A DNA stretch of 64,000 bases from Amycolatopsis bullii (GTDB taxonomy: Bacteria; Actinomycetota; Actinomycetes; Mycobacteriales; Pseudonocardiaceae): positions 1 to 64,000 of the forward strand of contig NZ_BNAW01000031.1 of assembly GCF_014654205.1 (NCBI RefSeq), written 5' to 3'. Position 1 is the stretch's first letter, and each line of letters opens with the position of its first letter. Under the pieces are notes generated by a model. That model did no database searches, had not been told where the DNA came from, and saw only the letters and a list, made by a program, of their open reading frames with translations. This document shows, in pieces, positions 1 through 64,000 of this stretch. Made by a program: the position numbers and the translations under genes.

Positions 1-5
1 GATCT

Positions 6-55
6 CCCTCGTGAGTGGTAAGGCGGGTTAGAACCCGCCTTACCACTCACGAGGG
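6..55. repeat. Long intergenic hairpin, family A copy 1
   Basis: Perfect inverted repeat with 24-bp arms (6-29 and 32-55) and a 2-nt loop. The core GTGAGTGGTAAGGCGGGTT recurs at 46511 and 53429. It lies just past the stop of the leftward gene at 66-329, so it could act as a terminator, but it has no T-run and the repeated sequence suggests a dispersed element. Confidence 0.9.
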
Positions 56-65
56 CTTCGGGGGA

Positions 66-329
66 TCAGGCTGCGGCGGGGAACGTGCCCAGGGCGCGGT
101 GGCCCGCGTCGGTCAGTTCGGCGGGTGCCCACTGGCCGGGGGCGACGAGCCGGGTGGCTCTGACCAGCCCGGCGCGGGCGAGGTCGTGGGCGGTGCTCTG
201 GTCGCAGCACGGCAGCCCGTCCACGCGGAGGTCGGGTTCGCAGCTGCAGCGGAGCTCGGCGCGCCCGTCGGCGATCGCCTTGAGCATGGCGATCGCGCGG
301 CGGCTCAGCGCGTTCGGGTCGGTGGACAT
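66..329 (-). CDS. Small hypothetical protein (87 aa)
   Basis: I do not recognise this protein. It has an N-terminal helical stretch, a Cys-rich centre (CSC near residue 29 and CC near residue 41), and a C-terminal region with the LTDAGHRAL pattern seen at the end of winged-helix folds, so a small MarR/PadR-like fold is possible. Start is ATG at 329 with an AAAGG ribosome site about 9 nt upstream. It stands alone, leftward, ahead of the divergent fucosidase gene. Confidence 0.65.
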   Translation of the reverse strand: MSTDPNALSRRAIAMLKAIADGRAELRCSCEPDLRVDGLPCCDQSTAHDLARAGLVRATRLVAPGQWAPAELTDAGHRALGTFPAAA

Positions 330-440
330 CGGTCTGGCCTTTCGTGCGGCGGGGTTTCCGGCGGCGAGGGCTGCAGCTCGTCACCCAGGGATACGCGGCG
401 AACACGAGCCCGGTTCACCACGATCACGCCGGTTGGCCCC

Positions 441-470
441 TTGACACGGCGATAGGTCACCAAGCAGGCT
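441..470 (+). promoter_or_regulatory. Candidate promoter of the GH29 gene
   Basis: TTGACA at 441-446, then 18 nt, then CAGGCT at 465-470. The -35 is a perfect consensus and the -10 is weak. The transcription start would fall near 477, inside the palindrome at 472-486, leaving a leader of about 90 nt before the GTG at 569. Confidence 0.5.
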
Positions 471-471
471 C

Positions 472-486
472 ATTCATCGGATGAAT
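472..486. promoter_or_regulatory. 15-bp palindrome, candidate operator
   Basis: ATTCATC-G-GATGAAT is a perfect 7-1-7 inverted repeat just downstream of the candidate -10 of the fucosidase gene, where a repressor would block initiation. The regulator is not in the window as far as I can tell; a GntR-type or other small dimeric repressor is conceivable. Confidence 0.45.
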
Positions 487-568
487 CAGTTCTGCCAGCG
501 ACAGGTGCGTCTTCTGTGGGCGAGCTTTGTCGAAAATCCGCCATAGTCATCCGATCCCTGGAGGTTCA

Positions 569-2920
569 GTGTCGACCTTCCCCCGCCGTCAAGCCCTCGG
601 CATCGCGTTGGGAGGTGCCGTCGCGCTCGGTGTGGCCGGCCACACCCCGGCGGGCGCCGCCGGCCCCGTCGACGCCGCCCCCGACCGCCCGGATACCCCG
701 ATCGTCCCGCCCCCGCCGCCCGTCCCGGTCGCCCTCGACCCCTGGTTCACCAACGATGGCATCGACAGCGCCTCGGCCACCGGCGGCGACTTCGACGGCT
801 CCGGTTACACGTTCCCGGCCGAGCACGTTCCCGCCGGGCAGACCGTCACCGCCGGCGGTGTCCCGTTCCAGCTCGGGTCCGCGGCCGCCGGCGCGAAGAA
901 CAACATCGCCGCCACCGGGCAGCGGATCGACCTGCCGAAGGGCCGCTACTTCGTCGCCTACTTCCTGGTCGCGGCCAGCTACGGCGCGGCGGGCGGCCCG
1001 GCGACCGTGCACTACGCCGACGGCAGCACGAGCACCGGTTCCCTCTCCGGCCCCGACTGGTACACCGGCAGCGGGGCACTCGTCTCGCCGTTCCGCTACG
1101 CACCCGGCGGGGTCGTCGACGACAACCCGGTTTCGCTGGCCACCGGCCAGGTCTGGATCGACCCGGCGCGCGAAGCCGTCGCGCTGACCCTGCCGACCAC
1201 GGCGAACCCGGCCCCGAACGTCTCCAGCCTGCACGTCTTCGCCCTCACCCTCCAGCCGGTCGCCGTGGGCCGCTCGGCGCTGGTCCTGGACGGCCGCTCG
1301 ACGGCCAACCTGCTGGCCGACGGCGGCCCGCAGGCCGCCGAAGCGACCATCGTCAACGCCGGGACCGTCTGGCTCGGCGCGGGTGACCGGGTCAGCGTCA
1401 CCGTCGACGTCCCCGGCGGCCGGACCACCGTGCCCGCGGCCATCCGCGCGCTGGCGCCGGGGGAGCAGGCGACGGTCCGGCTCGGCCTCGCCCCGAACGC
1501 GTCCGTGCCGCCCGGAACCACCACGAACGGCCAGATCCGCGTCACCGCCGGCCGCGGCACCCTCGCCACCCGGCAGGTGCCGATCACCCTCGGGATCCCG
1601 GACTTCCGGCCGACCGACGCGTCGCTCTCGACGCACCGCGCGCCCTACTGGTTCGACGACGCCAAGTTCGGCATCTTCATCCACTGGGGTGTGTACGCCG
1701 TGCCTGCGTGGGCGCCGGTGGGGCAGCAGTACGCGGAGTGGTACTGGCAGAACCAGCAGGACCCGAACGGCGCGACCTACGCCTACCACCGGCAGAAGTA
1801 CGGCGAGAACTTCGCCTACGACGACTTCATCCCGCTGTTCACCGCGGCGAGGTTCGACCCGCGCAGCTGGCTGAACCTGATCGCGGACGCGGGCGCGGAA
1901 TACTACGTCCTGACGTCCAAGCACCACGACGGCTTCGCGTTGTGGGACACCGAAGTCAGCGACCGCAACTCGGTCAAGCTCGGGCCGAAGCGCAACATCG
2001 TCGCCGAGCTGTTCGCGGCGTCGCGGAAGTACACCCCGCAGCTGCGCAACGGCCTGTACTTCTCGCTGCCGGAATGGTTCAACCCGGACAACCCGTGGAT
2101 GGGCCACGCGCCGCGCAACCCCTACACCGGCGCTCCGCTGCCCTACACCGGCTACACCGCGGGCAAGGACTTCGTCCGCGACTACCAGGCACCGCAAGTG
2201 CTGGAGCTGGTCTCGGAGTTCGACCCCGACGTCCTGTGGTTCGACATCGGCGGCGTCAACGACACGCGGAGCACGATCACCGAGTACTTCAACCGCGCGA
2301 AGAACCGCAAGCGCCCCAAGGACGTCACCTACAACGACCGCGGCGGCATCCCGGACCACGACTTCACGACGCCGGAGTACACGACGTACCCGAACACCGT
2401 CGTGGCGAAGTGGGAGGCCAGCCGCGGCCTCGACCCGTTCTCCTACGGCTACAACCGCGCGACGCCCGACGAGAAGTACATGACCGCGGAGGAGGTCGTC
2501 CGGACGCTCGTCGACATCGTCGCCAAGAACGGCAACTTCCTGCTCGACATCGGCCCGGACTTCGACGGCACGATCCCGGACGTCATGCAGAAGCACCTGC
2601 GCGACGCGGGCGCGTGGCTGAAGGTCAACGGCGAAGCCATCTACGGCACCACGTACTGGTCGCGGATGGCCCAGCTCGGCGACCTGCGGTTCACGGTCAA
2701 GCAGAACGAGGCGTTCTACGTGCACTCGCTGACCGCACCGGGCACCCGCGTGGTGGTGGACGCGCCGGTGCCGATCCGCGCCGGCGACCGGGTGACGCTG
2801 CTCGGGTACCGCGGCTCGCTGCACTGGACGGTGGAGAACGGCTCGCTGGTGATCGACGTCCCGGCCGCGGCCCGGCGGGCGGGCCGTTACACCTGGGTGT
2901 TCAAGATCGCCTGGAGCTGA
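569..2920 (+). CDS. Secreted alpha-L-fucosidase, GH29
   Basis: Hydrolyses terminal alpha-L-fucosyl residues outside the cell. The GTG at 569 is chosen because GGAGG lies at 560-564 and the protein then opens with a twin-arginine type signal (PRRQALG followed by a hydrophobic stretch ending near AGAA). A proline-rich linker and two beta-rich accessory regions fill residues about 30-350; the GH29 domain follows, opening with FGIFIHWG. The WFDIGG segment near residue 556 fits the family's nucleophile aspartate. An upstream ATG at 527 in frame would spoil the signal peptide. It is separate from the cellulase loci and lacks their operator. Confidence 0.9.
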   Translation: MSTFPRRQALGIALGGAVALGVAGHTPAGAAGPVDAAPDRPDTPIVPPPPPVPVALDPWFTNDGIDSASATGGDFDGSGYTFPAEHVPAGQTVTAGGVPFQLGSAAAGAKNNIAATGQRIDLPKGRYFVAYFLVAASYGAAGGPATVHYADGSTSTGSLSGPDWYTGSGALVSPFRYAPGGVVDDNPVSLATGQVWIDPAREAVALTLPTTANPAPNVSSLHVFALTLQPVAVGRSALVLDGRSTANLLADGGPQAAEATIVNAGTVWLGAGDRVSVTVDVPGGRTTVPAAIRALAPGEQATVRLGLAPNASVPPGTTTNGQIRVTAGRGTLATRQVPITLGIPDFRPTDASLSTHRAPYWFDDAKFGIFIHWGVYAVPAWAPVGQQYAEWYWQNQQDPNGATYAYHRQKYGENFAYDDFIPLFTAARFDPRSWLNLIADAGAEYYVLTSKHHDGFALWDTEVSDRNSVKLGPKRNIVAELFAASRKYTPQLRNGLYFSLPEWFNPDNPWMGHAPRNPYTGAPLPYTGYTAGKDFVRDYQAPQVLELVSEFDPDVLWFDIGGVNDTRSTITEYFNRAKNRKRPKDVTYNDRGGIPDHDFTTPEYTTYPNTVVAKWEASRGLDPFSYGYNRATPDEKYMTAEEVVRTLVDIVAKNGNFLLDIGPDFDGTIPDVMQKHLRDAGAWLKVNGEAIYGTTYWSRMAQLGDLRFTVKQNEAFYVHSLTAPGTRVVVDAPVPIRAGDRVTLLGYRGSLHWTVENGSLVIDVPAAARRAGRYTWVFKIAWS

Positions 2921-2991
2921 CCGGCGGCCCATCCGGGCGGCCAGCTCCCCGGCCGGCGCGTCGGCGTTCTTCTTGACCGTCTCAGCCGGGC

Positions 2992-4176
2992 TCAGAAGTC
3001 GGCGTTCTTGCCGATGTACAGCTCCGCGAACGCCGCCGCGGCCGCGGGCGAACCGAGCAGGCGGCGCATCCGGGCTTCGGCGATGCGCGCCGCGAACGGG
3101 TTCTCGCCCGCGGCCGCGGTGTGGTGGAAGATGTCCGACAGCCACAGCGAAAACTCCTGGTACTGCCACACCAGCGGCAGGCACGCCGCGGAGTAGCCGG
3201 CCAGCGGCGCCGGGTCGCCCGCGTAGTGCGCCTGGACCGCGTCGGTCAGCAGGAACGCGTCGTGCAGGGCGAGGTTCATGCCCTTCGCCGCGATCGGGGC
3301 GACCAGGTGCGCCGACTCGCCCGCGAGGTGCAGCCGGCCGTGTGACATCGGCTCGACGACGTAGTTGTGCATGTCGAGGATCCGCTTCTCGAACAGCCTG
3401 CCTTCGATGATCTCGCCGCCGGGCACGGTGAGGCGCGCGTGCAGTTCCCGCCACACGCGCTCGTCGGACCAGTCCGCCTCGGTCTCGCCCGGCGCGGTCT
3501 GCAGGTAGAACCGCGTCACCTTGCGCGTGCGCGCCATGTGCGCGGCGAACCCGCGCGGGTGGATGCCGAACAGCACGCCGTCGGCCGACGGCGGTGCCTC
3601 CGCGAGCAGGGCCAGCCAGCCGATTCCGTAGTCGTGGTGGGCTTTCACCGTCGATTCCGCCGGCAGGTACCCCTGGCAGACACCGCGGGCGCCGTCGCAG
3701 CCGGCGACGAAGTCGCAGTCGATCCGGTGGTCCTCGCCGTCGGCACGGAACGTGACGGCGGGGGAGTCCGACGTGAGGTCGTGGAGTTCGACGTCCGAGA
3801 CCTCGAAGACCGCTTCGCCGCCGGACCCGGTGTACTGGCCGATCAGATCGGTCACCAGAAGTTGTTGCGGGTAGACGAAATGCCGCTGCCCGGTGACGTC
3901 GCCGTAGCGGAAGACGTGCCGCCGCCCGGCGAACCGGAACTCGAACTTCTCGTGCTGCGGTGCCTTCGCGACGAGCTGTTCGCCGAGGCCCCGCCGTTCG
4001 AGCCCGCGGACCGCCCACTCCTCGATGAACCCGGCCCGCGGCCGTTGTTCGATGAACGCCCGGCTCTGCGCCTCCAGCAGCACGCACTCGATCCCCGCGC
4101 GCCGCAGGAGGTTCGCCACCGTGAGTCCGGCCGGGCCCGCCCCCACCACGGCCACCGCCGTGCGCCTCGCCACCAT
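2992..4176 (-). CDS. pobA: 4-Hydroxybenzoate 3-monooxygenase
   Basis: FAD monooxygenase that converts 4-hydroxybenzoate to protocatechuate, feeding the beta-ketoadipate pathway. At 394 aa it matches PobA length. The N-terminal dinucleotide motif GAGPAG is at residues 11-16, the family RPRAGFIEEW segment follows near residue 46, and the CDGARG motif near residue 160 is the second FAD/NADPH motif. ATG at 4176. No pcaHG or pobR-type gene adjoins it; the neighbouring glycosyltransferase and fucosidase appear unrelated. Confidence 0.9.
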   Translation of the reverse strand: MVARRTAVAVVGAGPAGLTVANLLRRAGIECVLLEAQSRAFIEQRPRAGFIEEWAVRGLERRGLGEQLVAKAPQHEKFEFRFAGRRHVFRYGDVTGQRHFVYPQQLLVTDLIGQYTGSGGEAVFEVSDVELHDLTSDSPAVTFRADGEDHRIDCDFVAGCDGARGVCQGYLPAESTVKAHHDYGIGWLALLAEAPPSADGVLFGIHPRGFAAHMARTRKVTRFYLQTAPGETEADWSDERVWRELHARLTVPGGEIIEGRLFEKRILDMHNYVVEPMSHGRLHLAGESAHLVAPIAAKGMNLALHDAFLLTDAVQAHYAGDPAPLAGYSAACLPLVWQYQEFSLWLSDIFHHTAAAGENPFAARIAEARMRRLLGSPAAAAAFAELYIGKNADF

Positions 4177-4209
4177 GGGCCCGAGGGTAGCGCGAACCGG
4201 ACGAACCGC

Positions 4210-5694
4210 TCAGTAGTAACGCCGCAGCTGGGGCCAGGCTTCGGACCACGGCCGGGTCAGTGAGCACAGCGAGAGCACGACGCCGTTCTCGTCGTTGTCG
4301 ACGCCTTCGGCGTTGTGGTGCTTGGCGACCGCGCGGCACCCGGTGATCAGCCGGGCCGCGGGCGAGCCCGGCCGGATCCGCCCGACGAGCAGCACCGGGC
4401 CGACCAGCCGGTCCGGCGGCGGACCCCAGTCCGCGTACGACATGTGCGGCGAGTACGGCTGCGGCAGCCCGAGCTCGGGACCGTACCGCTCGATGGCCCC
4501 CGCTTCGCCGTAGTTGCCGGCGAGGATCACCGCGGTGTCCCGTTCGCTGTCCGGGATCCGCTGCCACGCGCCCGCGACGGTGCCGGCGAAGCCCGGCCAG
4601 CCGACCTGCTCGCCCGGCTCCTTGTTCATCGCCAGCAGCGGGCCGTTCAGCGCCGTCGCCGGCACGACCGGCAGTCCGACGAGGACGGACACCGCCACGC
4701 ACCCCGCGGCGGCCGTGCTGGTGAGTGCCCGCCGGACCGTCCCGCCCCGGCCCAGCCACCGGAGCGCCGGCTCCGCGCCCAGCGCCACCAGCGGCAGCAG
4801 CAGCGGCACCGAGTAGTACGGCTTCCCGCCGACGACCAAGAGCTCGACGCAGACGACCGGATACGCCACGGCCAGCGCGCGGGCCCAGCGCAGGCCGGGG
4901 TCGCGCCACGGCCGCACCAGCCCGGCGATCCACACCGGCACCAGGACCGGCGAGAGGAGGAGCAGCTGCATCGGCACGAACAGGAGGCGGTTCTCCGCGC
5001 CGTCGTCCTCGCTGATCCCGCCGGCCACGGTGAGCATCGGCCAGCCGTGCGCCGCCTGCCAGAGCACCACCGGAGCGGCCAGGACGGCGGCGATCCCGAC
5101 GCCGGCCGCGAGCCACCAGGTCCGCAGCACCCGGCGCGGCCCGGCCACGGCCACGCCGATGCCGAGCCCGGACAACAGGAGCAGGACGAGCCACTTGTTC
5201 GCCAGGCCGAGCCCGGCGGCGGCGCCGACGGCGAGCCACCAGCGGCCGTCGCCGGTGCGCAGCAACCGCAGGCCGAAGAGCGCGATCAGCGACCACAGCA
5301 GCACGTCCGCGGAGTTGGTCGCCAGCATGTGCGAGACGACCAGGACGTAGGACGACAACGCGGTCGCGAGCGCGGTGAACAGCTGGACACCGCGGCCGCC
5401 GCCGAACTCGCGGGCGATCAGCGCGACGACCACGACCGTCGCCATGCCGAGCAGGGCCGCGACCACCCGCAGTCCGCTCGGGGTCTCACCGAACACCGCC
5501 GTCGACGCGCGGGCGAGCCACGGCGTGATCGGCGGGTTGTCGACGTACCCCCAGTCCGGCCGTCGGCCCGCGGCGACGAAGTACAGCTCGTCGCGGTGGA
5601 AGCCGTAGCGGCCGGACAGCGCCGTCAGTACGACGGCTTGCCCGGCAACGACAATCCCGACCGGTAGCGCGGCGAACCGCGGTGGCGCCCCCAT
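4210..5694 (-). CDS. Membrane glycosyltransferase, GT39/ArnT-like (PMT_2)
   Basis: Polytopic membrane protein of 494 aa with about 10-12 hydrophobic segments. The first extracytoplasmic loop carries HRDELYF near residue 33, matching the acidic catalytic loop of dolichyl-phosphate-mannose/ArnT-type transferases, followed by GYVDNPP. The C-terminal 120 residues are soluble. It probably moves a sugar from a polyprenyl phosphate to a cell-envelope acceptor; donor and acceptor cannot be told from sequence. It lies 33 nt downstream of pobA's start on the same strand but need not be functionally linked. Confidence 0.8.
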
Positions 5695-5733
5695 GACGAT
5701 CTCCCCTCGGCTGCCGGGATCGTACGCGGTCGA

Positions 5734-7062
5734 TCAGGCCGCCGGGAGCGCTCCGAGAAATTCGCCGCCCGCGTCGGCGACCAGTTCGGCCAGGGTCTGG
5801 GCGCGGCGCAGCGGGACGAACTCGACGTCACCGCGCGGGGACACAATGAATCCGTGCACCGCCGGGCGCGGCAGCGTGTTGTACGCGTAGTGCGCGCCGA
5901 AGTAGTACGCGCCGGTGTCGTGCGCGACGACGAGGTCGCCCGGGTCCAGCAGCGGCAGCGGCCGTTCGCGGGCGAGGAGGTCGCCGGCGAAACACAGGGG
6001 ACCGGCGATGTCCTGCGGCACCTCGGGTCCGGTCTTCGGCGCGCCGGTGGCGTCGAACGCGCCGATCCGCAGCGGCCAGTGGTCCGGCTGGAGCACCGTG
6101 CGCGCCGCCACCTGGCCGCCCGCGTGCGTCACGGCGATGGGCCGCCCGCCCGCGACCTTCGTGTACTCCACCGTGCTGACGAGGAAGCCGCTCTTGGCCA
6201 GCAGGGACCGGCCGAACTCGGTGACGAGCGCGTAGCGCCCTTCGGCCAAGGCGGGGACGCGGGACAGCAGCGGCGCGACGTAGCCTGCGAAGCCGGGCCC
6301 GGGCTCGTCGGAGGTGAAGTCCACTGGCAGCCCGCCGCCGATATCGAGGCTGGTCACCTGCCGGTACCCGGCTTCGGCGTTGATCTCCTCGGCGAGTTCG
6401 TGCACCGCGGCGACCCCGTCGGCCATCAGCTCCGGCGGGCAGCCCTGCGAGCCGACGTGGACGTGCAGCCGGGTCAGCCACGGCCGTCGCGCGAAGGCTT
6501 CGCGCAGCAGGGCGCGGTTTCCGTTGTCACGCAACGGGATGCCGAACTTCGACGCCGCCGTGGCGGTGCTCGTGTCACCGATCCGGCCGGCCCCGACCTG
6601 CGGGTTGATCCGCAGGCCCAGCACCGACCGCGGCGGTGTCCCGCCGATCAGCGCGTCGAGCCGGGCGAGCTCCTGGAAGTTGTCGGCGTTGACCGCGGTG
6701 CCTTCGGCCAGGGCGTGCGCGAGCTCCGCGGTCGTCTTGGCGGGGGAGTCGAGCACCAGCCGCGGGCCGCGCAGGCCGGCGGCTTCCGCGACCGCCGTCT
6801 CACCCGGGCTCGCGACCTCGGCGTCGATCCCGAGGTCGCCGAGGAACCGCAGGAGCGGTGCCAGGCCGCACGCCTTGGCGGCGACCGTGTGCTGGACGCG
6901 CCCGAGCGGGGCGAACGCCTTCGTCAGGTCTTCCACGGCCTCGCGGACGGTGGCGAGGTCGACGAACCCGGCCATCGGGGCGGCGAGCCCCCGGTCCGCC
7001 GCGGCGGCCAGTGCGAGCAGCTTGCGGTCGGTGCGGGTCAGGGGCGCGCTGGTCGTGGTCAC
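5734..7062 (-). CDS. Type III PLP-dependent decarboxylase (LysA-like)
   Basis: 442-aa enzyme of the alanine-racemase-fold decarboxylase family (diaminopimelate/ornithine/arginine decarboxylases). K63 in HTVAAKACG fits the PLP lysine, HVGSQG near residue 190 and the glycine-rich LDIGGGLPVDF segment fit PLP-phosphate binding, and a C-terminal beta domain carries AHDTGAYYFG. The usual DapDC motifs are altered, so the substrate may not be meso-diaminopimelate; another amino acid is likely. GTG start at 7062 is inferred from where homology begins, with a weak ribosome site. It is divergent from a LysR regulator 81 bp away, which probably controls it. Confidence 0.8.
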   Translation of the reverse strand: MTTTSAPLTRTDRKLLALAAAADRGLAAPMAGFVDLATVREAVEDLTKAFAPLGRVQHTVAAKACGLAPLLRFLGDLGIDAEVASPGETAVAEAAGLRGPRLVLDSPAKTTAELAHALAEGTAVNADNFQELARLDALIGGTPPRSVLGLRINPQVGAGRIGDTSTATAASKFGIPLRDNGNRALLREAFARRPWLTRLHVHVGSQGCPPELMADGVAAVHELAEEINAEAGYRQVTSLDIGGGLPVDFTSDEPGPGFAGYVAPLLSRVPALAEGRYALVTEFGRSLLAKSGFLVSTVEYTKVAGGRPIAVTHAGGQVAARTVLQPDHWPLRIGAFDATGAPKTGPEVPQDIAGPLCFAGDLLARERPLPLLDPGDLVVAHDTGAYYFGAHYAYNTLPRPAVHGFIVSPRGDVEFVPLRRAQTLAELVADAGGEFLGALPAA

Positions 7063-7119
7063 GGATCCAGGACAACAGCGGGCCGGGCGGCGAGTCCAAG
7101 ACTTCGTCCCGATGAGGTG

Positions 7120-7137
7120 ATAGGAACGCCCTATAAT
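7120..7137. promoter_or_regulatory. LysR-type box overlapping the lysR -10 element
   Basis: ATAGG-N5-CCTAT (7120-7134) is a perfect inverted repeat of the T-N11-A type used by LysR regulators. It overlaps a perfect TATAAT (7132-7137). The TATAAT ends 6 nt before the GTG at 7144, so the regulator mRNA is likely leaderless. The site lies in the divergent region and suits both autorepression and activation of the decarboxylase gene. Confidence 0.65.
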
Positions 7138-7143
7138 CGCTGG

Positions 7144-8040
7144 GTGGACCTGCGCCGATGGCACTACTTCGCCGTGCTCGCCGAGGAGATGCACTTCACC
7201 AAGGCGGCCGCCCGGCTGTTCGTGTCCCAGCCGTCGCTGAGCCAGCAGATCCGCGCTTTCGAGGCGGACCTGGGTGTCGCGCTGCTCGACCGCACGGGCC
7301 CGCGCTTCGCGCTGACCGAGGCCGGCCGCGTGGCCGCTGTCGAGGCGCGTGACCTGCTCGACCGGCTGGACCGGGCCCGCGGCGCGATCACCGCGGCCGG
7401 CCGGGGCGACGCCGGTCGCCTGCGGATCGCCTACACGCGGTCGGCGCCGGGCCCACTGGCCGGCGACCTGGTCGCGGCCTACCGCGAGCGGTACCCGGAC
7501 GTCGAACTCGCCCTCGAGACGGGCTGGACGAGCCTGAACCTGGCCCGGCTGGCGGCGGGCGAGATCGACGTCGGCTTCGTGCGGCCCCCGGTCACCGCCC
7601 CGGACGTCGAGGTCGCCGTGGTCGGGTCGGAGGAGGTCCTGCTCGTGGTGCCGTCGGGCCACGCGCTCGCGCGGCGCCGGGGCCGGGTGCGGCGGGCCGC
7701 CATCGCGGCCGAGCCGGTGGTGTTCTGGCCGCGCGAGAACGGCCCCGGCCAGTACGACGCGATCAGCGGCCAGGTCTGGCCGGGCGGGCTGCCGCCGATC
7801 GTCCGCGAGGAACCGGAGGACGAGCAGCTGATGCGCGCGGTGGCCGAAGGCGCGGGTCTCGCGGCGGTCCCGGAACACCGGGCCCGCGCCCTGCGGCGCC
7901 GCGGCGTGGTGCTGCGCAGGCTCGAAGACCCGCCCCCGAGGATCGACCTGGGCCTGGCCTGGCGGGCCGGCTCGGCATCCCCGGTGGTGCGGGCCTTCGT
8001 GGACCTCGCCGCCCGGCGGAGCAGGTCTGCGGGAGGGTGA
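7144..8040 (+). CDS. LysR-family transcriptional regulator
   Basis: 298-aa regulator. Residues 1-60 hold the LysR winged HTH (FTKAAARLFVSQPSLSQQIRAFEADLG) and residues about 90-290 the effector-binding domain. GTG at 7144 follows a TATAAT by 6 nt with no ribosome site, so translation is probably leaderless. It most likely senses the substrate or product of the divergent PLP decarboxylase and acts at the T-N11-A palindrome between them. Confidence 0.9.
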   Translation: MDLRRWHYFAVLAEEMHFTKAAARLFVSQPSLSQQIRAFEADLGVALLDRTGPRFALTEAGRVAAVEARDLLDRLDRARGAITAAGRGDAGRLRIAYTRSAPGPLAGDLVAAYRERYPDVELALETGWTSLNLARLAAGEIDVGFVRPPVTAPDVEVAVVGSEEVLLVVPSGHALARRRGRVRRAAIAAEPVVFWPRENGPGQYDAISGQVWPGGLPPIVREEPEDEQLMRAVAEGAGLAAVPEHRARALRRRGVVLRRLEDPPPRIDLGLAWRAGSASPVVRAFVDLAARRSRSAGG

Positions 8041-8064
8041 GCGCGTCGGCGTCTTCGTCGCGGG

Positions 8065-8619
8065 CTAGTCCAGGCCGAGGGCCGAGCGCACCGCGGTGAC
8101 CACGTCCGGGTGGCCGAGCGGCAGCGGCGGCGGCACCCGGTCGTCCGGGTTCTCGCTGCTCGAGGCCACGACCCGCACCTCCGTGCCCGCCTCGCGCAGC
8201 TTGGCCACCACGTCGTCGTGCTCGGCCAGCCAGGCGTCGTTGGCCGCCGAGGCGTCGCCGGAGGCGAGGAACGCGTCCGAGGCCGGGTCGACCAGCAGCA
8301 GGTGCTTCGCCGCGCCCGGATGGCGCTCGACCAGCTGCAGTGCCTCCGCCACGAACGGACCGCTCGCCACCACGGCGATCTCCGGATCGCCGGGACCGGC
8401 GTCGCCGACGAGGTCGTCGGCTTCGGTCAGGGCACCGCCGGCGGGCACCCGGCACCAGAACACGGCGCGTTTCTCCGTCAGCGGCCGCCAGGTCGCCGGC
8501 AGCTCGTCGTGCTTGGCGGCGCCCGCCGGGTCCAGGACGATCACCTTGGGACCAGACGGATCCCCGGCGGTCACCACGGACGGGCCTTCGGAGCGGACGG
8601 GGTCGGGTTCGGCGGACAT
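8065..8619 (-). CDS. Hypothetical alpha/beta protein (184 aa)
   Basis: I do not recognise the family. The sequence alternates short beta strands (KVIVLDPAG, EIAVVASG, KHLLLVDPA, EVRVVASS) with helices, a Rossmann-like pattern, without a clear nucleotide-binding glycine motif. It starts 12 nt after the NADH dehydrogenase gene on the same strand, so the two are probably co-transcribed from the sigma-B-like promoter at 9961-9985. Confidence 0.75.
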   Translation of the reverse strand: MSAEPDPVRSEGPSVVTAGDPSGPKVIVLDPAGAAKHDELPATWRPLTEKRAVFWCRVPAGGALTEADDLVGDAGPGDPEIAVVASGPFVAEALQLVERHPGAAKHLLLVDPASDAFLASGDASAANDAWLAEHDDVVAKLREAGTEVRVVASSSENPDDRVPPPLPLGHPDVVTAVRSALGLD

Positions 8620-8631
8620 GCGCAGTTCCTT

Positions 8632-9921
8632 TCAGCGACGGGGGAGTTCCGGGCTGTCCGTGTCGAGCGGCACGGCGCCGGAGCGGACGAGTCCCAATTG
8701 GACGGTCTGGCGGCCGGTCAGCGCCTCCAGGACCCAGTCGGCGGCCGTGCGCACGCGGTTGCCCGGCATCGCCATCAGGTGGTAGCCGCGCGTGACCGCC
8801 TTGGCCGGCCGCCCGGACAGCGGGATGTGGAGCGGGTTCGCCGCGGCGGCACCGGCCCCGAGGTCGACGACGAAGCCGAGGTCGTGGTGCCGGTAGGTGC
8901 CGCGGCGGCCGTACCCGAGCGACGCGGCCACGTTGCGTCCGGCGAGCCTGCCCTGCCGCTCGGCGTGCTGGGCGGTCATCGCGGTGTACTGGCCGGGGCG
9001 GGTGAGGTCGGGCACCGCGGCCGCGTCGCCGCAGGCGAACACGTCGTCGCGGCCCGGCACGTTCAGCTGCTCGGTGACCACGAGCCTGCCCTTGGCCGTC
9101 TCGAGCCCGAGGCCGGCCACCAGCGGGTCCGGCCGCACGCCGACGCACCACACGAGGGTGCGGGTCGGCACGGCGTCGCCGTTCGTCAGCGTGACGCCCT
9201 TGGCGTCGGCGTGGTCGACCGAGGTCTTCATCAGCACTTCGACGCCCCGGGCACGCAGCACCTCGTCGGCCGTCCGGCCGAGCCGCCCGTCGAGCTCCGG
9301 CAGCACCCGCTCGGCGACGTCGAGCAGCAGCCAGCGGATCTTCTGCCCGGCCAGCTCGGGGTGGCGCGCGGCGAGCGCCGCGGTGAACGCGGGCCCCTGC
9401 GCGGCGACCTCGGTCCCGGTGTAGCCGGCGCCGACCACCACGAACGTGCAGCGGGCGTCGCGTTCGGCCGGGTCGTCGGCCGCGGCGGCCAGTTCGATCT
9501 GCCGCGTGATGTGGTCGCGCAGGTAGAGCGCTTCCGGCACGCCGCGGAACCCGTGGGCGTATTCCGGGACGCCGGGAATCGGCAACAGCTTGTTGACGCT
9601 GCCCGCGGCCAGCACCAGCCGGTCGTACCCGATCCGGTGCTCGTTGTCCTCGGGGTCGGTGTAGGTGACGTGGCGGGAATCGAAGTCCACCCCGGTCGCC
9701 ACACCGAGAACCAGGCGCACTCCGCGCAGCGTTTCCGGGAGGGAAACCGCGACCCGCCGCGGGTCCAGGATCCCGGCCGCCACTTCGGGCAGCAACGGCA
9801 GGTAGAGGAAGTAATCCGTGGGGTTCAGCACGACGACTTCGACGTCTTCCCCGGCTTCCTTCCGCAGGCTTTTCGCCGCGTGGTATCCGGCGAAACCACC
9901 GCCGACGATCACGACACGCAT
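8632..9921 (-). CDS. Type II NADH dehydrogenase-like FAD oxidoreductase
   Basis: 429-aa flavoprotein of the NDH-2 family, expected on the cytoplasmic face of the membrane passing electrons from NADH to quinone without pumping protons. GGGFAG at residues 7-12 binds FAD, GAGYTGTE near residue 167 binds NADH, and FACGDAAAV near residue 300 is the second FAD motif. The C-terminal 70 residues are the usual membrane-association part. ATG at 9921 is preceded by GGAGAT, and a GTTT-N15-GGGTAA promoter lies 40 nt upstream. Confidence 0.85.
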   Translation of the reverse strand: MRVVIVGGGFAGYHAAKSLRKEAGEDVEVVVLNPTDYFLYLPLLPEVAAGILDPRRVAVSLPETLRGVRLVLGVATGVDFDSRHVTYTDPEDNEHRIGYDRLVLAAGSVNKLLPIPGVPEYAHGFRGVPEALYLRDHITRQIELAAAADDPAERDARCTFVVVGAGYTGTEVAAQGPAFTAALAARHPELAGQKIRWLLLDVAERVLPELDGRLGRTADEVLRARGVEVLMKTSVDHADAKGVTLTNGDAVPTRTLVWCVGVRPDPLVAGLGLETAKGRLVVTEQLNVPGRDDVFACGDAAAVPDLTRPGQYTAMTAQHAERQGRLAGRNVAASLGYGRRGTYRHHDLGFVVDLGAGAAAANPLHIPLSGRPAKAVTRGYHLMAMPGNRVRTAADWVLEALTGRQTVQLGLVRSGAVPLDTDSPELPRR

Positions 9922-9960
9922 GGATCTCCTTCCGGGGTGCCGATATCCGTCCCGAACGGA

Positions 9961-9985
9961 TTACCCGAGGTGGGAGCGGGGAAAC
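9961..9985 (-). promoter_or_regulatory. Sigma-B/F-type promoter for the NDH-2 gene
   Basis: On the minus strand GTTT (9985-9982), 15 nt, GGGTAA (9966-9961). It fits the actinobacterial SigF/SigB consensus (GTTT, 14-17 nt, GGGTA) and sits 40 nt before the ATG. Confidence 0.75.
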
Positions 9986-10091
9986 CCGCGGGGTTGACCT
10001 CTCGGCACAGGGGCGTACGGTCAGGGGTGTTGGCTGTTGTTCAGACACGTGCTCCGGTCAGCGCCCCCGCACCGCTGAGAAAGGGAGCGCC

Positions 10092-10460
10092 ATGTACGAC
10101 TGTTTCCGCACGATCTACGAACCGTCCGGCCTCACCGTCACCACGACCGAACGACCGGGCGGGATCACCGTGCTCACCCTGGTCGGCGACATCGACGCCG
10201 CCACGGTCGGCACCTTCGACGAAGCCCTCGCCACCGGCGGGCGGCTGGTCGTCGACCTGACCCGGGTCGCCTTCCTGAGCTGCGCCGGAGTCCGGTCGCT
10301 GCTGCGGGCGAACGCCCGCACCGAGCTCGTCGTCGTGCTCGGCGGCCACGCGGTCACCCGTTCGCTGGAAGCCACCGGTGCCGACGTGGTGCTGAAGATC
10401 CACCCCGGTGTCGGGCCCGCGCTCGTCGGCCTGGCCGCCGAGCCGGGCCGGGAGGCGTGA
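10092..10460 (+). CDS. STAS-domain protein (anti-sigma antagonist-like)
   Basis: 122-aa single STAS domain. In partner-switching systems such proteins bind an anti-sigma kinase and release sigma factor. The strand-loop segment reads DLTRVAFLSCAG; the serine that the kinase phosphorylates in canonical antagonists (just before the glycine) is alanine here, so it may be non-phosphorylatable. ATG at 10092 follows GAAAGGGAG. The sigma factor and kinase lie 6 kb away in the same island. Confidence 0.8.
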   Translation: MYDCFRTIYEPSGLTVTTTERPGGITVLTLVGDIDAATVGTFDEALATGGRLVVDLTRVAFLSCAGVRSLLRANARTELVVVLGGHAVTRSLEATGADVVLKIHPGVGPALVGLAAEPGREA

Positions 10461-10515
10461 CCGCGTCGCAGCCACCCCTCCCGCCGTCCACAGTGGACCA
10501 CCACACCGGGTGCGG

Positions 10516-10782
10516 TCAGTCGTCGCCCGGCCAGTCGCCGGTCGCCTTGCGGTAACCGACGGCGCCGGCGCGTTCGGTGGCGGCCTTGACGGCACCGAAG
10601 ATCGCCCCCTGCACCGCCGCCGCGATGACCACCTGACGCCAGGTGTAGTCGCGGTCGGTGGCGTCGGGGGCGTCGTCCTCGCCCGCCACGCGGCTCCAGA
10701 CCTGCTTGAACACCTGACCGGCCAGGATGCCGCCCAGGGCACCCACCACCCAGCTCAGCGGCTTGTAGAGCGTCTTGTTCAC
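10516..10782 (-). CDS. DUF4235 small membrane protein
   Basis: 88-aa protein matching the DUF4235 pattern: an N-terminal YKPLSWVVGALGG membrane segment, a DxDYTWR segment, and a second hydrophobic helix (VVIAAAVQGAIFGAVKAA). Function unknown. Its GTG (10782) overlaps the stop of the DUF3618 gene by 4 nt, making it the third gene of a translationally coupled set (holin-like, DUF3618, DUF4235) often seen together in actinomycetes. Confidence 0.85.
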   Translation of the reverse strand: MNKTLYKPLSWVVGALGGILAGQVFKQVWSRVAGEDDAPDATDRDYTWRQVVIAAAVQGAIFGAVKAATERAGAVGYRKATGDWPGDD

Positions 10783-11084
10783 GAGTTCCTCCGGCGCAGG
10801 ATCAGTCGGATCAGGATCAGCAGGCCCAGCACGCCGGCGAAGACCGGCACCGGGTTGGCCCGGACGGCGTCGGCGCCCTGGCGGAACTTGACCGCGGTCG
10901 GCTCGTTCGTCACGTCGGCGACCTTCGCGGTCGCCTGGTCGAGTTTCTCGTCGACGTTCTCCTTGACCCTGGCCTTCACGTCGAGCTTCTGCCCGAGCGC
11001 GGCCAGGGTTTCGGTGAGCTCTTCCCGGGTGGCGTCCCGGTCGAGCCGCGCCTCCTCGGCGTTCTTCGGGAAGTCCCCGCTCAT
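10779..11084 (-). CDS. DUF3618 small membrane protein
   Basis: 101 aa. The N-terminal half is charged and helical (the EEARLDRDATREELTETL segment and then an amphipathic stretch), and one transmembrane helix near residues 80-97 ends in RRRNS. This is the DUF3618 layout; function unknown, likely envelope stress. ATG at 11084 overlaps the restored stop of the upstream holin-like gene (ATGA), and its own stop overlaps the next start (GTGA). Confidence 0.85.
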   Translation of the reverse strand: MSGDFPKNAEEARLDRDATREELTETLAALGQKLDVKARVKENVDEKLDQATAKVADVTNEPTAVKFRQGADAVRANPVPVFAGVLGLLILIRLILRRRNS

Positions 11085-11493
11085 GACCGCACTCCCTGCT
11101 TCACGGTGTCCACGTCTTCGCGGACGCCGCTGATCGCCTCTTCGGGCACCGGCGGCACCCCCTGCGTCACTTCCTTCTTGCCGACCACCGCCGCGATCCC
11201 GGCGACGACGAACAGCGCGACCGCGACGATCACCGCGGCCAGCCAGCCGGGCACGCCAGCGCGAGCGCCAGCACCGCGGCCGCGACCAGCGTGCCGGCGC
11301 CGAGGAACGCGAACAGCCCCGCCGCGCCGAACAACCCGGCGCCGAGGCCCATCTTCTTGCCCTTGCGCTGCAGTTCGAAGACCGCGAGCCGCATCTCGTC
11401 ACGGACGAGCCGCTTCACCTCGTCGGTCAGGTCCGTCACCAGCTCGCCGACCGAACGGTCGGAAGCCGGTTTCTTGTTCACCTCTTCGATCAC
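11081..11493 (-). pseudogene. Holin-like (DUF1469) membrane protein, frameshifted
   Basis: From the GTG at 11493 (AAGGAGG 9 nt upstream) the frame encodes a typical phage-holin-superfamily protein: a helical N-terminus with VGELVTDLTDEVKRLVRDE and a first membrane hairpin (GLFGAAGLFAFLGAGTLVAAAVLALALA). Near 11253-11258 the frame is lost and stops at 11230. The conserved end (PGWLAAVIVAVALFVV, then GKKEVTQGVPPVPEEA) continues in another frame to a stop at 11081 that overlaps the next ATG. The total of 413 nt is one short of 138 codons, so a single base, probably a G, is missing. It may be a true mutation or a sequencing error. Confidence 0.85.
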
Positions 11494-11519
11494 CGAACAC
11501 CTCCTTGCCTGGCCGCCGT

Positions 11520-11545
11520 GTACCCGCCGCGGGTGGCGGTCAATC
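11520..11545 (-). promoter_or_regulatory. Sigma-B/F-type promoter for the holin-like operon
   Basis: Minus strand GATT (11545-11542), 16 nt, GGGTAC (11525-11520), 26 nt before the GTG at 11493. One mismatch in the -35. Confidence 0.6.
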
Positions 11546-11552
11546 GCGCCGG

Positions 11553-11577
11553 GTTTGACGGCCACTGCACCGGGTAG
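11553..11577 (+). promoter_or_regulatory. Sigma-B/F-type promoter for the SRPBCC gene
   Basis: GTTT (11553-11556), 15 nt, GGGTAG (11572-11577), 34 nt before the ATG at 11612. It is divergent from and almost abuts the promoter at 11520-11545. Confidence 0.75.
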
Positions 11578-11611
11578 CCGATTTGCACCGACCATCGACG
11601 AGGAGGAGTGC

Positions 11612-12073
11612 ATGAGCACGATCACCGAAATCGTGGACGTGGAAGTCCCCGTTTCGACCGCGTACAACCAGTGGACGCAGTTCGAGGAATTCCCGAAGTT
11701 CATGGAAGGCGTCGAAGAAATCCGCCAGGTGGACGCCACCCACACCCACTGGGTGACGCGGTTCGGTGGCGTGACGCGCGAATTCGACGCGACGATCACC
11801 GAGCAGCACCCCGACGAGCGGGTCGCCTGGACCTCGGACTCCGGGCCGGACCACGCCGGGGTCATCACCTTCCACCGGCTGGACGACACGCGCACCCGGG
11901 TGACCGCGCAGATGGACATCGACCCGGAGGGCTTCGCCGAGAACGTCGCCGACAAGCTCGGCGTGCTCGACCGCCGGGTGAAGGGCGACCTCAAGCGGTT
12001 CAAGGAGTTCATCGAGCAGCGCGGCCGGGAGACCGGCGGCTGGCGCGGTGACGTGGACCGCCCGGGGCGGTAA
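11612..12073 (+). CDS. SRPBCC (START-like) family protein
   Basis: 153-aa helix-grip protein of the polyketide cyclase/SRPBCC superfamily. The pattern TEIVDVEVPVSTAYNQWTQFEEFPKFMEGV at its start (quoted here only as landmarks: VDVEVPVSTAYNQW then FPKFMEGV) and the mid-protein WTSDSGPDHAGVITF strands are typical. The family binds small hydrophobic ligands; no ligand can be inferred. ATG at 11612 follows GAGGAGGAG. Stress regulation is likely from its promoter. Confidence 0.8.
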   Translation: MSTITEIVDVEVPVSTAYNQWTQFEEFPKFMEGVEEIRQVDATHTHWVTRFGGVTREFDATITEQHPDERVAWTSDSGPDHAGVITFHRLDDTRTRVTAQMDIDPEGFAENVADKLGVLDRRVKGDLKRFKEFIEQRGRETGGWRGDVDRPGR

Positions 12074-12103
12074 CCCACGCGTCACCCGTACGGGATGAGT
12101 GGT

Positions 12104-12140
12104 CGCGGCGGGGCGGGGAACACCCGCCCCGCCGCGTTTT
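12104..12140 (+). terminator. Rho-independent terminator after the SRPBCC gene
   Basis: A 14-bp GC-rich stem (12104-12117 with 12123-12136), 5-nt loop, then TTTT. Confidence 0.8.
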
Positions 12141-12173
12141 CGCGTCCGGGCACCTCCACCGCGTGACGGGGGC

Positions 12174-12199
12174 GTTTCCCTGCGCGACCTGCCGGGTAT
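12174..12199 (+). promoter_or_regulatory. Sigma-B/F-type promoter
   Basis: GTTT (12174-12177), 16 nt, GGGTAT (12194-12199), 36 nt before the ATG at 12236. Confidence 0.75.
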
Positions 12200-12235
12200 C
12201 CCCCCGGCAAGGTCCCCCAGGAAGGAGCGTCCGGC

Positions 12236-12703
12236 ATGACCACGAACGCGTACCTGTCGTTCCTCGCGATCGGCGTTGCGCTGGTCCTGATAGACGGGCA
12301 GATCATCTACCGCAGCGGCCGCCGTTACCTGGAGAACTCCTACGGCGATCCGGCGGCGGGCGCCTCGATGACCCGCCTGGTCACGGTGCTGTTCCACCTC
12401 GCGACGCTGGGGGTGCTGGCGCTCATCTCGACCATCGACATGGGCGACAGCGACCTGCCCGGCGTGGTCGGGCGGATCGGCGTCCTGCTGCTGATCCTCG
12501 CCCTGGCCCACGCGATCACCCTCGGTGTGCTGGCCCGCATCCGCGGTGAGCAGGAGGTCGAGGCGGTCGTGCAGCGCGGTCCCCGGCCGCGGGTGGAGGC
12601 GGAGCAGCAGGGCACCACGGTCACCCCGGTACCGGGTCAGGACGGCCGGTACCCGGCCGCCAGCCCGTCGCTGGAGAACCGGTCCCCGTACACGGCCCCG
12701 TAA
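12236..12703 (+). CDS. Membrane protein of unknown function (155 aa)
   Basis: Three predicted membrane helices: residues about 5-24, 46-64 and 80-98 (IGVLLLILALAHAITLGVL). The C-terminal 55 residues are polar and proline-rich, probably cytoplasmic. I do not recognise the family. AGGAAGGAG precedes the ATG. Its promoter puts it with the stress genes around it. Confidence 0.75.
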   Translation: MTTNAYLSFLAIGVALVLIDGQIIYRSGRRYLENSYGDPAAGASMTRLVTVLFHLATLGVLALISTIDMGDSDLPGVVGRIGVLLLILALAHAITLGVLARIRGEQEVEAVVQRGPRPRVEAEQQGTTVTPVPGQDGRYPAASPSLENRSPYTAP

Positions 12704-12709
12704 CGGCAG

Positions 12710-12755
12710 CACACCGGGAGCGCCACTTTCACGGGAAAGTGGCGCTCCCGGCGTG
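12710..12755. terminator. Bidirectional hairpin between convergent genes
   Basis: 21-bp stem with one mismatch (12710-12730 with 12735-12755) and loop ACGG. It ends 1 nt before the stop of the GAF-ANTAR gene and starts 6 nt after the stop of the membrane protein gene, so it can serve both. Confidence 0.8.
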
Positions 12756-13556
12756 TCAGGCCTCGGAAGCCGGCAGATCCACCTCGGTGTGCCGGGAGGC
12801 GAGCGTCCGGGCCAGATCGGCGAGCTTGACGTTGAGGTCCTGGGACGCGCGGCGCAGCACGTCGAAGGCCTCCTCGGCGCTGATGCCGCGGCGCTGCATC
12901 AGGATGCCTTTCGCCTGGCCGATGACGTCGCGGCTGTCCACCGCCCGGCGCAGGTGCGCCGACTCCAGCTGGGCCGCGGCCACGGCCTGGGTCTGGGCCA
13001 GCGCCAGAGACGCGTGCGTCGCCAGCAGCAACGCGACGTCGACCGCGTGTGCGTCGAACGCGCCCGGCGTGCGCGAGTAGATGTTCAGCGCGCCGGACAG
13101 CCGGGGCGGCCGCGCGTCCGGGAGCAGGGCGGAGGCCAGCACCGAGTGGTAGCCGTGGCGAGCGGCGGCCGGTCCGAACACCGGCCAGCGCGGGTCCCGC
13201 TTCAGGTCCTGCGACCAGCCGACGGCCGGGCCGTCGGGGCGGGCCGATTCCACGCAGGGACCTTCGCCGTGGTCGTACTGCACCTGGTCGAGCCGTTCGG
13301 CGACCGGGTCGGTTTCGACCGGGGTGTGGAAGGTGCCGTCGGCGTCGCGCAGCGTGACGCTGACCAGATCGGCGTCCGGCACGAGCGCGGCCGCCGCGCC
13401 GACGACGAGCTTGAGCACCCCGCCTGCGGTCGGCGACACGTCGAGCAGGGTCCGCGTGAGCTCGGCGAACTGCCGCGACAGCGGGCCCGGCGCCGGCGCA
13501 CCGTCCTGCCCGAACCAGGCCCGGTCCCGGGCCCACTCCTCTTCGCCGACGCTCAT
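12756..13556 (-). CDS. GAF-ANTAR regulator 1
   Basis: 266-aa response regulator without a receiver domain. Residues about 35-190 form a GAF domain that may sense a small molecule or redox state; residues about 200-255 form an ANTAR domain (DVIGQAKGILMQRRGISAEEAF), which binds paired hairpins in nascent RNA and prevents termination. ATG at 13556 follows AAGGAC. It lies 43 nt downstream of the hemerythrin gene, so is probably co-transcribed with it. Confidence 0.88.
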   Translation of the reverse strand: MSVGEEEWARDRAWFGQDGAPAPGPLSRQFAELTRTLLDVSPTAGGVLKLVVGAAAALVPDADLVSVTLRDADGTFHTPVETDPVAERLDQVQYDHGEGPCVESARPDGPAVGWSQDLKRDPRWPVFGPAAARHGYHSVLASALLPDARPPRLSGALNIYSRTPGAFDAHAVDVALLLATHASLALAQTQAVAAAQLESAHLRRAVDSRDVIGQAKGILMQRRGISAEEAFDVLRRASQDLNVKLADLARTLASRHTEVDLPASEA

Positions 13557-13599
13557 GGTGCTCGCTGTCCTTCCGGATCGGGATGGCCGAAAAGCCCAT

Positions 13600-14121
13600 T
13601 CAACCCGATACCGAGGCGCCCAGGGCGGCACGGGCCCGGTCGACGAAGCCCGGTCCCGGCCACAGCTGGTCGGCCTGCGGCACCCGGTCGGCGAGGTCGG
13701 GGTGCGGCAGCGTCGCCGCCGCCTCCCGGGCTTCGAGGACCTCTCTGCCCAGTTCGGCCTGCTCCTCGGCCGAGCGGCTGCGCCGGATCTCGCGCAGGGC
13801 CGCGGGTCCCTCCTCGCGGACGTGCCGCCGGACGGCGCGGATCAGGCCGCCCAGCAGGCGCTCGAACCGCGTCTCCTGCGGTCCCGCACCCTCGAGCTGC
13901 CGCATCAGGCCGTCCGCTTCGGCGAGGTCGCCGTCGCCGTCGAGGTAGGGCTCTTCGGCGACGGAGTGCCGGACCAGCGCCGCGATGAGGTGATCGGCGA
14001 GGTCCTTGCGGTTCTCCGGGCTGCCCTGGCCGAGCTCGAGCTCGGTGCAGAGCCGGTCGAGTTCGCGGTGGTCGCCGGTGAGGACGGTCGTCAGGTCGGT
14101 TGCGGGCTGGTTGCCGTTCAT
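13600..14121 (-). CDS. Hemerythrin-like HHE domain protein
   Basis: 173-aa four-helix protein. H18 in TGDHRELD, H52 and E56 in RHSVAEEPY and a later histidine in RRHVREEGP (near residue 100) fit the di-iron ligands of HHE proteins, which handle oxygen, NO or peroxide. The C-terminus (residues 140-173) is extended past the bundle. A sigma-B/F-type promoter lies 38 nt upstream of the ATG and ANTAR regulator 1 follows. Confidence 0.85.
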   Translation of the reverse strand: MNGNQPATDLTTVLTGDHRELDRLCTELELGQGSPENRKDLADHLIAALVRHSVAEEPYLDGDGDLAEADGLMRQLEGAGPQETRFERLLGGLIRAVRRHVREEGPAALREIRRSRSAEEQAELGREVLEAREAAATLPHPDLADRVPQADQLWPGPGFVDRARAALGASVSG

Positions 14122-14158
14122 GCACTCTCCTGGTCCGGGTTCGCGTTCGCAGAAGGGG

Positions 14159-14183
14159 ATACCCGCTGGCCCGGCGCCGAATC
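14159..14183 (-). promoter_or_regulatory. Sigma-B/F-type promoter for the hemerythrin operon
   Basis: Minus strand GATT (14183-14180), 15 nt, GGGTAT (14164-14159). Confidence 0.6.
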
Positions 14184-14185
14184 CC

Positions 14186-14211
14186 GTGTCGGCCGCGCGC
14201 CGGCGGGGTAT
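14186..14211 (+). promoter_or_regulatory. Sigma-B/F-type promoter for the CYTH-CHAD gene
   Basis: GTGT (14186-14189), 16 nt, GGGTAT (14206-14211), 35 nt before the ATG. Divergent from the hemerythrin promoter, 2 nt apart. Confidence 0.6.
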
Positions 14212-14246
14212 CCATCAGGACGAACCGGACCCAGGGAGGACGAACC

Positions 14247-15764
14247 ATGGCAGCGCCGTCCGCGGTGACCGAGCGCGAACGCAAGTACGAGATCGTCGCG
14301 GGCAGCGGCGTGCCCCGCCTGGTCGGCGTCGGCGGCGTCGAAACCCAGGACGACCCGGTGGAGCACGTCCTGGACGCGTCGTACTACGACACCGAGACGT
14401 TCCGCCTGGCCCGCAGCGGCATCACGCTGCGGCGGCGCGTCGGCGGCCCGGACGCCGGCTGGCACCTGAAGCTCCCGGTGTCGGCCGACGAACGGCAGGA
14501 ACTGCAGCTGCCGCTGGCCGGCGACCCGCACAAGGTGCCCGGCAGGCTCCGGCGCCTGGTGCGGGCGTACACGCTGGGGGAGAAGCTGGTGCCGATCGCG
14601 CACCTGCGCACCGACCGCTTCGCCCACCGGCTCGCGGGCCCGGACGGCCGCACCATCGCGATCCTCACCGACGACCACGTGACCGGCGAAGCGGGCGGCG
14701 CGACCGCCCGGCTCGACGAGTGGCGGGAGCTGGAACTCGAGCTGGACCCCGCGGCCGAGCCGGGACTGCTCGAGGAGTTCGACCGCGCGCTGACCGACGC
14801 CGGCGCGTCTCCGTCGCCGTGGCCGTCCAAACTGCGCCGCCTCATCGGCGACCGCGTCCCGGCCCCGCCCCGGCTCGGCAAGAAGCCGTCCGCGGGCGAC
14901 GTCGTGCTGACGGCCCTGCACGAGCACTACGGCCGGTTGCGCCGGGCGGACGTCGGCGTGCGGTTGGATGCCGATGATGCGGTGCACCAGATGCGTGTCG
15001 CGATCCGGAAGCTGCGGAGCACGCTGCGCACTTTCGGGTCGGTGGTCGACAAGAAGGCGACGGGGTCGCTCGTGGGCGAGCTCCAGTGGCTCGGCCGTCA
15101 GCTGTCGCCGTTTCGGGACACCGAGGTCGCCGAGGAGCGCCTCGGGGAGCAGCTCGACGACTTGCCTTCGGAACTGGTGTTCGGGCCGTTGCGGCAGTTC
15201 CTCACCCGGCACTTCGCGCGTGAGGCCGAGGAAGGGCGGACTCGGGCGCTGGCCGCGTTGACCGGGAAGCGGTACCTGGAGCTGGTGCGCGCGCTGGACC
15301 GCTTGCTCGAGGAACCGCCGCTGACCGCTGCGGGGCGGAAGTCCGCGAAGGCCGGTCTGCGGAAGCCGCTGCGGAAGGCGGCCAAGAAGCTGGCTCGTGC
15401 TGAGGCGGCTTCGCGGGGGCTCAGTGGGGAGGACCTGGGGACGGCTTTGCACGATGTCCGGAAGAAGGCGAAGCGGGCTCGGTATGCCGCTGATGCCGTG
15501 AAGCCGGTGTACGGGAAGAAGCTGCGGACGTGGCGGAAGAATGTGAAAGCGGTTCAGGTGACGCTGGGGGAGCATCAGGACACCGTTGTGGGGCGGGATG
15601 TTCTGCGGCAGCTTGCCATCTCCGGGCATGGTGAGGGGCAGAACACCTTCACCTTCGGGTTGCTTTATGGGCGGGATGGTGAGCGGGCTGGGAAGCTGCG
15701 GGAGAGGTTCGGGCGGGAGTGGCGGGTGCTGCGGAAGGGGGATCGGCCCGGGTGGCTGAGGTGA
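14247..15764 (+). CDS. CYTH and CHAD domain protein
   Basis: 505 aa. The N-terminal CYTH domain (residues about 5-205) opens with TERERKYEI, the ExExK triphosphate-tunnel signature, and holds several conserved basic and acidic strands. The CHAD domain (about 215-500) contains HQMRVAIRKLRSTLRTF with the conserved histidine and basic residues that bind polyphosphate. It probably hydrolyses or binds inorganic polyphosphate or triphosphate during stress. ATG follows GGGAGGA. From about 15000 on, codon choice becomes visibly less GC-biased than upstream. Confidence 0.9.
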   Translation: MAAPSAVTERERKYEIVAGSGVPRLVGVGGVETQDDPVEHVLDASYYDTETFRLARSGITLRRRVGGPDAGWHLKLPVSADERQELQLPLAGDPHKVPGRLRRLVRAYTLGEKLVPIAHLRTDRFAHRLAGPDGRTIAILTDDHVTGEAGGATARLDEWRELELELDPAAEPGLLEEFDRALTDAGASPSPWPSKLRRLIGDRVPAPPRLGKKPSAGDVVLTALHEHYGRLRRADVGVRLDADDAVHQMRVAIRKLRSTLRTFGSVVDKKATGSLVGELQWLGRQLSPFRDTEVAEERLGEQLDDLPSELVFGPLRQFLTRHFAREAEEGRTRALAALTGKRYLELVRALDRLLEEPPLTAAGRKSAKAGLRKPLRKAAKKLARAEAASRGLSGEDLGTALHDVRKKAKRARYAADAVKPVYGKKLRTWRKNVKAVQVTLGEHQDTVVGRDVLRQLAISGHGEGQNTFTFGLLYGRDGERAGKLRERFGREWRVLRKGDRPGWLR

Positions 15765-15899
15765 GGTTTGAGCCCCTGCCGGGCTCAGCCCTGCCGGGGT
15801 GAGTCCGCCGGGCCGGTTCTGTGGGTTTGAGGCCGCCGGTTTGAGCGCTGCCGGAATTAGTTCTGCCGGATTTCCCCCGCCGGCCGAACGCCGGATTGT

Positions 15900-15963
15900 T
15901 CAGCGGCCGCCAGGCCGTGTCAAGGCGGGAAAGCGTGCCTTGACACGACCTGGCGGCCGCTGA
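15900..15963. repeat. Long intergenic hairpin
   Basis: 27-bp arms (15900-15926 and 15937-15963) with a single mismatch (15915/15948) and a 10-nt loop. The inner half reads CGTGTCAAGGC. It may terminate the CYTH-CHAD transcript 135 nt after its stop. Confidence 0.85.
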
Positions 15964-16036
15964 GGCGGCTGCGTATCGGGTCGGCAGGGGAGGTGTGGCC
16001 GCAAGCGGGCTGGGCTCTGGCCGGGGCGGGCGCAGT

Positions 16037-16087
16037 GTCGCGAATGAGTCATGGGGGACCTCGGCGTCCCGAACGAATCATTCGCGA
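16037..16087. repeat. Imperfect intergenic hairpin, family B
   Basis: Outer arms GTCGCGAATGA and TCATTCGCGAC pair perfectly, the inner part is interrupted. The GAATGAGTCAT core also appears in the hairpin at 26990. It lies past the stop of the leftward sigma factor gene. Confidence 0.65.
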
Positions 16088-16115
16088 CCTCAAAGCCGCG
16101 GCGAGCGAACCGGGC

Positions 16116-16907
16116 TCAGACCTCGCCGGTGAGTTTGCCGCGCAGCTGCTCCAGGGTCTGCGACAGCAGCCTGGACACGTGCATCTGGGAAATGCCCACG
16201 CGGTCGGCGATCTGGGTCTGGGTCAAGCCGCCGAAGAAGCGCATTACCAGGATTGCCCGCTCGCGCTTGGGGAGTTCCTGCAGCAGTGGCTGGAGGGCCT
16301 CGTGGTTCTCCACCATGGCCATCTCGTGGTCCGGCTCCCCCATGGTGTCCGCCAGGGACAGTGCCTCGGCGTCGTCGTGGACCGGCTTGTCCACCGAGAG
16401 TGCCTGGTACGCATTGCCCGCCAGAAGACCTTCGCGCACCTCCTCGACGTCGAGGTTCAGGTGCTCCGCCAGCTCGGTCGGGGTCGGGGCGCGGCCGAGG
16501 CGCTGGGAGAGCACCGCCGACCCCTGGCTCAGGGACAGGTGCAGCTCCTTGAGCCGGCGGGGGACGCGGACCGACCAGCCCGTGTCGCGGAAGTGGCGGC
16601 GGACCTCGCCCATGATGGTCGGCACCGCGAAGGACAGGAAGTCGTGGCCCCGGGTGGGGTCGAACCGGTCGACCGCGTTGATCAGGCCGATCCGCGCCAC
16701 CTGGACCAGGTCCTCGCGGGGCTCGCCGCGGCCGGAGAAGCGGGTGGCGATGTGCTCGGCCAGGGGGAGCAGCTCGGTGACGAGTTTGCTCCGGACGACC
16801 TCCCGCCGCGGGTCGCCGGCGTCGAGGGTGCCCAGCTCCTCGAACAGCGGCTCGCAGTGGGCATATTCGTCCGGGCGGTGGAGGAGGGTTTTCCGTTCGG
16901 CGCTCAC
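16116..16907 (-). CDS. SigB/SigF/SigG-family RNA polymerase sigma factor
   Basis: 263-aa alternative sigma factor. Region 2 has EDLVQVARIGLINAVDRFDPTRG and DFLSFAVPTIMGEVRRHFRD, region 3 has RVPRRLKEL, and region 4 ends with LTQTQIADRVGISQMHVSRLLSQTL. These are the marks of the stress sigma group that reads GTTT/GGGTA promoters, of which I find at least eleven nearby. Its GTG overlaps the stop of the anti-sigma kinase by 4 nt, so the pair are made together; the operon promoter has the same motif. Confidence 0.92.
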   Translation of the reverse strand: MSAERKTLLHRPDEYAHCEPLFEELGTLDAGDPRREVVRSKLVTELLPLAEHIATRFSGRGEPREDLVQVARIGLINAVDRFDPTRGHDFLSFAVPTIMGEVRRHFRDTGWSVRVPRRLKELHLSLSQGSAVLSQRLGRAPTPTELAEHLNLDVEEVREGLLAGNAYQALSVDKPVHDDAEALSLADTMGEPDHEMAMVENHEALQPLLQELPKRERAILVMRFFGGLTQTQIADRVGISQMHVSRLLSQTLEQLRGKLTGEV

Positions 16908-17353
16908 GCGCTCGTTCCCGGGTTGAGCACCAGTTCGATCGTGACGATGCCCGCACCCCCACCGGGCAGCGCATCGCAGTGGGCCGTCACCGACCGGCTG
17001 AGGGTGGTCAGGACGTGCCAGCCGAACGTGCGGTCGCTCGGCGGCCGGGGGTCACTCGACCGGGTCGAAACGATGACGTGCAGGCCGTCGGGGGCCAGGC
17101 GGAAGCGGCACTGCAGCTGCGAGCCGAGCTCGGCCAGCTGGACCAGCTGCGCGCACGCCTCGTCGACCGCCATCTTGGCGTCGGCGATGGCGTCCAGACC
17201 GAAGTCCGCGCGCGAGACCACGCCGTGCGTGAGCATCCGGACCAGCGGGATCTGCTCCGCCATCGCGGGGAGCCGCAGCTCGACGAGTTCGTCGAGCAGC
17301 TCGTCGACGGTCGGCTTGCCGCCGAACGAGCTGTCGCTTCGAGTTTCTTCCAT
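16904..17353 (-). CDS. Anti-sigma factor, RsbW-like HATPase
   Basis: 149-aa protein with a GHKL/HATPase_c_2 fold: an N-box with AVDEACAQLV, strands around CRFRLAPDGLHVIV, and a GWHVLTTLS segment replacing the usual G-box loop. It should bind and silence the sigma factor encoded next and be switched by STAS antagonists. The ATG at 17353 is chosen because the promoter GGGTAG (17369-17364) ends 10 nt before it, implying a nearly leaderless mRNA. In-frame ATG at 17371 would lie inside the -10. Confidence 0.8.
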   Translation of the reverse strand: MEETRSDSSFGGKPTVDELLDELVELRLPAMAEQIPLVRMLTHGVVSRADFGLDAIADAKMAVDEACAQLVQLAELGSQLQCRFRLAPDGLHVIVSTRSSDPRPPSDRTFGWHVLTTLSRSVTAHCDALPGGGAGIVTIELVLNPGTSA

Positions 17354-17363
17354 GCGGGAGGTA

Positions 17364-17389
17364 CTACCCATCCGGTGTAATGCTGACAC
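17364..17389 (-). promoter_or_regulatory. Sigma-B/F-type promoter of the anti-sigma/sigma operon
   Basis: Minus strand GTGT (17389-17386), 16 nt, GGGTAG (17369-17364). It implies that the sigma factor activates its own operon. Confidence 0.6.
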
Positions 17390-17415
17390 TTCGTGATCAG
17401 GGATTTCGGGTAAGG

Positions 17416-17745
17416 TCACCGGCCCAGCGCCCGTTCGAGTTCCTTCTTGGTCATCTTGGAGCGGCCATCGATGTTCTTCTTCTTCGCTTCGTTGTAGAGC
17501 TGGTCCTTCGTGGGGCCGCCCGGGCCCTTCCGGTTGCCGGACCGCTCACCACCGCGCTGCTGCGGCGACTTGTCCTTCAGCGACGTCTTGCTGGCCTGCC
17601 GGGACTCACCCGATTGGGCGCGGTTCTTGTTCACCGTCCGGGCCGCGATCTCCTTGGCCCGCTTCGTGCTCGCACCGCGGTCCTCGGCCGAGTCCTTGAT
17701 GTGCTCGTACTGGCGTTCGCGCTTGCCGCTCCACGACTGAGGCAT
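17416..17745 (-). CDS. Small basic ChaB/Rho-N-like stress protein
   Basis: 109 aa, lysine- and arginine-rich. The N-terminal half (KRERQYEHIKDSAEDRGAS then KEIAARTVNK) is a ChaB-like helical region; the C-terminus (TKDQLYNEAKKKNIDGRSKM) is a Rho-N/SAP-like helix-extension-helix ending KKELERAL, which probably binds nucleic acid. The same C-terminal motif ends the Ku protein of this window. ATG at 17745 with GGGAG upstream, and a strong GTTT-N15-GGGTAC promoter. Confidence 0.8.
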   Translation of the reverse strand: MPQSWSGKRERQYEHIKDSAEDRGASTKRAKEIAARTVNKNRAQSGESRQASKTSLKDKSPQQRGGERSGNRKGPGGPTKDQLYNEAKKKNIDGRSKMTKKELERALGR

Positions 17746-17772
17746 GCCCGCTCCCTTCGTCTCGCGGGGTGG

Positions 17773-17797
17773 GTACCCGCTTGATCGCCGGGTAAAC
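17773..17797 (-). promoter_or_regulatory. Sigma-B/F-type promoter for the ChaB-like gene
   Basis: Minus strand GTTT (17797-17794), 15 nt, GGGTAC (17778-17773), 27 nt before the ATG. Confidence 0.78.
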
Positions 17798-17812
17798 GTC
17801 CCGATCGTAGCG

Positions 17813-17837
17813 GTTACCAGCCGCGGAGCAGGGGTAC
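17813..17837 (+). promoter_or_regulatory. Sigma-B/F-type promoter for the F420 oxidoreductase gene
   Basis: GTTA (17813-17816), 15 nt, GGGTAC (17832-17837), 28 nt before the ATG. Confidence 0.65.
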
Positions 17838-17865
17838 GCGGAGAGCCGATCGAGAGGAGGGACCG

Positions 17866-18831
17866 ATGCGGATCGGCTACACCCTGATGACCGAGCAGGC
17901 AGGCCCGGACGACCTGGTCCGGTTCGCCGCCGGTGCGGAACGGGCCGGCTTCGACTTCGAGGTCATGAGCGACCACTACTCGCCCTGGCTGGACGAACAG
18001 GGGCACGCGCCCTACGCCTGGGCCGTGCTGGGCGCGGTCACCCAGGTGACCGAGCGCGCCGAGCTGATGACCTACGTGACCTGCCCGACCATGCGTTACC
18101 ACCCGGCCGTGGTGGCGCAGAAGGCGGCGACCGTGCAGATGCTCTCCGGCGGCCGGTTCACCCTCGGCCTCGGTGCGGGCGAAAACCTCAACGAGCACGT
18201 CATCGGCCGCGGCTGGCCGCCGGCCAACGTCCGGCACGAAATGCTCGCCGAGGCCGTGGACATCATCGGCAGCCTGTTCGGCGGCGGCTACGTCGACTAC
18301 GAGGGCAAGCACTTCCGCGTCGACTCGGCGAAGCTGTGGGACCTGCCCGAGAAGCGGACGCCGATCGGGGTCGCGGTGTCCGGTTCGCAGTCGGTCCGGC
18401 GGTTCGCCCCGGTGGCGGACGTGATGATCGCGGTCGAGCCGAAGGTGGAGCTGTCCCAGGAGTGGGACGCGACGAAGCTGGGTGGCGCGCCGAGCCGCAA
18501 GGTCGGGCAGCTGCCCGTCTCGTGGGGCACCGACCGTGACGCCGCGGTGAAGCGCGCGCACGAGCAGTTCCGCTGGTTCGCCGGCGGCTGGAAGGTCAAC
18601 GCCGAACTCCCGGGGCCCGCCGGGTTCGCCGGTGCGACGCAGTTCGTCCGCGAGGAAGACGTCGCCGGCTCGATCCCCTGCGGCCCGGACGTCGAACCGA
18701 TCGCCGAGGCGGTGCAGGAGTTCGAGAAGGCGGGCTTCACCGACGTGGCGCTGGTCCAGATCGGCGGTGACCAGCAGGACGGCTTCCTCGACTTCGCCGA
18801 AAAGGAACTGCTCCCCGCCCTCCGGGGTTAG
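17866..18831 (+). CDS. F420-dependent LLM-class oxidoreductase (G6PDH-like)
   Basis: 321-aa TIM-barrel of the luciferase-like family, closest in pattern to the coenzyme F420 glucose-6-phosphate dehydrogenase-related group: SDHYSPW near residue 34, THE-like YVTCPTMRYHPA near residue 65, and GLGAGENLNEHV near residue 100. It would transfer hydride between F420 and an unidentified substrate; its stress-type promoter suggests a role in redox defence through F420H2. ATG preceded by GAGGAGGGAC. Confidence 0.85.
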   Translation: MRIGYTLMTEQAGPDDLVRFAAGAERAGFDFEVMSDHYSPWLDEQGHAPYAWAVLGAVTQVTERAELMTYVTCPTMRYHPAVVAQKAATVQMLSGGRFTLGLGAGENLNEHVIGRGWPPANVRHEMLAEAVDIIGSLFGGGYVDYEGKHFRVDSAKLWDLPEKRTPIGVAVSGSQSVRRFAPVADVMIAVEPKVELSQEWDATKLGGAPSRKVGQLPVSWGTDRDAAVKRAHEQFRWFAGGWKVNAELPGPAGFAGATQFVREEDVAGSIPCGPDVEPIAEAVQEFEKAGFTDVALVQIGGDQQDGFLDFAEKELLPALRG

Positions 18832-18844
18832 GGGGCACGCCGGG

Positions 18845-19210
18845 TCAGGCCGGCGCGGGGGCGGGCCGCTGGTCGGCCAGCGCCAGGCGCCGGTCGGCCC
18901 CGGTCACCTGCAGAGCCCGGCGGACCATCGGGTTCGTCCCGGTGACCACCAGCAGCTCGGTGCCCGCCTGGCCGGCCTGCAGCGCCGCGTGCAGCAGCAC
19001 CCGGACGCCCGCCACGCCGAGGAAGTCCACTTCGGACAGGTCGACGACCAGCCGTTCCGGCGTCGCCCACAGGCGGTCGGAAAGCAGCGTGGCCAGATCG
19101 CCCGCCGTCGCGCTGTCGAGGTCGCCGCGCGCGGTCACCAGGACCGCGTGCGGGGCGGGCCACGCCGTGCGCAGCCGGAGGCCGGGATGCCGGGGCCGTG
19201 GGATGTTCAT
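18845..19210 (-). CDS. STAS-domain protein 2
   Basis: 121-aa single STAS domain. The key loop reads DLSEVDFLGVAG; the phospho-acceptor serine of canonical anti-sigma antagonists is alanine, as in the paralogue at 10092. An N-terminal arginine/proline-rich tail of 15 residues precedes the domain. It ends 13 nt from the stop of the convergent F420 oxidoreductase gene. Confidence 0.8.
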   Translation of the reverse strand: MNIPRPRHPGLRLRTAWPAPHAVLVTARGDLDSATAGDLATLLSDRLWATPERLVVDLSEVDFLGVAGVRVLLHAALQAGQAGTELLVVTGTNPMVRRALQVTGADRRLALADQRPAPAPA

Positions 19211-19505
19211 GCCGGTTCGCCACCGTTCGTGGGTGCGGCGCGGCCGCAGCGCCGCGCTCTGGGGGTCGAAGCGGCTGCTGGTTGAACCGTGCTACCGAGC
19301 CTAACCCTGCGCCCACGGCCCGCAACCGTCGTTGCTCCGAACGGGGGTGCGCCGCGCCGCGGCGGTGACCGCTCGTGCCCGGCCTGATCGGGATGCAGTA
19401 ATCTCGCGCTGGACCCGTTAAAGCGCTAGCGGCCCACTAGTGGCGCGTGCCCGGGTCCCCCCTGGTTGAGAGCGCCCTGTTCGAAGAAGGAGGGGCGTCA
19501 CCAGG

Positions 19506-20237
19506 ATGACGGGCGGCCATGAGCAGCTCACCGCGCGGCTGGACGAAGTCACGCTCGCGATGGAGTCGCTGACCGCGATGCTGGACAGCGAGCTCGACCT
19601 CGGCCAGATGCTCCAGGCGGTGTGCGATCACGTCGTGCAGGTGGTGCCGGGGGCCGACATGGCCAGCATCACGCTGGTGCGCGACGGGGTCCCGGAGACG
19701 GTGGCCAGCACCGACCAGCGGGCGGTGAACTTCGACCGCGAGCAGTACCGGATCGGGGACGGGCCCTGCCTGCGCGCCGCCGAGACGGGCCAGCCGGTTC
19801 GCGTGGGCGTCGGCGCGGTCGGCGACCTGTGGCCGCAGTTCGTCACGTCGGCCGAGCAGCTGGGCGTGGCCAGTTTCCTCGCCGCACCGCTGACGGTGGA
19901 CGAGGACATGTCGGGGGCGGTGAACCTCTTCGGGTTCGGCGAGCACGGGTTCAGCGAGCTGGGCACCAAGATCCTCGAGCTGTACACGGCGACCGTGGTC
20001 TTCGGCCTGCGCAGCGCGCGGCGCTACTTCGCGGCCCGTGAACTGGTCGACCAGCTCAACCGTGCGCTGGAGACCCGCGCGGTGATCGACCAGGCCAAGG
20101 GGATCCTGATGGCCGCCCACCGGATCACGGCGGAGGAAGCCTTCCAGCGCCTGGTGAAACGTTCACAGGACGGCAACCGGAAGCTCCACGAGGTGGCGGC
20201 GGAGTTCGTGGCGGCGGTGGCGACGACCACAGCCTGA
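19506..20237 (+). CDS. GAF-ANTAR regulator 2
   Basis: 243-aa paralogue of the protein at 12756. A GAF domain spans residues about 20-165 (YRIGDGPCLRAAETGQPV is typical), and an ANTAR domain about 180-235 (AVIDQAKGILMAAHRITAEEAF). It should act as an RNA-binding antiterminator. ATG at 19506 has AAGGAGG 12 nt upstream, a rather long spacing. The 295 nt in front contain the short palindromes AGCGCTAGC-like and CCACTAGTGG (about 19422-19442) and no sigma-B-like motif. Confidence 0.88.
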   Translation: MTGGHEQLTARLDEVTLAMESLTAMLDSELDLGQMLQAVCDHVVQVVPGADMASITLVRDGVPETVASTDQRAVNFDREQYRIGDGPCLRAAETGQPVRVGVGAVGDLWPQFVTSAEQLGVASFLAAPLTVDEDMSGAVNLFGFGEHGFSELGTKILELYTATVVFGLRSARRYFAARELVDQLNRALETRAVIDQAKGILMAAHRITAEEAFQRLVKRSQDGNRKLHEVAAEFVAAVATTTA

Positions 20238-20258
20238 CCCACCCCGCCCCGGCGTGAG

Positions 20259-20471
20259 CTAACCGGCCGGGACCTCGTCCGGCGGTGCCCCGGACTCGAC
20301 CGGCGCCGGGTCCGGGCGCTGCTTGCCGCGCTGGCACGTCGTGCAGACCAGGGTGCGGCCCAGCACCGTGCCGTCGTCGGCGACGACCTGGGCCACGTGC
20401 ATCGTCGGGAAGCCGCAGACCTCGCAGGGCAGTGAGCCGTCTTCGCGGCTGATGCGGATCTGGGTGCCCAT
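20259..20471 (-). CDS. Small zinc-ribbon protein (70 aa)
   Basis: Two CxxC knuckles (CEVCG near residue 14 and CTTC near residue 43) make a zinc ribbon; the tail is proline-rich. ATG at 20471 is favoured by AGGAGG 5 nt upstream over a longer form starting at 20540. Function unknown; convergent with GAF-ANTAR regulator 2. Confidence 0.78.
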   Translation of the reverse strand: MGTQIRISREDGSLPCEVCGFPTMHVAQVVADDGTVLGRTLVCTTCQRGKQRPDPAPVESGAPPDEVPAG

Positions 20472-20578
20472 GCGGCCTCCTGCTGTGACGTGGGTCTCAC
20501 CACCTTGCCCGTGTCCGGGGCCAGGACCGGCCGAATTCACTCGTTCGGCCTAGTCGTCGCGGATCTTCGGTGACGTCC

Positions 20579-20604
20579 GTGTCGCCTGCGGTGATCCTGG
20601 GTAA
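20579..20604 (+). promoter_or_regulatory. Sigma-B/F-type promoter of the NHEJ operon
   Basis: GTGT (20579-20582), 16 nt, GGGTAA (20599-20604), 35 nt before the ATG at 20640. Confidence 0.62.
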
Positions 20605-20639
20605 TCCGCCCGCGCACGGGATTGCCGGAGGGAGCGAAC

Positions 20640-20837
20640 ATGCGAGACAAGCGCAACGATCTGCGGCCGGTGGCGGACCTCCTCGTCGACGGCGCCGACT
20701 CGCCGGAGCTGGAACGCACGCGCCGCAGGGCCGCACTGGCCGTGGCCGCGCGGGCCAAGGACCCCGAGGACTGCGCGCGGCTGCTGGACATGCTGGGGCT
20801 GCACCGGAGCGGTCAGCGCAGCAGCGACGTCGCCTGA
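20640..20837 (+). CDS. Small helical protein leading the NHEJ operon (65 aa)
   Basis: A short, charged, all-helical protein (LVDGADSPELERTRRRAALA, then DPEDCARLLDMLGL). I do not recognise it. The ATG has GGAGGGAG upstream and the stop is 17 nt before ku, so it is the first gene of the ku-ligD operon and shares its stress-type promoter. Confidence 0.75.
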   Translation: MRDKRNDLRPVADLLVDGADSPELERTRRRAALAVAARAKDPEDCARLLDMLGLHRSGQRSSDVA

Positions 20838-20854
20838 GACCGGGGGAGGACGAC

Positions 20855-21802
20855 ATGGCCCGACCGGTGTGGAGCGGCGCACTGAGCCTGGGGCTGGTCA
20901 CCGTGCCGGTGGAGCTGTACCCGGCGGTGGCGGACCACACGATCCACTTCCACCAGTTCGAACGCGGGACGTCGGACCGGATCCGCAACCGGCGGGTCAA
21001 CGAGCGGACCGGCGAAGAGGTCACCCAGGACGAGATCGTCAAGGGCTACGACCTCGGCGGCGGCGATCACGTGCTGGTCGAACCCGACGAGCTGGACGAG
21101 ATCGCGCCCGAGCGGTCGCGCCGGATCGACATCGAGCAGTTCGTCGAGCTCGACGAGATCGACCCGTGGTTCTTCGACAAGACGTACTGGCTCAAACCGG
21201 CGAAGGAGGATTTCGCCAAGGCGTACGGCCTGCTGCTGCAGGCGATGGACCGCAGCGAGAAAGCCGGTGTCGCGAAATTCGTGCTGCGCGGCAAGGAATA
21301 CCTCGCCGCGATTCGCGCCGGCGAGGACGTCATGGTGCTCAACACGCTGCACTTCGTCGCCGACCTGCGGAAGCCCAAGGACGTCATGGGCAAGCTGCCG
21401 GACCTGCCGAAGCCGCGGCCCAAGGAGCTGGACATGGCCCTCGCGCTGGTCGACGAGATGACCGCGCCGTGGAAGCCCGAGGAGTACCGCGACGAGTACT
21501 CGAAGCGCGTCGAAGAGCTGATCAAGGCGAAGGAAGCCGGCAAGGAGATCGCCCACGAAGAGGAGCCGGAGCCTTCGGCCGACGTCGTGGACCTGTTCGA
21601 GGCGCTGTCGCGGAGTGTGAAGAACCGCAAGGGCGGTGGCGGCGAGGAACCGAAGAAGAAAGCGGCGAAGAAGAAGGCGGCCAAGCCGGCGCTGTCCGAG
21701 CTGTCGAAGTCCGATTTGGACAAGCTGGCCCGCGAACAGGGCGTGAAGGGCCGGTCGAAGATGACGCGCGCCGAACTCGAGAAGGCCCTGAAGGCGTCGT
21801 GA
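20855..21802 (+). CDS. ku: NHEJ end-binding protein Ku
   Basis: 315-aa bacterial Ku, a homodimeric ring that binds double-strand break ends and recruits LigD. It opens with the family start ARPVWSGALSLGLVTVPV, has the conserved KGYDL and YWLKPAKE segments, and ends with a long basic tail (KKKAAKKKAAK) and a SAP-like C-terminal motif (SKSDLDKLAREQGVKGRSKM). ATG preceded by GGGGGAGGA. Its stop overlaps the start of the ligase gene (GTGA). Confidence 0.95.
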   Translation: MARPVWSGALSLGLVTVPVELYPAVADHTIHFHQFERGTSDRIRNRRVNERTGEEVTQDEIVKGYDLGGGDHVLVEPDELDEIAPERSRRIDIEQFVELDEIDPWFFDKTYWLKPAKEDFAKAYGLLLQAMDRSEKAGVAKFVLRGKEYLAAIRAGEDVMVLNTLHFVADLRKPKDVMGKLPDLPKPRPKELDMALALVDEMTAPWKPEEYRDEYSKRVEELIKAKEAGKEIAHEEEPEPSADVVDLFEALSRSVKNRKGGGGEEPKKKAAKKKAAKPALSELSKSDLDKLAREQGVKGRSKMTRAELEKALKAS

Positions 21803-22743
21803 CCGGGCCCGGCTGGCGCGAACCGACCCTGGCCACGCTCACCGACCGCCGGTTCTCCGACGAGGACTGGATCTTCGAGCGCAAGCTGGACGGCGTCCGC
21901 GCGATCTGCGTGCGCGACGGCGGCACGCCGACGCTCTATTCGCGCAACCACAAGGTGATGGACAACGCCTACCCGGAGCTCGTCGAGGCCCTCGCGGATC
22001 AGGGAGGGCCTCGGTTCGTCGCGGACGGCGAGATCGTCGCCTTCGACGGCGCGAACACCAGTTTCGCCGCGCTGCAGCCCCGGATCCACATCAGCGACCC
22101 CGCGCGGGCCCGGGCGACCGGCGTGCGCGTCTACTACTACCTGTTCGACCTGCTGTACTTCGGCGACCAGGACACGACCGGACTGCCCTTGCGGCAGCGG
22201 AAGGCGCTGCTGCGGGACGCGTTCGACTTCGCGGACCCGCTCCGGCTGTCGTCGCACCGCAACACCGAGGGCGAGAAGTTCTTCGAAGAAGCGTGCCGCC
22301 GCGGCTGGGAAGGCGTCATCGCCAAGCGGGCGGACGCGCCGTACCACCACGGGCGGTCACCCGACTGGCTGAAGTTCAAGTGCGCGCAGGGACAAGAGCT
22401 CGTCATCGGCGGCTTCACCGATCCGCAGGGCGCCCGCCACGGCTTCGGCGCGCTCCTGCTCGGCTACCACGAAGACGGCGCCCTCAAGTACGCCGGCAAG
22501 GTCGGCACCGGGTTCGACGAGCGGCTGCTGACGTCGCTGCACGCGCAGTTGCGGGAGCGGGAGACGACCCGCTCGCCGTTCGCCGGGCCGGTCAAGGAAC
22601 CCGGCGCCCACTGGGTGCGCCCCGAGCTGGTGGCGCAGATCGGCTTCTCCGAGTGGACGCGGGACGGGCGGCTGCGGCACCCGCGGTTCGCCGGGCTGCG
22701 CGAGGACAAGAAGGCCGCCGACGTCGTACGGGAGCGCGCGTGA
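21799..22743 (+). CDS. ligD: ATP-dependent DNA ligase (LigD ligase domain)
   Basis: 314-aa stand-alone ligase of the LigD type. K29 in ERKLDGVRAI is the adenylated lysine (motif I); ADGEIVAF is motif III, EGVIAKR is motif IV and WLKFKC is motif V; an OB-fold follows to residue 310. It seals breaks held by Ku. In mycobacteria ligase and polymerase are fused in one LigD; here they are separate, overlapping genes and no phosphoesterase domain is present. GTG start overlaps ku's stop. Confidence 0.92.
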   Translation: MTGPGWREPTLATLTDRRFSDEDWIFERKLDGVRAICVRDGGTPTLYSRNHKVMDNAYPELVEALADQGGPRFVADGEIVAFDGANTSFAALQPRIHISDPARARATGVRVYYYLFDLLYFGDQDTTGLPLRQRKALLRDAFDFADPLRLSSHRNTEGEKFFEEACRRGWEGVIAKRADAPYHHGRSPDWLKFKCAQGQELVIGGFTDPQGARHGFGALLLGYHEDGALKYAGKVGTGFDERLLTSLHAQLRERETTRSPFAGPVKEPGAHWVRPELVAQIGFSEWTRDGRLRHPRFAGLREDKKAADVVRERA

Positions 22744-23603
22744 AGACTTCCCACCCGGACAAGGTGTTCTACCCCGAAGACGGGCTGACCAAGGGGGACG
22801 TCGTCGAGTACTACCGCGCCGTCGCCGACGTCATGCTGCCGCACCTGCGCGGCCGCCCGCTGACGCTGCGGCGCTTTCCCGACGGCATCGGGAAGCCGGG
22901 CTGGTTCCAGAAGCACCCGGGGGAGCACTTCCCGGACTCGATCCGCGTCGAGCGCGTTCCCCGGCGCGGCGGCGGCACCGACGAATACGTCGTGTGCGAG
23001 GACGCCGGGACGCTGGAGTACCTGGCGAACCAGGGGACGGTGGAGTTCCACGTCTGGTTGTCCACGGTCGCCGCGCCGGAGCGGCCGGACCGGCTGGTGC
23101 TGGACCTCGACCCGCCGGAGGGCACCCCGGTGGCCGAGCTGCGTGCGGTCGCGCGGCGCATCCGCGACCACTACGAGCGGGTGGGGCTGACGGCGTTCGT
23201 CCAGGCCACCGGCGGCCGCGGGTTCCACGTCCTCGCGCCGCTGGACGCGAAGTCGGACACGGAAGTGGTGCTGGAGCTCTCGCGTGCCCTCGCCGACCGG
23301 GTCGCCGCCGACGACCCGGATCGCCTGACCACCGCCCAGCGCAAGGAAAAGCGCGGCGACCGGATCTTCCTGGACGCCAACCGCAACGCCTACGCCCAGA
23401 CGTTCGTGGCCCCGTACTCGCTGCGTGCCCGCCCGGGTGCGGCGGCCGCGACCCCGCTGGACTGGCGCGAGCTGGGCAAGGCGGACCCGGACGGCTGGGC
23501 GCTGGGCAAGGAGAAGCAGCGGCTGGCCCGCAAAGAGGATCCTTGGCGCGAGCTGGACGAGCACGCGGGCTCGGCCGAAGCGGCGCTGAAGCAGCTCACT
23601 TGA
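22740..23603 (+). CDS. ligD: Primase-polymerase (LigD polymerase domain)
   Basis: 287-aa archaeo-eukaryotic primase-type polymerase that fills and extends ends during NHEJ. It starts KTSHPDKVFYPEDG, has LVLDLDPPEG (metal-binding aspartates) near residue 122, and GGRGFHVLAPL (the nucleotide-binding histidine) near residue 160. GTG overlaps the ligase stop by 4 nt. Its own stop overlaps the end of the convergent udgX gene by 8 bp. Confidence 0.92.
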   Translation: MKTSHPDKVFYPEDGLTKGDVVEYYRAVADVMLPHLRGRPLTLRRFPDGIGKPGWFQKHPGEHFPDSIRVERVPRRGGGTDEYVVCEDAGTLEYLANQGTVEFHVWLSTVAAPERPDRLVLDLDPPEGTPVAELRAVARRIRDHYERVGLTAFVQATGGRGFHVLAPLDAKSDTEVVLELSRALADRVAADDPDRLTTAQRKEKRGDRIFLDANRNAYAQTFVAPYSLRARPGAAAATPLDWRELGKADPDGWALGKEKQRLARKEDPWRELDEHAGSAEAALKQLT

Positions 23604-24228
23604 GGAGCTTGCCCGCGGCTTTCAGGTCGGCGACGAAGCCCGCGTAGGCGTCGTCCCGGTCGGGAGCCCGCAGCACCGCCGAGGGGTGGACCGTCGCCAC
23701 GGCCGACGGCACCAGCTCCGCCAGGTCCGCCGGCGGTTCCAGGGGCTCGCCCCGGTGGGCGGTCAACCGGAACTTCGGGCCCAGCAACGACTGGGCGGCC
23801 GTCGCGCCCAGCAGCAGCACGAGTTCGGGGCGCACCGCGCGCAGTTCCGCCAGCAGCCACGGGCGGCACGCGACCACTTCGGTGCGGCCCGGTTTCTGGT
23901 GGATCCGGCGCTTCCCGCGTTCGTCGCGCTTGAACTTGAAGTGCTTGACCGCGTTGGTGACGTACAGGGCCTGCCGGTCGAAGCCGGCTTCCTCGAAGGC
24001 GCGGTCCAGCAGCTTCCCGGCGGGGCCCACGAACGGCTCGCCCGCGAGGTCCTCCTTGTCGCCCGGCTGCTCGCCGACGACGAGCACCTTCGCCCCGGCC
24101 GAACCTTCGCCGAAGACCGTCTGCGTGGCGTCCTGGTACAGGTGGCACCCCTGGCAGCCGGACGCCGCCGACCGCAACCGGGTGAGGTCGGTGGTGTCCG
24201 GCGGCTCGGCACCGCGGGAATCCGGCAT
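23596..24228 (-). CDS. udgX: UdgX-type uracil-DNA glycosylase
   Basis: 210-aa enzyme of the UDG superfamily, family 4-like. GEQPGDKED is at residues 52-60, the insert KRRIH at 106-110 and motif B HPSAVLR near residue 188. The KRRIH loop defines UdgX; in the mycobacterial protein its histidine (H110 here) bonds covalently to the excised site in uracil-containing single strands. CQGC (25-28) and later cysteines fit the 4Fe-4S cluster. ATG at 24228 has no ribosome site and lies 11 nt after a -10-like GGGGAA, so it may be leaderless. Confidence 0.88.
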   Translation of the reverse strand: MPDSRGAEPPDTTDLTRLRSAASGCQGCHLYQDATQTVFGEGSAGAKVLVVGEQPGDKEDLAGEPFVGPAGKLLDRAFEEAGFDRQALYVTNAVKHFKFKRDERGKRRIHQKPGRTEVVACRPWLLAELRAVRPELVLLLGATAAQSLLGPKFRLTAHRGEPLEPPADLAELVPSAVATVHPSAVLRAPDRDDAYAGFVADLKAAGKLLK

Positions 24229-24239
24229 GCCCGCAGAAA

Positions 24240-24264
24240 TTCCCCGGACGGGAGAGGGGTAAAC
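24240..24264 (-). promoter_or_regulatory. Candidate sigma-B/F-type promoter for udgX
   Basis: Minus strand GTTT (24264-24261), 15 nt, GGGGAA (24245-24240). The -10 deviates by one base. On the plus strand a GGGTAG (24276-24281) may be a -10 for the CBS gene, but its -35 is poor. Confidence 0.5.
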
Positions 24265-24315
24265 GCGGCCGGCCCGGGTAGCCGGAACGACACCGCCAGG
24301 AGAAAGGAGTCCAGG

Positions 24316-24732
24316 ATGACCACCGCACGCGACATCATGACGTCGGACGCGACCTGCGCCCGGGAGTCCGACACCGTGCACGACGCCGCGGTCACGATGG
24401 CGCAGAAGGGCGTCGGCGCCCTGCCGATCTGCGGCGAGGACAACCGGCTGAAGGGCATGATCACCGACCGCGACATCGTGGTGAAGGTGCTGGCCGAGGG
24501 CAAGGACCCGCGCGCGGTCCACGTCGGTGAGCTCGCCCAGGGCGAGGTCGTCACGATCGGCGCGGACGACGACGCCCAGGAGATCCTGCGCACGATGTCC
24601 GAGCACCGCGTCCGCCGGCTGCCGGTGATCGACGGGCACGACCTGGTCGGGATCGTCGCCCAGGCCGACGTGGCCAGGGCACTGTCGAACCCGAGTGCCG
24701 GCGAGCTGGTCGAGGCGCTGTCCTACGACTGA
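24316..24732 (+). CDS. Two-CBS-domain protein
   Basis: 138 aa made of two CBS motifs: ARDIMTSDATCARESDTV (residues 4-21 on) and VGELAQGEVVTIGADDDA (about 70 on). It probably binds adenine nucleotides as a stress sensor (a universal pattern in actinobacterial dormancy and stress regulons). ATG has AAAGGAG upstream. Followed by a strong terminator. Confidence 0.88.
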   Translation: MTTARDIMTSDATCARESDTVHDAAVTMAQKGVGALPICGEDNRLKGMITDRDIVVKVLAEGKDPRAVHVGELAQGEVVTIGADDDAQEILRTMSEHRVRRLPVIDGHDLVGIVAQADVARALSNPSAGELVEALSYD

Positions 24733-24750
24733 GCGGCGCTTCGACGCAGA

Positions 24751-24790
24751 ACGGCCGCCCCCGGCGCGAGTTCCGGGGGCGGCCGTTTTT
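24751..24790 (+). terminator. Rho-independent terminator after the CBS gene
   Basis: Perfect 14-bp stem (24751-24764 with 24773-24786), 8-nt loop, then a T-run. Confidence 0.9.
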
Positions 24791-24799
24791 GTCGGTTCG

Positions 24800-25108
24800 T
24801 CAGGGCGTGCCGGTCGCCGGCGTCGCACCGTCCTCAGTGGATTCGCGGACCGACTCGGCGCGGGCGATGTGCCAGGCCACCAAGGCGCCCGCGCTCACCG
24901 TGCCCCAGAGCACGAGCGCGGCGTCGCGGGCGAACAGGCCGACGAGCAGCATCACCACCGCGGTGACGTCGCTGAGTACCAGCAACAGGTTCCAGCGCCT
25001 GGGCGAACGCAGCCTGGGGCCGCTGAAGGCGGCGGCGAACGCGGGATCACTCGCGCGCAGTTCGGCCTCGATTTCGCGCAGGGCGTGCCGTTCTCGATCC
25101 GGGAGCAT
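24800..25108 (-). CDS. DUF3040 membrane protein
   Basis: 102 aa. The N-terminus LPDRERHALREIEAELRASDP is the DUF3040 signature (a short cytoplasmic helix), followed by two membrane helices around residues 40-58 and 63-83. Function unknown; common in actinomycetes. A GGGTAC lies 32 nt upstream but the -35 is poor. Confidence 0.85.
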   Translation of the reverse strand: MLPDRERHALREIEAELRASDPAFAAAFSGPRLRSPRRWNLLLVLSDVTAVVMLLVGLFARDAALVLWGTVSAGALVAWHIARAESVRESTEDGATPATGTP

Positions 25109-25173
25109 GGGGGCCTCCTCGCCTCGGCTATCGAGCGGGGTACCCGTTTTCCCCGCTTCCGAAGCGGGAAACC

Positions 25174-26940
25174 TCAGTGGTTGTCACGGGGGATTCCCTT
25201 CGTCGCCGCGATGCGCTGGTAGGCCACGGCCGGCCGCAGCACCATGCCGTCACACAACTGGTCGACCATCGACCGCTGGATCTCCTGCCACGGCGTCTGC
25301 GACTCCGGTACCGGGTAGCCGCCCGCCTCGGCCAGTTCCCGGTGGCGCCGCGCGAGTTCGTCGTCGGGGATCAGCACGTCCGCGGTGCCGGCGCCGAGGT
25401 CGATCCGGACCCGGTCGCCGGTCCGCAGCACGGCGAGACCGCCGCCCGCCGCGGCTTCGGGGGAGGCGTTGAGGATCGACGGCGAGCCGGAGGTGCCCGA
25501 CTGGCGGCCGTCGCCGAGGCAGGGCAGCTCGTGCACACCCCGCTTGATCAGGTCGGCGGGCGGGCGCATGTTGACCACCTCCGCCGAGCCGGGGTAGCCG
25601 AGCGGGCCGGTGCCGCGCATGACCAGCAGCGAGTGCTCGTCGACGCCGAGGTCCTCCTCGTCGATGCGCGCGTGGTAGTCCTCGGGGCCGTCGAACACGA
25701 CCGCGGTGCCTTCGTAGACGCCCCCGGCCAGGTACCGCCGCCGGAACTCCGGCGAGATCACGCTGGACTTCATGATCGCCGCGTCGAAGAGGTTGCCCTT
25801 CAGCACCAGGAACCCGGCATCGGGCAGGAGGGCGGTGTCGAAGGTCCGGATGACGTCCCGGTCGCCGGCCTCGGCGTCGCGGCAGTTGTCGCCCAGGGTA
25901 CGGCCGTTGACGGTGGGCGCGTCCTCGTGGATCAGCCCGTGCCGCATCAGCTCGTGCACCACGGCCGGGACGCCGCCCGCGCGGTGGAACTCCTCGCCGA
26001 GGTACTTGCCCGCGGGCTGCAGGTCGACCAGCAGCGGGACGCCGTGGCCGAGCCGCTGCCAGTCGTCGAGGGGCAGGTCGACGCCGATGTGCCGGGCGAT
26101 CGCCCCGAGGTGGATGGGCGCGTTGGTGGACCCGCCGATCGCGGAGCTCACGACGATGGCGTTCTCGAACGCTTCGCGCGTCAGGATGTCCGAAGGCTTG
26201 AGGTCCTCGCGGACCATCTCGACGATCCGCAGCCCGGTCCGGTAGGCCATCCGCGCCCGGTCGCGGTGCGGGGCCGGGATGGCCGCGCAGCCGGGCAGGC
26301 TCATCCCCAGGGTTTCGGCGAGCGCGTTCATCGTGGACGCCGTGCCCATCGTGTTGCAGTGCCCCGGCGACGGCGCGGACGACGCGACGAGCTCCATGAA
26401 CCCGGCGTCGTCGATCTCCCCGGCGGCGAGCAGCTCCCGCGCCTTCCAGATGATCGTGCCGGACCCGGTGCGCTCGCCGTTGAACCAGCCGTTGAGCATC
26501 GGGCCGCCGGAGAGCACGATGGCCGGGATGTCGACGGTCGCGGCGGCCATCAGGCACGCCGGGGTGGTCTTGTCGCAGCCGGTGGTGAGCACGACGCCGT
26601 CGATCGGGTAGCCGTAGAGGGTCTCCACCAGGCCGAGGTAGGCGAGGTTGCGGTCCAGCGCGGCGGTGGGGCGTTTGCCGGTTTCCTGGATGGGGTGGAC
26701 CGGGAACTCGATCGCGACCCCGCCCGCCTCGCGGATGCCTTCGCGCGTCCGGTCGGCCAGCTGCAGGTGGTGACGGTTGCAGGGGGTCAGGTCGGAGCCG
26801 GTCTGCGCGATCCCGATGATCGGCTTGCCGGACTGCAGCTCCTCCCGGGTCAGGCCCCAGTTCTGGTAGCGCTCGAGGTAGAGCGCGGTCATACCGGGGT
26901 CGGCGGGGTTGTTGAACCAAGCTTCGCTGCGCAGTCCCAT
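25174..26940 (-). CDS. IlvD/Edd-family sugar-acid dehydratase
   Basis: 588-aa Fe-S dehydratase. The cluster cysteines fit [18 protein letters not shown] and PGHCNTMGT, and [17 protein letters not shown] is the C-terminal signature. Length and the N-terminal [21 protein letters not shown] pattern (shown as FNNPADPGM and LERYQNWG landmarks) resemble pentonate/hexonate dehydratases such as L-arabonate or D-xylonate dehydratase rather than IlvD. It would act on sugar acids released from plant polysaccharides. ATG at 26940; upstream hairpins separate it from bglC. Confidence 0.8.
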
Positions 26941-26989
26941 ACCGGCCAGTCTGGCAACGGCGGTTCCGGAATGCACCCCCTCCGGAGGA

Positions 26990-27044
26990 TGCAGTGAATG
27001 ACTCATTCCTGGCCTCCGACGCCAGGAATGAGTCATTCACTGCA
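26990..27044. repeat. Long intergenic hairpin, family B
   Basis: Perfect 24-bp arms (26990-27013 and 27021-27044) with a 7-nt loop. The arms contain GAATGACTCATTC, itself palindromic, related to the hairpin at 16037. It lies after the stop of bglC. Confidence 0.9.
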
Positions 27045-27050
27045 GGAGTT

Positions 27051-27082
27051 CGTGGCGGGCACCCGCGCCGGTGCCCGCCACG
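27051..27082 (-). terminator. Hairpin just after bglC
   Basis: 13-bp stem (27051-27063 with 27070-27082), 6-nt loop, ending 8 nt from the bglC stop. With the neighbouring longer hairpin it probably ends the cebEFG-bglC transcript. Confidence 0.75.
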
Positions 27083-27090
27083 CACCCCCC

Positions 27091-28497
27091 TCAGCCGAGG
27101 CCGTTGAGGCCGATCACCCGGGAGTACCAGTGGGCGCTCTGCTTCGGCGTCCGCCGCTGCGTGGTGTAGTCGACGTGGACCAGGCCGAACCGCTTCGCGT
27201 ACCCCTCGGCCCACTCGAAGTTGTCCAGCAGCGACCAGTAGAAGTACCCGCGCAGGTCGACGCCGGCCTGGATGGCGTCGTGCGCCGCCCGCAGGTGCGA
27301 GTCGAGGAACGCGACGCGGTCGGTGTCGACGATGTCACCGCCGTCGGAGACGACGTCGGGGTAGGACGCGCCGTTCTCCGTGATGTACAGCGGCACCGGC
27401 CGGTAACCGCGGTGCACCTGCAGCAGGGACTCGGTCAGCCCGGCCGGCTGGACCTCCCAGCCCGAGTCGGTGCGGGGGGCCGCCGGGTCCGGGACGAAGT
27501 GCACGTCGGCGGCGCCGACCCACTCCGGGCCCGCCGGCTCGCTGCCCGGCACCGGACGGCCCGCGACGCGGTAGTCGCGGTAGTAGTTCACGCCCAGCCA
27601 GTCGACGTGCGCGGCGATGACCGCGGCGTCGTCGTCGCGCACGACGGAGCCCAGGCCGAACGGCTCGAGGTCGGCGACCAGGTCGTCCGGGTAGCCGCCG
27701 CTCAGCACCGGGTCGAGGAACAGCCGGTTCTGCAGGCCGTCGATGCGCCGGGCCGCGGCGACGTCGGCGACGTTGGCCGGGTCGTGCGGGGCGACCGGGT
27801 ACAGGTTCAGCGTGATGCCGGCCGCGGTACCCGGGGCGTGCCGCCGGATGATGTCCATCGCCAGGCCGTGTCCCAGCAGCAGGTGGTGCGTGGCCGCGAC
27901 GGCCGCCGGGTGGTCGGTGCGGCCGGGCGCGTGGATGCCGCCCGCGTACCCGAGCATCGCCGCGCACCACGGCTCGTTGAGCGTCGACCAGCTGGCGACG
28001 CGGTCACCGAGCCGCTCCAGCACCGTCTCGGTGTACTCGGCGAACCGGTAGGCGGTGTCCCGGTTGGTCCAGCCGCCCTTCTCCTCCAGCGCCTGCGGCA
28101 GGTCCCAGTGGTACAGCGTGGCCCACGGCTGGATCCCGGACTCGAGCAGGCAGTCGACCAGCCGGTCGTAGAAGGCGAGCCCGGCGGCGTTCGCCTCGCC
28201 GCCGTCCGGCCGCACCCGCGGCCAGGCCAGCGAGAAGCGGTACGCACCGAGGTTGAGCCGGCGCATCAGCCCGACGTCTTCGGAGTACCGGCGGTAGTGG
28301 TCGGCCGCCGGCTCGCCGTTGTCGCCGCCCCGGACCGCACCCGGGCGGCGGGCGAAGACGTCCCAGACCGAGTCGGTGCGCCCGTCGGCCGTCGTGGCTC
28401 CTTCGACCTGGAACGCCGCGGTCGCGGCGCCCCAGACGAAGCCAGGCGGGAACATCAACGCGGTCTCCGCCCGAACGCTGTCGGGATGTACGGACAT
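27091..28497 (-). CDS. bglC: GH1 beta-glucosidase
   Basis: 468-aa cytoplasmic glucosidase with no signal peptide. FVWGAATAAFQVEG opens the barrel, TLNEPWC carries the acid/base glutamate and YITENG the nucleophile. It splits imported cellobiose and short cellodextrins to glucose. It is last in the cebEFG-bglC operon; ATG at 28497 (AAAGG 6 nt upstream) is preferred to the GTG at 28503, which would overlap the permease stop. Confidence 0.9.
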   Translation of the reverse strand: MSVHPDSVRAETALMFPPGFVWGAATAAFQVEGATTADGRTDSVWDVFARRPGAVRGGDNGEPAADHYRRYSEDVGLMRRLNLGAYRFSLAWPRVRPDGGEANAAGLAFYDRLVDCLLESGIQPWATLYHWDLPQALEEKGGWTNRDTAYRFAEYTETVLERLGDRVASWSTLNEPWCAAMLGYAGGIHAPGRTDHPAAVAATHHLLLGHGLAMDIIRRHAPGTAAGITLNLYPVAPHDPANVADVAAARRIDGLQNRLFLDPVLSGGYPDDLVADLEPFGLGSVVRDDDAAVIAAHVDWLGVNYYRDYRVAGRPVPGSEPAGPEWVGAADVHFVPDPAAPRTDSGWEVQPAGLTESLLQVHRGYRPVPLYITENGASYPDVVSDGGDIVDTDRVAFLDSHLRAAHDAIQAGVDLRGYFYWSLLDNFEWAEGYAKRFGLVHVDYTTQRRTPKQSAHWYSRVIGLNGLG

Positions 28498-28499
28498 GT

Positions 28500-29399
28500 T
28501 CACCCTTTCACGGCACCTTGCATGATCCCGGCCACGATCTGGCGGCCGAGGAGGACGAAGACGATGAGGATGGGAATGGTGGCCAAGGTCGTGCCGGCCA
28601 GGACGAGCGAATAATCGATGTAGTAGCCGCTCTGCAGCTTCTCCAGGGCCACCTGGACGGTGGGGTTGCCGGCGTCCAGCACGACGAGCGGCCACAGGAA
28701 GTCGTTCCACGACATCATGAACGTGAACATCGCGAGGATCGCCGCGGCCGGGCGCACGGCGGGCATGCAGACGTTCCAGAAGATCCGGATCATGCTGCAG
28801 CCGTCGACGCGCGCGGCCTCGACGAGCTCGTACGGCAGCGCGTCGAGCGTGTACTGCCGCATCCAGAACACCCCGAACGCGGTGACCAGGTTGGGCACGA
28901 TCACCGCCGCCAGGCTCCCCGTCCAGCCCAGTTCGGACATCGCGATGAACAGCGGGATGATGCCGAGCTGGGTGGGCACCGCGAGGGTCACGACGATGAA
29001 CACGAACGCCTTGTTGCGCCCCCGGAAGCGCAGTTTCGCGAAGGCGAACCCGGCCAGCGAGGAGAACAGCACGGTCGTCAGCGTCACCGTGCCGGACACG
29101 ATGACGCTGTTGGCCAGCGCCTTCCAGAACGGCACGGTGTCGAACACCCGCGCGGCGTTGGCGAAGAAGTTGCCGCCGGGCACGAACGGCGGGATGCGCT
29201 CGGTGAGCATCCCGTTGTCGCGGCTGGCCACCAGGAACGACCAATAGAACGGGAACAGCGAACCGAGCACGAAGATCGCCAGCACGACGTAGGTCGCCTT
29301 GCGGGGCCTGCCGAGCGTGGCGACCTTCTGCCGGAGGCCCGGCTTCCTCGTGTCACCGCCGAGGTCACGGCCTTGGACATCACTCTGGAGTGTGGTCAT
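28500..29399 (-). CDS. cebG: Cellodextrin ABC transporter permease 2
   Basis: 299-aa MalG-type permease with six membrane helices. The EAA loop reads EAARVDGCSMIRIFWNVCMP, where the ATPase docks. Its ATG overlaps the stop of the first permease (ATGA). No ATPase gene is present here; in Streptomyces this transporter is powered by the shared ATPase MsiK encoded elsewhere. Confidence 0.88.
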   Translation of the reverse strand: MTTLQSDVQGRDLGGDTRKPGLRQKVATLGRPRKATYVVLAIFVLGSLFPFYWSFLVASRDNGMLTERIPPFVPGGNFFANAARVFDTVPFWKALANSVIVSGTVTLTTVLFSSLAGFAFAKLRFRGRNKAFVFIVVTLAVPTQLGIIPLFIAMSELGWTGSLAAVIVPNLVTAFGVFWMRQYTLDALPYELVEAARVDGCSMIRIFWNVCMPAVRPAAAILAMFTFMMSWNDFLWPLVVLDAGNPTVQVALEKLQSGYYIDYSLVLAGTTLATIPILIVFVLLGRQIVAGIMQGAVKG

Positions 29400-30391
29400 T
29401 TCTTCTTCACCTTCACCGCCGGGGTGCTGGCGATCCGGCTGGTGATGAAGAAGTTCGCCAGCGCGATGAGCACGATGATCAGGAACAGCACCCAGGCGAT
29501 CGCCGAGGCGTAGCCGAGGTCGGCGTTCTGGAACGCCGTCTGGTAGAGGTACAGCGTCACGGTCTGGAACTGGTTGGTCGAACCGCCGTTGTTCGACCCC
29601 GGCATGGCGTCGAACAGCTTCGGCTCGGTGAAGATCTGCAGGCCGCCGATCGTCGAGGTGATGGTGATGAAGATCAGCGTCGGCCGCAGCAGCGGCAGGG
29701 TGACGTTCCAGAAGCGGCGCCACGTTCCGGCGCCGTCGATCAGCGCCGCCTCGTGCAGTTCCTTCGGGATGGCCTGCATGGCCGCCAGCACGATCAGGGC
29801 GTTGTACCCGGTCCAGCGCCAGTTCACCATGATCGCGATCGCGATGTGGCTGGCGAACCGGTTGGCCTGCCATTCGATCGGGTCCAGTCCGAAGGTCTGC
29901 AGCACGCCGTTGATCAGCCCGTACTTCGAGCCGAACAGGTTGGCGAAGATGATGCCGATGGCGACGAGACTGGCCGCGTACGGGAGCAGGATGCCCACGC
30001 GCCAGCCGGTCGCGCCGCGCAACCGGGCGCTGAGCAGCGCCGCCAGCAGGATCGCGATGATCAGCTGCGGGATGCTGGAGAGCAGGAAGATGCTGATCGT
30101 GTTGACCAGCGCGTTCCAGAACTGCGTGTCGGCGAACAGCTCGGTGTAGTTGCCGAAGCCGAGGAAGTCGGGTTGGTCGGTCCCGGCCTCCCACTTGAAC
30201 ATCGAGACGTACGCGGTGTAGAGCAGCGGGAACAGGCCGACGATCCCGAACACGACGAAGAAGGGGGCGATGTAGAGGTACGGCGAGACCTTGACGTCCC
30301 ACCGGCTCAACCGGTGACGGAAGGTGGGCCGGGGAGACACCCGCTCCCCGGCCTTACTCCCTTCTGGCGCGACCTTGTCGATGACGGTCAT
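29396..30391 (-). CDS. cebF: Cellodextrin ABC transporter permease 1
   Basis: 331-aa MalF-type permease. A 35-residue cytoplasmic N-terminus precedes the first helix (LYIAPFFVVFGIVGLFPLLY), six helices follow, and the EAA loop is EAALIDGAGTWRRFWNVTLP. ATG at 30391, 4 nt after the binding-protein stop. Confidence 0.88.
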   Translation of the reverse strand: MTVIDKVAPEGSKAGERVSPRPTFRHRLSRWDVKVSPYLYIAPFFVVFGIVGLFPLLYTAYVSMFKWEAGTDQPDFLGFGNYTELFADTQFWNALVNTISIFLLSSIPQLIIAILLAALLSARLRGATGWRVGILLPYAASLVAIGIIFANLFGSKYGLINGVLQTFGLDPIEWQANRFASHIAIAIMVNWRWTGYNALIVLAAMQAIPKELHEAALIDGAGTWRRFWNVTLPLLRPTLIFITITSTIGGLQIFTEPKLFDAMPGSNNGGSTNQFQTVTLYLYQTAFQNADLGYASAIAWVLFLIIVLIALANFFITSRIASTPAVKVKKK

Positions 30392-30395
30392 CGGT

Positions 30396-31700
30396 TCAGC
30401 GCGTGATCTTCTTCGCGGCTTCGACCATCTGGTTCCACGCGTCCGCCGCCGGCTTGCCCTGCTCGACCGCCTGCAGGGCCGGGCTGGACGCGTTTTCCTG
30501 GATCTGGCCGTCACCGGGGCCCTTGTACTGCGGCTTCTGGACCTTCTTGGCCTGCTCGGCGAACAGCTGGCCGACCTTCGTGTCGCCGAAGTAGTCGTTG
30601 GTGTAGTTCAGCAGCGCCGGGTCCGAGAGCGCCTTGACCTGGCTGGGGAAGGTGCCCTTGGCCTGGAACGCCTTGATCTGCTGCTCGGGCGCGGTCAGCC
30701 AGGCCGCGAGTTCGGCGGCCTCCTTCGGGTGCTTCGACTGCGTCGGGACGGTCAGGTACGAGCCACCCCAGTTGCCGCCGCCGCCGGGGAACGCCGCGGT
30801 GACCGCCCACTTGCCCGCGTTCTCCGGGCCGGCGTGCTCCTTGATCACGCCGAGCATCCAGGCCGGGCACACCTTCGTGGCGAACGCGCTCTGCTTGAAG
30901 CTGGCTTCCCACTCGGGGCTGAACGCCGTGAGCTTGGCCGACTCGCCCTTGGCGACCGCGTCGGTGACCTTGGTCCAGGCGTCCTTGAGGCCCTGGTTGC
31001 TCTCGACGGCGAGCTTGTCGTCCTTGTTGATGTAGCCCTCGGGGAGCTGGTTGACCATCGCGTTGAAGTTCTGCGAGGCCGAGTCGAACCAGGCCTTGCC
31101 GTTGCTCTTCTTCACGAAGTCCGCGCCGGTCGCGAAGTAGCTGTCCCAGGTGGCGAACAGCGGCTTGACCGCTTCGGGGTCGTCCGGCAGGCCGGCGGCC
31201 TTGAACATGTCCTTGCGGTAGCACATGGCGAGCGGGCCGATGTCGGTGCCGTAGCCGATGAGCTTGCCGTCCTTGGTCTTGGCGGCTTCGTACTTCCAGC
31301 TCAGCCAGCGGTCCGGGGAGGCGTCGGCCGGGCCGATCTTGCTCAGGTCGTTGAACTTGGAGCCCTTGTCGAGGAAGTCCGACAGGTGGCCCTCTTCGAG
31401 GGCCGTCACGTCGGCGAGACCGGAACCCGCGGCCAGCTTGGTGACGAGTTCCTCGTGGTAGGGGCCGCCCTGGCCGGTCTTGCGGTGGGTGATCTTGATG
31501 TTGGGGTGCAGCCGCTCGTACTCCGGGATGAGGCCCTCGTAGCCGAACTCGGTGAACGTCGCCAGCGTCAGCTCGACCTTCTCGTTCGGGTTCGCGGCCG
31601 CCGGCGTGTTCGTGTCACCGCCCCCGCTGCAGGCCGAGGCGCCGAGCGCCGTCATCGTGATGCCCAGTGCCAGGACCAGGCCGTTCCGGATCGTTCTCAC
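30396..31700 (-). CDS. cebE: Cellodextrin-binding lipoprotein
   Basis: 434-aa extracellular solute-binding protein (family 1). The GTG at 31700 gives a short signal peptide with lipobox LGASAC (C24) and has AAGGTGG 8 nt upstream; a longer form from 31739 is possible. The mature protein contains TFTEFGYEGLIPEY and GYGTDIGPLAMCYRKDM. First gene of cebEFG-bglC, divergent from cebR, with a CebR-type operator just downstream of its promoter. A paralogue lies at 40455. Confidence 0.9.
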   Translation of the reverse strand: MRTIRNGLVLALGITMTALGASACSGGGDTNTPAAANPNEKVELTLATFTEFGYEGLIPEYERLHPNIKITHRKTGQGGPYHEELVTKLAAGSGLADVTALEEGHLSDFLDKGSKFNDLSKIGPADASPDRWLSWKYEAAKTKDGKLIGYGTDIGPLAMCYRKDMFKAAGLPDDPEAVKPLFATWDSYFATGADFVKKSNGKAWFDSASQNFNAMVNQLPEGYINKDDKLAVESNQGLKDAWTKVTDAVAKGESAKLTAFSPEWEASFKQSAFATKVCPAWMLGVIKEHAGPENAGKWAVTAAFPGGGGNWGGSYLTVPTQSKHPKEAAELAAWLTAPEQQIKAFQAKGTFPSQVKALSDPALLNYTNDYFGDTKVGQLFAEQAKKVQKPQYKGPGDGQIQENASSPALQAVEQGKPAADAWNQMVEAAKKITR

Positions 31701-31724
31701 GTGTCCAACCACCTTGTTGACGGG

Positions 31725-31738
31725 AATGAGCGCTCTCA
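31725..31738. promoter_or_regulatory. Secondary CebR-like site
   Basis: AATGAGCGCTCTCA resembles the operator TGGGAGCGCTCCCA with three differences, in the leader of cebE. Confidence 0.45.
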
Positions 31739-31753
31739 CTGCTGGGAGCCGAT

Positions 31754-31769
31754 CTGGGAGCGCTCCCAG
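31754..31769. promoter_or_regulatory. CebR operator, perfect palindrome
   Basis: CTGGGAGCGCTCCCAG contains the exact 14-bp CebR operator known from Streptomyces. It sits 9 nt downstream of the -10 of cebE, where bound repressor would block transcription. A weaker GGAGCGCTCC core lies at 31836-31845, nearer the regulator gene. Confidence 0.9.
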
Positions 31770-31778
31770 GTGTGGGAG

Positions 31779-31807
31779 AGTCTGCTGGGGCCCCTTACCG
31801 GTGTCAA
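31779..31807 (-). promoter_or_regulatory. cebE promoter
   Basis: Minus strand TTGACA (31807-31802), 17 nt, CAGACT (31784-31779). Start of transcription near 31772, just before the operator. Confidence 0.75.
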
Positions 31808-31914
31808 GAGGTCGTAACCGGAGCGTTTCCTGCGAGGAGCGCTCCCGGACGCGCGAGCGTGTGAACGTTAAGCTGAGGCGGTCAGAGTTGCAGAGGGTGA
31901 GCGAGGGCGGTGCC

Positions 31915-32946
31915 GTGGGGCCTCGAGCAGGGGATGAAGAACGGCCGACACTGGAGGACGTCGCGGCGTTCGCCGGTGTGTCGCGGTCGACGGCGTCACG
32001 GGCGTTGAACGACGACGCGTACGTCAGCGCGGCGGCGCGCGAGAAGGTCCTGGCCGCGGCCCGTGACCTGGGCTATTCCCCGAACCAGGCGGCGCGATCG
32101 CTGGTCACGCGCCGCACCGGGGCGATCGCGGTGGTGCTGTCGGAGCCGGAGTCCCGGCTGCTCGACGACCCCTACCGCGCCGCCGTCATGCGGGCGGGCT
32201 ACCGGGAGCTCGCCGACGTCGGCCGCCAGATGGTGCTGATCTTCAGCGACATCCGCGAGGACCTGAGCCGCACGGTCCGGTTCCTCGAGGGCGGCCACGT
32301 CGACGGCGCGCTGGTGTTCGCCCCGCACCGGGCCGACCCGCTGCCGAAGGCGCTGCGGCTGCTGCGCATCCCGGTGGTGTTCGGCGGCCAGGCGGCCGGC
32401 ATCCGCCGCGGCGTCCACGTCGTCGACTTCGACAACGAGGGCGGCGCCCGGCTGGCGGTCGAGCACCTGGTCGCCTCCGGCAGGCGGCGGATCGCCACGA
32501 TCGCCGGCCCCCAGGACCAGAGCGCCCCGATCGACCGCCTCGCCGGCTGGCGCAAGACCCTCCTCGACGCCGGGCTCGACCCCGCCGACCTGGCCGAAGA
32601 GGGCGATTTCACCCTTTCGGGCGGCGCGAACGCGATGTCGTCGCTGCTGGCCCGGCACCCGGACCTCGACGCGGTGTTCGTCGCCAGCGACATGATGGCG
32701 GTGGGCGCGCTGCGCACCCTCGGCGGCGCGGGCCGCCGCGTCCCGGACGACGTCGCGGTGGTCAGCTTCGACGACAACGTGACACTGGCCCCGGCCATGG
32801 ACCCGCCGCTGACGTCGGTCCACCAGGACCCGCGCGAGCAGGTCCACGCCATGGTCGAGACCCTGATGCGGCTGCTCGACGACCAGAACCTGAAGCCGCG
32901 CCAGCACATCCTCCCCGTCTCCCTGGCGGTTCGCGCCTCCAGCTGA
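31915..32946 (+). CDS. cebR: LacI-family cellulose regulator
   Basis: 343-aa LacI repressor. The HTH is LEDVAAFAGVSRSTASRAL and the sugar-binding domain follows from residue about 70. Its position divergent from cebEFG-bglC and the TGGGAGCGCTCCCA operator between them match Streptomyces CebR, which is released by cellobiose. It probably represses all the enzyme genes here with the same site. The GTG at 31915 (GAGGG 8 nt upstream) is one of several in-frame GTGs (31861, 31897); the true start is uncertain. Confidence 0.88.
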   Translation: MGPRAGDEERPTLEDVAAFAGVSRSTASRALNDDAYVSAAAREKVLAAARDLGYSPNQAARSLVTRRTGAIAVVLSEPESRLLDDPYRAAVMRAGYRELADVGRQMVLIFSDIREDLSRTVRFLEGGHVDGALVFAPHRADPLPKALRLLRIPVVFGGQAAGIRRGVHVVDFDNEGGARLAVEHLVASGRRRIATIAGPQDQSAPIDRLAGWRKTLLDAGLDPADLAEEGDFTLSGGANAMSSLLARHPDLDAVFVASDMMAVGALRTLGGAGRRVPDDVAVVSFDDNVTLAPAMDPPLTSVHQDPREQVHAMVETLMRLLDDQNLKPRQHILPVSLAVRASS

Positions 32947-32964
32947 CCCACCGTGTCCGGCCGA

Positions 32965-32995
32965 ACCCGCGTGTCGTCCATCCGGACACGCGGGT
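32965..32995 (+). terminator. Hairpin after cebR
   Basis: 11-bp stem (32965-32975 with 32985-32995) and 9-nt loop, 19 nt after the stop; no T-run. Confidence 0.6.
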
Positions 32996-33269
32996 CGTCC
33001 GGCTGGGCGCGTGCCGGTTTCTCCGGCCGCGCTCAACTCCGCGTGTGCTGGACCGGTCGGCGTTCCCCGGTAGGTGGGAGCTTCCCGGCGCAGGTGTACA
33101 CGTTCGGCGCTAAATAACGTTTCACGAAACGGTGCGTCACCATCTGACTGGGCCGAAAGAGTGAGCTGCCCACCATCGGGGGCGGCTGTTCAGGAGCGTT
33201 CAGTGCGCCGCCGCTCGCCGGACGCGCAGAAGTGACGTTCCGGGGCCCGGTGTCCTTCTGACTCGATTC

Positions 33270-33299
33270 TTTACATCCAGGTTTCCGGCTGGCTACCGT
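33270..33299 (+). promoter_or_regulatory. Promoter of the GH48-GH5-GH6 operon
   Basis: TTTACA (33270-33275), 18 nt, TACCGT (33294-33299), with the operator starting 7 nt further on. The same TTTACA type precedes the genes at 46563 and 53492. Confidence 0.7.
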
Positions 33300-33306
33300 C
33301 TGCGCC

Positions 33307-33320
33307 TGGAAGCGCTCCCA
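33307..33320. promoter_or_regulatory. CebR-type operator for GH48 operon
   Basis: TGGAAGCGCTCCCA, one difference from the perfect operator, placed at the expected start of transcription. Confidence 0.85.
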
Positions 33321-33358
33321 GATCGCTGGCTCCCTACGGACAAAGGAGTTCCGCAGCC

Positions 33359-37817
<4,459 letters not shown>

Positions 37818-37852
37818 CCCACCCCACCGAAAAACACTAAGGAGCGCACTCG

Positions 37853-39673
37853 ATGAGGAGTGAATTCTGGTCCGCGAAGAGGAAGTCACGGTTCGCCGTG
37901 GCGTCCTCGGTGACGGCGGCGGCGATGACCGCCGGATTACTGGTGGCCGGGGGCAGTCCGGCGGGCGCCGCCACCGGCTGCAAGGTCACCTACACGGTCA
38001 ACCAGTGGGACACCGGCTTCACCGCGAACGTCGCCGTGACCAACCTCGGCGACGCCGTCTCGTCCTGGAACGTCGAATGGGACTTCGCCGGCAACCAGCA
38101 GGTGCAGCAGGGCTGGAGCGCCACGTTCAGCCAGAGCGGCAAGCACGTGAGCGCGAAGAACCCGTCGTGGGGCGGCAACCTGGGCGCGAACGCGACGGCC
38201 AGCTTCGGCTTCAACGGCTCGTACTCGGGCACCAACGACATCCCGACGTCGTTCTCGCTCAACGGGGCCCACTGCGACGGCACGTCCCCGACCACGACGC
38301 CGACGACACCCAGCACCACGACGACGACCCCGACGACGACCCCCACGACCACGACGACCACCCCGACGACGGTGACCACGACGCCGCAGCCGGGAACCCA
38401 CGTGGACAACCCGTACGTGGGGTCGAAGGGGTACGTGAACCCGGACTGGTCGAGCGAGGTCAGCGCGGCGGCCGCGGCCAAGGGCGGCACGCTCGGCGCG
38501 CAGATGGCCAAGGTGGCCAACACCTCGACCGCGGTCTGGCTGGACCGGATCGCCGCGATCGCCGGCACGGCGGACTCGCGGGGCCTGCGCGGGCACCTCG
38601 ACGCGGCGCTGGCGCAGCAGAGCGGCGGCACCCCGGTGACCATCCAGATCGTCGTCTACGACCTGCCCAACCGCGACTGTGCGGCGCTGGCGTCCAACGG
38701 TGAGCTGAAGGCCGCCCAGAACGGCCTGGCCCGGTACAAGAGCGAGTACATCGACCCGATCGCGTCGATCCTGTCCGACGCGAAGTACGCGCCGCTGCGG
38801 ATCGTGGCGATCGTGGAGCCGGACTCGCTGCCGAACCTGATCACGAACACCTCGATGGCGGCGTGTGCGGAAGCCCAGTCCACCGGGGTCTACACGCAGG
38901 GCATCCAGTACGCGCTGAACAAGCTGCACGCGATCTCCAACGTCTACAACTACCTGGACATCGCGCACTCGGCGTGGCTGGGCTGGGACAGCAACTTCGG
39001 CCCGTTCGTCAACCTGGTCAAGCAGACGCTGCAGGGCACCACGGCCGGCGTGAACAGCATCGACGGCTTCATCAGCTCCACCGCCAACTACACGCCGCTG
39101 ACCGAGCCGAACCTGCCCGACCCGAACCTCACCGTCGGCGGGCAGCAGCTGAAGTCGGCGACGTTCTACCAGTGGAACCCGTACTTCGCGGAGGTTCCGT
39201 TCGCCACCGCGATGTACAACGCCTTCGTGGCGGCGGGCCTGCCCAGCAGCATCGGCATGCTGGTGGACACCTCCCGCAACGGCTGGGGCGGCGCGGCCCG
39301 GCCCAGCGGGGCCTCCGGGTCCACGGTGGACGCCTACGTGAACTCGGGCCGGATCGACCGGCGGCTGCACCGCGGCAACTGGTGCAACCAGAGCGGTGCC
39401 GGTCTCGGCGTGCGGCCCACGGCGGCACCCGCGGCGCACTTCGACGCCTACGTCTGGGTCAAGCCGCCGGGTGAGTCCGACGGCGCGAGCCAGCAGATCC
39501 CGAACGACGAGGGCAAGGGCGCGGACCCGATGTGCGACCCGACCTTCCACGGGACGCAGCAGGCCAACGGCGGCAACCTGACCGGTGCCCTGCCGAACGC
39601 CCCGCTGTCCGGCAAGTGGTTCGAGGCCCAGTTCGAGGAACTGGTCCAGAACGCCTACCCGCCGGTGCAGTAG
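37853..39673 (+). CDS. GH6 cellobiohydrolase with N-terminal CBM2
   Basis: 606 aa. Signal peptide to about residue 40 (GAAT), CBM2 42-142, a Thr/Pro linker about 145-185 (encoded at 38287-38394), GH6 domain about 186-606. YDLPNRDCAALASNGE holds the catalytic acid aspartate and IVEPDSLPN is the second family signature. The long loops (for example DTSRNGWGG and the ESDGAS segment) suggest an exo-acting enzyme attacking non-reducing ends. Starts 35 nt after the GH5 gene with AAGGAG in the gap. Confidence 0.93.
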   Translation: MRSEFWSAKRKSRFAVASSVTAAAMTAGLLVAGGSPAGAATGCKVTYTVNQWDTGFTANVAVTNLGDAVSSWNVEWDFAGNQQVQQGWSATFSQSGKHVSAKNPSWGGNLGANATASFGFNGSYSGTNDIPTSFSLNGAHCDGTSPTTTPTTPSTTTTTPTTTPTTTTTTPTTVTTTPQPGTHVDNPYVGSKGYVNPDWSSEVSAAAAAKGGTLGAQMAKVANTSTAVWLDRIAAIAGTADSRGLRGHLDAALAQQSGGTPVTIQIVVYDLPNRDCAALASNGELKAAQNGLARYKSEYIDPIASILSDAKYAPLRIVAIVEPDSLPNLITNTSMAACAEAQSTGVYTQGIQYALNKLHAISNVYNYLDIAHSAWLGWDSNFGPFVNLVKQTLQGTTAGVNSIDGFISSTANYTPLTEPNLPDPNLTVGGQQLKSATFYQWNPYFAEVPFATAMYNAFVAAGLPSSIGMLVDTSRNGWGGAARPSGASGSTVDAYVNSGRIDRRLHRGNWCNQSGAGLGVRPTAAPAAHFDAYVWVKPPGESDGASQQIPNDEGKGADPMCDPTFHGTQQANGGNLTGALPNAPLSGKWFEAQFEELVQNAYPPVQ

Positions 39674-39680
39674 CCAGACC

Positions 39681-39719
39681 CCGGGCCGGGCGGTGCCGCG
39701 CAGCCGCCGCCCGGCCCGG
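39681..39719 (+). terminator. Terminator of the cellulase operon
   Basis: Perfect 13-bp GC stem (39681-39693 with 39707-39719) and 13-nt loop, 7 nt after the GH6 stop. No T-run. Confidence 0.75.
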
Positions 39720-39878
39720 CCTCCACCACGGCGGCAGCGGCCTGTCCCGCCGGGCCGCTCGCCGCGGTCCCGCCCGCGCCGCCTGACCGGCCGGGCGGGA
39801 CAGCGAGATCCGGCCCCGGTGCTCGCAGCGGCCTCCTGCGGCGCCGGGCCGGATCCCGCGGCTCGTCTCTTCGGCGGC

Positions 39879-40406
39879 TCAGCCGAGGTCCTTGCGGAAA
39901 CTCAGCCGGTCCAGTCCCGGCCCGTCGTAGTCGGGCTGGACCGGCACCCCCTCGAACTCCTTCGGCCCTGGTTCGGTGACGAACCCCATCCGGGTGTGGA
40001 ACGCGTGCGAACCCTTGTTCTCCGGCGAAGTGATCGCCCGGACCACCGAGCGCCCGTGCGCGGCGCTGTAGGCGAAGAAGCGCTCGTACAGCGCCGCGCC
40101 CAGGCCGCGACCGCGCTCGGCGGGCTCGACCCCGACGAAGTGGATGTAGCTCTCGGCCGGCCTCGACGGCGAGAGGAACCCGATCAGGAACGCGACGATC
40201 CGCCCGTCCGCCGTCACCAGGAAGCTGCTGGCCGTGAAGTGCTGGAACATCAGCTTCGGCAGCAGCAGCGCCCGTTGGCGCGAGCCCGCTTCGCCGCCGA
40301 GACCACCCCACCAGCGGTCGAGGACCGCCAGCACGGGCAGGTGGTCGTCGGGGCCGGGGTGCCGGATCGTGTGGTGCCGCCAGGGCTCGGGCAGGGGGGA
40401 GACCAT
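39879..40406 (-). CDS. GNAT N-acetyltransferase
   Basis: 175-aa acetyl-CoA-dependent acyltransferase. GVEPAERGRGLGAALYERF is motif A (Q/RxxGxG/A for pyrophosphate), and the C-terminal AFHTRMGFV is motif B. The acceptor is unknown. The start is uncertain between ATG 40406 and GTG 40415. It lies between the GH6 terminator and the second binding protein gene. Confidence 0.82.
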   Translation of the reverse strand: MVSPLPEPWRHHTIRHPGPDDHLPVLAVLDRWWGGLGGEAGSRQRALLLPKLMFQHFTASSFLVTADGRIVAFLIGFLSPSRPAESYIHFVGVEPAERGRGLGAALYERFFAYSAAHGRSVVRAITSPENKGSHAFHTRMGFVTEPGPKEFEGVPVQPDYDGPGLDRLSFRKDLG

Positions 40407-40454
40407 GGCCCCCACCCTGCCCGGTCCGGCAGGCCCCGGCGAGCGGGTTTCCGG

Positions 40455-41726
40455 TCAGGGGACGAGCTTGTGCACCCCGATCAGCACCTGCTGCCAGACG
40501 GCGGCGGGATCGGCGCCCTGCTCGACCGCCTTGAGCGACGGCGCGATCACCGTCTCCTGGATCTTGCCGTCGCCCGGCCCCTTGTACTGCGGTTTCCCGA
40601 CCTTGCGGGCCTGCGCGACGAACACCTGGCCGCTCAGCGCCCCGCCGAAGTAGCCGTTCATCTCGCTGAGCAGGTCCGGGGAGGTGAAGGCGTCGACCTG
40701 GCTCGGGAAGTTCCCGCTGACCCGGAACGCGTGCAGCTGCTGCTCCGGCGCGGTCAGCCAGGCGGCGAGCGCGGCGGCCTCCTTCTGGTGCGGGCTCGAG
40801 GCCGGCACGGTGAGGAAGGACCCGCCCCAGTTGCCGCCGCCGTCCGGGAAGGCGTCGGTGAGCGCCCACTTGCCCGCGTTGCCGACGCCGGCCTGCTGCT
40901 CGATGACGCCGAGCATCCACGACGGACAGACCTTCGTCGCGAAGGCGCCGGTGCGCAGGCCGTTGTTGCCGTCGTCCTGGAAGGCGGTCAGCCCGGCCGA
41001 CTGCCCCTGCTTCACCGCGGCGGTGACCTGGTTCCAGGCGTCCCTCAGCGCCGTGTTCGTCTCCAGCGTCGAGTGGTTTTCGCGGTCGAGGTAGCCGACC
41101 GGGAGCTGGTTCACCTTGGCGTTGAAGACCTGCGCCGCGGAGTCGAACCACGGCTTGCCGTGCGAGCGCTTGACGTACTTCTCGCCGGCCTGGAAGAAGC
41201 TGTCCCAGGTCGCGAACATCGTCTTGACCGAGCCCGGGTCGGTCGGCAGCCCGGCCGCTTCGAGCAGGTCCTTGCGGTAGCACATGGCCAGCGGGCCGAT
41301 GTCCGTGCCGTAGCCGACGAGCTTGCCGTCCTTGCTGCGGCCCGCCTCGTACTTCCACTCCAGCCACCGGCCGGGTTTCACGTCGGGCGGCCCGATCCTG
41401 GCCAGGTCGGCGAACTTGTCCGCGTGGGCGAGCACGTCGGCGAGGTGGCCTTCCTCGACGGCCTGGACGTCGGCGAGCTCCTGGCCCTTCTGCAGCTTGT
41501 CCAGCAGGTCCTGGTGGTACGGTCCACCCTGCTCGGTCCGGACCTGGCGGATGGTGAGCCCGGGGTGGGTGAACTGGTAGCCGGGGATCAGGTCGTCGTA
41601 GCCGAACTCGCCGAACGTCGCCACGGTGAGCGTGATCCGCTCCGGCGTGCCCGGCCCGCACCCGCCGGTCAGGATGAGCAGGACGACGGCGGCGGCGAAG
41701 GCCAGCTGTCTTCGGATCTGCTTCAT
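40455..41726 (-). CDS. Second (orphan) sugar-binding lipoprotein
   Basis: 423-aa solute-binding protein, clearly paralogous to CebE (shared GYGTDIGPLAMCYRKD and QYKGPGDGKIQE segments). Lipobox LTGGC with C23. There are no permease or ATPase genes beside it, so it probably feeds CebFG or a distant permease. Promoter and operator repeat the cebE layout, and a LacI regulator is divergent. ATG at 41726 with GGGGAG 8 nt upstream. Confidence 0.88.
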   Translation of the reverse strand: MKQIRRQLAFAAAVVLLILTGGCGPGTPERITLTVATFGEFGYDDLIPGYQFTHPGLTIRQVRTEQGGPYHQDLLDKLQKGQELADVQAVEEGHLADVLAHADKFADLARIGPPDVKPGRWLEWKYEAGRSKDGKLVGYGTDIGPLAMCYRKDLLEAAGLPTDPGSVKTMFATWDSFFQAGEKYVKRSHGKPWFDSAAQVFNAKVNQLPVGYLDRENHSTLETNTALRDAWNQVTAAVKQGQSAGLTAFQDDGNNGLRTGAFATKVCPSWMLGVIEQQAGVGNAGKWALTDAFPDGGGNWGGSFLTVPASSPHQKEAAALAAWLTAPEQQLHAFRVSGNFPSQVDAFTSPDLLSEMNGYFGGALSGQVFVAQARKVGKPQYKGPGDGKIQETVIAPSLKAVEQGADPAAVWQQVLIGVHKLVP

Positions 41727-41771
41727 GCGCGCGCACTCCCCGTTCGCGGCACGCTCCCGGCCCCCATTGGC

Positions 41772-41785
41772 TGGGAGCGCTCCCG
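41772..41785. promoter_or_regulatory. CebR-type operator for the orphan binding protein
   Basis: TGGGAGCGCTCCCG, one mismatch, 5 nt downstream of the -10. Confidence 0.82.
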
Positions 41786-41790
41786 GGGGG

Positions 41791-41820
41791 AGTCTCGTTT
41801 CCCGATGCGGCGGGTGTCAA
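41791..41820 (-). promoter_or_regulatory. Promoter of the orphan binding protein gene
   Basis: Minus strand TTGACA (41820-41815), 18 nt, GAGACT (41796-41791). Confidence 0.68.
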
Positions 41821-41935
41821 GGGACGCGACGGCGGGTGTCCGCGCGGACACGGACCGCGGGGTCCGTGTCCGGCGTCTTGGCTGGTGGTGCCGTCGTTTG
41901 TGGTGCTCGGACTCGTGGTGCGAAGAGAGGGTGCG

Positions 41936-42886
41936 ATGAAGCGTCCGACGATCACCGACATCGCGAAGGAGGCCGGCGTCTCCAAGGGCGCGGTGTCCTA
42001 CGCCCTCAACGGCCGCCCCGGCGTCTCGGAGGCCACCCGGCGGCGGATCACCGAGATCGCCCGGGAGCTCGGGTGGGCGCCGAGCAGTACCGCGCGGGCG
42101 CTGTCCGGCGGCCGGACCGGGGCGCTCGGCCTGGTGCTCGACCGGTCCCTGGAGGCGTTCGTCCCGGCCCTGCTCGACGGCTTCGAGGGCGAGCTGCTGC
42201 TGCAGGCCGCGCCCGGCCGCGACGCGGCGCTGGTCATCTACCGCCGGTGGCGAGCGGAGCGGAAGGTCGACGGCGTGCTGCTGACCGAGCCGGGCTGCGC
42301 GGCCGAACTGGTGCGGATCGGCCTGCCGGCGGTGGCGCTCGGCGGCCCGGGCGGGATGCCGGGTGTCCCGTCGGTGCTGGTCGACGACGTCACCGGCGCC
42401 GCCGAGGCGCTGGCCTACCTCGCCGCACTGGGGCACCGGCACGTGGTCCGCATCGCGGGTGCGGCGGCGTTCGCCGACCCCGCGGCGCGGGGCCGGGCGT
42501 TCACCACCGCGGCGACCGGGATCCCGCACCCGGGCACGGTCCGCCCCGAACCCTCGGCCGACGCGGTCCGCCGGGTGCTGTCCACCCGTCCCCGGCCCAC
42601 GGCGCTGCTGTGCGACACCGACGACCTGGCGGTGGCCGCGCTCGCCGCCGCGCGGGAGCTCGGCCTCGCGGTGCCGAAGGACCTTTCGGTGGTGTCGTGG
42701 GACGACACCCCGCTCTGCCGGCTGGTCCGCCCGGCGCTCACGGCCATCCGGCGCCCGCTGGCCGAACTCGGCTCGCTGGCGGCCGGGGTCCTGCAGGACC
42801 TGCTGGCGGGGGAGCAGGTCGGTGACGTGTACACGTCCCGGCCGCGGTTGATCACGCGGGGCAGCACGGGCCCGGCGAACGCGTGA
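41936..42886 (+). CDS. LacI-family regulator 2
   Basis: 316-aa LacI protein, HTH TITDIAKEAGVSKGAVSYAL, followed by a periplasmic-binding-fold domain with relatively short inserts. The recognition helix (SKGAVSYAL) differs from CebR's (SRSTASRAL), so it may read another operator. It is divergent from the orphan binding protein gene and probably controls it. ATG at 41936 with GAGAGGG upstream; an earlier ATG at 41885 lacks a ribosome site. Confidence 0.88.
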   Translation: MKRPTITDIAKEAGVSKGAVSYALNGRPGVSEATRRRITEIARELGWAPSSTARALSGGRTGALGLVLDRSLEAFVPALLDGFEGELLLQAAPGRDAALVIYRRWRAERKVDGVLLTEPGCAAELVRIGLPAVALGGPGGMPGVPSVLVDDVTGAAEALAYLAALGHRHVVRIAGAAAFADPAARGRAFTTAATGIPHPGTVRPEPSADAVRRVLSTRPRPTALLCDTDDLAVAALAAARELGLAVPKDLSVVSWDDTPLCRLVRPALTAIRRPLAELGSLAAGVLQDLLAGEQVGDVYTSRPRLITRGSTGPANA

Positions 42887-42918
42887 GGGCCGCTCTCGCC
42901 GGGTGGCTGCGAACGCAC

Positions 42919-42956
42919 GAGGGCCGCTTCGGGGAACACTCCCCGAAGCGGCCCTC
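42919..42956. terminator. Bidirectional hairpin between LacI 2 and the LPMO gene
   Basis: Perfect 16-bp stem (42919-42934 with 42941-42956), 6-nt loop, between convergent stops. Confidence 0.85.
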
Positions 42957-42979
42957 CCGGACTGTCCACTCAGGATGTT

Positions 42980-44101
42980 TCAGGTGCCCTGGCACGTCGG
43001 TGACGGGGGCACGCTTCCTCCTGTCGTGTTGACGACCATGCCGAAGCCGGCCGTGCCGTCGGCCGCGATGCCGCCGTTCCAGTCGGCGTTGCGGACCGTG
43101 ACCGCCGAGCCGGACTGGCTGAGCGTGCCGTTCCACACGCTGGCGATCGTCTGGCCCGCGGGCGGTGTCCAGCTCACCTGCCAGCTCCGGTACGCCGTCG
43201 TGCCGTGGTTCATCACCGTCACGGTGGCCTGGTAGCCGCCGCTCCAGGTGTTGGTGATCTCGACCATCGCCATGCACGAACCCGGCGGCATCGGCGTCGT
43301 CGTGGTCGTCGGCGTGGTGGGGGTGGTCGGCGTGGTGGGCGTCGTCGGGGTGGTCGGCGTGGTCGGGGTCGTGGGCGTGGTCGTCGTGCCCGTTCCCGGG
43401 TCCTTCACGCCCGTGACCTCGCCGTGCCCGCCGTCGAAGGTGACATCCGAGCAGCCGTAGAACGTTTCCGCGCTGTCCGAGCGCTTCCACACCGAGTAGA
43501 TGATGTGCCGGCCGGACTTGTTCGACGGCAGTGCGCCGCTCCACTTGTACTGGCCTTCCACCGTGCCCACCTGGCCGGTCACCGGCGGGTGGTCCACCGT
43601 CAGGAACGGCTGGTCCTCCAGGGAGTCCCAGGTGAGCGGCTGGTTCGGGTTCCAGCCGTCCTTCGTCACGTACGTGTAGAACCAGCCCGGGTGGGCGGCC
43701 CACGCGTTGTACGAGAAATCGAACTGGGCGCCGGCGGTGAGGTGGGTCAGCGGCCAGTTGCCGACCCCGTCGAACCCGGCGTAGTTCGGGTTCCCGCCGG
43801 AGCACAGCTTCCCGTCGGGGATGAACCCGCGCGTGCGCCCGGCGCCGTCGGACCGCAGCACGCCGAACCAGTTGTACAGCGAGTTGGCGCCGCTGACCCC
43901 CACCGCGGCCGCGCAGGCCGGGTTCTGCGGTTTGATTTCGCCGGTCGAACTGAGCCCGTCCTGCCAGCACAGGAAGGTCCGGCTGCCCGGTTTCATCATG
44001 GCGCCGTGCGCCTCGGCCGTGCCGGTGGTCAGCAGGACGGCGGTCAGGCTCGCCAGCAGCACGGTGACGGCGGCGAGAATGGTACTTCGTCTCCTGGTCA
44101 C
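42980..44101 (-). CDS. AA10 lytic polysaccharide monooxygenase with CBM2
   Basis: 373-aa secreted copper enzyme that cleaves crystalline cellulose oxidatively. Signal peptidase would cut at A31|H32 (TAEA-HGAMM), leaving the N-terminal histidine of the copper brace; the second histidine fits WAAHPGWFYTYV. AA10 domain about 32-235, a 9-nt-periodic Thr/Pro linker about 240-270, CBM2 about 275-373. The CLCW-like and NPACAAAV cysteines are typical of cellulose-active AA10. GTG at 44101 follows AAGGGAC; a CebR-type operator lies upstream. Confidence 0.92.
   Translation of the reverse strand: MTRRRSTILAAVTVLLASLTAVLLTTGTAEAHGAMMKPGSRTFLCWQDGLSSTGEIKPQNPACAAAVGVSGANSLYNWFGVLRSDGAGRTRGFIPDGKLCSGGNPNYAGFDGVGNWPLTHLTAGAQFDFSYNAWAAHPGWFYTYVTKDGWNPNQPLTWDSLEDQPFLTVDHPPVTGQVGTVEGQYKWSGALPSNKSGRHIIYSVWKRSDSAETFYGCSDVTFDGGHGEVTGVKDPGTGTTTTPTTPTTPTTPTTPTTPTTPTTPTTTTTPMPPGSCMAMVEITNTWSGGYQATVTVMNHGTTAYRSWQVSWTPPAGQTIASVWNGTLSQSGSAVTVRNADWNGGIAADGTAGFGMVVNTTGGSVPPSPTCQGT
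43301..43388 (-). repeat. 9-nt tandem repeat encoding a TPT linker
   Basis: About nine units of a 9-nt repeat (plus strand GGCGTGGTG and close variants), encoding repeated Thr-Pro-Thr in the LPMO linker. Length is likely to vary by slippage. Confidence 0.85.
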
Positions 44102-44136
44102 GTCAGTCCCTTCATTGGGTTGCGTGCGTCGAAGAC

Positions 44137-44161
44137 TGGGAGCGCTTCCAAGGTCAGGATA
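44137..44161 (-). promoter_or_regulatory. CebR-type operator and -10 of the LPMO gene
   Basis: Plus strand TGGGAGCGCTTCCA at 44137-44150 (one mismatch). On the minus strand TATCCT (44161-44156) is a likely -10, 5 nt before the operator; the -35 is weak. Confidence 0.78.
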
Positions 44162-44269
44162 CGCGGTGGGGGTCACTTCCGGAACAGCCCGCGATGGCCG
44201 GGGCGGGGGCCTTGGCCTACGTTTTGCGGGGGCCGCCGAACGCCGGCGGGCCGTGGAGAAAGGCAGAGA

Positions 44270-45463
44270 GTGGACAGTCCGTCTTCGGTTTCCGCCTGGG
44301 TGCGCGCCGAACCCGCCCGGCTGCTCGGTTTCGCCCGCGGCGCGGCGCACCCGGACGGCGGGTTCGCCTGGCTCGACGACACCGGGCGGCCGGTGCTCGA
44401 CCGGCCCGTCGAGACCTGGATCACCTGCCGGATGACGCACGTCTTCGCGCTCGCCTCCCTGCAGGGCGCGGACACCGGTGAGCTGGTCGCCCACGGCGTC
44501 GCGGCGCTGACCGGCCCGCTGCGGGACGCGGAGCACGGCGGCTGGTACGCCTCGACGGCCCTGGCGGAAAAGCGGGCCTACGAGCACGCGTTCGTCGTGC
44601 TGGCGGCCGCGAGCGCGGCCGCGGCCGGCGCCGACGGAGCGCGGCCGCTGCTGGCCGAAGCCCTGGAAACCGTCGAACGCCGGTTCTGGGAACCGGACGC
44701 CGGGCTGGTTGCCGACGTCTGGGACCGCGGCTGGACGCGCCTGGAGGACTACCGCGGCGCCAACGCCAACATGCACACCGTGGAGGCCCTCCTGGCCGCC
44801 GCCGACGTCACCGGCGACGCGGTGTGGACGGCGCGCGCACTGTCCATTGTGGAGCGTCTGATCCACGGTGAAGCCCGCGCGCACGGCTGGCTGCTGCCGG
44901 AGCACTACGACCCGGACTGGCGCGTGCGGCTCGAGTTCAACCGCGGCGAACCGGCCCACCCGTTCCGCCCGTTCGGCGCGACCATCGGGCACCTCTTCGA
45001 ATGGGCGCGGCTGGCCGTCCACCTCGGACGGGCGCTCGGGGACACCGCACCGGCGTGGCTGGTGCCCGACGCGGCCGCGCTGTTCGAGGCCGCCGTCCGG
45101 TACGGCTGGGCCGTCGACGGCAGGCCGGGGTTCGTCTACACGACCGACTTCGCCGGGACGCCGGTGGTGCGCACCCGGCTGCACTGGGTGGTGACCGAGG
45201 CGATGGCCGCGGCGTGGACGCTGCACCAGGAGACCGGCGACCCGGCGTACCTGGCCCGGTTCGAGGAGTGGTGCGGGCACGCCGAAACCTGCTTCGTCGA
45301 CCGCGAACGCGGGTCGTGGCACCACGAACTCGACCCGGACAACCGGCCCGCCACGACGGTGTGGGCGGGCAAACCGGACGTCTACCACGCCTACCAGGCG
45401 ACGCTGCTGCCCGAGCTGCCGCCCGCGGCGTCGTTCGCCGGCGCGCTCCTCGCGCGCGGATAA
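44270..45463 (+). CDS. AGE-family sugar epimerase/isomerase
   Basis: 397-aa (alpha/alpha)6-barrel enzyme of the N-acylglucosamine 2-epimerase superfamily. TCRMTHVFALA near residue 50, the NANMHTVEALL segment near residue 165, RLHWVVTEAMAAAW near residue 305 and HHELDPDN near 350 carry the catalytic histidines. The RMTHVFAL pattern is closest to mannose isomerases, but a cellobiose 2-epimerase role would also suit a cellulolytic locus; substrate is open. Intracellular. GTG at 44270 with AGAAAGG upstream, divergent from the LPMO gene. Confidence 0.85.
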   Translation: MDSPSSVSAWVRAEPARLLGFARGAAHPDGGFAWLDDTGRPVLDRPVETWITCRMTHVFALASLQGADTGELVAHGVAALTGPLRDAEHGGWYASTALAEKRAYEHAFVVLAAASAAAAGADGARPLLAEALETVERRFWEPDAGLVADVWDRGWTRLEDYRGANANMHTVEALLAAADVTGDAVWTARALSIVERLIHGEARAHGWLLPEHYDPDWRVRLEFNRGEPAHPFRPFGATIGHLFEWARLAVHLGRALGDTAPAWLVPDAAALFEAAVRYGWAVDGRPGFVYTTDFAGTPVVRTRLHWVVTEAMAAAWTLHQETGDPAYLARFEEWCGHAETCFVDRERGSWHHELDPDNRPATTVWAGKPDVYHAYQATLLPELPPAASFAGALLARG

Positions 45464-45498
45464 ACTGCACTCGCCGTCCTCTTTCGACAAGGAGCACC

Positions 45499-46494
45499 AT
45501 GTCGCCTTACGTCGCGGCCGAAGACCGGTACGCGGAGATGCCGTACCGGCGGGCCGGGCGCAGCGGGCTGAAGCTGCCCGCGGTGTCGCTCGGCCTCTGG
45601 CACAACTTCGGGGACGACAAGCCCCTCGACGTCCAGCGGGCAGTGCTGCGCCGGGCGTTCGACCTCGGGGTGACGCACTTCGACCTGGCCAACAACTACG
45701 GCCCGCCGCCCGGCTCGGCCGAGGCGAACTTCGGGCGCCACTTCGCCGCCGACTTCCGTCCCCACCGCGACGAGATCCTCGTGTCGTCCAAGGCGGGTTA
45801 CCTGATGTGGGACGGCCCGTACGGCGAGTGGGGCTCCCGCAAGAACCTCCTGGCGAGCCTCGACCAGAGCCTGGCCCGCACCGGGCTGGACCACTTCGAC
45901 ATCTTCTACTCGCACCGCCCGGACCCGGACACGCCGATCGAGGAGACGATGGGCGCGCTCGACACCGCCGTCCGCTCCGGGAAGGCGCTGTACGCGGGCA
46001 TCTCGAACTACTCGCCCGAGCAGACCGAAGCCGCGCTCGCCGCGTCGAAGGAGCTGGGGACGCCGCTGCTGATCCACCAGCCGCGGTACTCGATGCTGGA
46101 CCGCTGGGTCGAGGACGGCCTGCTGGACACCCTCGATGAGCACGGCGTCGGCTCGATCGCGTACTCGCCGCTGAGCCAGGGCCTGCTGACCGACCGCTAC
46201 CTCGACGGCATCCCGGCCGATTCCCGCGCGGCGGGCGCCAGCCCGTTCCTCACCAGCGACCGGCTGACCGAGGACACCCTGGCGACCATCCGCGCGCTGA
46301 ACGAGGTCGCCGAGGGCCGCGGGCAGACGCTGGCCCAGCTGGCCATCGCCTGGGTGCTGCGCCGCGGCCGGGTCACCTCCGCGCTGATCGGCGCCAGCAG
46401 TGTCGCCCAGCTGGAGAACACCGTCGCGGCCACCGCGAACCTCGAGTTCACCGACGAGGAACTGGCCGGGATCGAGCGGATCCTCGGCCGCTAG
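45499..46494 (+). CDS. Aldo-keto reductase (YghZ-like)
   Basis: 331-aa NADPH-dependent TIM barrel. Catalytic residues fit FDLANNYG (D, Y), SSKAGY (K) and YSHRPD (H). Length and the RRAGRSGLKLPAVSLGLWHNFGD pattern (landmarks RRAGRSGLKLP and GLWHNFGD) fit the L-glyceraldehyde 3-phosphate reductase/Kv-beta-like group. ATG follows AAGGAG, 36 nt after the AGE gene, so they form an operon. Physiological substrate unknown. Confidence 0.87.
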   Translation: MSPYVAAEDRYAEMPYRRAGRSGLKLPAVSLGLWHNFGDDKPLDVQRAVLRRAFDLGVTHFDLANNYGPPPGSAEANFGRHFAADFRPHRDEILVSSKAGYLMWDGPYGEWGSRKNLLASLDQSLARTGLDHFDIFYSHRPDPDTPIEETMGALDTAVRSGKALYAGISNYSPEQTEAALAASKELGTPLLIHQPRYSMLDRWVEDGLLDTLDEHGVGSIAYSPLSQGLLTDRYLDGIPADSRAAGASPFLTSDRLTEDTLATIRALNEVAEGRGQTLAQLAIAWVLRRGRVTSALIGASSVAQLENTVAATANLEFTDEELAGIERILGR

Positions 46495-46510
46495 CGCCCT
46501 GCCGCGGCTG

Positions 46511-46557
46511 TCGTGAGTGGTAAGGGCGGGTCAGAACCCGCCTTACCACTCACGACC
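46511..46557. repeat. Long intergenic hairpin, family A copy 2
   Basis: About 21-bp arms with one bulged G and a small loop, core GTGAGTGGTAAGGGCGGGT. It lies between the convergent stops of the aldo-keto reductase and CBM2 protein genes. Confidence 0.88.
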
Positions 46558-46562
46558 GGCGG

Positions 46563-47741
46563 TCAGCAGCCGATGCGGGTGGTCCCGACGGCCACGTCGT
46601 CGTACCACAGCGTGTCGGCGTCGCCGGCGTAGCTTTCCCAGCCGAGCCGCAGGTCGGTCACCGCCGGGCGCCAGGTCTTGGCGAGCCACTGCTGGTCGAT
46701 ATCCGGGGTCGGGACGCCGTCGACGACGAGCCCGGGCACCTCGGCGGAGTTCAGCCAGGTCCGGAGCCGGCCCGCGGCGCCGTCGACCTCGAACTCGAAG
46801 CAGGACCAGGTGCCCGTCGCCAGCGGGACGCTCTGGGCCACCCCCGCCGGGCTCTGCGCGGGCAGGGTCGCGTCGTCGGACTCGCGGTTCCACTGCAGGG
46901 CCTGGTTCTGCCCGCCGGCGCGCAGGTCGCGGCCGCCGTCGGCGGTGTCGCGCATGGCCATGAAGGCGACGTGCCCGGTGGGCAGCGGCGTGGTGTGGCG
47001 GACCCAGAACCGGCCGAAGAGGTGGTTCGAGCCGACGCCGGTGAGGCTCGTGCCCAGGAACGCGTGGTTGCAGTAGCCACCCTGGCCGGTGACCTTGATC
47101 GAACGGCTGCCCGAGTGCGCGACCGAGCTGTCGACGGCGACGGTCCCGGTGCCGGTGCAGTTGGCCGCCCCGACCGTCCAGCGGCCGCCCGGGGTGCTGC
47201 CGGTCTGCTGCTCGAAGTCGTCGCAGATGGCGGCGCTCGTGCACCCGGCGGGCGGCGGGCCGGAGGTCGTGGTGGTCGGGGTCGTGCTGGTGGGGGTCGT
47301 GCTGGTGGGCGTGGTGGGCGTGGTCGAGGTCGGGGGAGCGGGGTCGCCGCACGAGACGCCGTTGAGCGCGAAGTCCGTGGGGGTGTCGTTCGTTCCGCTG
47401 TAGGTGCCCTGGAGGCCGAACGAAACCGAGCCGCCGGCGGGCAGCGCGCCGTTGTAGGACAGGCTCTGCGCGGTGACCGCGGTCCCGGTCTGGCGGACGG
47501 TGGCGTTCCAGGCGGACGTCACGGACTGGTTGCCGGCGTAGTGCCAGGTGAGCGTCCAGGACGAGGCCGTGGTGGCGCCGTTGGTCACCGTGATGTCGGC
47601 GGTGTACCCGCTCTGCCACTGGTTGACGCGGTAGGCGACCGAGCACGCGGGGGCGGCGGCGGCCGGACCGGCCACGACCACCGCGGTGGTGCCCGCCGCG
47701 GCGAGGCAGAGCGCGGCCAGTGCGCCGGCGAACCTGTTCAT
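46563..47741 (-). CDS. Secreted CBM2 protein with Cip1-like domain
   Basis: 392 aa. Signal peptide 1-29, CBM2 about 31-131 (ACSVAYRVNQWQSGYTA opens it), a Ser/Thr/Pro linker about 135-165, then a beta-rich domain of about 225 residues starting CTSAAICDDFEQQ. The DDFE opening and the HVAFMAMRDTADGG and LGWESYAGDADTLWYDDVAV segments recall Cip1, a cellulase-induced protein of Trichoderma with a polysaccharide-lyase-like fold; I hold this at moderate confidence. No glycosidase signature is visible. Controlled by a CebR-type operator. Confidence 0.8.
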   Translation of the reverse strand: MNRFAGALAALCLAAAGTTAVVVAGPAAAAPACSVAYRVNQWQSGYTADITVTNGATTASSWTLTWHYAGNQSVTSAWNATVRQTGTAVTAQSLSYNGALPAGGSVSFGLQGTYSGTNDTPTDFALNGVSCGDPAPPTSTTPTTPTSTTPTSTTPTTTTSGPPPAGCTSAAICDDFEQQTGSTPGGRWTVGAANCTGTGTVAVDSSVAHSGSRSIKVTGQGGYCNHAFLGTSLTGVGSNHLFGRFWVRHTTPLPTGHVAFMAMRDTADGGRDLRAGGQNQALQWNRESDDATLPAQSPAGVAQSVPLATGTWSCFEFEVDGAAGRLRTWLNSAEVPGLVVDGVPTPDIDQQWLAKTWRPAVTDLRLGWESYAGDADTLWYDDVAVGTTRIGC

Positions 47742-47836
47742 GGGGGTGGCTCCTCCTCCGGACGCGGACAGGGGCGCCGTGGCCTGCACCACGACGCCCC
47801 TGGGTGGTGGCCGCGTTCTGGCGAGGCGACCTGGCA

Positions 47837-47850
47837 TGGGAGCGCTTCCA
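47837..47850. promoter_or_regulatory. CebR-type operator for the Cip1-like gene
   Basis: Plus strand TGGGAGCGCTTCCA, one mismatch, 10 nt downstream of the -10. Confidence 0.85.
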
Positions 47851-47860
47851 GCCGCCGGAA

Positions 47861-47889
47861 AGGTAACCCCGGCGTGTCGCGCTTGTAAA
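47861..47889 (-). promoter_or_regulatory. Promoter of the Cip1-like gene
   Basis: Minus strand TTTACA (47889-47884), 17 nt, TTACCT (47866-47861). Identical hexamers and spacing to the GH74 promoter. Confidence 0.78.
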
Positions 47890-48103
47890 GAGCGACCCGG
47901 ACGCGGGCCCATCCGGTGGTCCGTTTTCCGCAGCCGGTGCGGCGGGGAACTCGACTGAACACTCCTGAACGGCGGAAGCCGTTGGGGTGCAGGACTTGTC
48001 CCGGTCGCACTGTGCCACCGGGACGCGGGCCCGGACGCCGCCGTTGGGGTGGATTCCGGAAATCTGCCGCAAGATCACAAAACCGGTCTCCGAGCGCCAA
48101 AAG

Positions 48104-48117
48104 TGGGAGCGCTCTCA
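48104..48117. promoter_or_regulatory. Isolated CebR-like site
   Basis: TGGGAGCGCTCTCA, one mismatch to the operator, 160 nt before the XRE/TPR regulator and 360 nt before the Cip1-like gene. No promoter hexamers are recognisable beside it. Confidence 0.6.
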
Positions 48118-48276
48118 GAACAACGCGCAAGGCCCGGTGACCGGAAAACCTTGTTGCGTCCTCAACTTCTCGGAAAACACACGGTTCCCGCCCTGATCAC
48201 GAGCTGGGCTGCCCCGGTCACGCTGCGGTACTGTCGTCGGTGGCGCACCCGTACTCCGGAAATCGTTGGATGAACG

Positions 48277-49731
48277 ATGAGTCGACAGGCCAAACCAGGG
48301 AGCAAGCCCTACCGCGCGCAACTGCGGGAGCGGCTGACCGCCCTGGGCTTCCCCGAGGAGGAGATCCCGGCCCAGGTGGCGAAGAACCTGATCGTCGAAT
48401 GCCGGATCCCGCCGCGCACCGCGTGGCGGCTGGCGTCCGAGCTCTCGCTCGACGTCGCAGCGCACCAGTACAACGCCGTCACCGGCGACCCCCGCGCGGG
48501 CATGCGCGGCACGCGGATCTGGGAGTACGAGCAGTGGCCGGACCGCGGCGTCCGGCCCACCGTCGCCGCGCTGCGGGTGCTGGCGCGGGTCTACGGCACC
48601 GGCTGGAAGTGCCTGCTGGGGCTGCGTGATCTCGAACAGCTGCCGGCCAAGGACCTCGCCGAGTACCACGCCGACACCGAGCCCTCGGTCTGGGCGGCGG
48701 CCGAGCCCGAGGTCGCGCCGGCCCGCACCGCCGTCCGCGGCGAAGCCCGGGCGGAGGAGGAGATCGGCGCCGGCGCCCTCGACGACGCCGTCCTGCTCAC
48801 GAAGACCAACGTGGACGACGTCCAGCTCGACGACCTGTGGTCGGACCTCGACTTCCTCGGCGGCGCCTACACCCGCACCGCGCCCTCCTCGATCCTCGAC
48901 CAGCTCGCCGTGATCGCGGACCGGACCGCTTCGCTGCTGAAGGGCCGTCAGCGGCCGAAGCAGACCCAGGACCTCCTGCTCATCGGGGCGAAGTCGAGCG
49001 CGATGATGGCCTGGATCGCCGGTGACCTGGGCCGGTACCGTCGCTCCCGCGAACTCAACTCGGCCGCCTGGCTCTACACCCAGTACGCCGACGACCTGCT
49101 CGCCCGGCGCTGGGTGCGCACGTCACAGGCCCGGGTGGCGTTCTGGGCCGGCAACGGCATCGAGTCCGCCAAGCTCGCCGCCGACGGGCTCAACTACCAC
49201 GCGGGCGGGCGCCTCACGGACGCCCCGCTCATCCTCGCCGAGGCGCGCGGCTGGTCGTCGGTGCAGGCCGAGCGGCAGGTGCTGGACGCGATCGCCCGCT
49301 GGACGGCCATCGAGGACCCGGACCTGGGGGCCGGCGGGGAGGACAGCTTCTTCAACATCACGAAGGACCGGCGGCACTACATGGCGGGCAACTCGCTGCT
49401 TTCGGTCGGGCAGGCCTCGGCCGCGCTGCGCGAGTTCGGCACCGCCCGCGAGGCCTTCGAAAAGCTGTCACTGGAGAACCGCTGGGACGCCATGGATCCG
49501 ATGATCCGGATCGACACCGGCCGCGCGCACCTGCGGCTCGACGACCTCGAAGGCGCCGCCGCCCAGGTCGAACCGCTGCTGGACGCGGGCGTGGGCCGGC
49601 AGCCGGACATGGTGCGCGCCATGCTGAAGCTGCTGGCCAGCGAGTTGTCCGGACCACGCTGGCGCTCGGCCACGACGGCCCGCAACCTCGCCGAAGCACT
49701 CCTGGACGCCCACGCTTCGGCGCGGCCGTGA
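48277..49731 (+). CDS. XRE-type HTH regulator with TPR-like C-terminus
   Basis: 484 aa. The N-terminal 110 residues follow the actinomycete pattern RTAWRLASELSLDVAAHQYN, then GTRIWEYEQWPDRGVRPTVAAL and ARVYGT, a cro/C1-type HTH. The rest (about 170-484) is helical with TPR-like pairs, as in quorum or signal-responsive regulators of filamentous actinomycetes. The recognition helix is divergent, so DNA binding needs proof. Weak ribosome site before the ATG. Its stop overlaps the AfsA-like start (GTGA), tying it to signal synthesis. Confidence 0.82.
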   Translation: MSRQAKPGSKPYRAQLRERLTALGFPEEEIPAQVAKNLIVECRIPPRTAWRLASELSLDVAAHQYNAVTGDPRAGMRGTRIWEYEQWPDRGVRPTVAALRVLARVYGTGWKCLLGLRDLEQLPAKDLAEYHADTEPSVWAAAEPEVAPARTAVRGEARAEEEIGAGALDDAVLLTKTNVDDVQLDDLWSDLDFLGGAYTRTAPSSILDQLAVIADRTASLLKGRQRPKQTQDLLLIGAKSSAMMAWIAGDLGRYRRSRELNSAAWLYTQYADDLLARRWVRTSQARVAFWAGNGIESAKLAADGLNYHAGGRLTDAPLILAEARGWSSVQAERQVLDAIARWTAIEDPDLGAGGEDSFFNITKDRRHYMAGNSLLSVGQASAALREFGTAREAFEKLSLENRWDAMDPMIRIDTGRAHLRLDDLEGAAAQVEPLLDAGVGRQPDMVRAMLKLLASELSGPRWRSATTARNLAEALLDAHASARP

Positions 49732-50564
49732 CGCCGGACCCGGCCCGGACGGAGGCGCCCGAGGTGGCATCGCACGATGTCTCGTGCCCGCGAACCCCGG
49801 AGGAGGCCTGGGCGCTCGACGGGCACACCCGGCGGGACGTGGTCGTGGTCGCCGACCGCTTCGCGCAGTTCGCCCGCGAAGACCGGGTGTTCACGCTGTC
49901 GGGCCTGCTGGCCCTGCTGGGCTCCGGCGGTCTCGTGGCGCCGGGCTGCCACTGGATCGTCCACTTCGGCCAGGGCATCGACGCGGCCGACGCCGACCTG
50001 CTCGAAACCGCGTGCGAGAAGACCGAAGGGTCCGTGCGCCTCGCGGACCCGGCCGCGTTCCGGCAGCCGTCCGAACCGCCCGCCGTCGTCCACAAGAGCC
50101 GGCCGGAGAACGTCCTGCTCGCCGGCGTGCACAGCCCGGCACCGGCGCACTGCCGGGCCGAGCTGCGGATCCACCGCGACAACGAGCTGATCCTCGACCA
50201 CCACACCGGCGAGCACGTGCAGGGCATCGTGATCATCGAGGCGATGCGGCAGATCTGCATCGCGCAGTTCGAGACCGCGATCCGCTCCGGCCTCCCGCCG
50301 GCGGCGTACGCCGGGGTGTGGCAGCGGATCGACCTGTCCTTCGAGGACTTCCTGTTCCCGCTCCCGGCCACGGTCGAGTCGCTCATCGTCGAGTCCGACC
50401 TCGGCCGCGAGACCAACCTCAAGTTCCGCGCCACGACGTCGGTGCGCCAGCAGGGGCGCACTGTGGCCACCGCCGTCATCGAGTACTCGATGATCGCGCA
50501 GGGGCGCGTCGACACCCTCGAACGCCGCAAGGCCGACCAGGCCACCCGGGCCTACCTCGGCTGA
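49728..50564 (+). CDS. AfsA-type hotdog protein
   Basis: 278 aa. The C-terminal half (about 115-270) matches one AfsA hotdog repeat: VHKSRPENVLLAG, then HHTGEHVQGIVIIEAMRQ. AfsA joins a beta-ketoacyl chain to dihydroxyacetone phosphate, the first step to gamma-butyrolactone signals. Canonical AfsA has two such repeats; here the N-terminal half (VFTLSGLLALLGSGG and HFGQGIDAADADLL) does not look like one and may be a different domain. GTG overlaps the regulator stop. The next genes could supply phosphatase and reductase steps. Confidence 0.8.
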   Translation: MTPDPARTEAPEVASHDVSCPRTPEEAWALDGHTRRDVVVVADRFAQFAREDRVFTLSGLLALLGSGGLVAPGCHWIVHFGQGIDAADADLLETACEKTEGSVRLADPAAFRQPSEPPAVVHKSRPENVLLAGVHSPAPAHCRAELRIHRDNELILDHHTGEHVQGIVIIEAMRQICIAQFETAIRSGLPPAAYAGVWQRIDLSFEDFLFPLPATVESLIVESDLGRETNLKFRATTSVRQQGRTVATAVIEYSMIAQGRVDTLERRKADQATRAYLG

Positions 50565-50595
50565 AAGCCCACTCCGGAAGGGAAACCACGCCACG

Positions 50596-51411
50596 ATGTC
50601 CGACCTGCAGCCGCAGGACCGCTCCGCGTCCTTCGCCCAGGGCCTGAAACTCATCCAGCAGCTCGGCGGGACCGACCGGCCGGCCGTGCTGGACCTGTTC
50701 GAGAGCATCGGGGAGGCCGAGTTCGGCGAGCAGTGCGTCGGGTTCATCTACGGCGACGTCTACCACCGGCCCGGCCTGCCGCTGCCGGAGCGGCAGCTGG
50801 TCACCGTCGCCGCGCTCACCGCCCTCGGGTACGCGGGTTCGCAGCTGCAGTTCCACGCCAAGGCCGCGCTGAACGTCGGCTGCACCCGCCGCCAGCTGGT
50901 CGAGGCCGTGATCCACGTCAGTTCCTTCGCCGGGTTCCCGGCCACGCTCAACGCGCTGACGGCGCTCAAGGCCGCCTTCGACGGCCTGCCCGGCGAGGAG
51001 CCGGCACCGTCCGAAGAGGCCGCCGAAGTGCCGTGGGCGGGCATCGAGGACCGCTACGAGCGCGGCCTGGCGGCGATGAAGGCGGTCGACGGCGAGGCGG
51101 GGGAGAAGGTCGCCGAGGGACTGCGGGACATCGCCCCCGACCTGGCGACCTACATCGTCGAATTCACCTTCGGCGAGATCTACTCCCGGCCGCACCTGAG
51201 CCTGCGCCACCGCGAGATCGTCACGATCGCCGCGTGCGTCGCGCTGGGTACCGCGCTGCCGCAGCTGAAGGTGCACATCCACGGGCTGCTCAACGTCGGC
51301 GGCACCCGGCAGGAGATCGTGGAGACCGTGCTGCACCTGGCGTTCTACTGCGGTTTCCCGGCCGCGCTCAACGCCATCGCGGCGGCGCGGGAAGTGTTCG
51401 CGCAGCGGTGA
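50596..51411 (+). CDS. Tandem carboxymuconolactone decarboxylase-like protein
   Basis: 271 aa with two CMD/AhpD-fold repeats: residues about 30-130 (GDVYHRPGLPLPERQLVTVAAL, then HAKAALNVGCTRRQLVEAVIH) and about 150-265 (GEIYSRPHLSLRHREIVTIAAC, then HIHGLLNVGGTRQEIVETVLH). Neither repeat has the CxxC of peroxidatic AhpD, so a lactone or hydrolase-type role is more likely. ATG 31 nt after the AfsA-like gene with GGAAGGGA. Its stop overlaps the HAD gene start. Confidence 0.88.
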   Translation: MSDLQPQDRSASFAQGLKLIQQLGGTDRPAVLDLFESIGEAEFGEQCVGFIYGDVYHRPGLPLPERQLVTVAALTALGYAGSQLQFHAKAALNVGCTRRQLVEAVIHVSSFAGFPATLNALTALKAAFDGLPGEEPAPSEEAAEVPWAGIEDRYERGLAAMKAVDGEAGEKVAEGLRDIAPDLATYIVEFTFGEIYSRPHLSLRHREIVTIAACVALGTALPQLKVHIHGLLNVGGTRQEIVETVLHLAFYCGFPAALNAIAAAREVFAQR

Positions 51412-52109
51412 GCGGCTTCGAAAAACTGCGGGTGGTCGCACTCGACTGCGACGGCGTGCTCATCGACGACACCTACCTGGCCATGATCGCCCGGTTCGTC
51501 ACCGAGCACGGCGGGGTCTACGACGCGGCGGCCGAGCGGGACGTCATCGGGCTGCGCGACATCGTCGTCGCCGAGAAGGTCACCCGGCTCTGCGGTCTGG
51601 ACCAGCCGGCGGAGCAGACGCTGAAGCAGCTGTGGGCCGCGCGGCAGGACTACCTGGCCGAGCACCCGATCCGGGTCGCCGAAGGCGCGCGGGACTGCCT
51701 GGAGGCGCTGGCGAAGCTGCCCGTGCGGCTGGTCTGCTACGGCGGCCGGACCCGCGAGCACACCTTCGACCGGTACCTGGGCGACTTCGTGGACCTGCTC
51801 GATCCCGACGTGCCCTACGTGAGCATCAACGAGCACCGCCCGGGCGTCGGCCACATCACGCGGACCGTGCTCGGCGCCGGGTTCGACGAGATCGTGTTCG
51901 TCGACGACGTCAGCCGCGTGGCCGAGGACGCCCGCGCGCACGGCGCCGGGTTCGTCGGGTTCCCGGCGAGCCCCGCCCACGCGCGCCAGCGGGAGTTCAT
52001 GGCCTCCCTCGGCGTCCGCCACTTCGCCACGTCGCTCGCCGAACTCACCCCCGAACTTCTGGCGACCGTCGACGGCGAGCTCGCGGCTTCGACACACTGG
52101 CCGCGTTGA
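51408..52109 (+). CDS. HAD-superfamily phosphatase
   Basis: 233-aa HAD hydrolase with a small alpha-helical cap. Motif I is ALDCDGVLID (nucleophile and acid aspartates), motif II the threonine/serine in LVCYGGRT, motif III the lysine region near the end of the cap, and motif IV FVDDVSRVAEDA. It probably removes phosphate from a small metabolite; in this operon a butenolide or butyrolactone phosphate is a natural guess. GTG overlaps the previous stop (GTGA). Confidence 0.87.
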   Translation: MSGFEKLRVVALDCDGVLIDDTYLAMIARFVTEHGGVYDAAAERDVIGLRDIVVAEKVTRLCGLDQPAEQTLKQLWAARQDYLAEHPIRVAEGARDCLEALAKLPVRLVCYGGRTREHTFDRYLGDFVDLLDPDVPYVSINEHRPGVGHITRTVLGAGFDEIVFVDDVSRVAEDARAHGAGFVGFPASPAHARQREFMASLGVRHFATSLAELTPELLATVDGELAASTHWPR

Positions 52110-52137
52110 GGAGTGCCCCCGACCCCTTGGAGCCGCT

Positions 52138-53139
52138 GTGAAGTTCTTCTCCCTGCCCCGTCCCGGCGCCGGGCTCGTCCTGGGTGAGCGTGACGTGCCC
52201 GAACCCGGTCCCGGGCAGGTCCTGGTCCGGCTGCGCGGGTGGGCGGTCAACGCCCGCGACCTGATGATCGTCAAGGGCTTCTACCCGAAGCCGGTGAAGC
52301 CGGACGTGATCCCGCTGTCCGACGGCGCCGGCGAAGTCGTCGCGGTGGGGGAGGGGGTGCGGGCCTGGACCGCGGGCGACCGGGTGGCGGCGACGTACTT
52401 CCCGGACTGGCTGTCCGGGCCCGGCACGCCGGAGAAGACCGCCGACGACCTGGGCGGCACGCTCGACGGCGTGCTCGCCGAGTACGCCGTCTTCGCCGAG
52501 GACGCCCTGGTCGCGGTGCCCGCGCACCTCGACTACGCCGAGGCCGCCACGCTGCCCAGCGCCGGCGTGACGGCGTGGCGGGCGGTCGTCGAGGAAGGCG
52601 GGCTGACCCCGGGGCAGAGCGTGCTCACCCTCGGCAGCGGTGGCCTGTCCACGTTCGCCCTGCAGTTCGCCGCGCTCGGCGGCGCCCACGTCGTCTCGAC
52701 GTCGAGCTCGGACGAGAAGCTCGAGCGGCTGCGCGCGCTCGGCGCCGCCGAAACGCTCAACCACGCGACCACCCCGGAGTGGGGGCCCGCCGTGGCCGGC
52801 CTGACCGGCGGCGGCGTCGACCACGTCGTCGACGTGGGCGGCGGCGGCACGATCGGCCAGTCGATGCTCGCCGCGCGGTACGGCGGCCACGTCAGCGTCG
52901 CCGGCGTCCTGACCCACGAAGGCGGCGCCGACCCGATCCTGGTGCTGGTCAAGCAGCTGACCCTGCGCGGCCTCACCAACGCCTCCCGCGAGACGTTCCA
53001 GGCGATGAACACCGCGATCGAGCGGACCGGCCTCAAGCCGGTGATCGACCGCCGGTTCGGCTTCGACGAGGTGGCCGAGGCGCTCAAGCACCTGGAGTCC
53101 CGGACCCACATCGGGAAGATCGTGCTGGAGAGCGCCTGA
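52138..53139 (+). CDS. MDR-family NAD(P)H oxidoreductase
   Basis: 333-aa medium-chain dehydrogenase/reductase. NARDLMIVKGFYP and LSDGAGEVVAVGEGV form the GroES-like domain; the nucleotide domain has LTLGSGGLSTFALQFAAL. The catalytic-zinc GHE motif and the structural four-cysteine lobe are missing, as in quinone/enoyl reductases. Last gene of the operon, 28 nt after the HAD gene, GTG with TTGGAG 6 nt upstream. It could reduce a butenolide double bond or a side-chain ketone of the signal. Confidence 0.87.
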   Translation: MKFFSLPRPGAGLVLGERDVPEPGPGQVLVRLRGWAVNARDLMIVKGFYPKPVKPDVIPLSDGAGEVVAVGEGVRAWTAGDRVAATYFPDWLSGPGTPEKTADDLGGTLDGVLAEYAVFAEDALVAVPAHLDYAEAATLPSAGVTAWRAVVEEGGLTPGQSVLTLGSGGLSTFALQFAALGGAHVVSTSSSDEKLERLRALGAAETLNHATTPEWGPAVAGLTGGGVDHVVDVGGGGTIGQSMLAARYGGHVSVAGVLTHEGGADPILVLVKQLTLRGLTNASRETFQAMNTAIERTGLKPVIDRRFGFDEVAEALKHLESRTHIGKIVLESA

Positions 53140-53356
53140 CCCGCCGCTGTCCGCCGGGTAAGTTTTGCCGGCCCGGGTGGGTATTTTCCGCGGCCCGAGG
53201 GCGCGTTTCCGCAGCTCAGCGGGGTTGTGGACGGGCGAAAAAGTCCCCTTTGGGCAGGAATGGCGGTCGCTGTCGGCACCAGGAAGAGTGGAGCTCACCG
53301 GGGACGTCGCCCGAGCAGGCTGCGGCTGCTCGGGCGGTGGCCTCGCACCTGGGGGC

Positions 53357-53407
53357 GCGGGGAGGAGGTTTCAACCGCCTGGGGGTGGGTTGAAACCTCC
53401 TCCCCGC
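53357..53407. terminator. Hairpin between convergent operons
   Basis: Perfect 20-bp stem (53357-53376 with 53388-53407) with an 11-nt loop; no T-run. Confidence 0.75.
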
Positions 53408-53428
53408 CTATGCGTTCTGCCGCCGCTC

Positions 53429-53472
53429 TCGTGAGTGGTAAAGCGGGTTCTAACCCGCCTTACCACTCACGA
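53429..53472. repeat. Long intergenic hairpin, family A copy 3
   Basis: 21-bp arms (53429-53449 and 53452-53472) with one mismatch and a 2-nt loop; core GTGAGTGGTAAAGCGGGTT. Near the GH74 stop. Confidence 0.9.
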
Positions 53473-53491
53473 CCAGCCGCGGCAGACCGGT

Positions 53492-56230
53492 TTACGTGCT
53501 CGTGCAGGGTTTGCCGTTGAGCGAGATCGCGCCCGGCCGGGAGTTCACCATCCCCGAACTCCCGGTGAAGCCGAACTCCGCGCTCCCGCCCGCCGGGATG
53601 GTCTTGTTCCAGCCCGCGTCCAGCGCCGTCACCGCCGCGCCGGTCTGGGTGACCTGCGCGTTCCACGCCTGCGTCACCCGCTGGCCGTCGGCGTAGGTCC
53701 ACGTCACCGTCCAGCCCGTCACCGCCGCCGTGCCGGTGTTGCCCAGCTTCACCGAGGCCTGGAAGCCGCCCTGCCACTGGTTGGTGATCGTGTAGGCCGC
53801 GGTACAGGACCCGGACGGCACCGGGGTCGTGGTGGTCGTCGGAGTCGTGGTCGTGGTGGGGGTGGTCGTGGTGGTCGGGGTGGTGCTCGTCGGCGGCGGC
53901 GTGGTGCCGCCGGATTCGCCGATGATCACGCCCCGGCCGTTCGTGCCCACATACACCCGGCCGTACACCCGCGGGTCCCCGGTCAGCGCCGCCCCGATGT
54001 TCCCGTACTGGTGCTGGTCGTCGTTGATCCGCGTCCAGGAAGCCCCGGCGTCGTCCGAGCGGAAGATCCCGCGCACGCCGCCGATCTCGGCGATCGCGTA
54101 CAACGCCGCATACGTCCGGCCGGGTGCGGCCTTGCCGAACCCGATGTTGTCGGCTTCGGCGACGTTCGCCAGCTTCGTGAAGGACGCTCCGGAGTCGGTG
54201 GAGTGCCACAGGCCGTACGCCGTGCCGGAGCCGCCGGCCAGCCAGATGTCCCCGGCCACGCCCGGCATCGCCTTGAAGTGTGCCGAGCCGGTGGACGGCA
54301 GGCCGGTGGCCGCGGTCGCGGTGAACGTCGCGCCGCCGTCGGTGCTGAGGTAGAACCTGCCCGCCGCGAACCCGTAGAACCGCTTCGGGTCGACCCGGTC
54401 GGACTCGACCACCGCGCCGGCCGGGATGCCCGCCGACGCCGTCCACGACGAGCCGAAGCCGACGGAGTAGCTGACGTTCGCGCCGTCCGGGCTCCAGACG
54501 AACCGGCTGCCGTCGGCGGCCGCGGCCACCGTGCCGCCGCTGGCGTTCCCGCCCGGTTCGGCGCCCTGGAACCAGTTCTTCCCGCCGTCGGTGGAGAAGG
54601 CGATCCGGTTGTCGTTCGGCCGCGCGGACCGGTCGAGGGTACCCACCCGCACGATCGTGGCCGGGGTCAGCTCGGCGTAGTCGAGGCTGGTGGTCGTGGT
54701 GAACACCGGCTGCGTGTACATGGTGGCCGGGACGGCGTCGAGGCTGTCGTGCCGGAACCCGCCGATGTCCCCGAGGCCGGACAGCAGCGGAGCGCCCGAC
54801 GGCGGGCTGATCAGGTCCAGCACCGCGGTCTCCTCGAGGCCGCCGACGACCGGCTTGATCGTGATCTTCCCGCCGCTGTCCCACTTCGTGAGGTCGGACG
54901 TGCCGTAGATGGTCGCCCCGGTGCCGTAGAGCAGGTGGTTCGAGTCGAAGGGGTCGATCTCCACCGACTCGGTCATCCAGCCGAGCTTCGGCGAGGGCAC
55001 CGGGGGAGCGGCCTGGACGCCGAAGGTCAGCCACGGCACCGCGGAGATGTCCTGGGTGTAGCGCAGGGACCGGTCGGGGTAGCTCGAGAAGTCCCAGATC
55101 CGCGTCCAGGTGGCGCCGCCGTCGGTGCTGCGGAAGAAGATCACGTCCGGCCACCAGGACACCTGCGTGGCGACCATCAGCGTGTTCGGGTGCTGCCGGT
55201 CGATGGTCAGCCCGCTGTAGCCGAAGTAGTCGTCACTGCTGTCGGAGGGGATCGGGCTGATCCGCGTCCAGGTGCCGGTCTTCGTGGCGTACTTCCAGAC
55301 GTCGCCCTTCGCGCCGTCGTAGGGCCCGCCGGTGTCGCTGGTCGCGAGGTAGAGGTAGCCGCCGACCGGGTCGAGGACGCCCTTGTGCGCCAGGTACCCG
55401 GTGGGCTGGCCGGCCACCCGCGCCCACGTCGTGCCGCCGTCGGTGCTGCGGTAGACGGTGTTCTGCTTGTCCGCGACGCCGACGTAGATCGTCTGCGTGG
55501 TGCTGCCGCGGGTCCCGGTCGTCGGGTCGAACGTCACCCAGGTGACGCCCTGGTTGTCGCTGGAGTAGCCGGTCGTGTCGTTCGGATCGGCCACGTAGTT
55601 CCCGGCGTTCGGGAAGCTGGTCACCTTCGCCCAGGTGACGCCCGAGTCCGTGCTGCGCCAGAGACCGTTGCCGCTCGGCGCGCCGAGGTAGAGGACGCTG
55701 TTGCGGTTCGGGTCGATCGCGAGCCGCTCGCCCATACCGCGGCCGGGCATGTTGCCGCCGAGCTTGAACGGCAGCGCGGCCGCCTGCCAGGTGGCACCGC
55801 GGTCGGCCGACCGGAGGATCGCGCCGGTGTTCGGGTCCCAGCTGTTGGTGTACATCCCGGCCGCGACGTAGACGCGGTTCGGGTCGACCGGATCCGTGGC
55901 CAGGCTGACGACACCGTTGTGGCCCCAGTCGGTCCAGCCGACCGAGTCCAGCAGCGGGAGCCAGCGGCCGGTGGCGGCGTTCCACCGGTACGCGCCGCCG
56001 ATGTCGGTGCGGGCGTAGACCAGCCCGGGTTCGGTCTGGTTGAAGACGATGCCGGGGACGAACCCGCCGCCGGCGATCTCCGCGTTGCGCCAGGTGGTGG
56101 CCGCGGGGGCGGCCGGGGACGCCGGCGCGCCGGCGACGACCGCGACGGCGGCCGGCAGCAGGACGGCGAGCGCGCTCGCCACCAGTCGTCTCAGTGAACG
56201 GGAACGTGGGCTTCGCACGGCGTTGTGCAC
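53492..56230 (-). CDS. GH74 xyloglucanase with C-terminal CBM2
   Basis: 912-aa secreted enzyme cutting the glucan backbone of xyloglucan. Signal peptide to about residue 42 (SPAAPAA), then two seven-bladed propellers (about 45-770) with many sialidase-type turns such as STDGGTTWARV and RSDDAGASWTRI. DIGGAYRW near residue 58 holds one catalytic aspartate. A Thr/Pro linker (about 780-805) leads to CBM2 (about 808-912). GTG at 56230 is chosen because GGAGG lies 5 nt upstream. Operator and promoter match the cellulase set. Confidence 0.93.
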   Translation of the reverse strand: MHNAVRSPRSRSLRRLVASALAVLLPAAVAVVAGAPASPAAPAATTWRNAEIAGGGFVPGIVFNQTEPGLVYARTDIGGAYRWNAATGRWLPLLDSVGWTDWGHNGVVSLATDPVDPNRVYVAAGMYTNSWDPNTGAILRSADRGATWQAAALPFKLGGNMPGRGMGERLAIDPNRNSVLYLGAPSGNGLWRSTDSGVTWAKVTSFPNAGNYVADPNDTTGYSSDNQGVTWVTFDPTTGTRGSTTQTIYVGVADKQNTVYRSTDGGTTWARVAGQPTGYLAHKGVLDPVGGYLYLATSDTGGPYDGAKGDVWKYATKTGTWTRISPIPSDSSDDYFGYSGLTIDRQHPNTLMVATQVSWWPDVIFFRSTDGGATWTRIWDFSSYPDRSLRYTQDISAVPWLTFGVQAAPPVPSPKLGWMTESVEIDPFDSNHLLYGTGATIYGTSDLTKWDSGGKITIKPVVGGLEETAVLDLISPPSGAPLLSGLGDIGGFRHDSLDAVPATMYTQPVFTTTTSLDYAELTPATIVRVGTLDRSARPNDNRIAFSTDGGKNWFQGAEPGGNASGGTVAAAADGSRFVWSPDGANVSYSVGFGSSWTASAGIPAGAVVESDRVDPKRFYGFAAGRFYLSTDGGATFTATAATGLPSTGSAHFKAMPGVAGDIWLAGGSGTAYGLWHSTDSGASFTKLANVAEADNIGFGKAAPGRTYAALYAIAEIGGVRGIFRSDDAGASWTRINDDQHQYGNIGAALTGDPRVYGRVYVGTNGRGVIIGESGGTTPPPTSTTPTTTTTPTTTTTPTTTTTPVPSGSCTAAYTITNQWQGGFQASVKLGNTGTAAVTGWTVTWTYADGQRVTQAWNAQVTQTGAAVTALDAGWNKTIPAGGSAEFGFTGSSGMVNSRPGAISLNGKPCTST

Positions 56231-56247
56231 GTCTGCCTCCACAACTC

Positions 56248-56261
56248 TGGGAGCGCTTCCA
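56248..56261. promoter_or_regulatory. CebR-type operator for the GH74 gene
   Basis: Plus strand TGGGAGCGCTTCCA, one mismatch, 5 nt downstream of the -10. Confidence 0.85.
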
Positions 56262-56266
56262 GAGGA

Positions 56267-56295
56267 AGGTAAGCCAGCGTTCCGAGCGTTGTAAA
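56267..56295 (-). promoter_or_regulatory. GH74 promoter
   Basis: Minus strand TTTACA (56295-56290), 17 nt, TTACCT (56272-56267). Confidence 0.78.
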
Positions 56296-56481
56296 GCGTT
56301 CGATGATTTCGGCATCCCCAACCGTCCACAGTGGATTTCGAGCCGGATTTGTCGGAGTCATGTATGTGAACGGCGATCAGGTTTCTGAATTGTTATCGGA
56401 TGCCTTCTTGCCCGGCATTTTGCGGCGTGTGAGTGTGGTGGCCGCTGGCTGGACTGGACCTACGAAAGAGGCGACCAGGCA

Positions 56482-57867
56482 ATGACGCAAACCGCCCCGG
56501 CGCGGCACATCGGCCGGACCACGTTGTACTTCTTCGGCGCGCTCGGCGGCATCCTCTTCGGCTACGACCTCGGCGTGATTTCCGGGGTGCTCCCGTTCAT
56601 CGGGAAACTGTGGGCGCTGACCAGCTGGGACAAGGGCGTGATCACCGCCAGCCTGTCGGTCGGCGCCATCGTCGGCGCGCTGTTCTCCAGCCGCACCAAC
56701 GAAGCACTCGGCCGCCGCCGCACGATCATGGTCGCCGCGGGCATCGTCATCGTCGGCACGCTGGCGGCCAGCTTTTCGCCGACCTTCCTGCTGCTGGTGC
56801 TTTCGCGCCTGGTCATCGGGCTGGGGATCGGCCTTTCGTCGTCGACCGTCCCGACGTACCTGTCCGAACTGGCCCCGGCGAAGTGGCGGGGCGCGATGGG
56901 CGCGCTCAACCAGATCTTCATCGTGCTGGGCATCCTGATCGCGTTCCTGGTCAGCTACTGGCTCGGGCCGATCTCGGCGTGGCGCTGGATGTTCGCCGGC
57001 GCGATCGTGCCCGCGGCGGTGCTGCTCGTCGGGCTGGTGTTCCTGCCGGAAACGCCGCGCTGGCTGGTCAAGAACGGCCAAGAGGACGAGGCCCGGCGGG
57101 TCCTGGCGAGCGCGCACGGCAACACCGTGAACCTCGACGAGGAGATCGCCACCATCCACGAGGTCATCCGGCTCGACACCGAGGAGAAGCCGCGGATCCG
57201 CGACCTGTTCTCCGGGTTCGTGCGGCCGATGCTCGTGGTGGCCCTGCTGCTCGCGATCGGCCAGCAGTTCAGCGGCGTCAACGCGATCAACGCGTACTTC
57301 CCGACGATGCTCATCGGCCTCGGCTTCGCCACGCAGGCCGCGTTGCTGTCCGGCGTGCTGCTGGGCGTCACGAAGTTCCTGTTCACCGCCTGGGTCGTGT
57401 TCGTGGTGGACCGCTGGGGCCGCAAACCGCTGCTGCTGATCGGCAACGTCATCATGGTGCTGACGCTGGTGGCGGCCGGGCTGGTGGTGCTGAACGTGCA
57501 CGACACCGGCACCCGCGGCCTGCTGATGCTGGTGATGATGGTGCTGTACCTGGTGGGCTACGAGCTCGGCTGGGGTGCGGTCGTCTGGGTGATGATGTCC
57601 GAGGTGTTCCCGCTGAAGTACCGGGCCACCGGCATGGGGGTCAGCAGCGTGGTCCTGTGGGCGGCGACAGGGATCGTGAGCGCGGTGTTCCCGATCATCT
57701 CCGACCCGAAGTCCCTCGGCATCGGCGGCTCGATGTTCCTGTTCGCCGGGGTGAACGTGGTGCTGTTCGTGCTGACCAAGTGGTTGGTCCCGGAGACGAA
57801 GGGCCGCACGCTGGAGCAGATCGAACTCGACCTGCGGGCGCGTCAGGGCGTGGTGGCCAAGAGCTGA
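56482..57867 (+). CDS. MFS sugar porter
   Basis: 461-aa proton-coupled sugar transporter with 12 membrane helices. GYDLGVISG in helix 1, NEALGRRRTI after helix 2, PETPRWL after helix 6, GQQFSGVNAINAYFP in helix 7, DRWGRKPLL after helix 8 and PETKGRTLEQIE at the end are the sugar-porter signatures (XylE/GLUT group). It probably takes up a monosaccharide such as xylose or glucose freed by the neighbouring xyloglucanase. ATG follows AAAGAGG. No CebR site is close on its own side. Confidence 0.9.
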   Translation: MTQTAPARHIGRTTLYFFGALGGILFGYDLGVISGVLPFIGKLWALTSWDKGVITASLSVGAIVGALFSSRTNEALGRRRTIMVAAGIVIVGTLAASFSPTFLLLVLSRLVIGLGIGLSSSTVPTYLSELAPAKWRGAMGALNQIFIVLGILIAFLVSYWLGPISAWRWMFAGAIVPAAVLLVGLVFLPETPRWLVKNGQEDEARRVLASAHGNTVNLDEEIATIHEVIRLDTEEKPRIRDLFSGFVRPMLVVALLLAIGQQFSGVNAINAYFPTMLIGLGFATQAALLSGVLLGVTKFLFTAWVVFVVDRWGRKPLLLIGNVIMVLTLVAAGLVVLNVHDTGTRGLLMLVMMVLYLVGYELGWGAVVWVMMSEVFPLKYRATGMGVSSVVLWAATGIVSAVFPIISDPKSLGIGGSMFLFAGVNVVLFVLTKWLVPETKGRTLEQIELDLRARQGVVAKS

Positions 57868-57940
57868 CGCCGGGTTTCGGTGGATCATTCCCCGGGTACC
57901 AATGAGCCAGGAAAGTTCAGCACACTGGGGAGTGATGCCG

Positions 57941-58171
57941 ATGTCTCGGTGGCAAAAAGGAATTTCCAAGCCCAAGGCCGTGGTCACGGCGGTCATCTGG
58001 GTGGCGATGATCGTCTTGGCGCTGGTCAAGGGCGTCAGTACCATGCCGTTGTGGCTCTGGGTGGCATTGGGGGTCGTGGGCGTGGGAATCACCCTCTGGG
58101 CGGGGTTTTCCAAGCGCGGCCGCAATACCTGGTTCCAGAAGACCGGCCCAGGGGGGAACCCCACCTTCTGA
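57941..58171 (+). CDS. Small two-helix membrane protein (76 aa)
   Basis: Unrecognised. Two hydrophobic segments (about residues 14-30 and 37-55) with a basic C-terminus (SKRGRNTWFQ). The ATG at 57941 has GGGGAG 8 nt upstream; in-frame ATGs at 57935 and 57902 are alternatives. Confidence 0.65.
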   Translation: MSRWQKGISKPKAVVTAVIWVAMIVLALVKGVSTMPLWLWVALGVVGVGITLWAGFSKRGRNTWFQKTGPGGNPTF

Positions 58172-58202
58172 TGAAGGGTTCAGGGTGGCGCCGGGAGACT
58201 CG

Positions 58203-59060
58203 TCACGCCGGGACATCGGCGAGGGCGAGTTTCCCGGCCAGCCGCCCGATCCACGCCTCGACTTCTTCGGGCGAGCGGTCGGGAAGGCCGAAGATCGTTT
58301 CGGTGACGCCCAGGGAATCCAGGTGCGCCAGGCGTTCCGGGTCCGGGCGCTCGCCGAGCGCGCAGATCAGGGGAGCGCCCGAACGGCCTTCGCCGCGCCA
58401 GATTTCCTTCAGCTGTGCCACGTGCCCGTCGAGGTCGGTGTCCGCCGGCGTGGTGAGCCAGCCGTCGGCGTGCCGGGCGATCCAGCGGAACGTCTTCTCC
58501 GTCGGGCCCGCGCCGAGCAGCACCGGGATGTGCGGCTGAACCGGTTTCGGCCACGCCCAGCTCGGCCCGAAGGAGACGAACTCCCCGTCGTAGGCGGCTT
58601 CCTCCTGGGTCCACAGTGCACTCATCGCCTCGAGGTACTCGCGCAGCGCGGTGCGGCGGCGGTTCCCGGGGACGCCGTGGTCGGTCAGCTCGTCGACGTT
58701 CCAGCCGAAGCCGGCGCCGAGGGTGACGCGGCCGCCGGAGAGGTGGTCGAGGCTGGCGATCGTCTTGGCGAGGGTGATGGGGTCGCTCTCGACCGGCAGG
58801 GCCACCGCCGTGGACAACCGGATGCGCGAAGTGACCGAGGCCGCCGTCGCCAGCGCGACCCACGGGTCGAGCGTCCGGCTGTAGCGGTCGTCGGGCAGTG
58901 ACGCGTCCCCGGTGCGCGGGTGCGGCGATGCGCGCTTCACCGGGATGTGGGTGTGCTCCGGGACGTAGAAGGTCGAGAACCCCGCGGCTTCCGCGGCGCG
59001 TGCCGCGGCCGCCGGGGTGATCCCCCGGTCGCTGGTGAACAGCACGATTCCGTAGTCCAC
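58203..59060 (-). CDS. F420-type LLM-class oxidoreductase
   Basis: 285-aa luciferase-like TIM barrel, distinct from the one at 17866. FYVPEHTHIPV near residue 31, GRVTLGAGFGWNVDEL near residue 109 and HADGWLTTPAD near residue 197 are family marks (TIGR03619-type). It probably uses F420H2 or FMNH2; substrate unknown. GTG at 59060. Confidence 0.85.
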   Translation of the reverse strand: MDYGIVLFTSDRGITPAAAARAAEAAGFSTFYVPEHTHIPVKRASPHPRTGDASLPDDRYSRTLDPWVALATAASVTSRIRLSTAVALPVESDPITLAKTIASLDHLSGGRVTLGAGFGWNVDELTDHGVPGNRRRTALREYLEAMSALWTQEEAAYDGEFVSFGPSWAWPKPVQPHIPVLLGAGPTEKTFRWIARHADGWLTTPADTDLDGHVAQLKEIWRGEGRSGAPLICALGERPDPERLAHLDSLGVTETIFGLPDRSPEEVEAWIGRLAGKLALADVPA

Positions 59061-59360
59061 CCGCGGAGCGTATTAGAACGTGTTTCAGTTTTCAAGGTGG
59101 GCAGTCCATGAGGTGAGCACGGTCGTCGCCGAGAGGGAGGATCGGAGGCGGAGGTGCAGGGTGGACGCAGTGTTCCATTGTGGACGGTCACGGCCGGTTT
59201 CCCAGATCGTGGACACCCGGGCGGGGTGGGATGGCCAGCCGGGTGCCGGATCCACTATCCTCGTCCCCGGGCCGAGAGGCGCTGCAACGGACCGCGGGGT
59301 CCGCCACGCTCGACCCGCTCCACCGCATCAAGGGCGCCTCCCGGACGAGGGAGGGCGCCG
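59061..59360. other. Divergent region upstream of metH, 300 nt
   Basis: Holds the metH leader. TATCCT at 59256-59261 is a possible -10 that would start transcription at the foot of the riboswitch candidate. Nothing recognisable in 59061-59240. Confidence 0.6.
59268..59340 (+). promoter_or_regulatory. Candidate S-adenosylhomocysteine (SAH) riboswitch
   Basis: The leader carries CCGAGAGGCGCTGCAACGG (59272-59290), close to the conserved GAGGRGCGYUGCRRC core of SAH riboswitches. CGAG (59273-59276) can pair with CTCG (59309-59312) as P1, GGAC (59289-59292) with GTCC (59299-59302) as P2, and GGCGC (59278-59282) with GCGCC (59334-59338) as the pseudoknot. SAH riboswitches turn on methyl-cycle genes, and metH follows 20 nt later. 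Pairing was done by eye. Confidence 0.6.
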
Positions 59361-62965
<3,605 letters not shown>

Positions 62966-62984
<19 letters not shown>

Positions 62985-64000
62985 TCCGGCAGCTCGATGT
63001 CGGTGGCGAACTTGTCGGTCGCCTTCAGCATCAGGCCGAGCAGGAAGCGGGACTTGAACGTCCAGTCCCGCAGCTTGATCCGCGCCCGCGACGGCGGCGC
63101 GAGGAACGGGCCCGCGCTGCCGCGCTGCGAGACCTTCGCGTACTTCCGCATCAGCTCCTCGTAGCGGGCGAACGCGATCCGGTGGTCGCCGCCGGCCGCG
63201 CGGAGCTCGCCCGCGAGCACGTACGCGCCCACGATCGCCAGGCCGGTGCCGAAGCCGCCGAGGGTGTTGCCGTAAGCGGCGTCGCCGAGCAGCACGACCC
63301 GGCCGCGGGAGTAGTGGTCGATCGTGACGCGGCTGAGCGAGTCGAGGTAGAACTCGCCGGCCTGGGGGATCCGGGCCATCAGCTCGGGCACCCGCCAGCC
63401 GGCACCCTGGTAGGCGTCGATCAGCAGCTGCCGCTGCTGGGCGGTGTCGGCGCGGTCGTAGTCCAGTTCCGGCGAAGCGAACACGAAGAACGCCGACGCC
63501 TTCGGACCGCCGACGGCGGCCATCCGCCCCGGCTCGTTGTACATCTCCGCGCCGCCGCCGCCGAGCTCCTCGCCCAGCTCGGCCAGGGCGTAGTGGTGGC
63601 CGAGGTACTGCACGTGGTCGCGTTCCGGGCCGAACACGAGCCGCCGGACGTTCGAGTGGATGCCGTCCGCGCCGACGACGAGGTCGAACCGGCGCGGGGC
63701 CGCGTGGGCGAAGGTGACGTCGACGCCGCCGGTGGTCTCGGCCAGGGACGTGATCGTGTCGCCGAAGAGGTACTCGCAGTCCGTGTGCGCGTACAGGACT
63801 TCGGCGAGGTCGCCGCGGCGGATCTCGATGTCGCCGCCGGTGAACTCGCCCGGGATCACCGCCTGCGGGCGGCCGGCCGCGTCGACGATCGTCTGGTCCT
63901 GCCCGCCCGTCTGCCTGCGCAGGACGTCGTCGAGGATGCCCAGGCGTTCGAGCACGGTCCGGTGGGTGGCGCCCTTGAAGTCGACGGACTGGCCGCCGGG
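62966..64000 (-). CDS. FAD-dependent aromatic monooxygenase, N-terminus outside window
   Basis: The 344 visible residues run in frame to the window edge, so the start and the GxGxxG motif are missing. [17 protein letters not shown] is the DG motif and [34 protein letters not shown] the second FAD motif (landmarks [11 protein letters not shown] and [12 protein letters not shown]). This is the PHBH-type group A flavoprotein family, which includes antibiotic-modifying and tetracycline-inactivating enzymes; the substrate cannot be called. Its stop lies inside the end of metH. Confidence 0.85.

Follow-up and report, generated by a model that had tools for sequence, protein, structure and literature searches.

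Hormones made by AfsA-type enzymes are known from textbooks as the switch that turns on antibiotic production, and their synthase is viewed as a double hotdog that works with a TetR receptor. Amycolatopsis is a major antibiotic source. In a 64,000-nucleotide stretch of the Amycolatopsis bullii genome (NZ_BNAW01000031.1, positions 1 to 64,000; here called the window), an AfsA-family gene lies in a tight group of five, which an earlier note had described as a butyrolactone-like signal operon of unusual composition. This raises the question as to what such a cassette makes, and whether the product is a signal. Our analysis suggests that the cassette is probably an apparently transferable biosynthetic unit for a small butenolide or butyrolactone derived from dihydroxyacetone phosphate (DHAP), the product itself being predicted. 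Three named actinobacterial genera carry the exact five-gene unit, and a compact synthase with other partners would give the search for such compounds a broader scope.

The five-gene unit and its distribution

The cassette consists of the following genes:

48277..49731, plus strand: REG, an NsdA-like TPR regulator of 484 residues (sub-threshold NsdA_fam_reg match, orthologue scores)
49728..50564, plus strand, GTG start: single-hotdog AfsA-family protein of 278 residues, proposed phosphorylated-butenolide synthase (PF03756, model, E171/R174/Q175)
50596..51411, plus strand: tandem carboxymuconolactone-decarboxylase-like (CMD) protein of 271 residues, accessory and separable (two PF02627 copies)
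51408..52109, plus strand, GTG start: HAD protein of 233 residues, proposed phosphatase (intact DxD, D13 and D15; kin beside ScbA/BarX-annotated synthases)
52138..53139, plus strand, GTG start: zinc-less MDR-type reductase of 333 residues, proposed butenolide or enoyl reductase (PF08240 and PF00107)

The reading-frame coordinates bear out the close packing that had been described, with GTGA overlaps between REG and AfsA (49728-49731) and between CMD and HAD (51408-51411), and gaps of 31 nt (AfsA-CMD) and 28 nt (HAD-MDR). The five-gene order is intact in all 24 Amycolatopsis orthologues, with L037 cut in MDR by a contig end. The CMD/HAD overlap measures four bases in 24 of 24, and the REG/AfsA overlap exactly four in 20 of 24. 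HAD and MDR are 25-28 nt apart in 22 of 24, with a 4-base overlap or a fusion in the remaining two; for these counts a script took whichever start codon lay closest to the start of the homologue. Because gene order and overlaps are conserved across the Amycolatopsis orthologues, a chance arrangement can be excluded. In the fetched loci, gene starts and neighbours were called with a simple in-house program, which overlooked or shortened some genes, among them the Planosporangium regulator.

Within the genus, 24 of 80 genomes keep the cassette order, and the flanking regions align as well; Amycolatopsis rifamycinica DSM 46095 (L087) is a carrier. The same order, with identities of 52-73% and no shared flanks, occurs in Planosporangium thailandense and in Streptomyces sp. 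NRRL B-1347; the arrangement is thus conserved beyond close relatives, as the signal-cassette idea had presupposed. Mere chromosome synteny was rejected as the whole explanation of the order, the three outside loci having only cassette genes in common. Present in four lineages and lost in one relative, the cassette is apparently transferable between genomes. It is also rare. At the level of at least 50%, we found it in at least 1 of 393 other genomes of a class sample, in at least 2 of 300 from the family of G445 and in none of 392 Streptomyces genomes, all of which are lower bounds, since in each genome only the top 6-8 first-look candidates were scored. Streptomyces sp. NRRL B-1347 was drawn from another collection than these 392, and loci L086-L096 were not summed with the genus loci, with which they overlap (several are the same strains).

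Among the 56 Amycolatopsis genomes without an orthologue, 21 were searched for the gene of the downstream transporter; seven had it (E ≤ 1e-150), and four regions were fetched. Three of these (G071, G068, G010) match the window in the transporter gene only and are therefore uninformative about an empty site. The informative one, G008, is a decayed locus from which AfsA, HAD and MDR are missing and in which CMD is full length and 86% identical. The losses fall in two separate gaps and need not reflect a single event.

The CMD protein scores 131.9 bits against the NCBIfam equivalog for the 4-carboxymuconolactone decarboxylase PcaC, below the cut-off of 155.7. Its treatment as a fixed part of the cassette did not hold up: the cassette of the G445 lineage is otherwise intact and lacks CMD, a search of the entire genome giving none at E ≤ 1e-30, and the G008 locus has kept CMD alone. 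G001 carries a full-length CMD (63-65%), the other four genes being absent from the 15 kb fetched, and the CMD label needs seven changes on a tree of AfsA proteins (57 rows, 52 of 60 loci, support by SH-aLRT only; L089, L094, L106, L114, L121, L141, L142 and L144, with trimmed, broken or near-copy frames, and the G445 protein, for which the range used started ahead of the gene and contained a stop, were left out). CMD is separable from the rest of the cassette and dispensable.

The G445, G008 and G001 loci and the tree weigh against the earlier proposal that CMD carries out a genuine step on the lactone ring or on a precursor, with G445 making a different end product, an account to which we give somewhat less than an even chance. 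It is favoured by the invariable overlap with HAD and by the surroundings of half-size AfsA genes outside the cassette. In the tree set, 15 of 45 such genes have a CMD-like gene no more than about 8 kb away, as do 18 of 47 such loci in Actinobacteria and Proteobacteria, frequently together with a tautomerase; from the PF02627 density of the A. bullii genome, with 17 matches over 9.4 Mb, one would expect about 3% per locus. However, the 15 of 45 loci are related and hence non-independent, and the background density is that of one genome. Searches for AfsA with carboxymuconolactone decarboxylase, tautomerase and AfsA-domain terms returned no title that links half-size AfsA to either.

Half-size AfsA relatives and the Ruegeria cluster

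Half-size AfsA loci often have biosynthetic neighbours: in a set that includes two double-repeat loci, a HAD gene is nearby in 35 and a FabH-type gene in 25, and some half-size genes lie near an ACP or transporter gene. The AKR gene at 45499-46494 of the window clusters by BLAST with AKRs near other half-size AfsA genes. As a sixth cassette member it was rejected, since nothing in the loci of Planosporangium, Streptomyces or G445 matches it.

A distant relative on the megaplasmid of Ruegeria pomeroyi DSS-3, the one relative for which we found experimental work, is 34% identical over residues 38-243; we take it to be SPOA0342, since it is the only AfsA match on the megaplasmid record. According to PMC7426152, diffusible killing depends on this half-size AfsA, and so does transcription of the cluster in which its gene lies. 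Its neighbourhood resembles the cassette in holding CMD and HAD genes, and differs in that CMD is single, the HAD belongs to another subfamily (HAD-IB, TIGR01490), AKR, tautomerase, MFS and LysR genes and two hypothetical proteins are present, and nothing in the stretch matches REG or MDR. The words "decarboxylase" and "tautomerase" are both absent from the main text of PMC7426152. The cassette also offers a testable hypothesis for the chemistry of killing in Ruegeria.

Could the cassette then make a diffusible antibiotic or antagonist instead of a signal, the regulator merely switching the operon? The killing phenotype, the genes around SPOA0342 and the HAD, FabH-type, ACP and transporter genes near other half-size synthases point in this direction. 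We nevertheless find it doubtful: genes for a transporter, an ACP, a KS or recognisable self-protection are absent from the window cassette, its HAD and that of Ruegeria belong to different subfamilies, and the transcription effect in Ruegeria could equally mean signalling. A broader generalisation, which we judge unlikely, is that half-size AfsA proteins, with a single hotdog following a small Rossmann-like domain, form a separate class of DHAP-using synthases in Actinobacteria and Proteobacteria, whose products would be tailored by CMD and tautomerase-type enzymes and would not be classical butyrolactones. The window cassette would then be a streamlined, transferable form, and an NsdA-like TPR protein would read its product, a way of sensing lactones that differs from the TetR receptors.

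The predicted synthase and its partner enzymes

The AfsA protein matches PF03756 over residues 121-253 only, with 59.9 bits against a cut-off of 24, and so lacks the two AfsA repeats of the canonical gamma-butyrolactone synthases ScbA and AfsA. In the structural model, residues 113-257 form one acyl-hotdog of the FabZ type, in agreement with the single hotdog described before. As to whether the N-terminal half is a further hotdog, the models place a small alpha/beta domain there instead (residues 34-106). The canonical signature LFDH..DHVPGM..LE..RQ aligns with LDHHTGEHVQGIVIIEAMRQ, and E171, R174 and Q175 are invariant in 46 of 46 aligned rows. The E..R motif (E171, R174) is present in the alignment with the canonical second repeat, where it is catalytic in ScbA.

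Searching solved structures with the sequence gave no match at E ≤ 1, whereas with the family profile FabZ-type dehydratases came up, at E 4.8e-4 for the best; neither search found a solved AfsA structure for comparison. FabZ and 4-hydroxybenzoyl-CoA thioesterases are the closest structural neighbours of the model, which, together with the alpha/beta domain in place of the first repeat, could mean that the protein is an acyl-hotdog of some other activity, a dehydratase or a thioesterase, built on the same fold, but this is quite improbable given the score well above the PF03756 cut-off, the aligned signature with an Arg that the FabZ motif lacks, and a neighbouring HAD of the kind seen beside AfsA-type synthases.

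Against the NCBIfam equivalog ScbA_BarX_GamBu the AfsA protein scores 33.4 bits, below the cut-off of 200. This low score and the missing second AfsA repeat, which GblA enzymes carry according to PMC5735094, count against the butenolide reading of the cassette.

The HAD protein matches PF00702 weakly (22.3 bits, cut-off 26.4) and has no match among solved structures at E ≤ 0.01. In all three plasmid neighbourhoods opened (of 19 records), a HAD with 39-44% identity over 95-99% lies near a gene annotated as ScbA/BarX. The HAD on pSGRIFU1 is, we assume, the counterpart of SrrP. All three plasmid HADs have Asn in motif I where the window protein has Asp13; therefore, the activity of these proteins, the source of the SrrP link, may differ from that of the window HAD. 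The MDR protein has no Cys or His at the places where MDR enzymes usually hold zinc, as read directly from the sequence; membership of this family says little about the substrate. In one species (L090) HAD and MDR share one open frame, which suggests consecutive steps, although this is a single genome and a sequencing slip is possible. The proposal that HAD and MDR supply dephosphorylation and reduction is thus strengthened by the kin of HAD beside AfsA-type synthases and by the shared frame, both roles being predicted.

From family, fold and residues, the DHAP-derived butenolide pathway that we favour would start with the AfsA protein, probably as a homodimer, condensing DHAP with a beta-ketoacyl thioester that fatty-acid synthesis provides; the resulting ester would close to a phosphorylated butenolide. 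HAD would then remove the phosphate, and MDR would reduce either the double bond of the ring or the ketone of the side chain. Where present, the PcaC-like CMD might tailor the product.

The gamma-butyrolactone systems (AfsA/ArpA, ScbA/ScbR) likewise combine an AfsA-family synthase, a reductase and a control gene, and the same beta-ketoacyl and DHAP chemistry is expected. They differ in having two AfsA repeats in place of one hotdog; in the cassette, HAD and CMD lie inside the operon. Also comparable are the SRB/SAB butenolide systems (SrrX, SrrP, SrrG, SrrO; SabA, SabP, SabD), described in PMC12301235 and PMC7756379 with an AfsA-type synthase, a phosphatase and a reductase. Their reductase is an SDR (plus a P450 on pSGRIFU1) instead of an MDR. 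According to PMC7756379 and PMC7756420, the gladiostatin/gladiofungin clusters also have an AfsA (PBS) unit outside hormone synthases and phosphatase genes; there AfsA is fused to a modular PKS, whereas the cassette protein stands alone with its own N-terminal alpha/beta domain. In the gladiofungin work, according to PMC7756420, the metabolic profile stayed the same when a Glu of GlaE was changed to Ala with the AfsA guide RNA, an observation that may count against the butenolide reading.

The regulator and the upstream region

REG had been called an XRE/TPR regulator. The TPR part agrees with sub-threshold matches to TPR_16 (Pfam) and NsdA_fam_reg (NCBIfam); the XRE part came from sequence reading only, and no HTH model of Pfam or NCBIfam matches. 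Against NsdA_fam_reg (cut-off 75 bits) the Planosporangium orthologue scores 86.1, whereas the Streptomyces orthologue (66.8) and REG of the window (58.3) stay below. All are far from NsdA itself, for which the Planosporangium orthologue scores 24.7 bits against an equivalog cut-off of 830. According to PMC12243394, NsdA of S. rimosus acts as a DNA-binding repressor. The REG profile found no PDB chain at E ≤ 0.1.

That the regulator is not the usual TetR-type receptor is upheld. Pfam and NCBIfam find no TetR gene in the cassette, and in the whole genome none of 146 matches exceeds the 150-bit cut-off of the ScbR/ArpA-type model (best 72), which a too-divergent receptor would escape. The gamma-butyrolactone and SRB/SAB systems, by contrast, use TetR and ScbR-type regulators. 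Since no canonical receptor gene is present, a signal role is only putative. REG, which heads the operon, would control the cassette and is the only candidate within it for sensing the product.

Upstream of REG we note the following features:

46563-47741, minus strand: CBM-type gene, divergent from REG
48104..48117, no strand assigned: putative operator palindrome of the CebR type, TGGGAGCGCTCTCA, lying where the CBM-type gene and REG diverge (upstream alignment)
48216..48276, plus strand: putative promoter or leader of REG, a weak candidate (27-row upstream alignment)

CebR binds boxes such as this palindrome, and CebR and TGGGAGCGCTCCCA occur together in the literature. The palindrome probably serves the CBM-type gene, and its membership of the cassette is not certain. 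The stretch at 48216..48276 is conserved across much of Amycolatopsis. Directly before the REG start codon lies ATCGTTGGA, which is absent in G445 and recurs in both Planosporangium and Streptomyces NRRL B-1347.

Anatomy and distribution of the cassette

The cassette consists of five plus-strand genes at 48277-53139, in the order REG (regulator), AfsA-like (proposed butenolide-phosphate synthase), CMD (tandem carboxymuconolactone-decarboxylase-like), HAD (proposed phosphatase) and MDR (zinc-less reductase). Their packing is exactly as the earlier note described: two of the junctions are GTGA overlaps (49728-49731 and 51408-51411), and the other two are gaps of 31 and 28 nt. With Pfam, the AfsA-like protein contains PF03756 once (residues 121-253, 59.9 bits), CMD contains PF02627 twice, HAD matches PF00702 weakly, and MDR domains are recognized in the reductase. 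The AfsA-like protein is half-size, as opposed to the canonical double-repeat ScbA/BarX type, and its score against the NCBIfam ScbA/BarX equivalog (33.4 bits) falls far below the cut-off of 200. It is the sole AfsA-family match (E ≤ 0.001) in its own 9.4 Mb genome (GCF_014654205.1).

Some AfsA match occurs in 31 of 80 Amycolatopsis genomes, this one included, and an orthologue of the AfsA-like protein (≥70% identity) in 24. All 24 orthologue loci carry the five-gene order; one of them (L037) ends in MDR at a contig end. AfsA is the least conserved cassette gene within the genus, with a mean identity of 78% over 23 orthologues compared to 87-92% for the other four.

In the genome collection the five genes occur together in 13 of 60 named loci and are absent as a set from 47. 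Eleven of the 13 are from Amycolatopsis (one cut in MDR), and a search for the same order showed that it is also kept outside the genus, in Planosporangium thailandense (64, 54, 72, 64 and 73% identity for REG, AfsA, CMD, HAD and MDR) and Streptomyces sp. NRRL B-1347 (61, 52, 67, 65 and 70%). A fourth lineage, genome G445, contains REG-AfsA-HAD-MDR without CMD (none at E ≤ 1e-30). Among the genes called in the window beyond 36 kb, only those of the cassette have matches in these three outside loci, so the borders of the cassette are the five genes themselves. In a tree built from 57 proteins of the half-size AfsA type, the 12 that come from cassettes form one side of a single branch (SH-aLRT 100), adjoining Nocardia proteins (SH-aLRT 92).

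The cassette is rare. Scoring the best 6-8 first-look candidates per genome, which makes all counts lower bounds, we found matches of ≥50% in at least 1 of 393 class-sample genomes besides its own (G445) and in at least 2 of 300 from the family of G445 (G445 and G813, the latter with a protein 100% identical to the Planosporangium query). Among such candidates, none of 392 Streptomyces genomes gave a match of ≥50%, and no other genus exceeded 40% identity in a family-level sample of 297 genomes.

CMD as a separable component

The evidence on a shared role for CMD points both ways. Among the half-size AfsA genes of the tree set that lie outside cassettes, 15 of 45 have a CMD-like gene close by, as do 18 of the 47 named loci without the cassette, spanning Actinobacteria and Proteobacteria. 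The expectation is about 0.03 per locus from 17 PF02627 matches in the genome of A. bullii, although many of the loci are relatives of each other and a single genome gives a rough background. In Ruegeria pomeroyi, CMD occurs together with AKR, AfsA, tautomerase and HAD-IB genes. On the other side, CMD is intact in a decayed locus of genome G008 whose flanks are 86-91% identical to the window; of REG 55 codons remain there, and AfsA, HAD and MDR are gone from it. In genome G001 the CMD gene is full length, and the other four genes are absent from the 15 kb examined. Because it is absent from G445, kept in G008 and alone in G001, CMD is an accessory able to stand alone. The protein resembles the solved structures 4g9q and 2af7, both named 4-carboxymuconolactone decarboxylase, and misses the NCBIfam PcaC equivalog cut-off.

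Four loci (L146, L118, L135 and L140) from across Actinobacteria and Proteobacteria share a recurrent set of half-size AfsA, tautomerase, HAD-IB type HAD, CMD, AKR, MFS and two uncharacterized proteins of about 200 and 280 aa. This pair has no Pfam match in L118, and its counterparts in L146, assigned by place and size, have no NCBIfam match. At two other loci (L049 and L050, the latter assigned by matching clusters) half-size AfsA stands amid class-II DAHP synthase, HpaB-type hydroxylase, flavin reductase and FAD monooxygenase, so a role in making aromatic compounds is possible for part of the family.

The synthase-HAD-reductase core

Of 19 plasmid records, three neighborhoods were examined, and each has a HAD near an ScbA/BarX-annotated gene. 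Those of Streptomyces NBC_01216, S. griseofuscus and NBC_00334 are 44, 43 and 39% identical to the window HAD over 95-99% of its length. The S. griseofuscus neighborhood reads synthase-P450-HAD-ScbR-SDR with TPP-enzyme genes, an order that we take to match that of the SRB cluster. SrrP is named as a phosphatase of the SRB pathway (PMC12301235). Both motif I positions are Asp in the HAD of the window, whereas in the three plasmid HADs (L147, L148, L149) Asn replaces the usual nucleophile Asp at the first, which weakens a direct transfer of activity. A further relative, at 44-46% identity, is the HAD next to a double-repeat AfsA in two genomes of the genus, G006 and the cassette carrier G075. 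In two loci (L059 and L060, the latter assigned by matching clusters) double-repeat AfsA overlaps HAD, and two genes for transketolase halves accompany them along with a divergent FabH-ACP-KS-SDR set; the whole appears to be a distinct cluster of butenolide type within the genus.

In one genome, Amycolatopsis sp. 2-2, HAD and MDR form a single open frame of 576 residues, which fits the two proteins acting at consecutive steps. Anatomy, joint absence, this fusion and spread make the synthase-HAD-reductase core well supported. The gene arrangement given in the earlier note is confirmed, and its reading as a butyrolactone-like signal operon is supported in part; the ring role of CMD and signaling are unproven.

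Control, product role and surroundings

REG, described in the earlier note as not the usual TetR-type receptor, is NsdA-like: its nearest NCBIfam model is NsdA_fam_reg (58.3 bits, cut-off 75), which the Planosporangium orthologue exceeds (86.1) and the Streptomyces orthologue does not (66.8). The ScbR-type receptor model gave 146 matches in the A. bullii genome, none above the 150-bit cut-off (best 72). NsdA of S. rimosus is described as binding target DNA and repressing (PMC12243394). An alignment reveals a conserved stretch upstream of REG in much of the genus; ATCGTTGGA ahead of the start codon is shared by Planosporangium and Streptomyces NRRL B-1347 and absent in G445. That REG might sense the product is a proposal only.

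The half-size AfsA on the R. pomeroyi DSS-3 megaplasmid (34% identity over residues 38-243) is taken as SPOA0342 because the record has no other AfsA match. SPOA0342 mutants are reported to lose diffusible killing, and cluster transcription to require SPOA0342 (PMC7426152). These phenotypes support the idea that half-size AfsA proteins help make a diffusible compound; the window cassette may have either a signal or a weapon role.

Surrounding features (protein genes by sequence reading only):
31755-31768, CebR-type palindrome TGGGAGCGCTCCCA, between called genes 30396-31739 (-) and 32005-32946 (+)
46563-47741, minus strand, secreted CBM-type protein gene
48104-48117, CebR-type palindrome TGGGAGCGCTCTCA, upstream of the CBM-type gene
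53492-56182, minus strand, large secreted glycoside-hydrolase-like protein gene

Judging from these operator-like sites, cellulose-response control may adjoin the cassette. The two secreted-protein genes flank it, and their products appear to have similar C-terminal domains.
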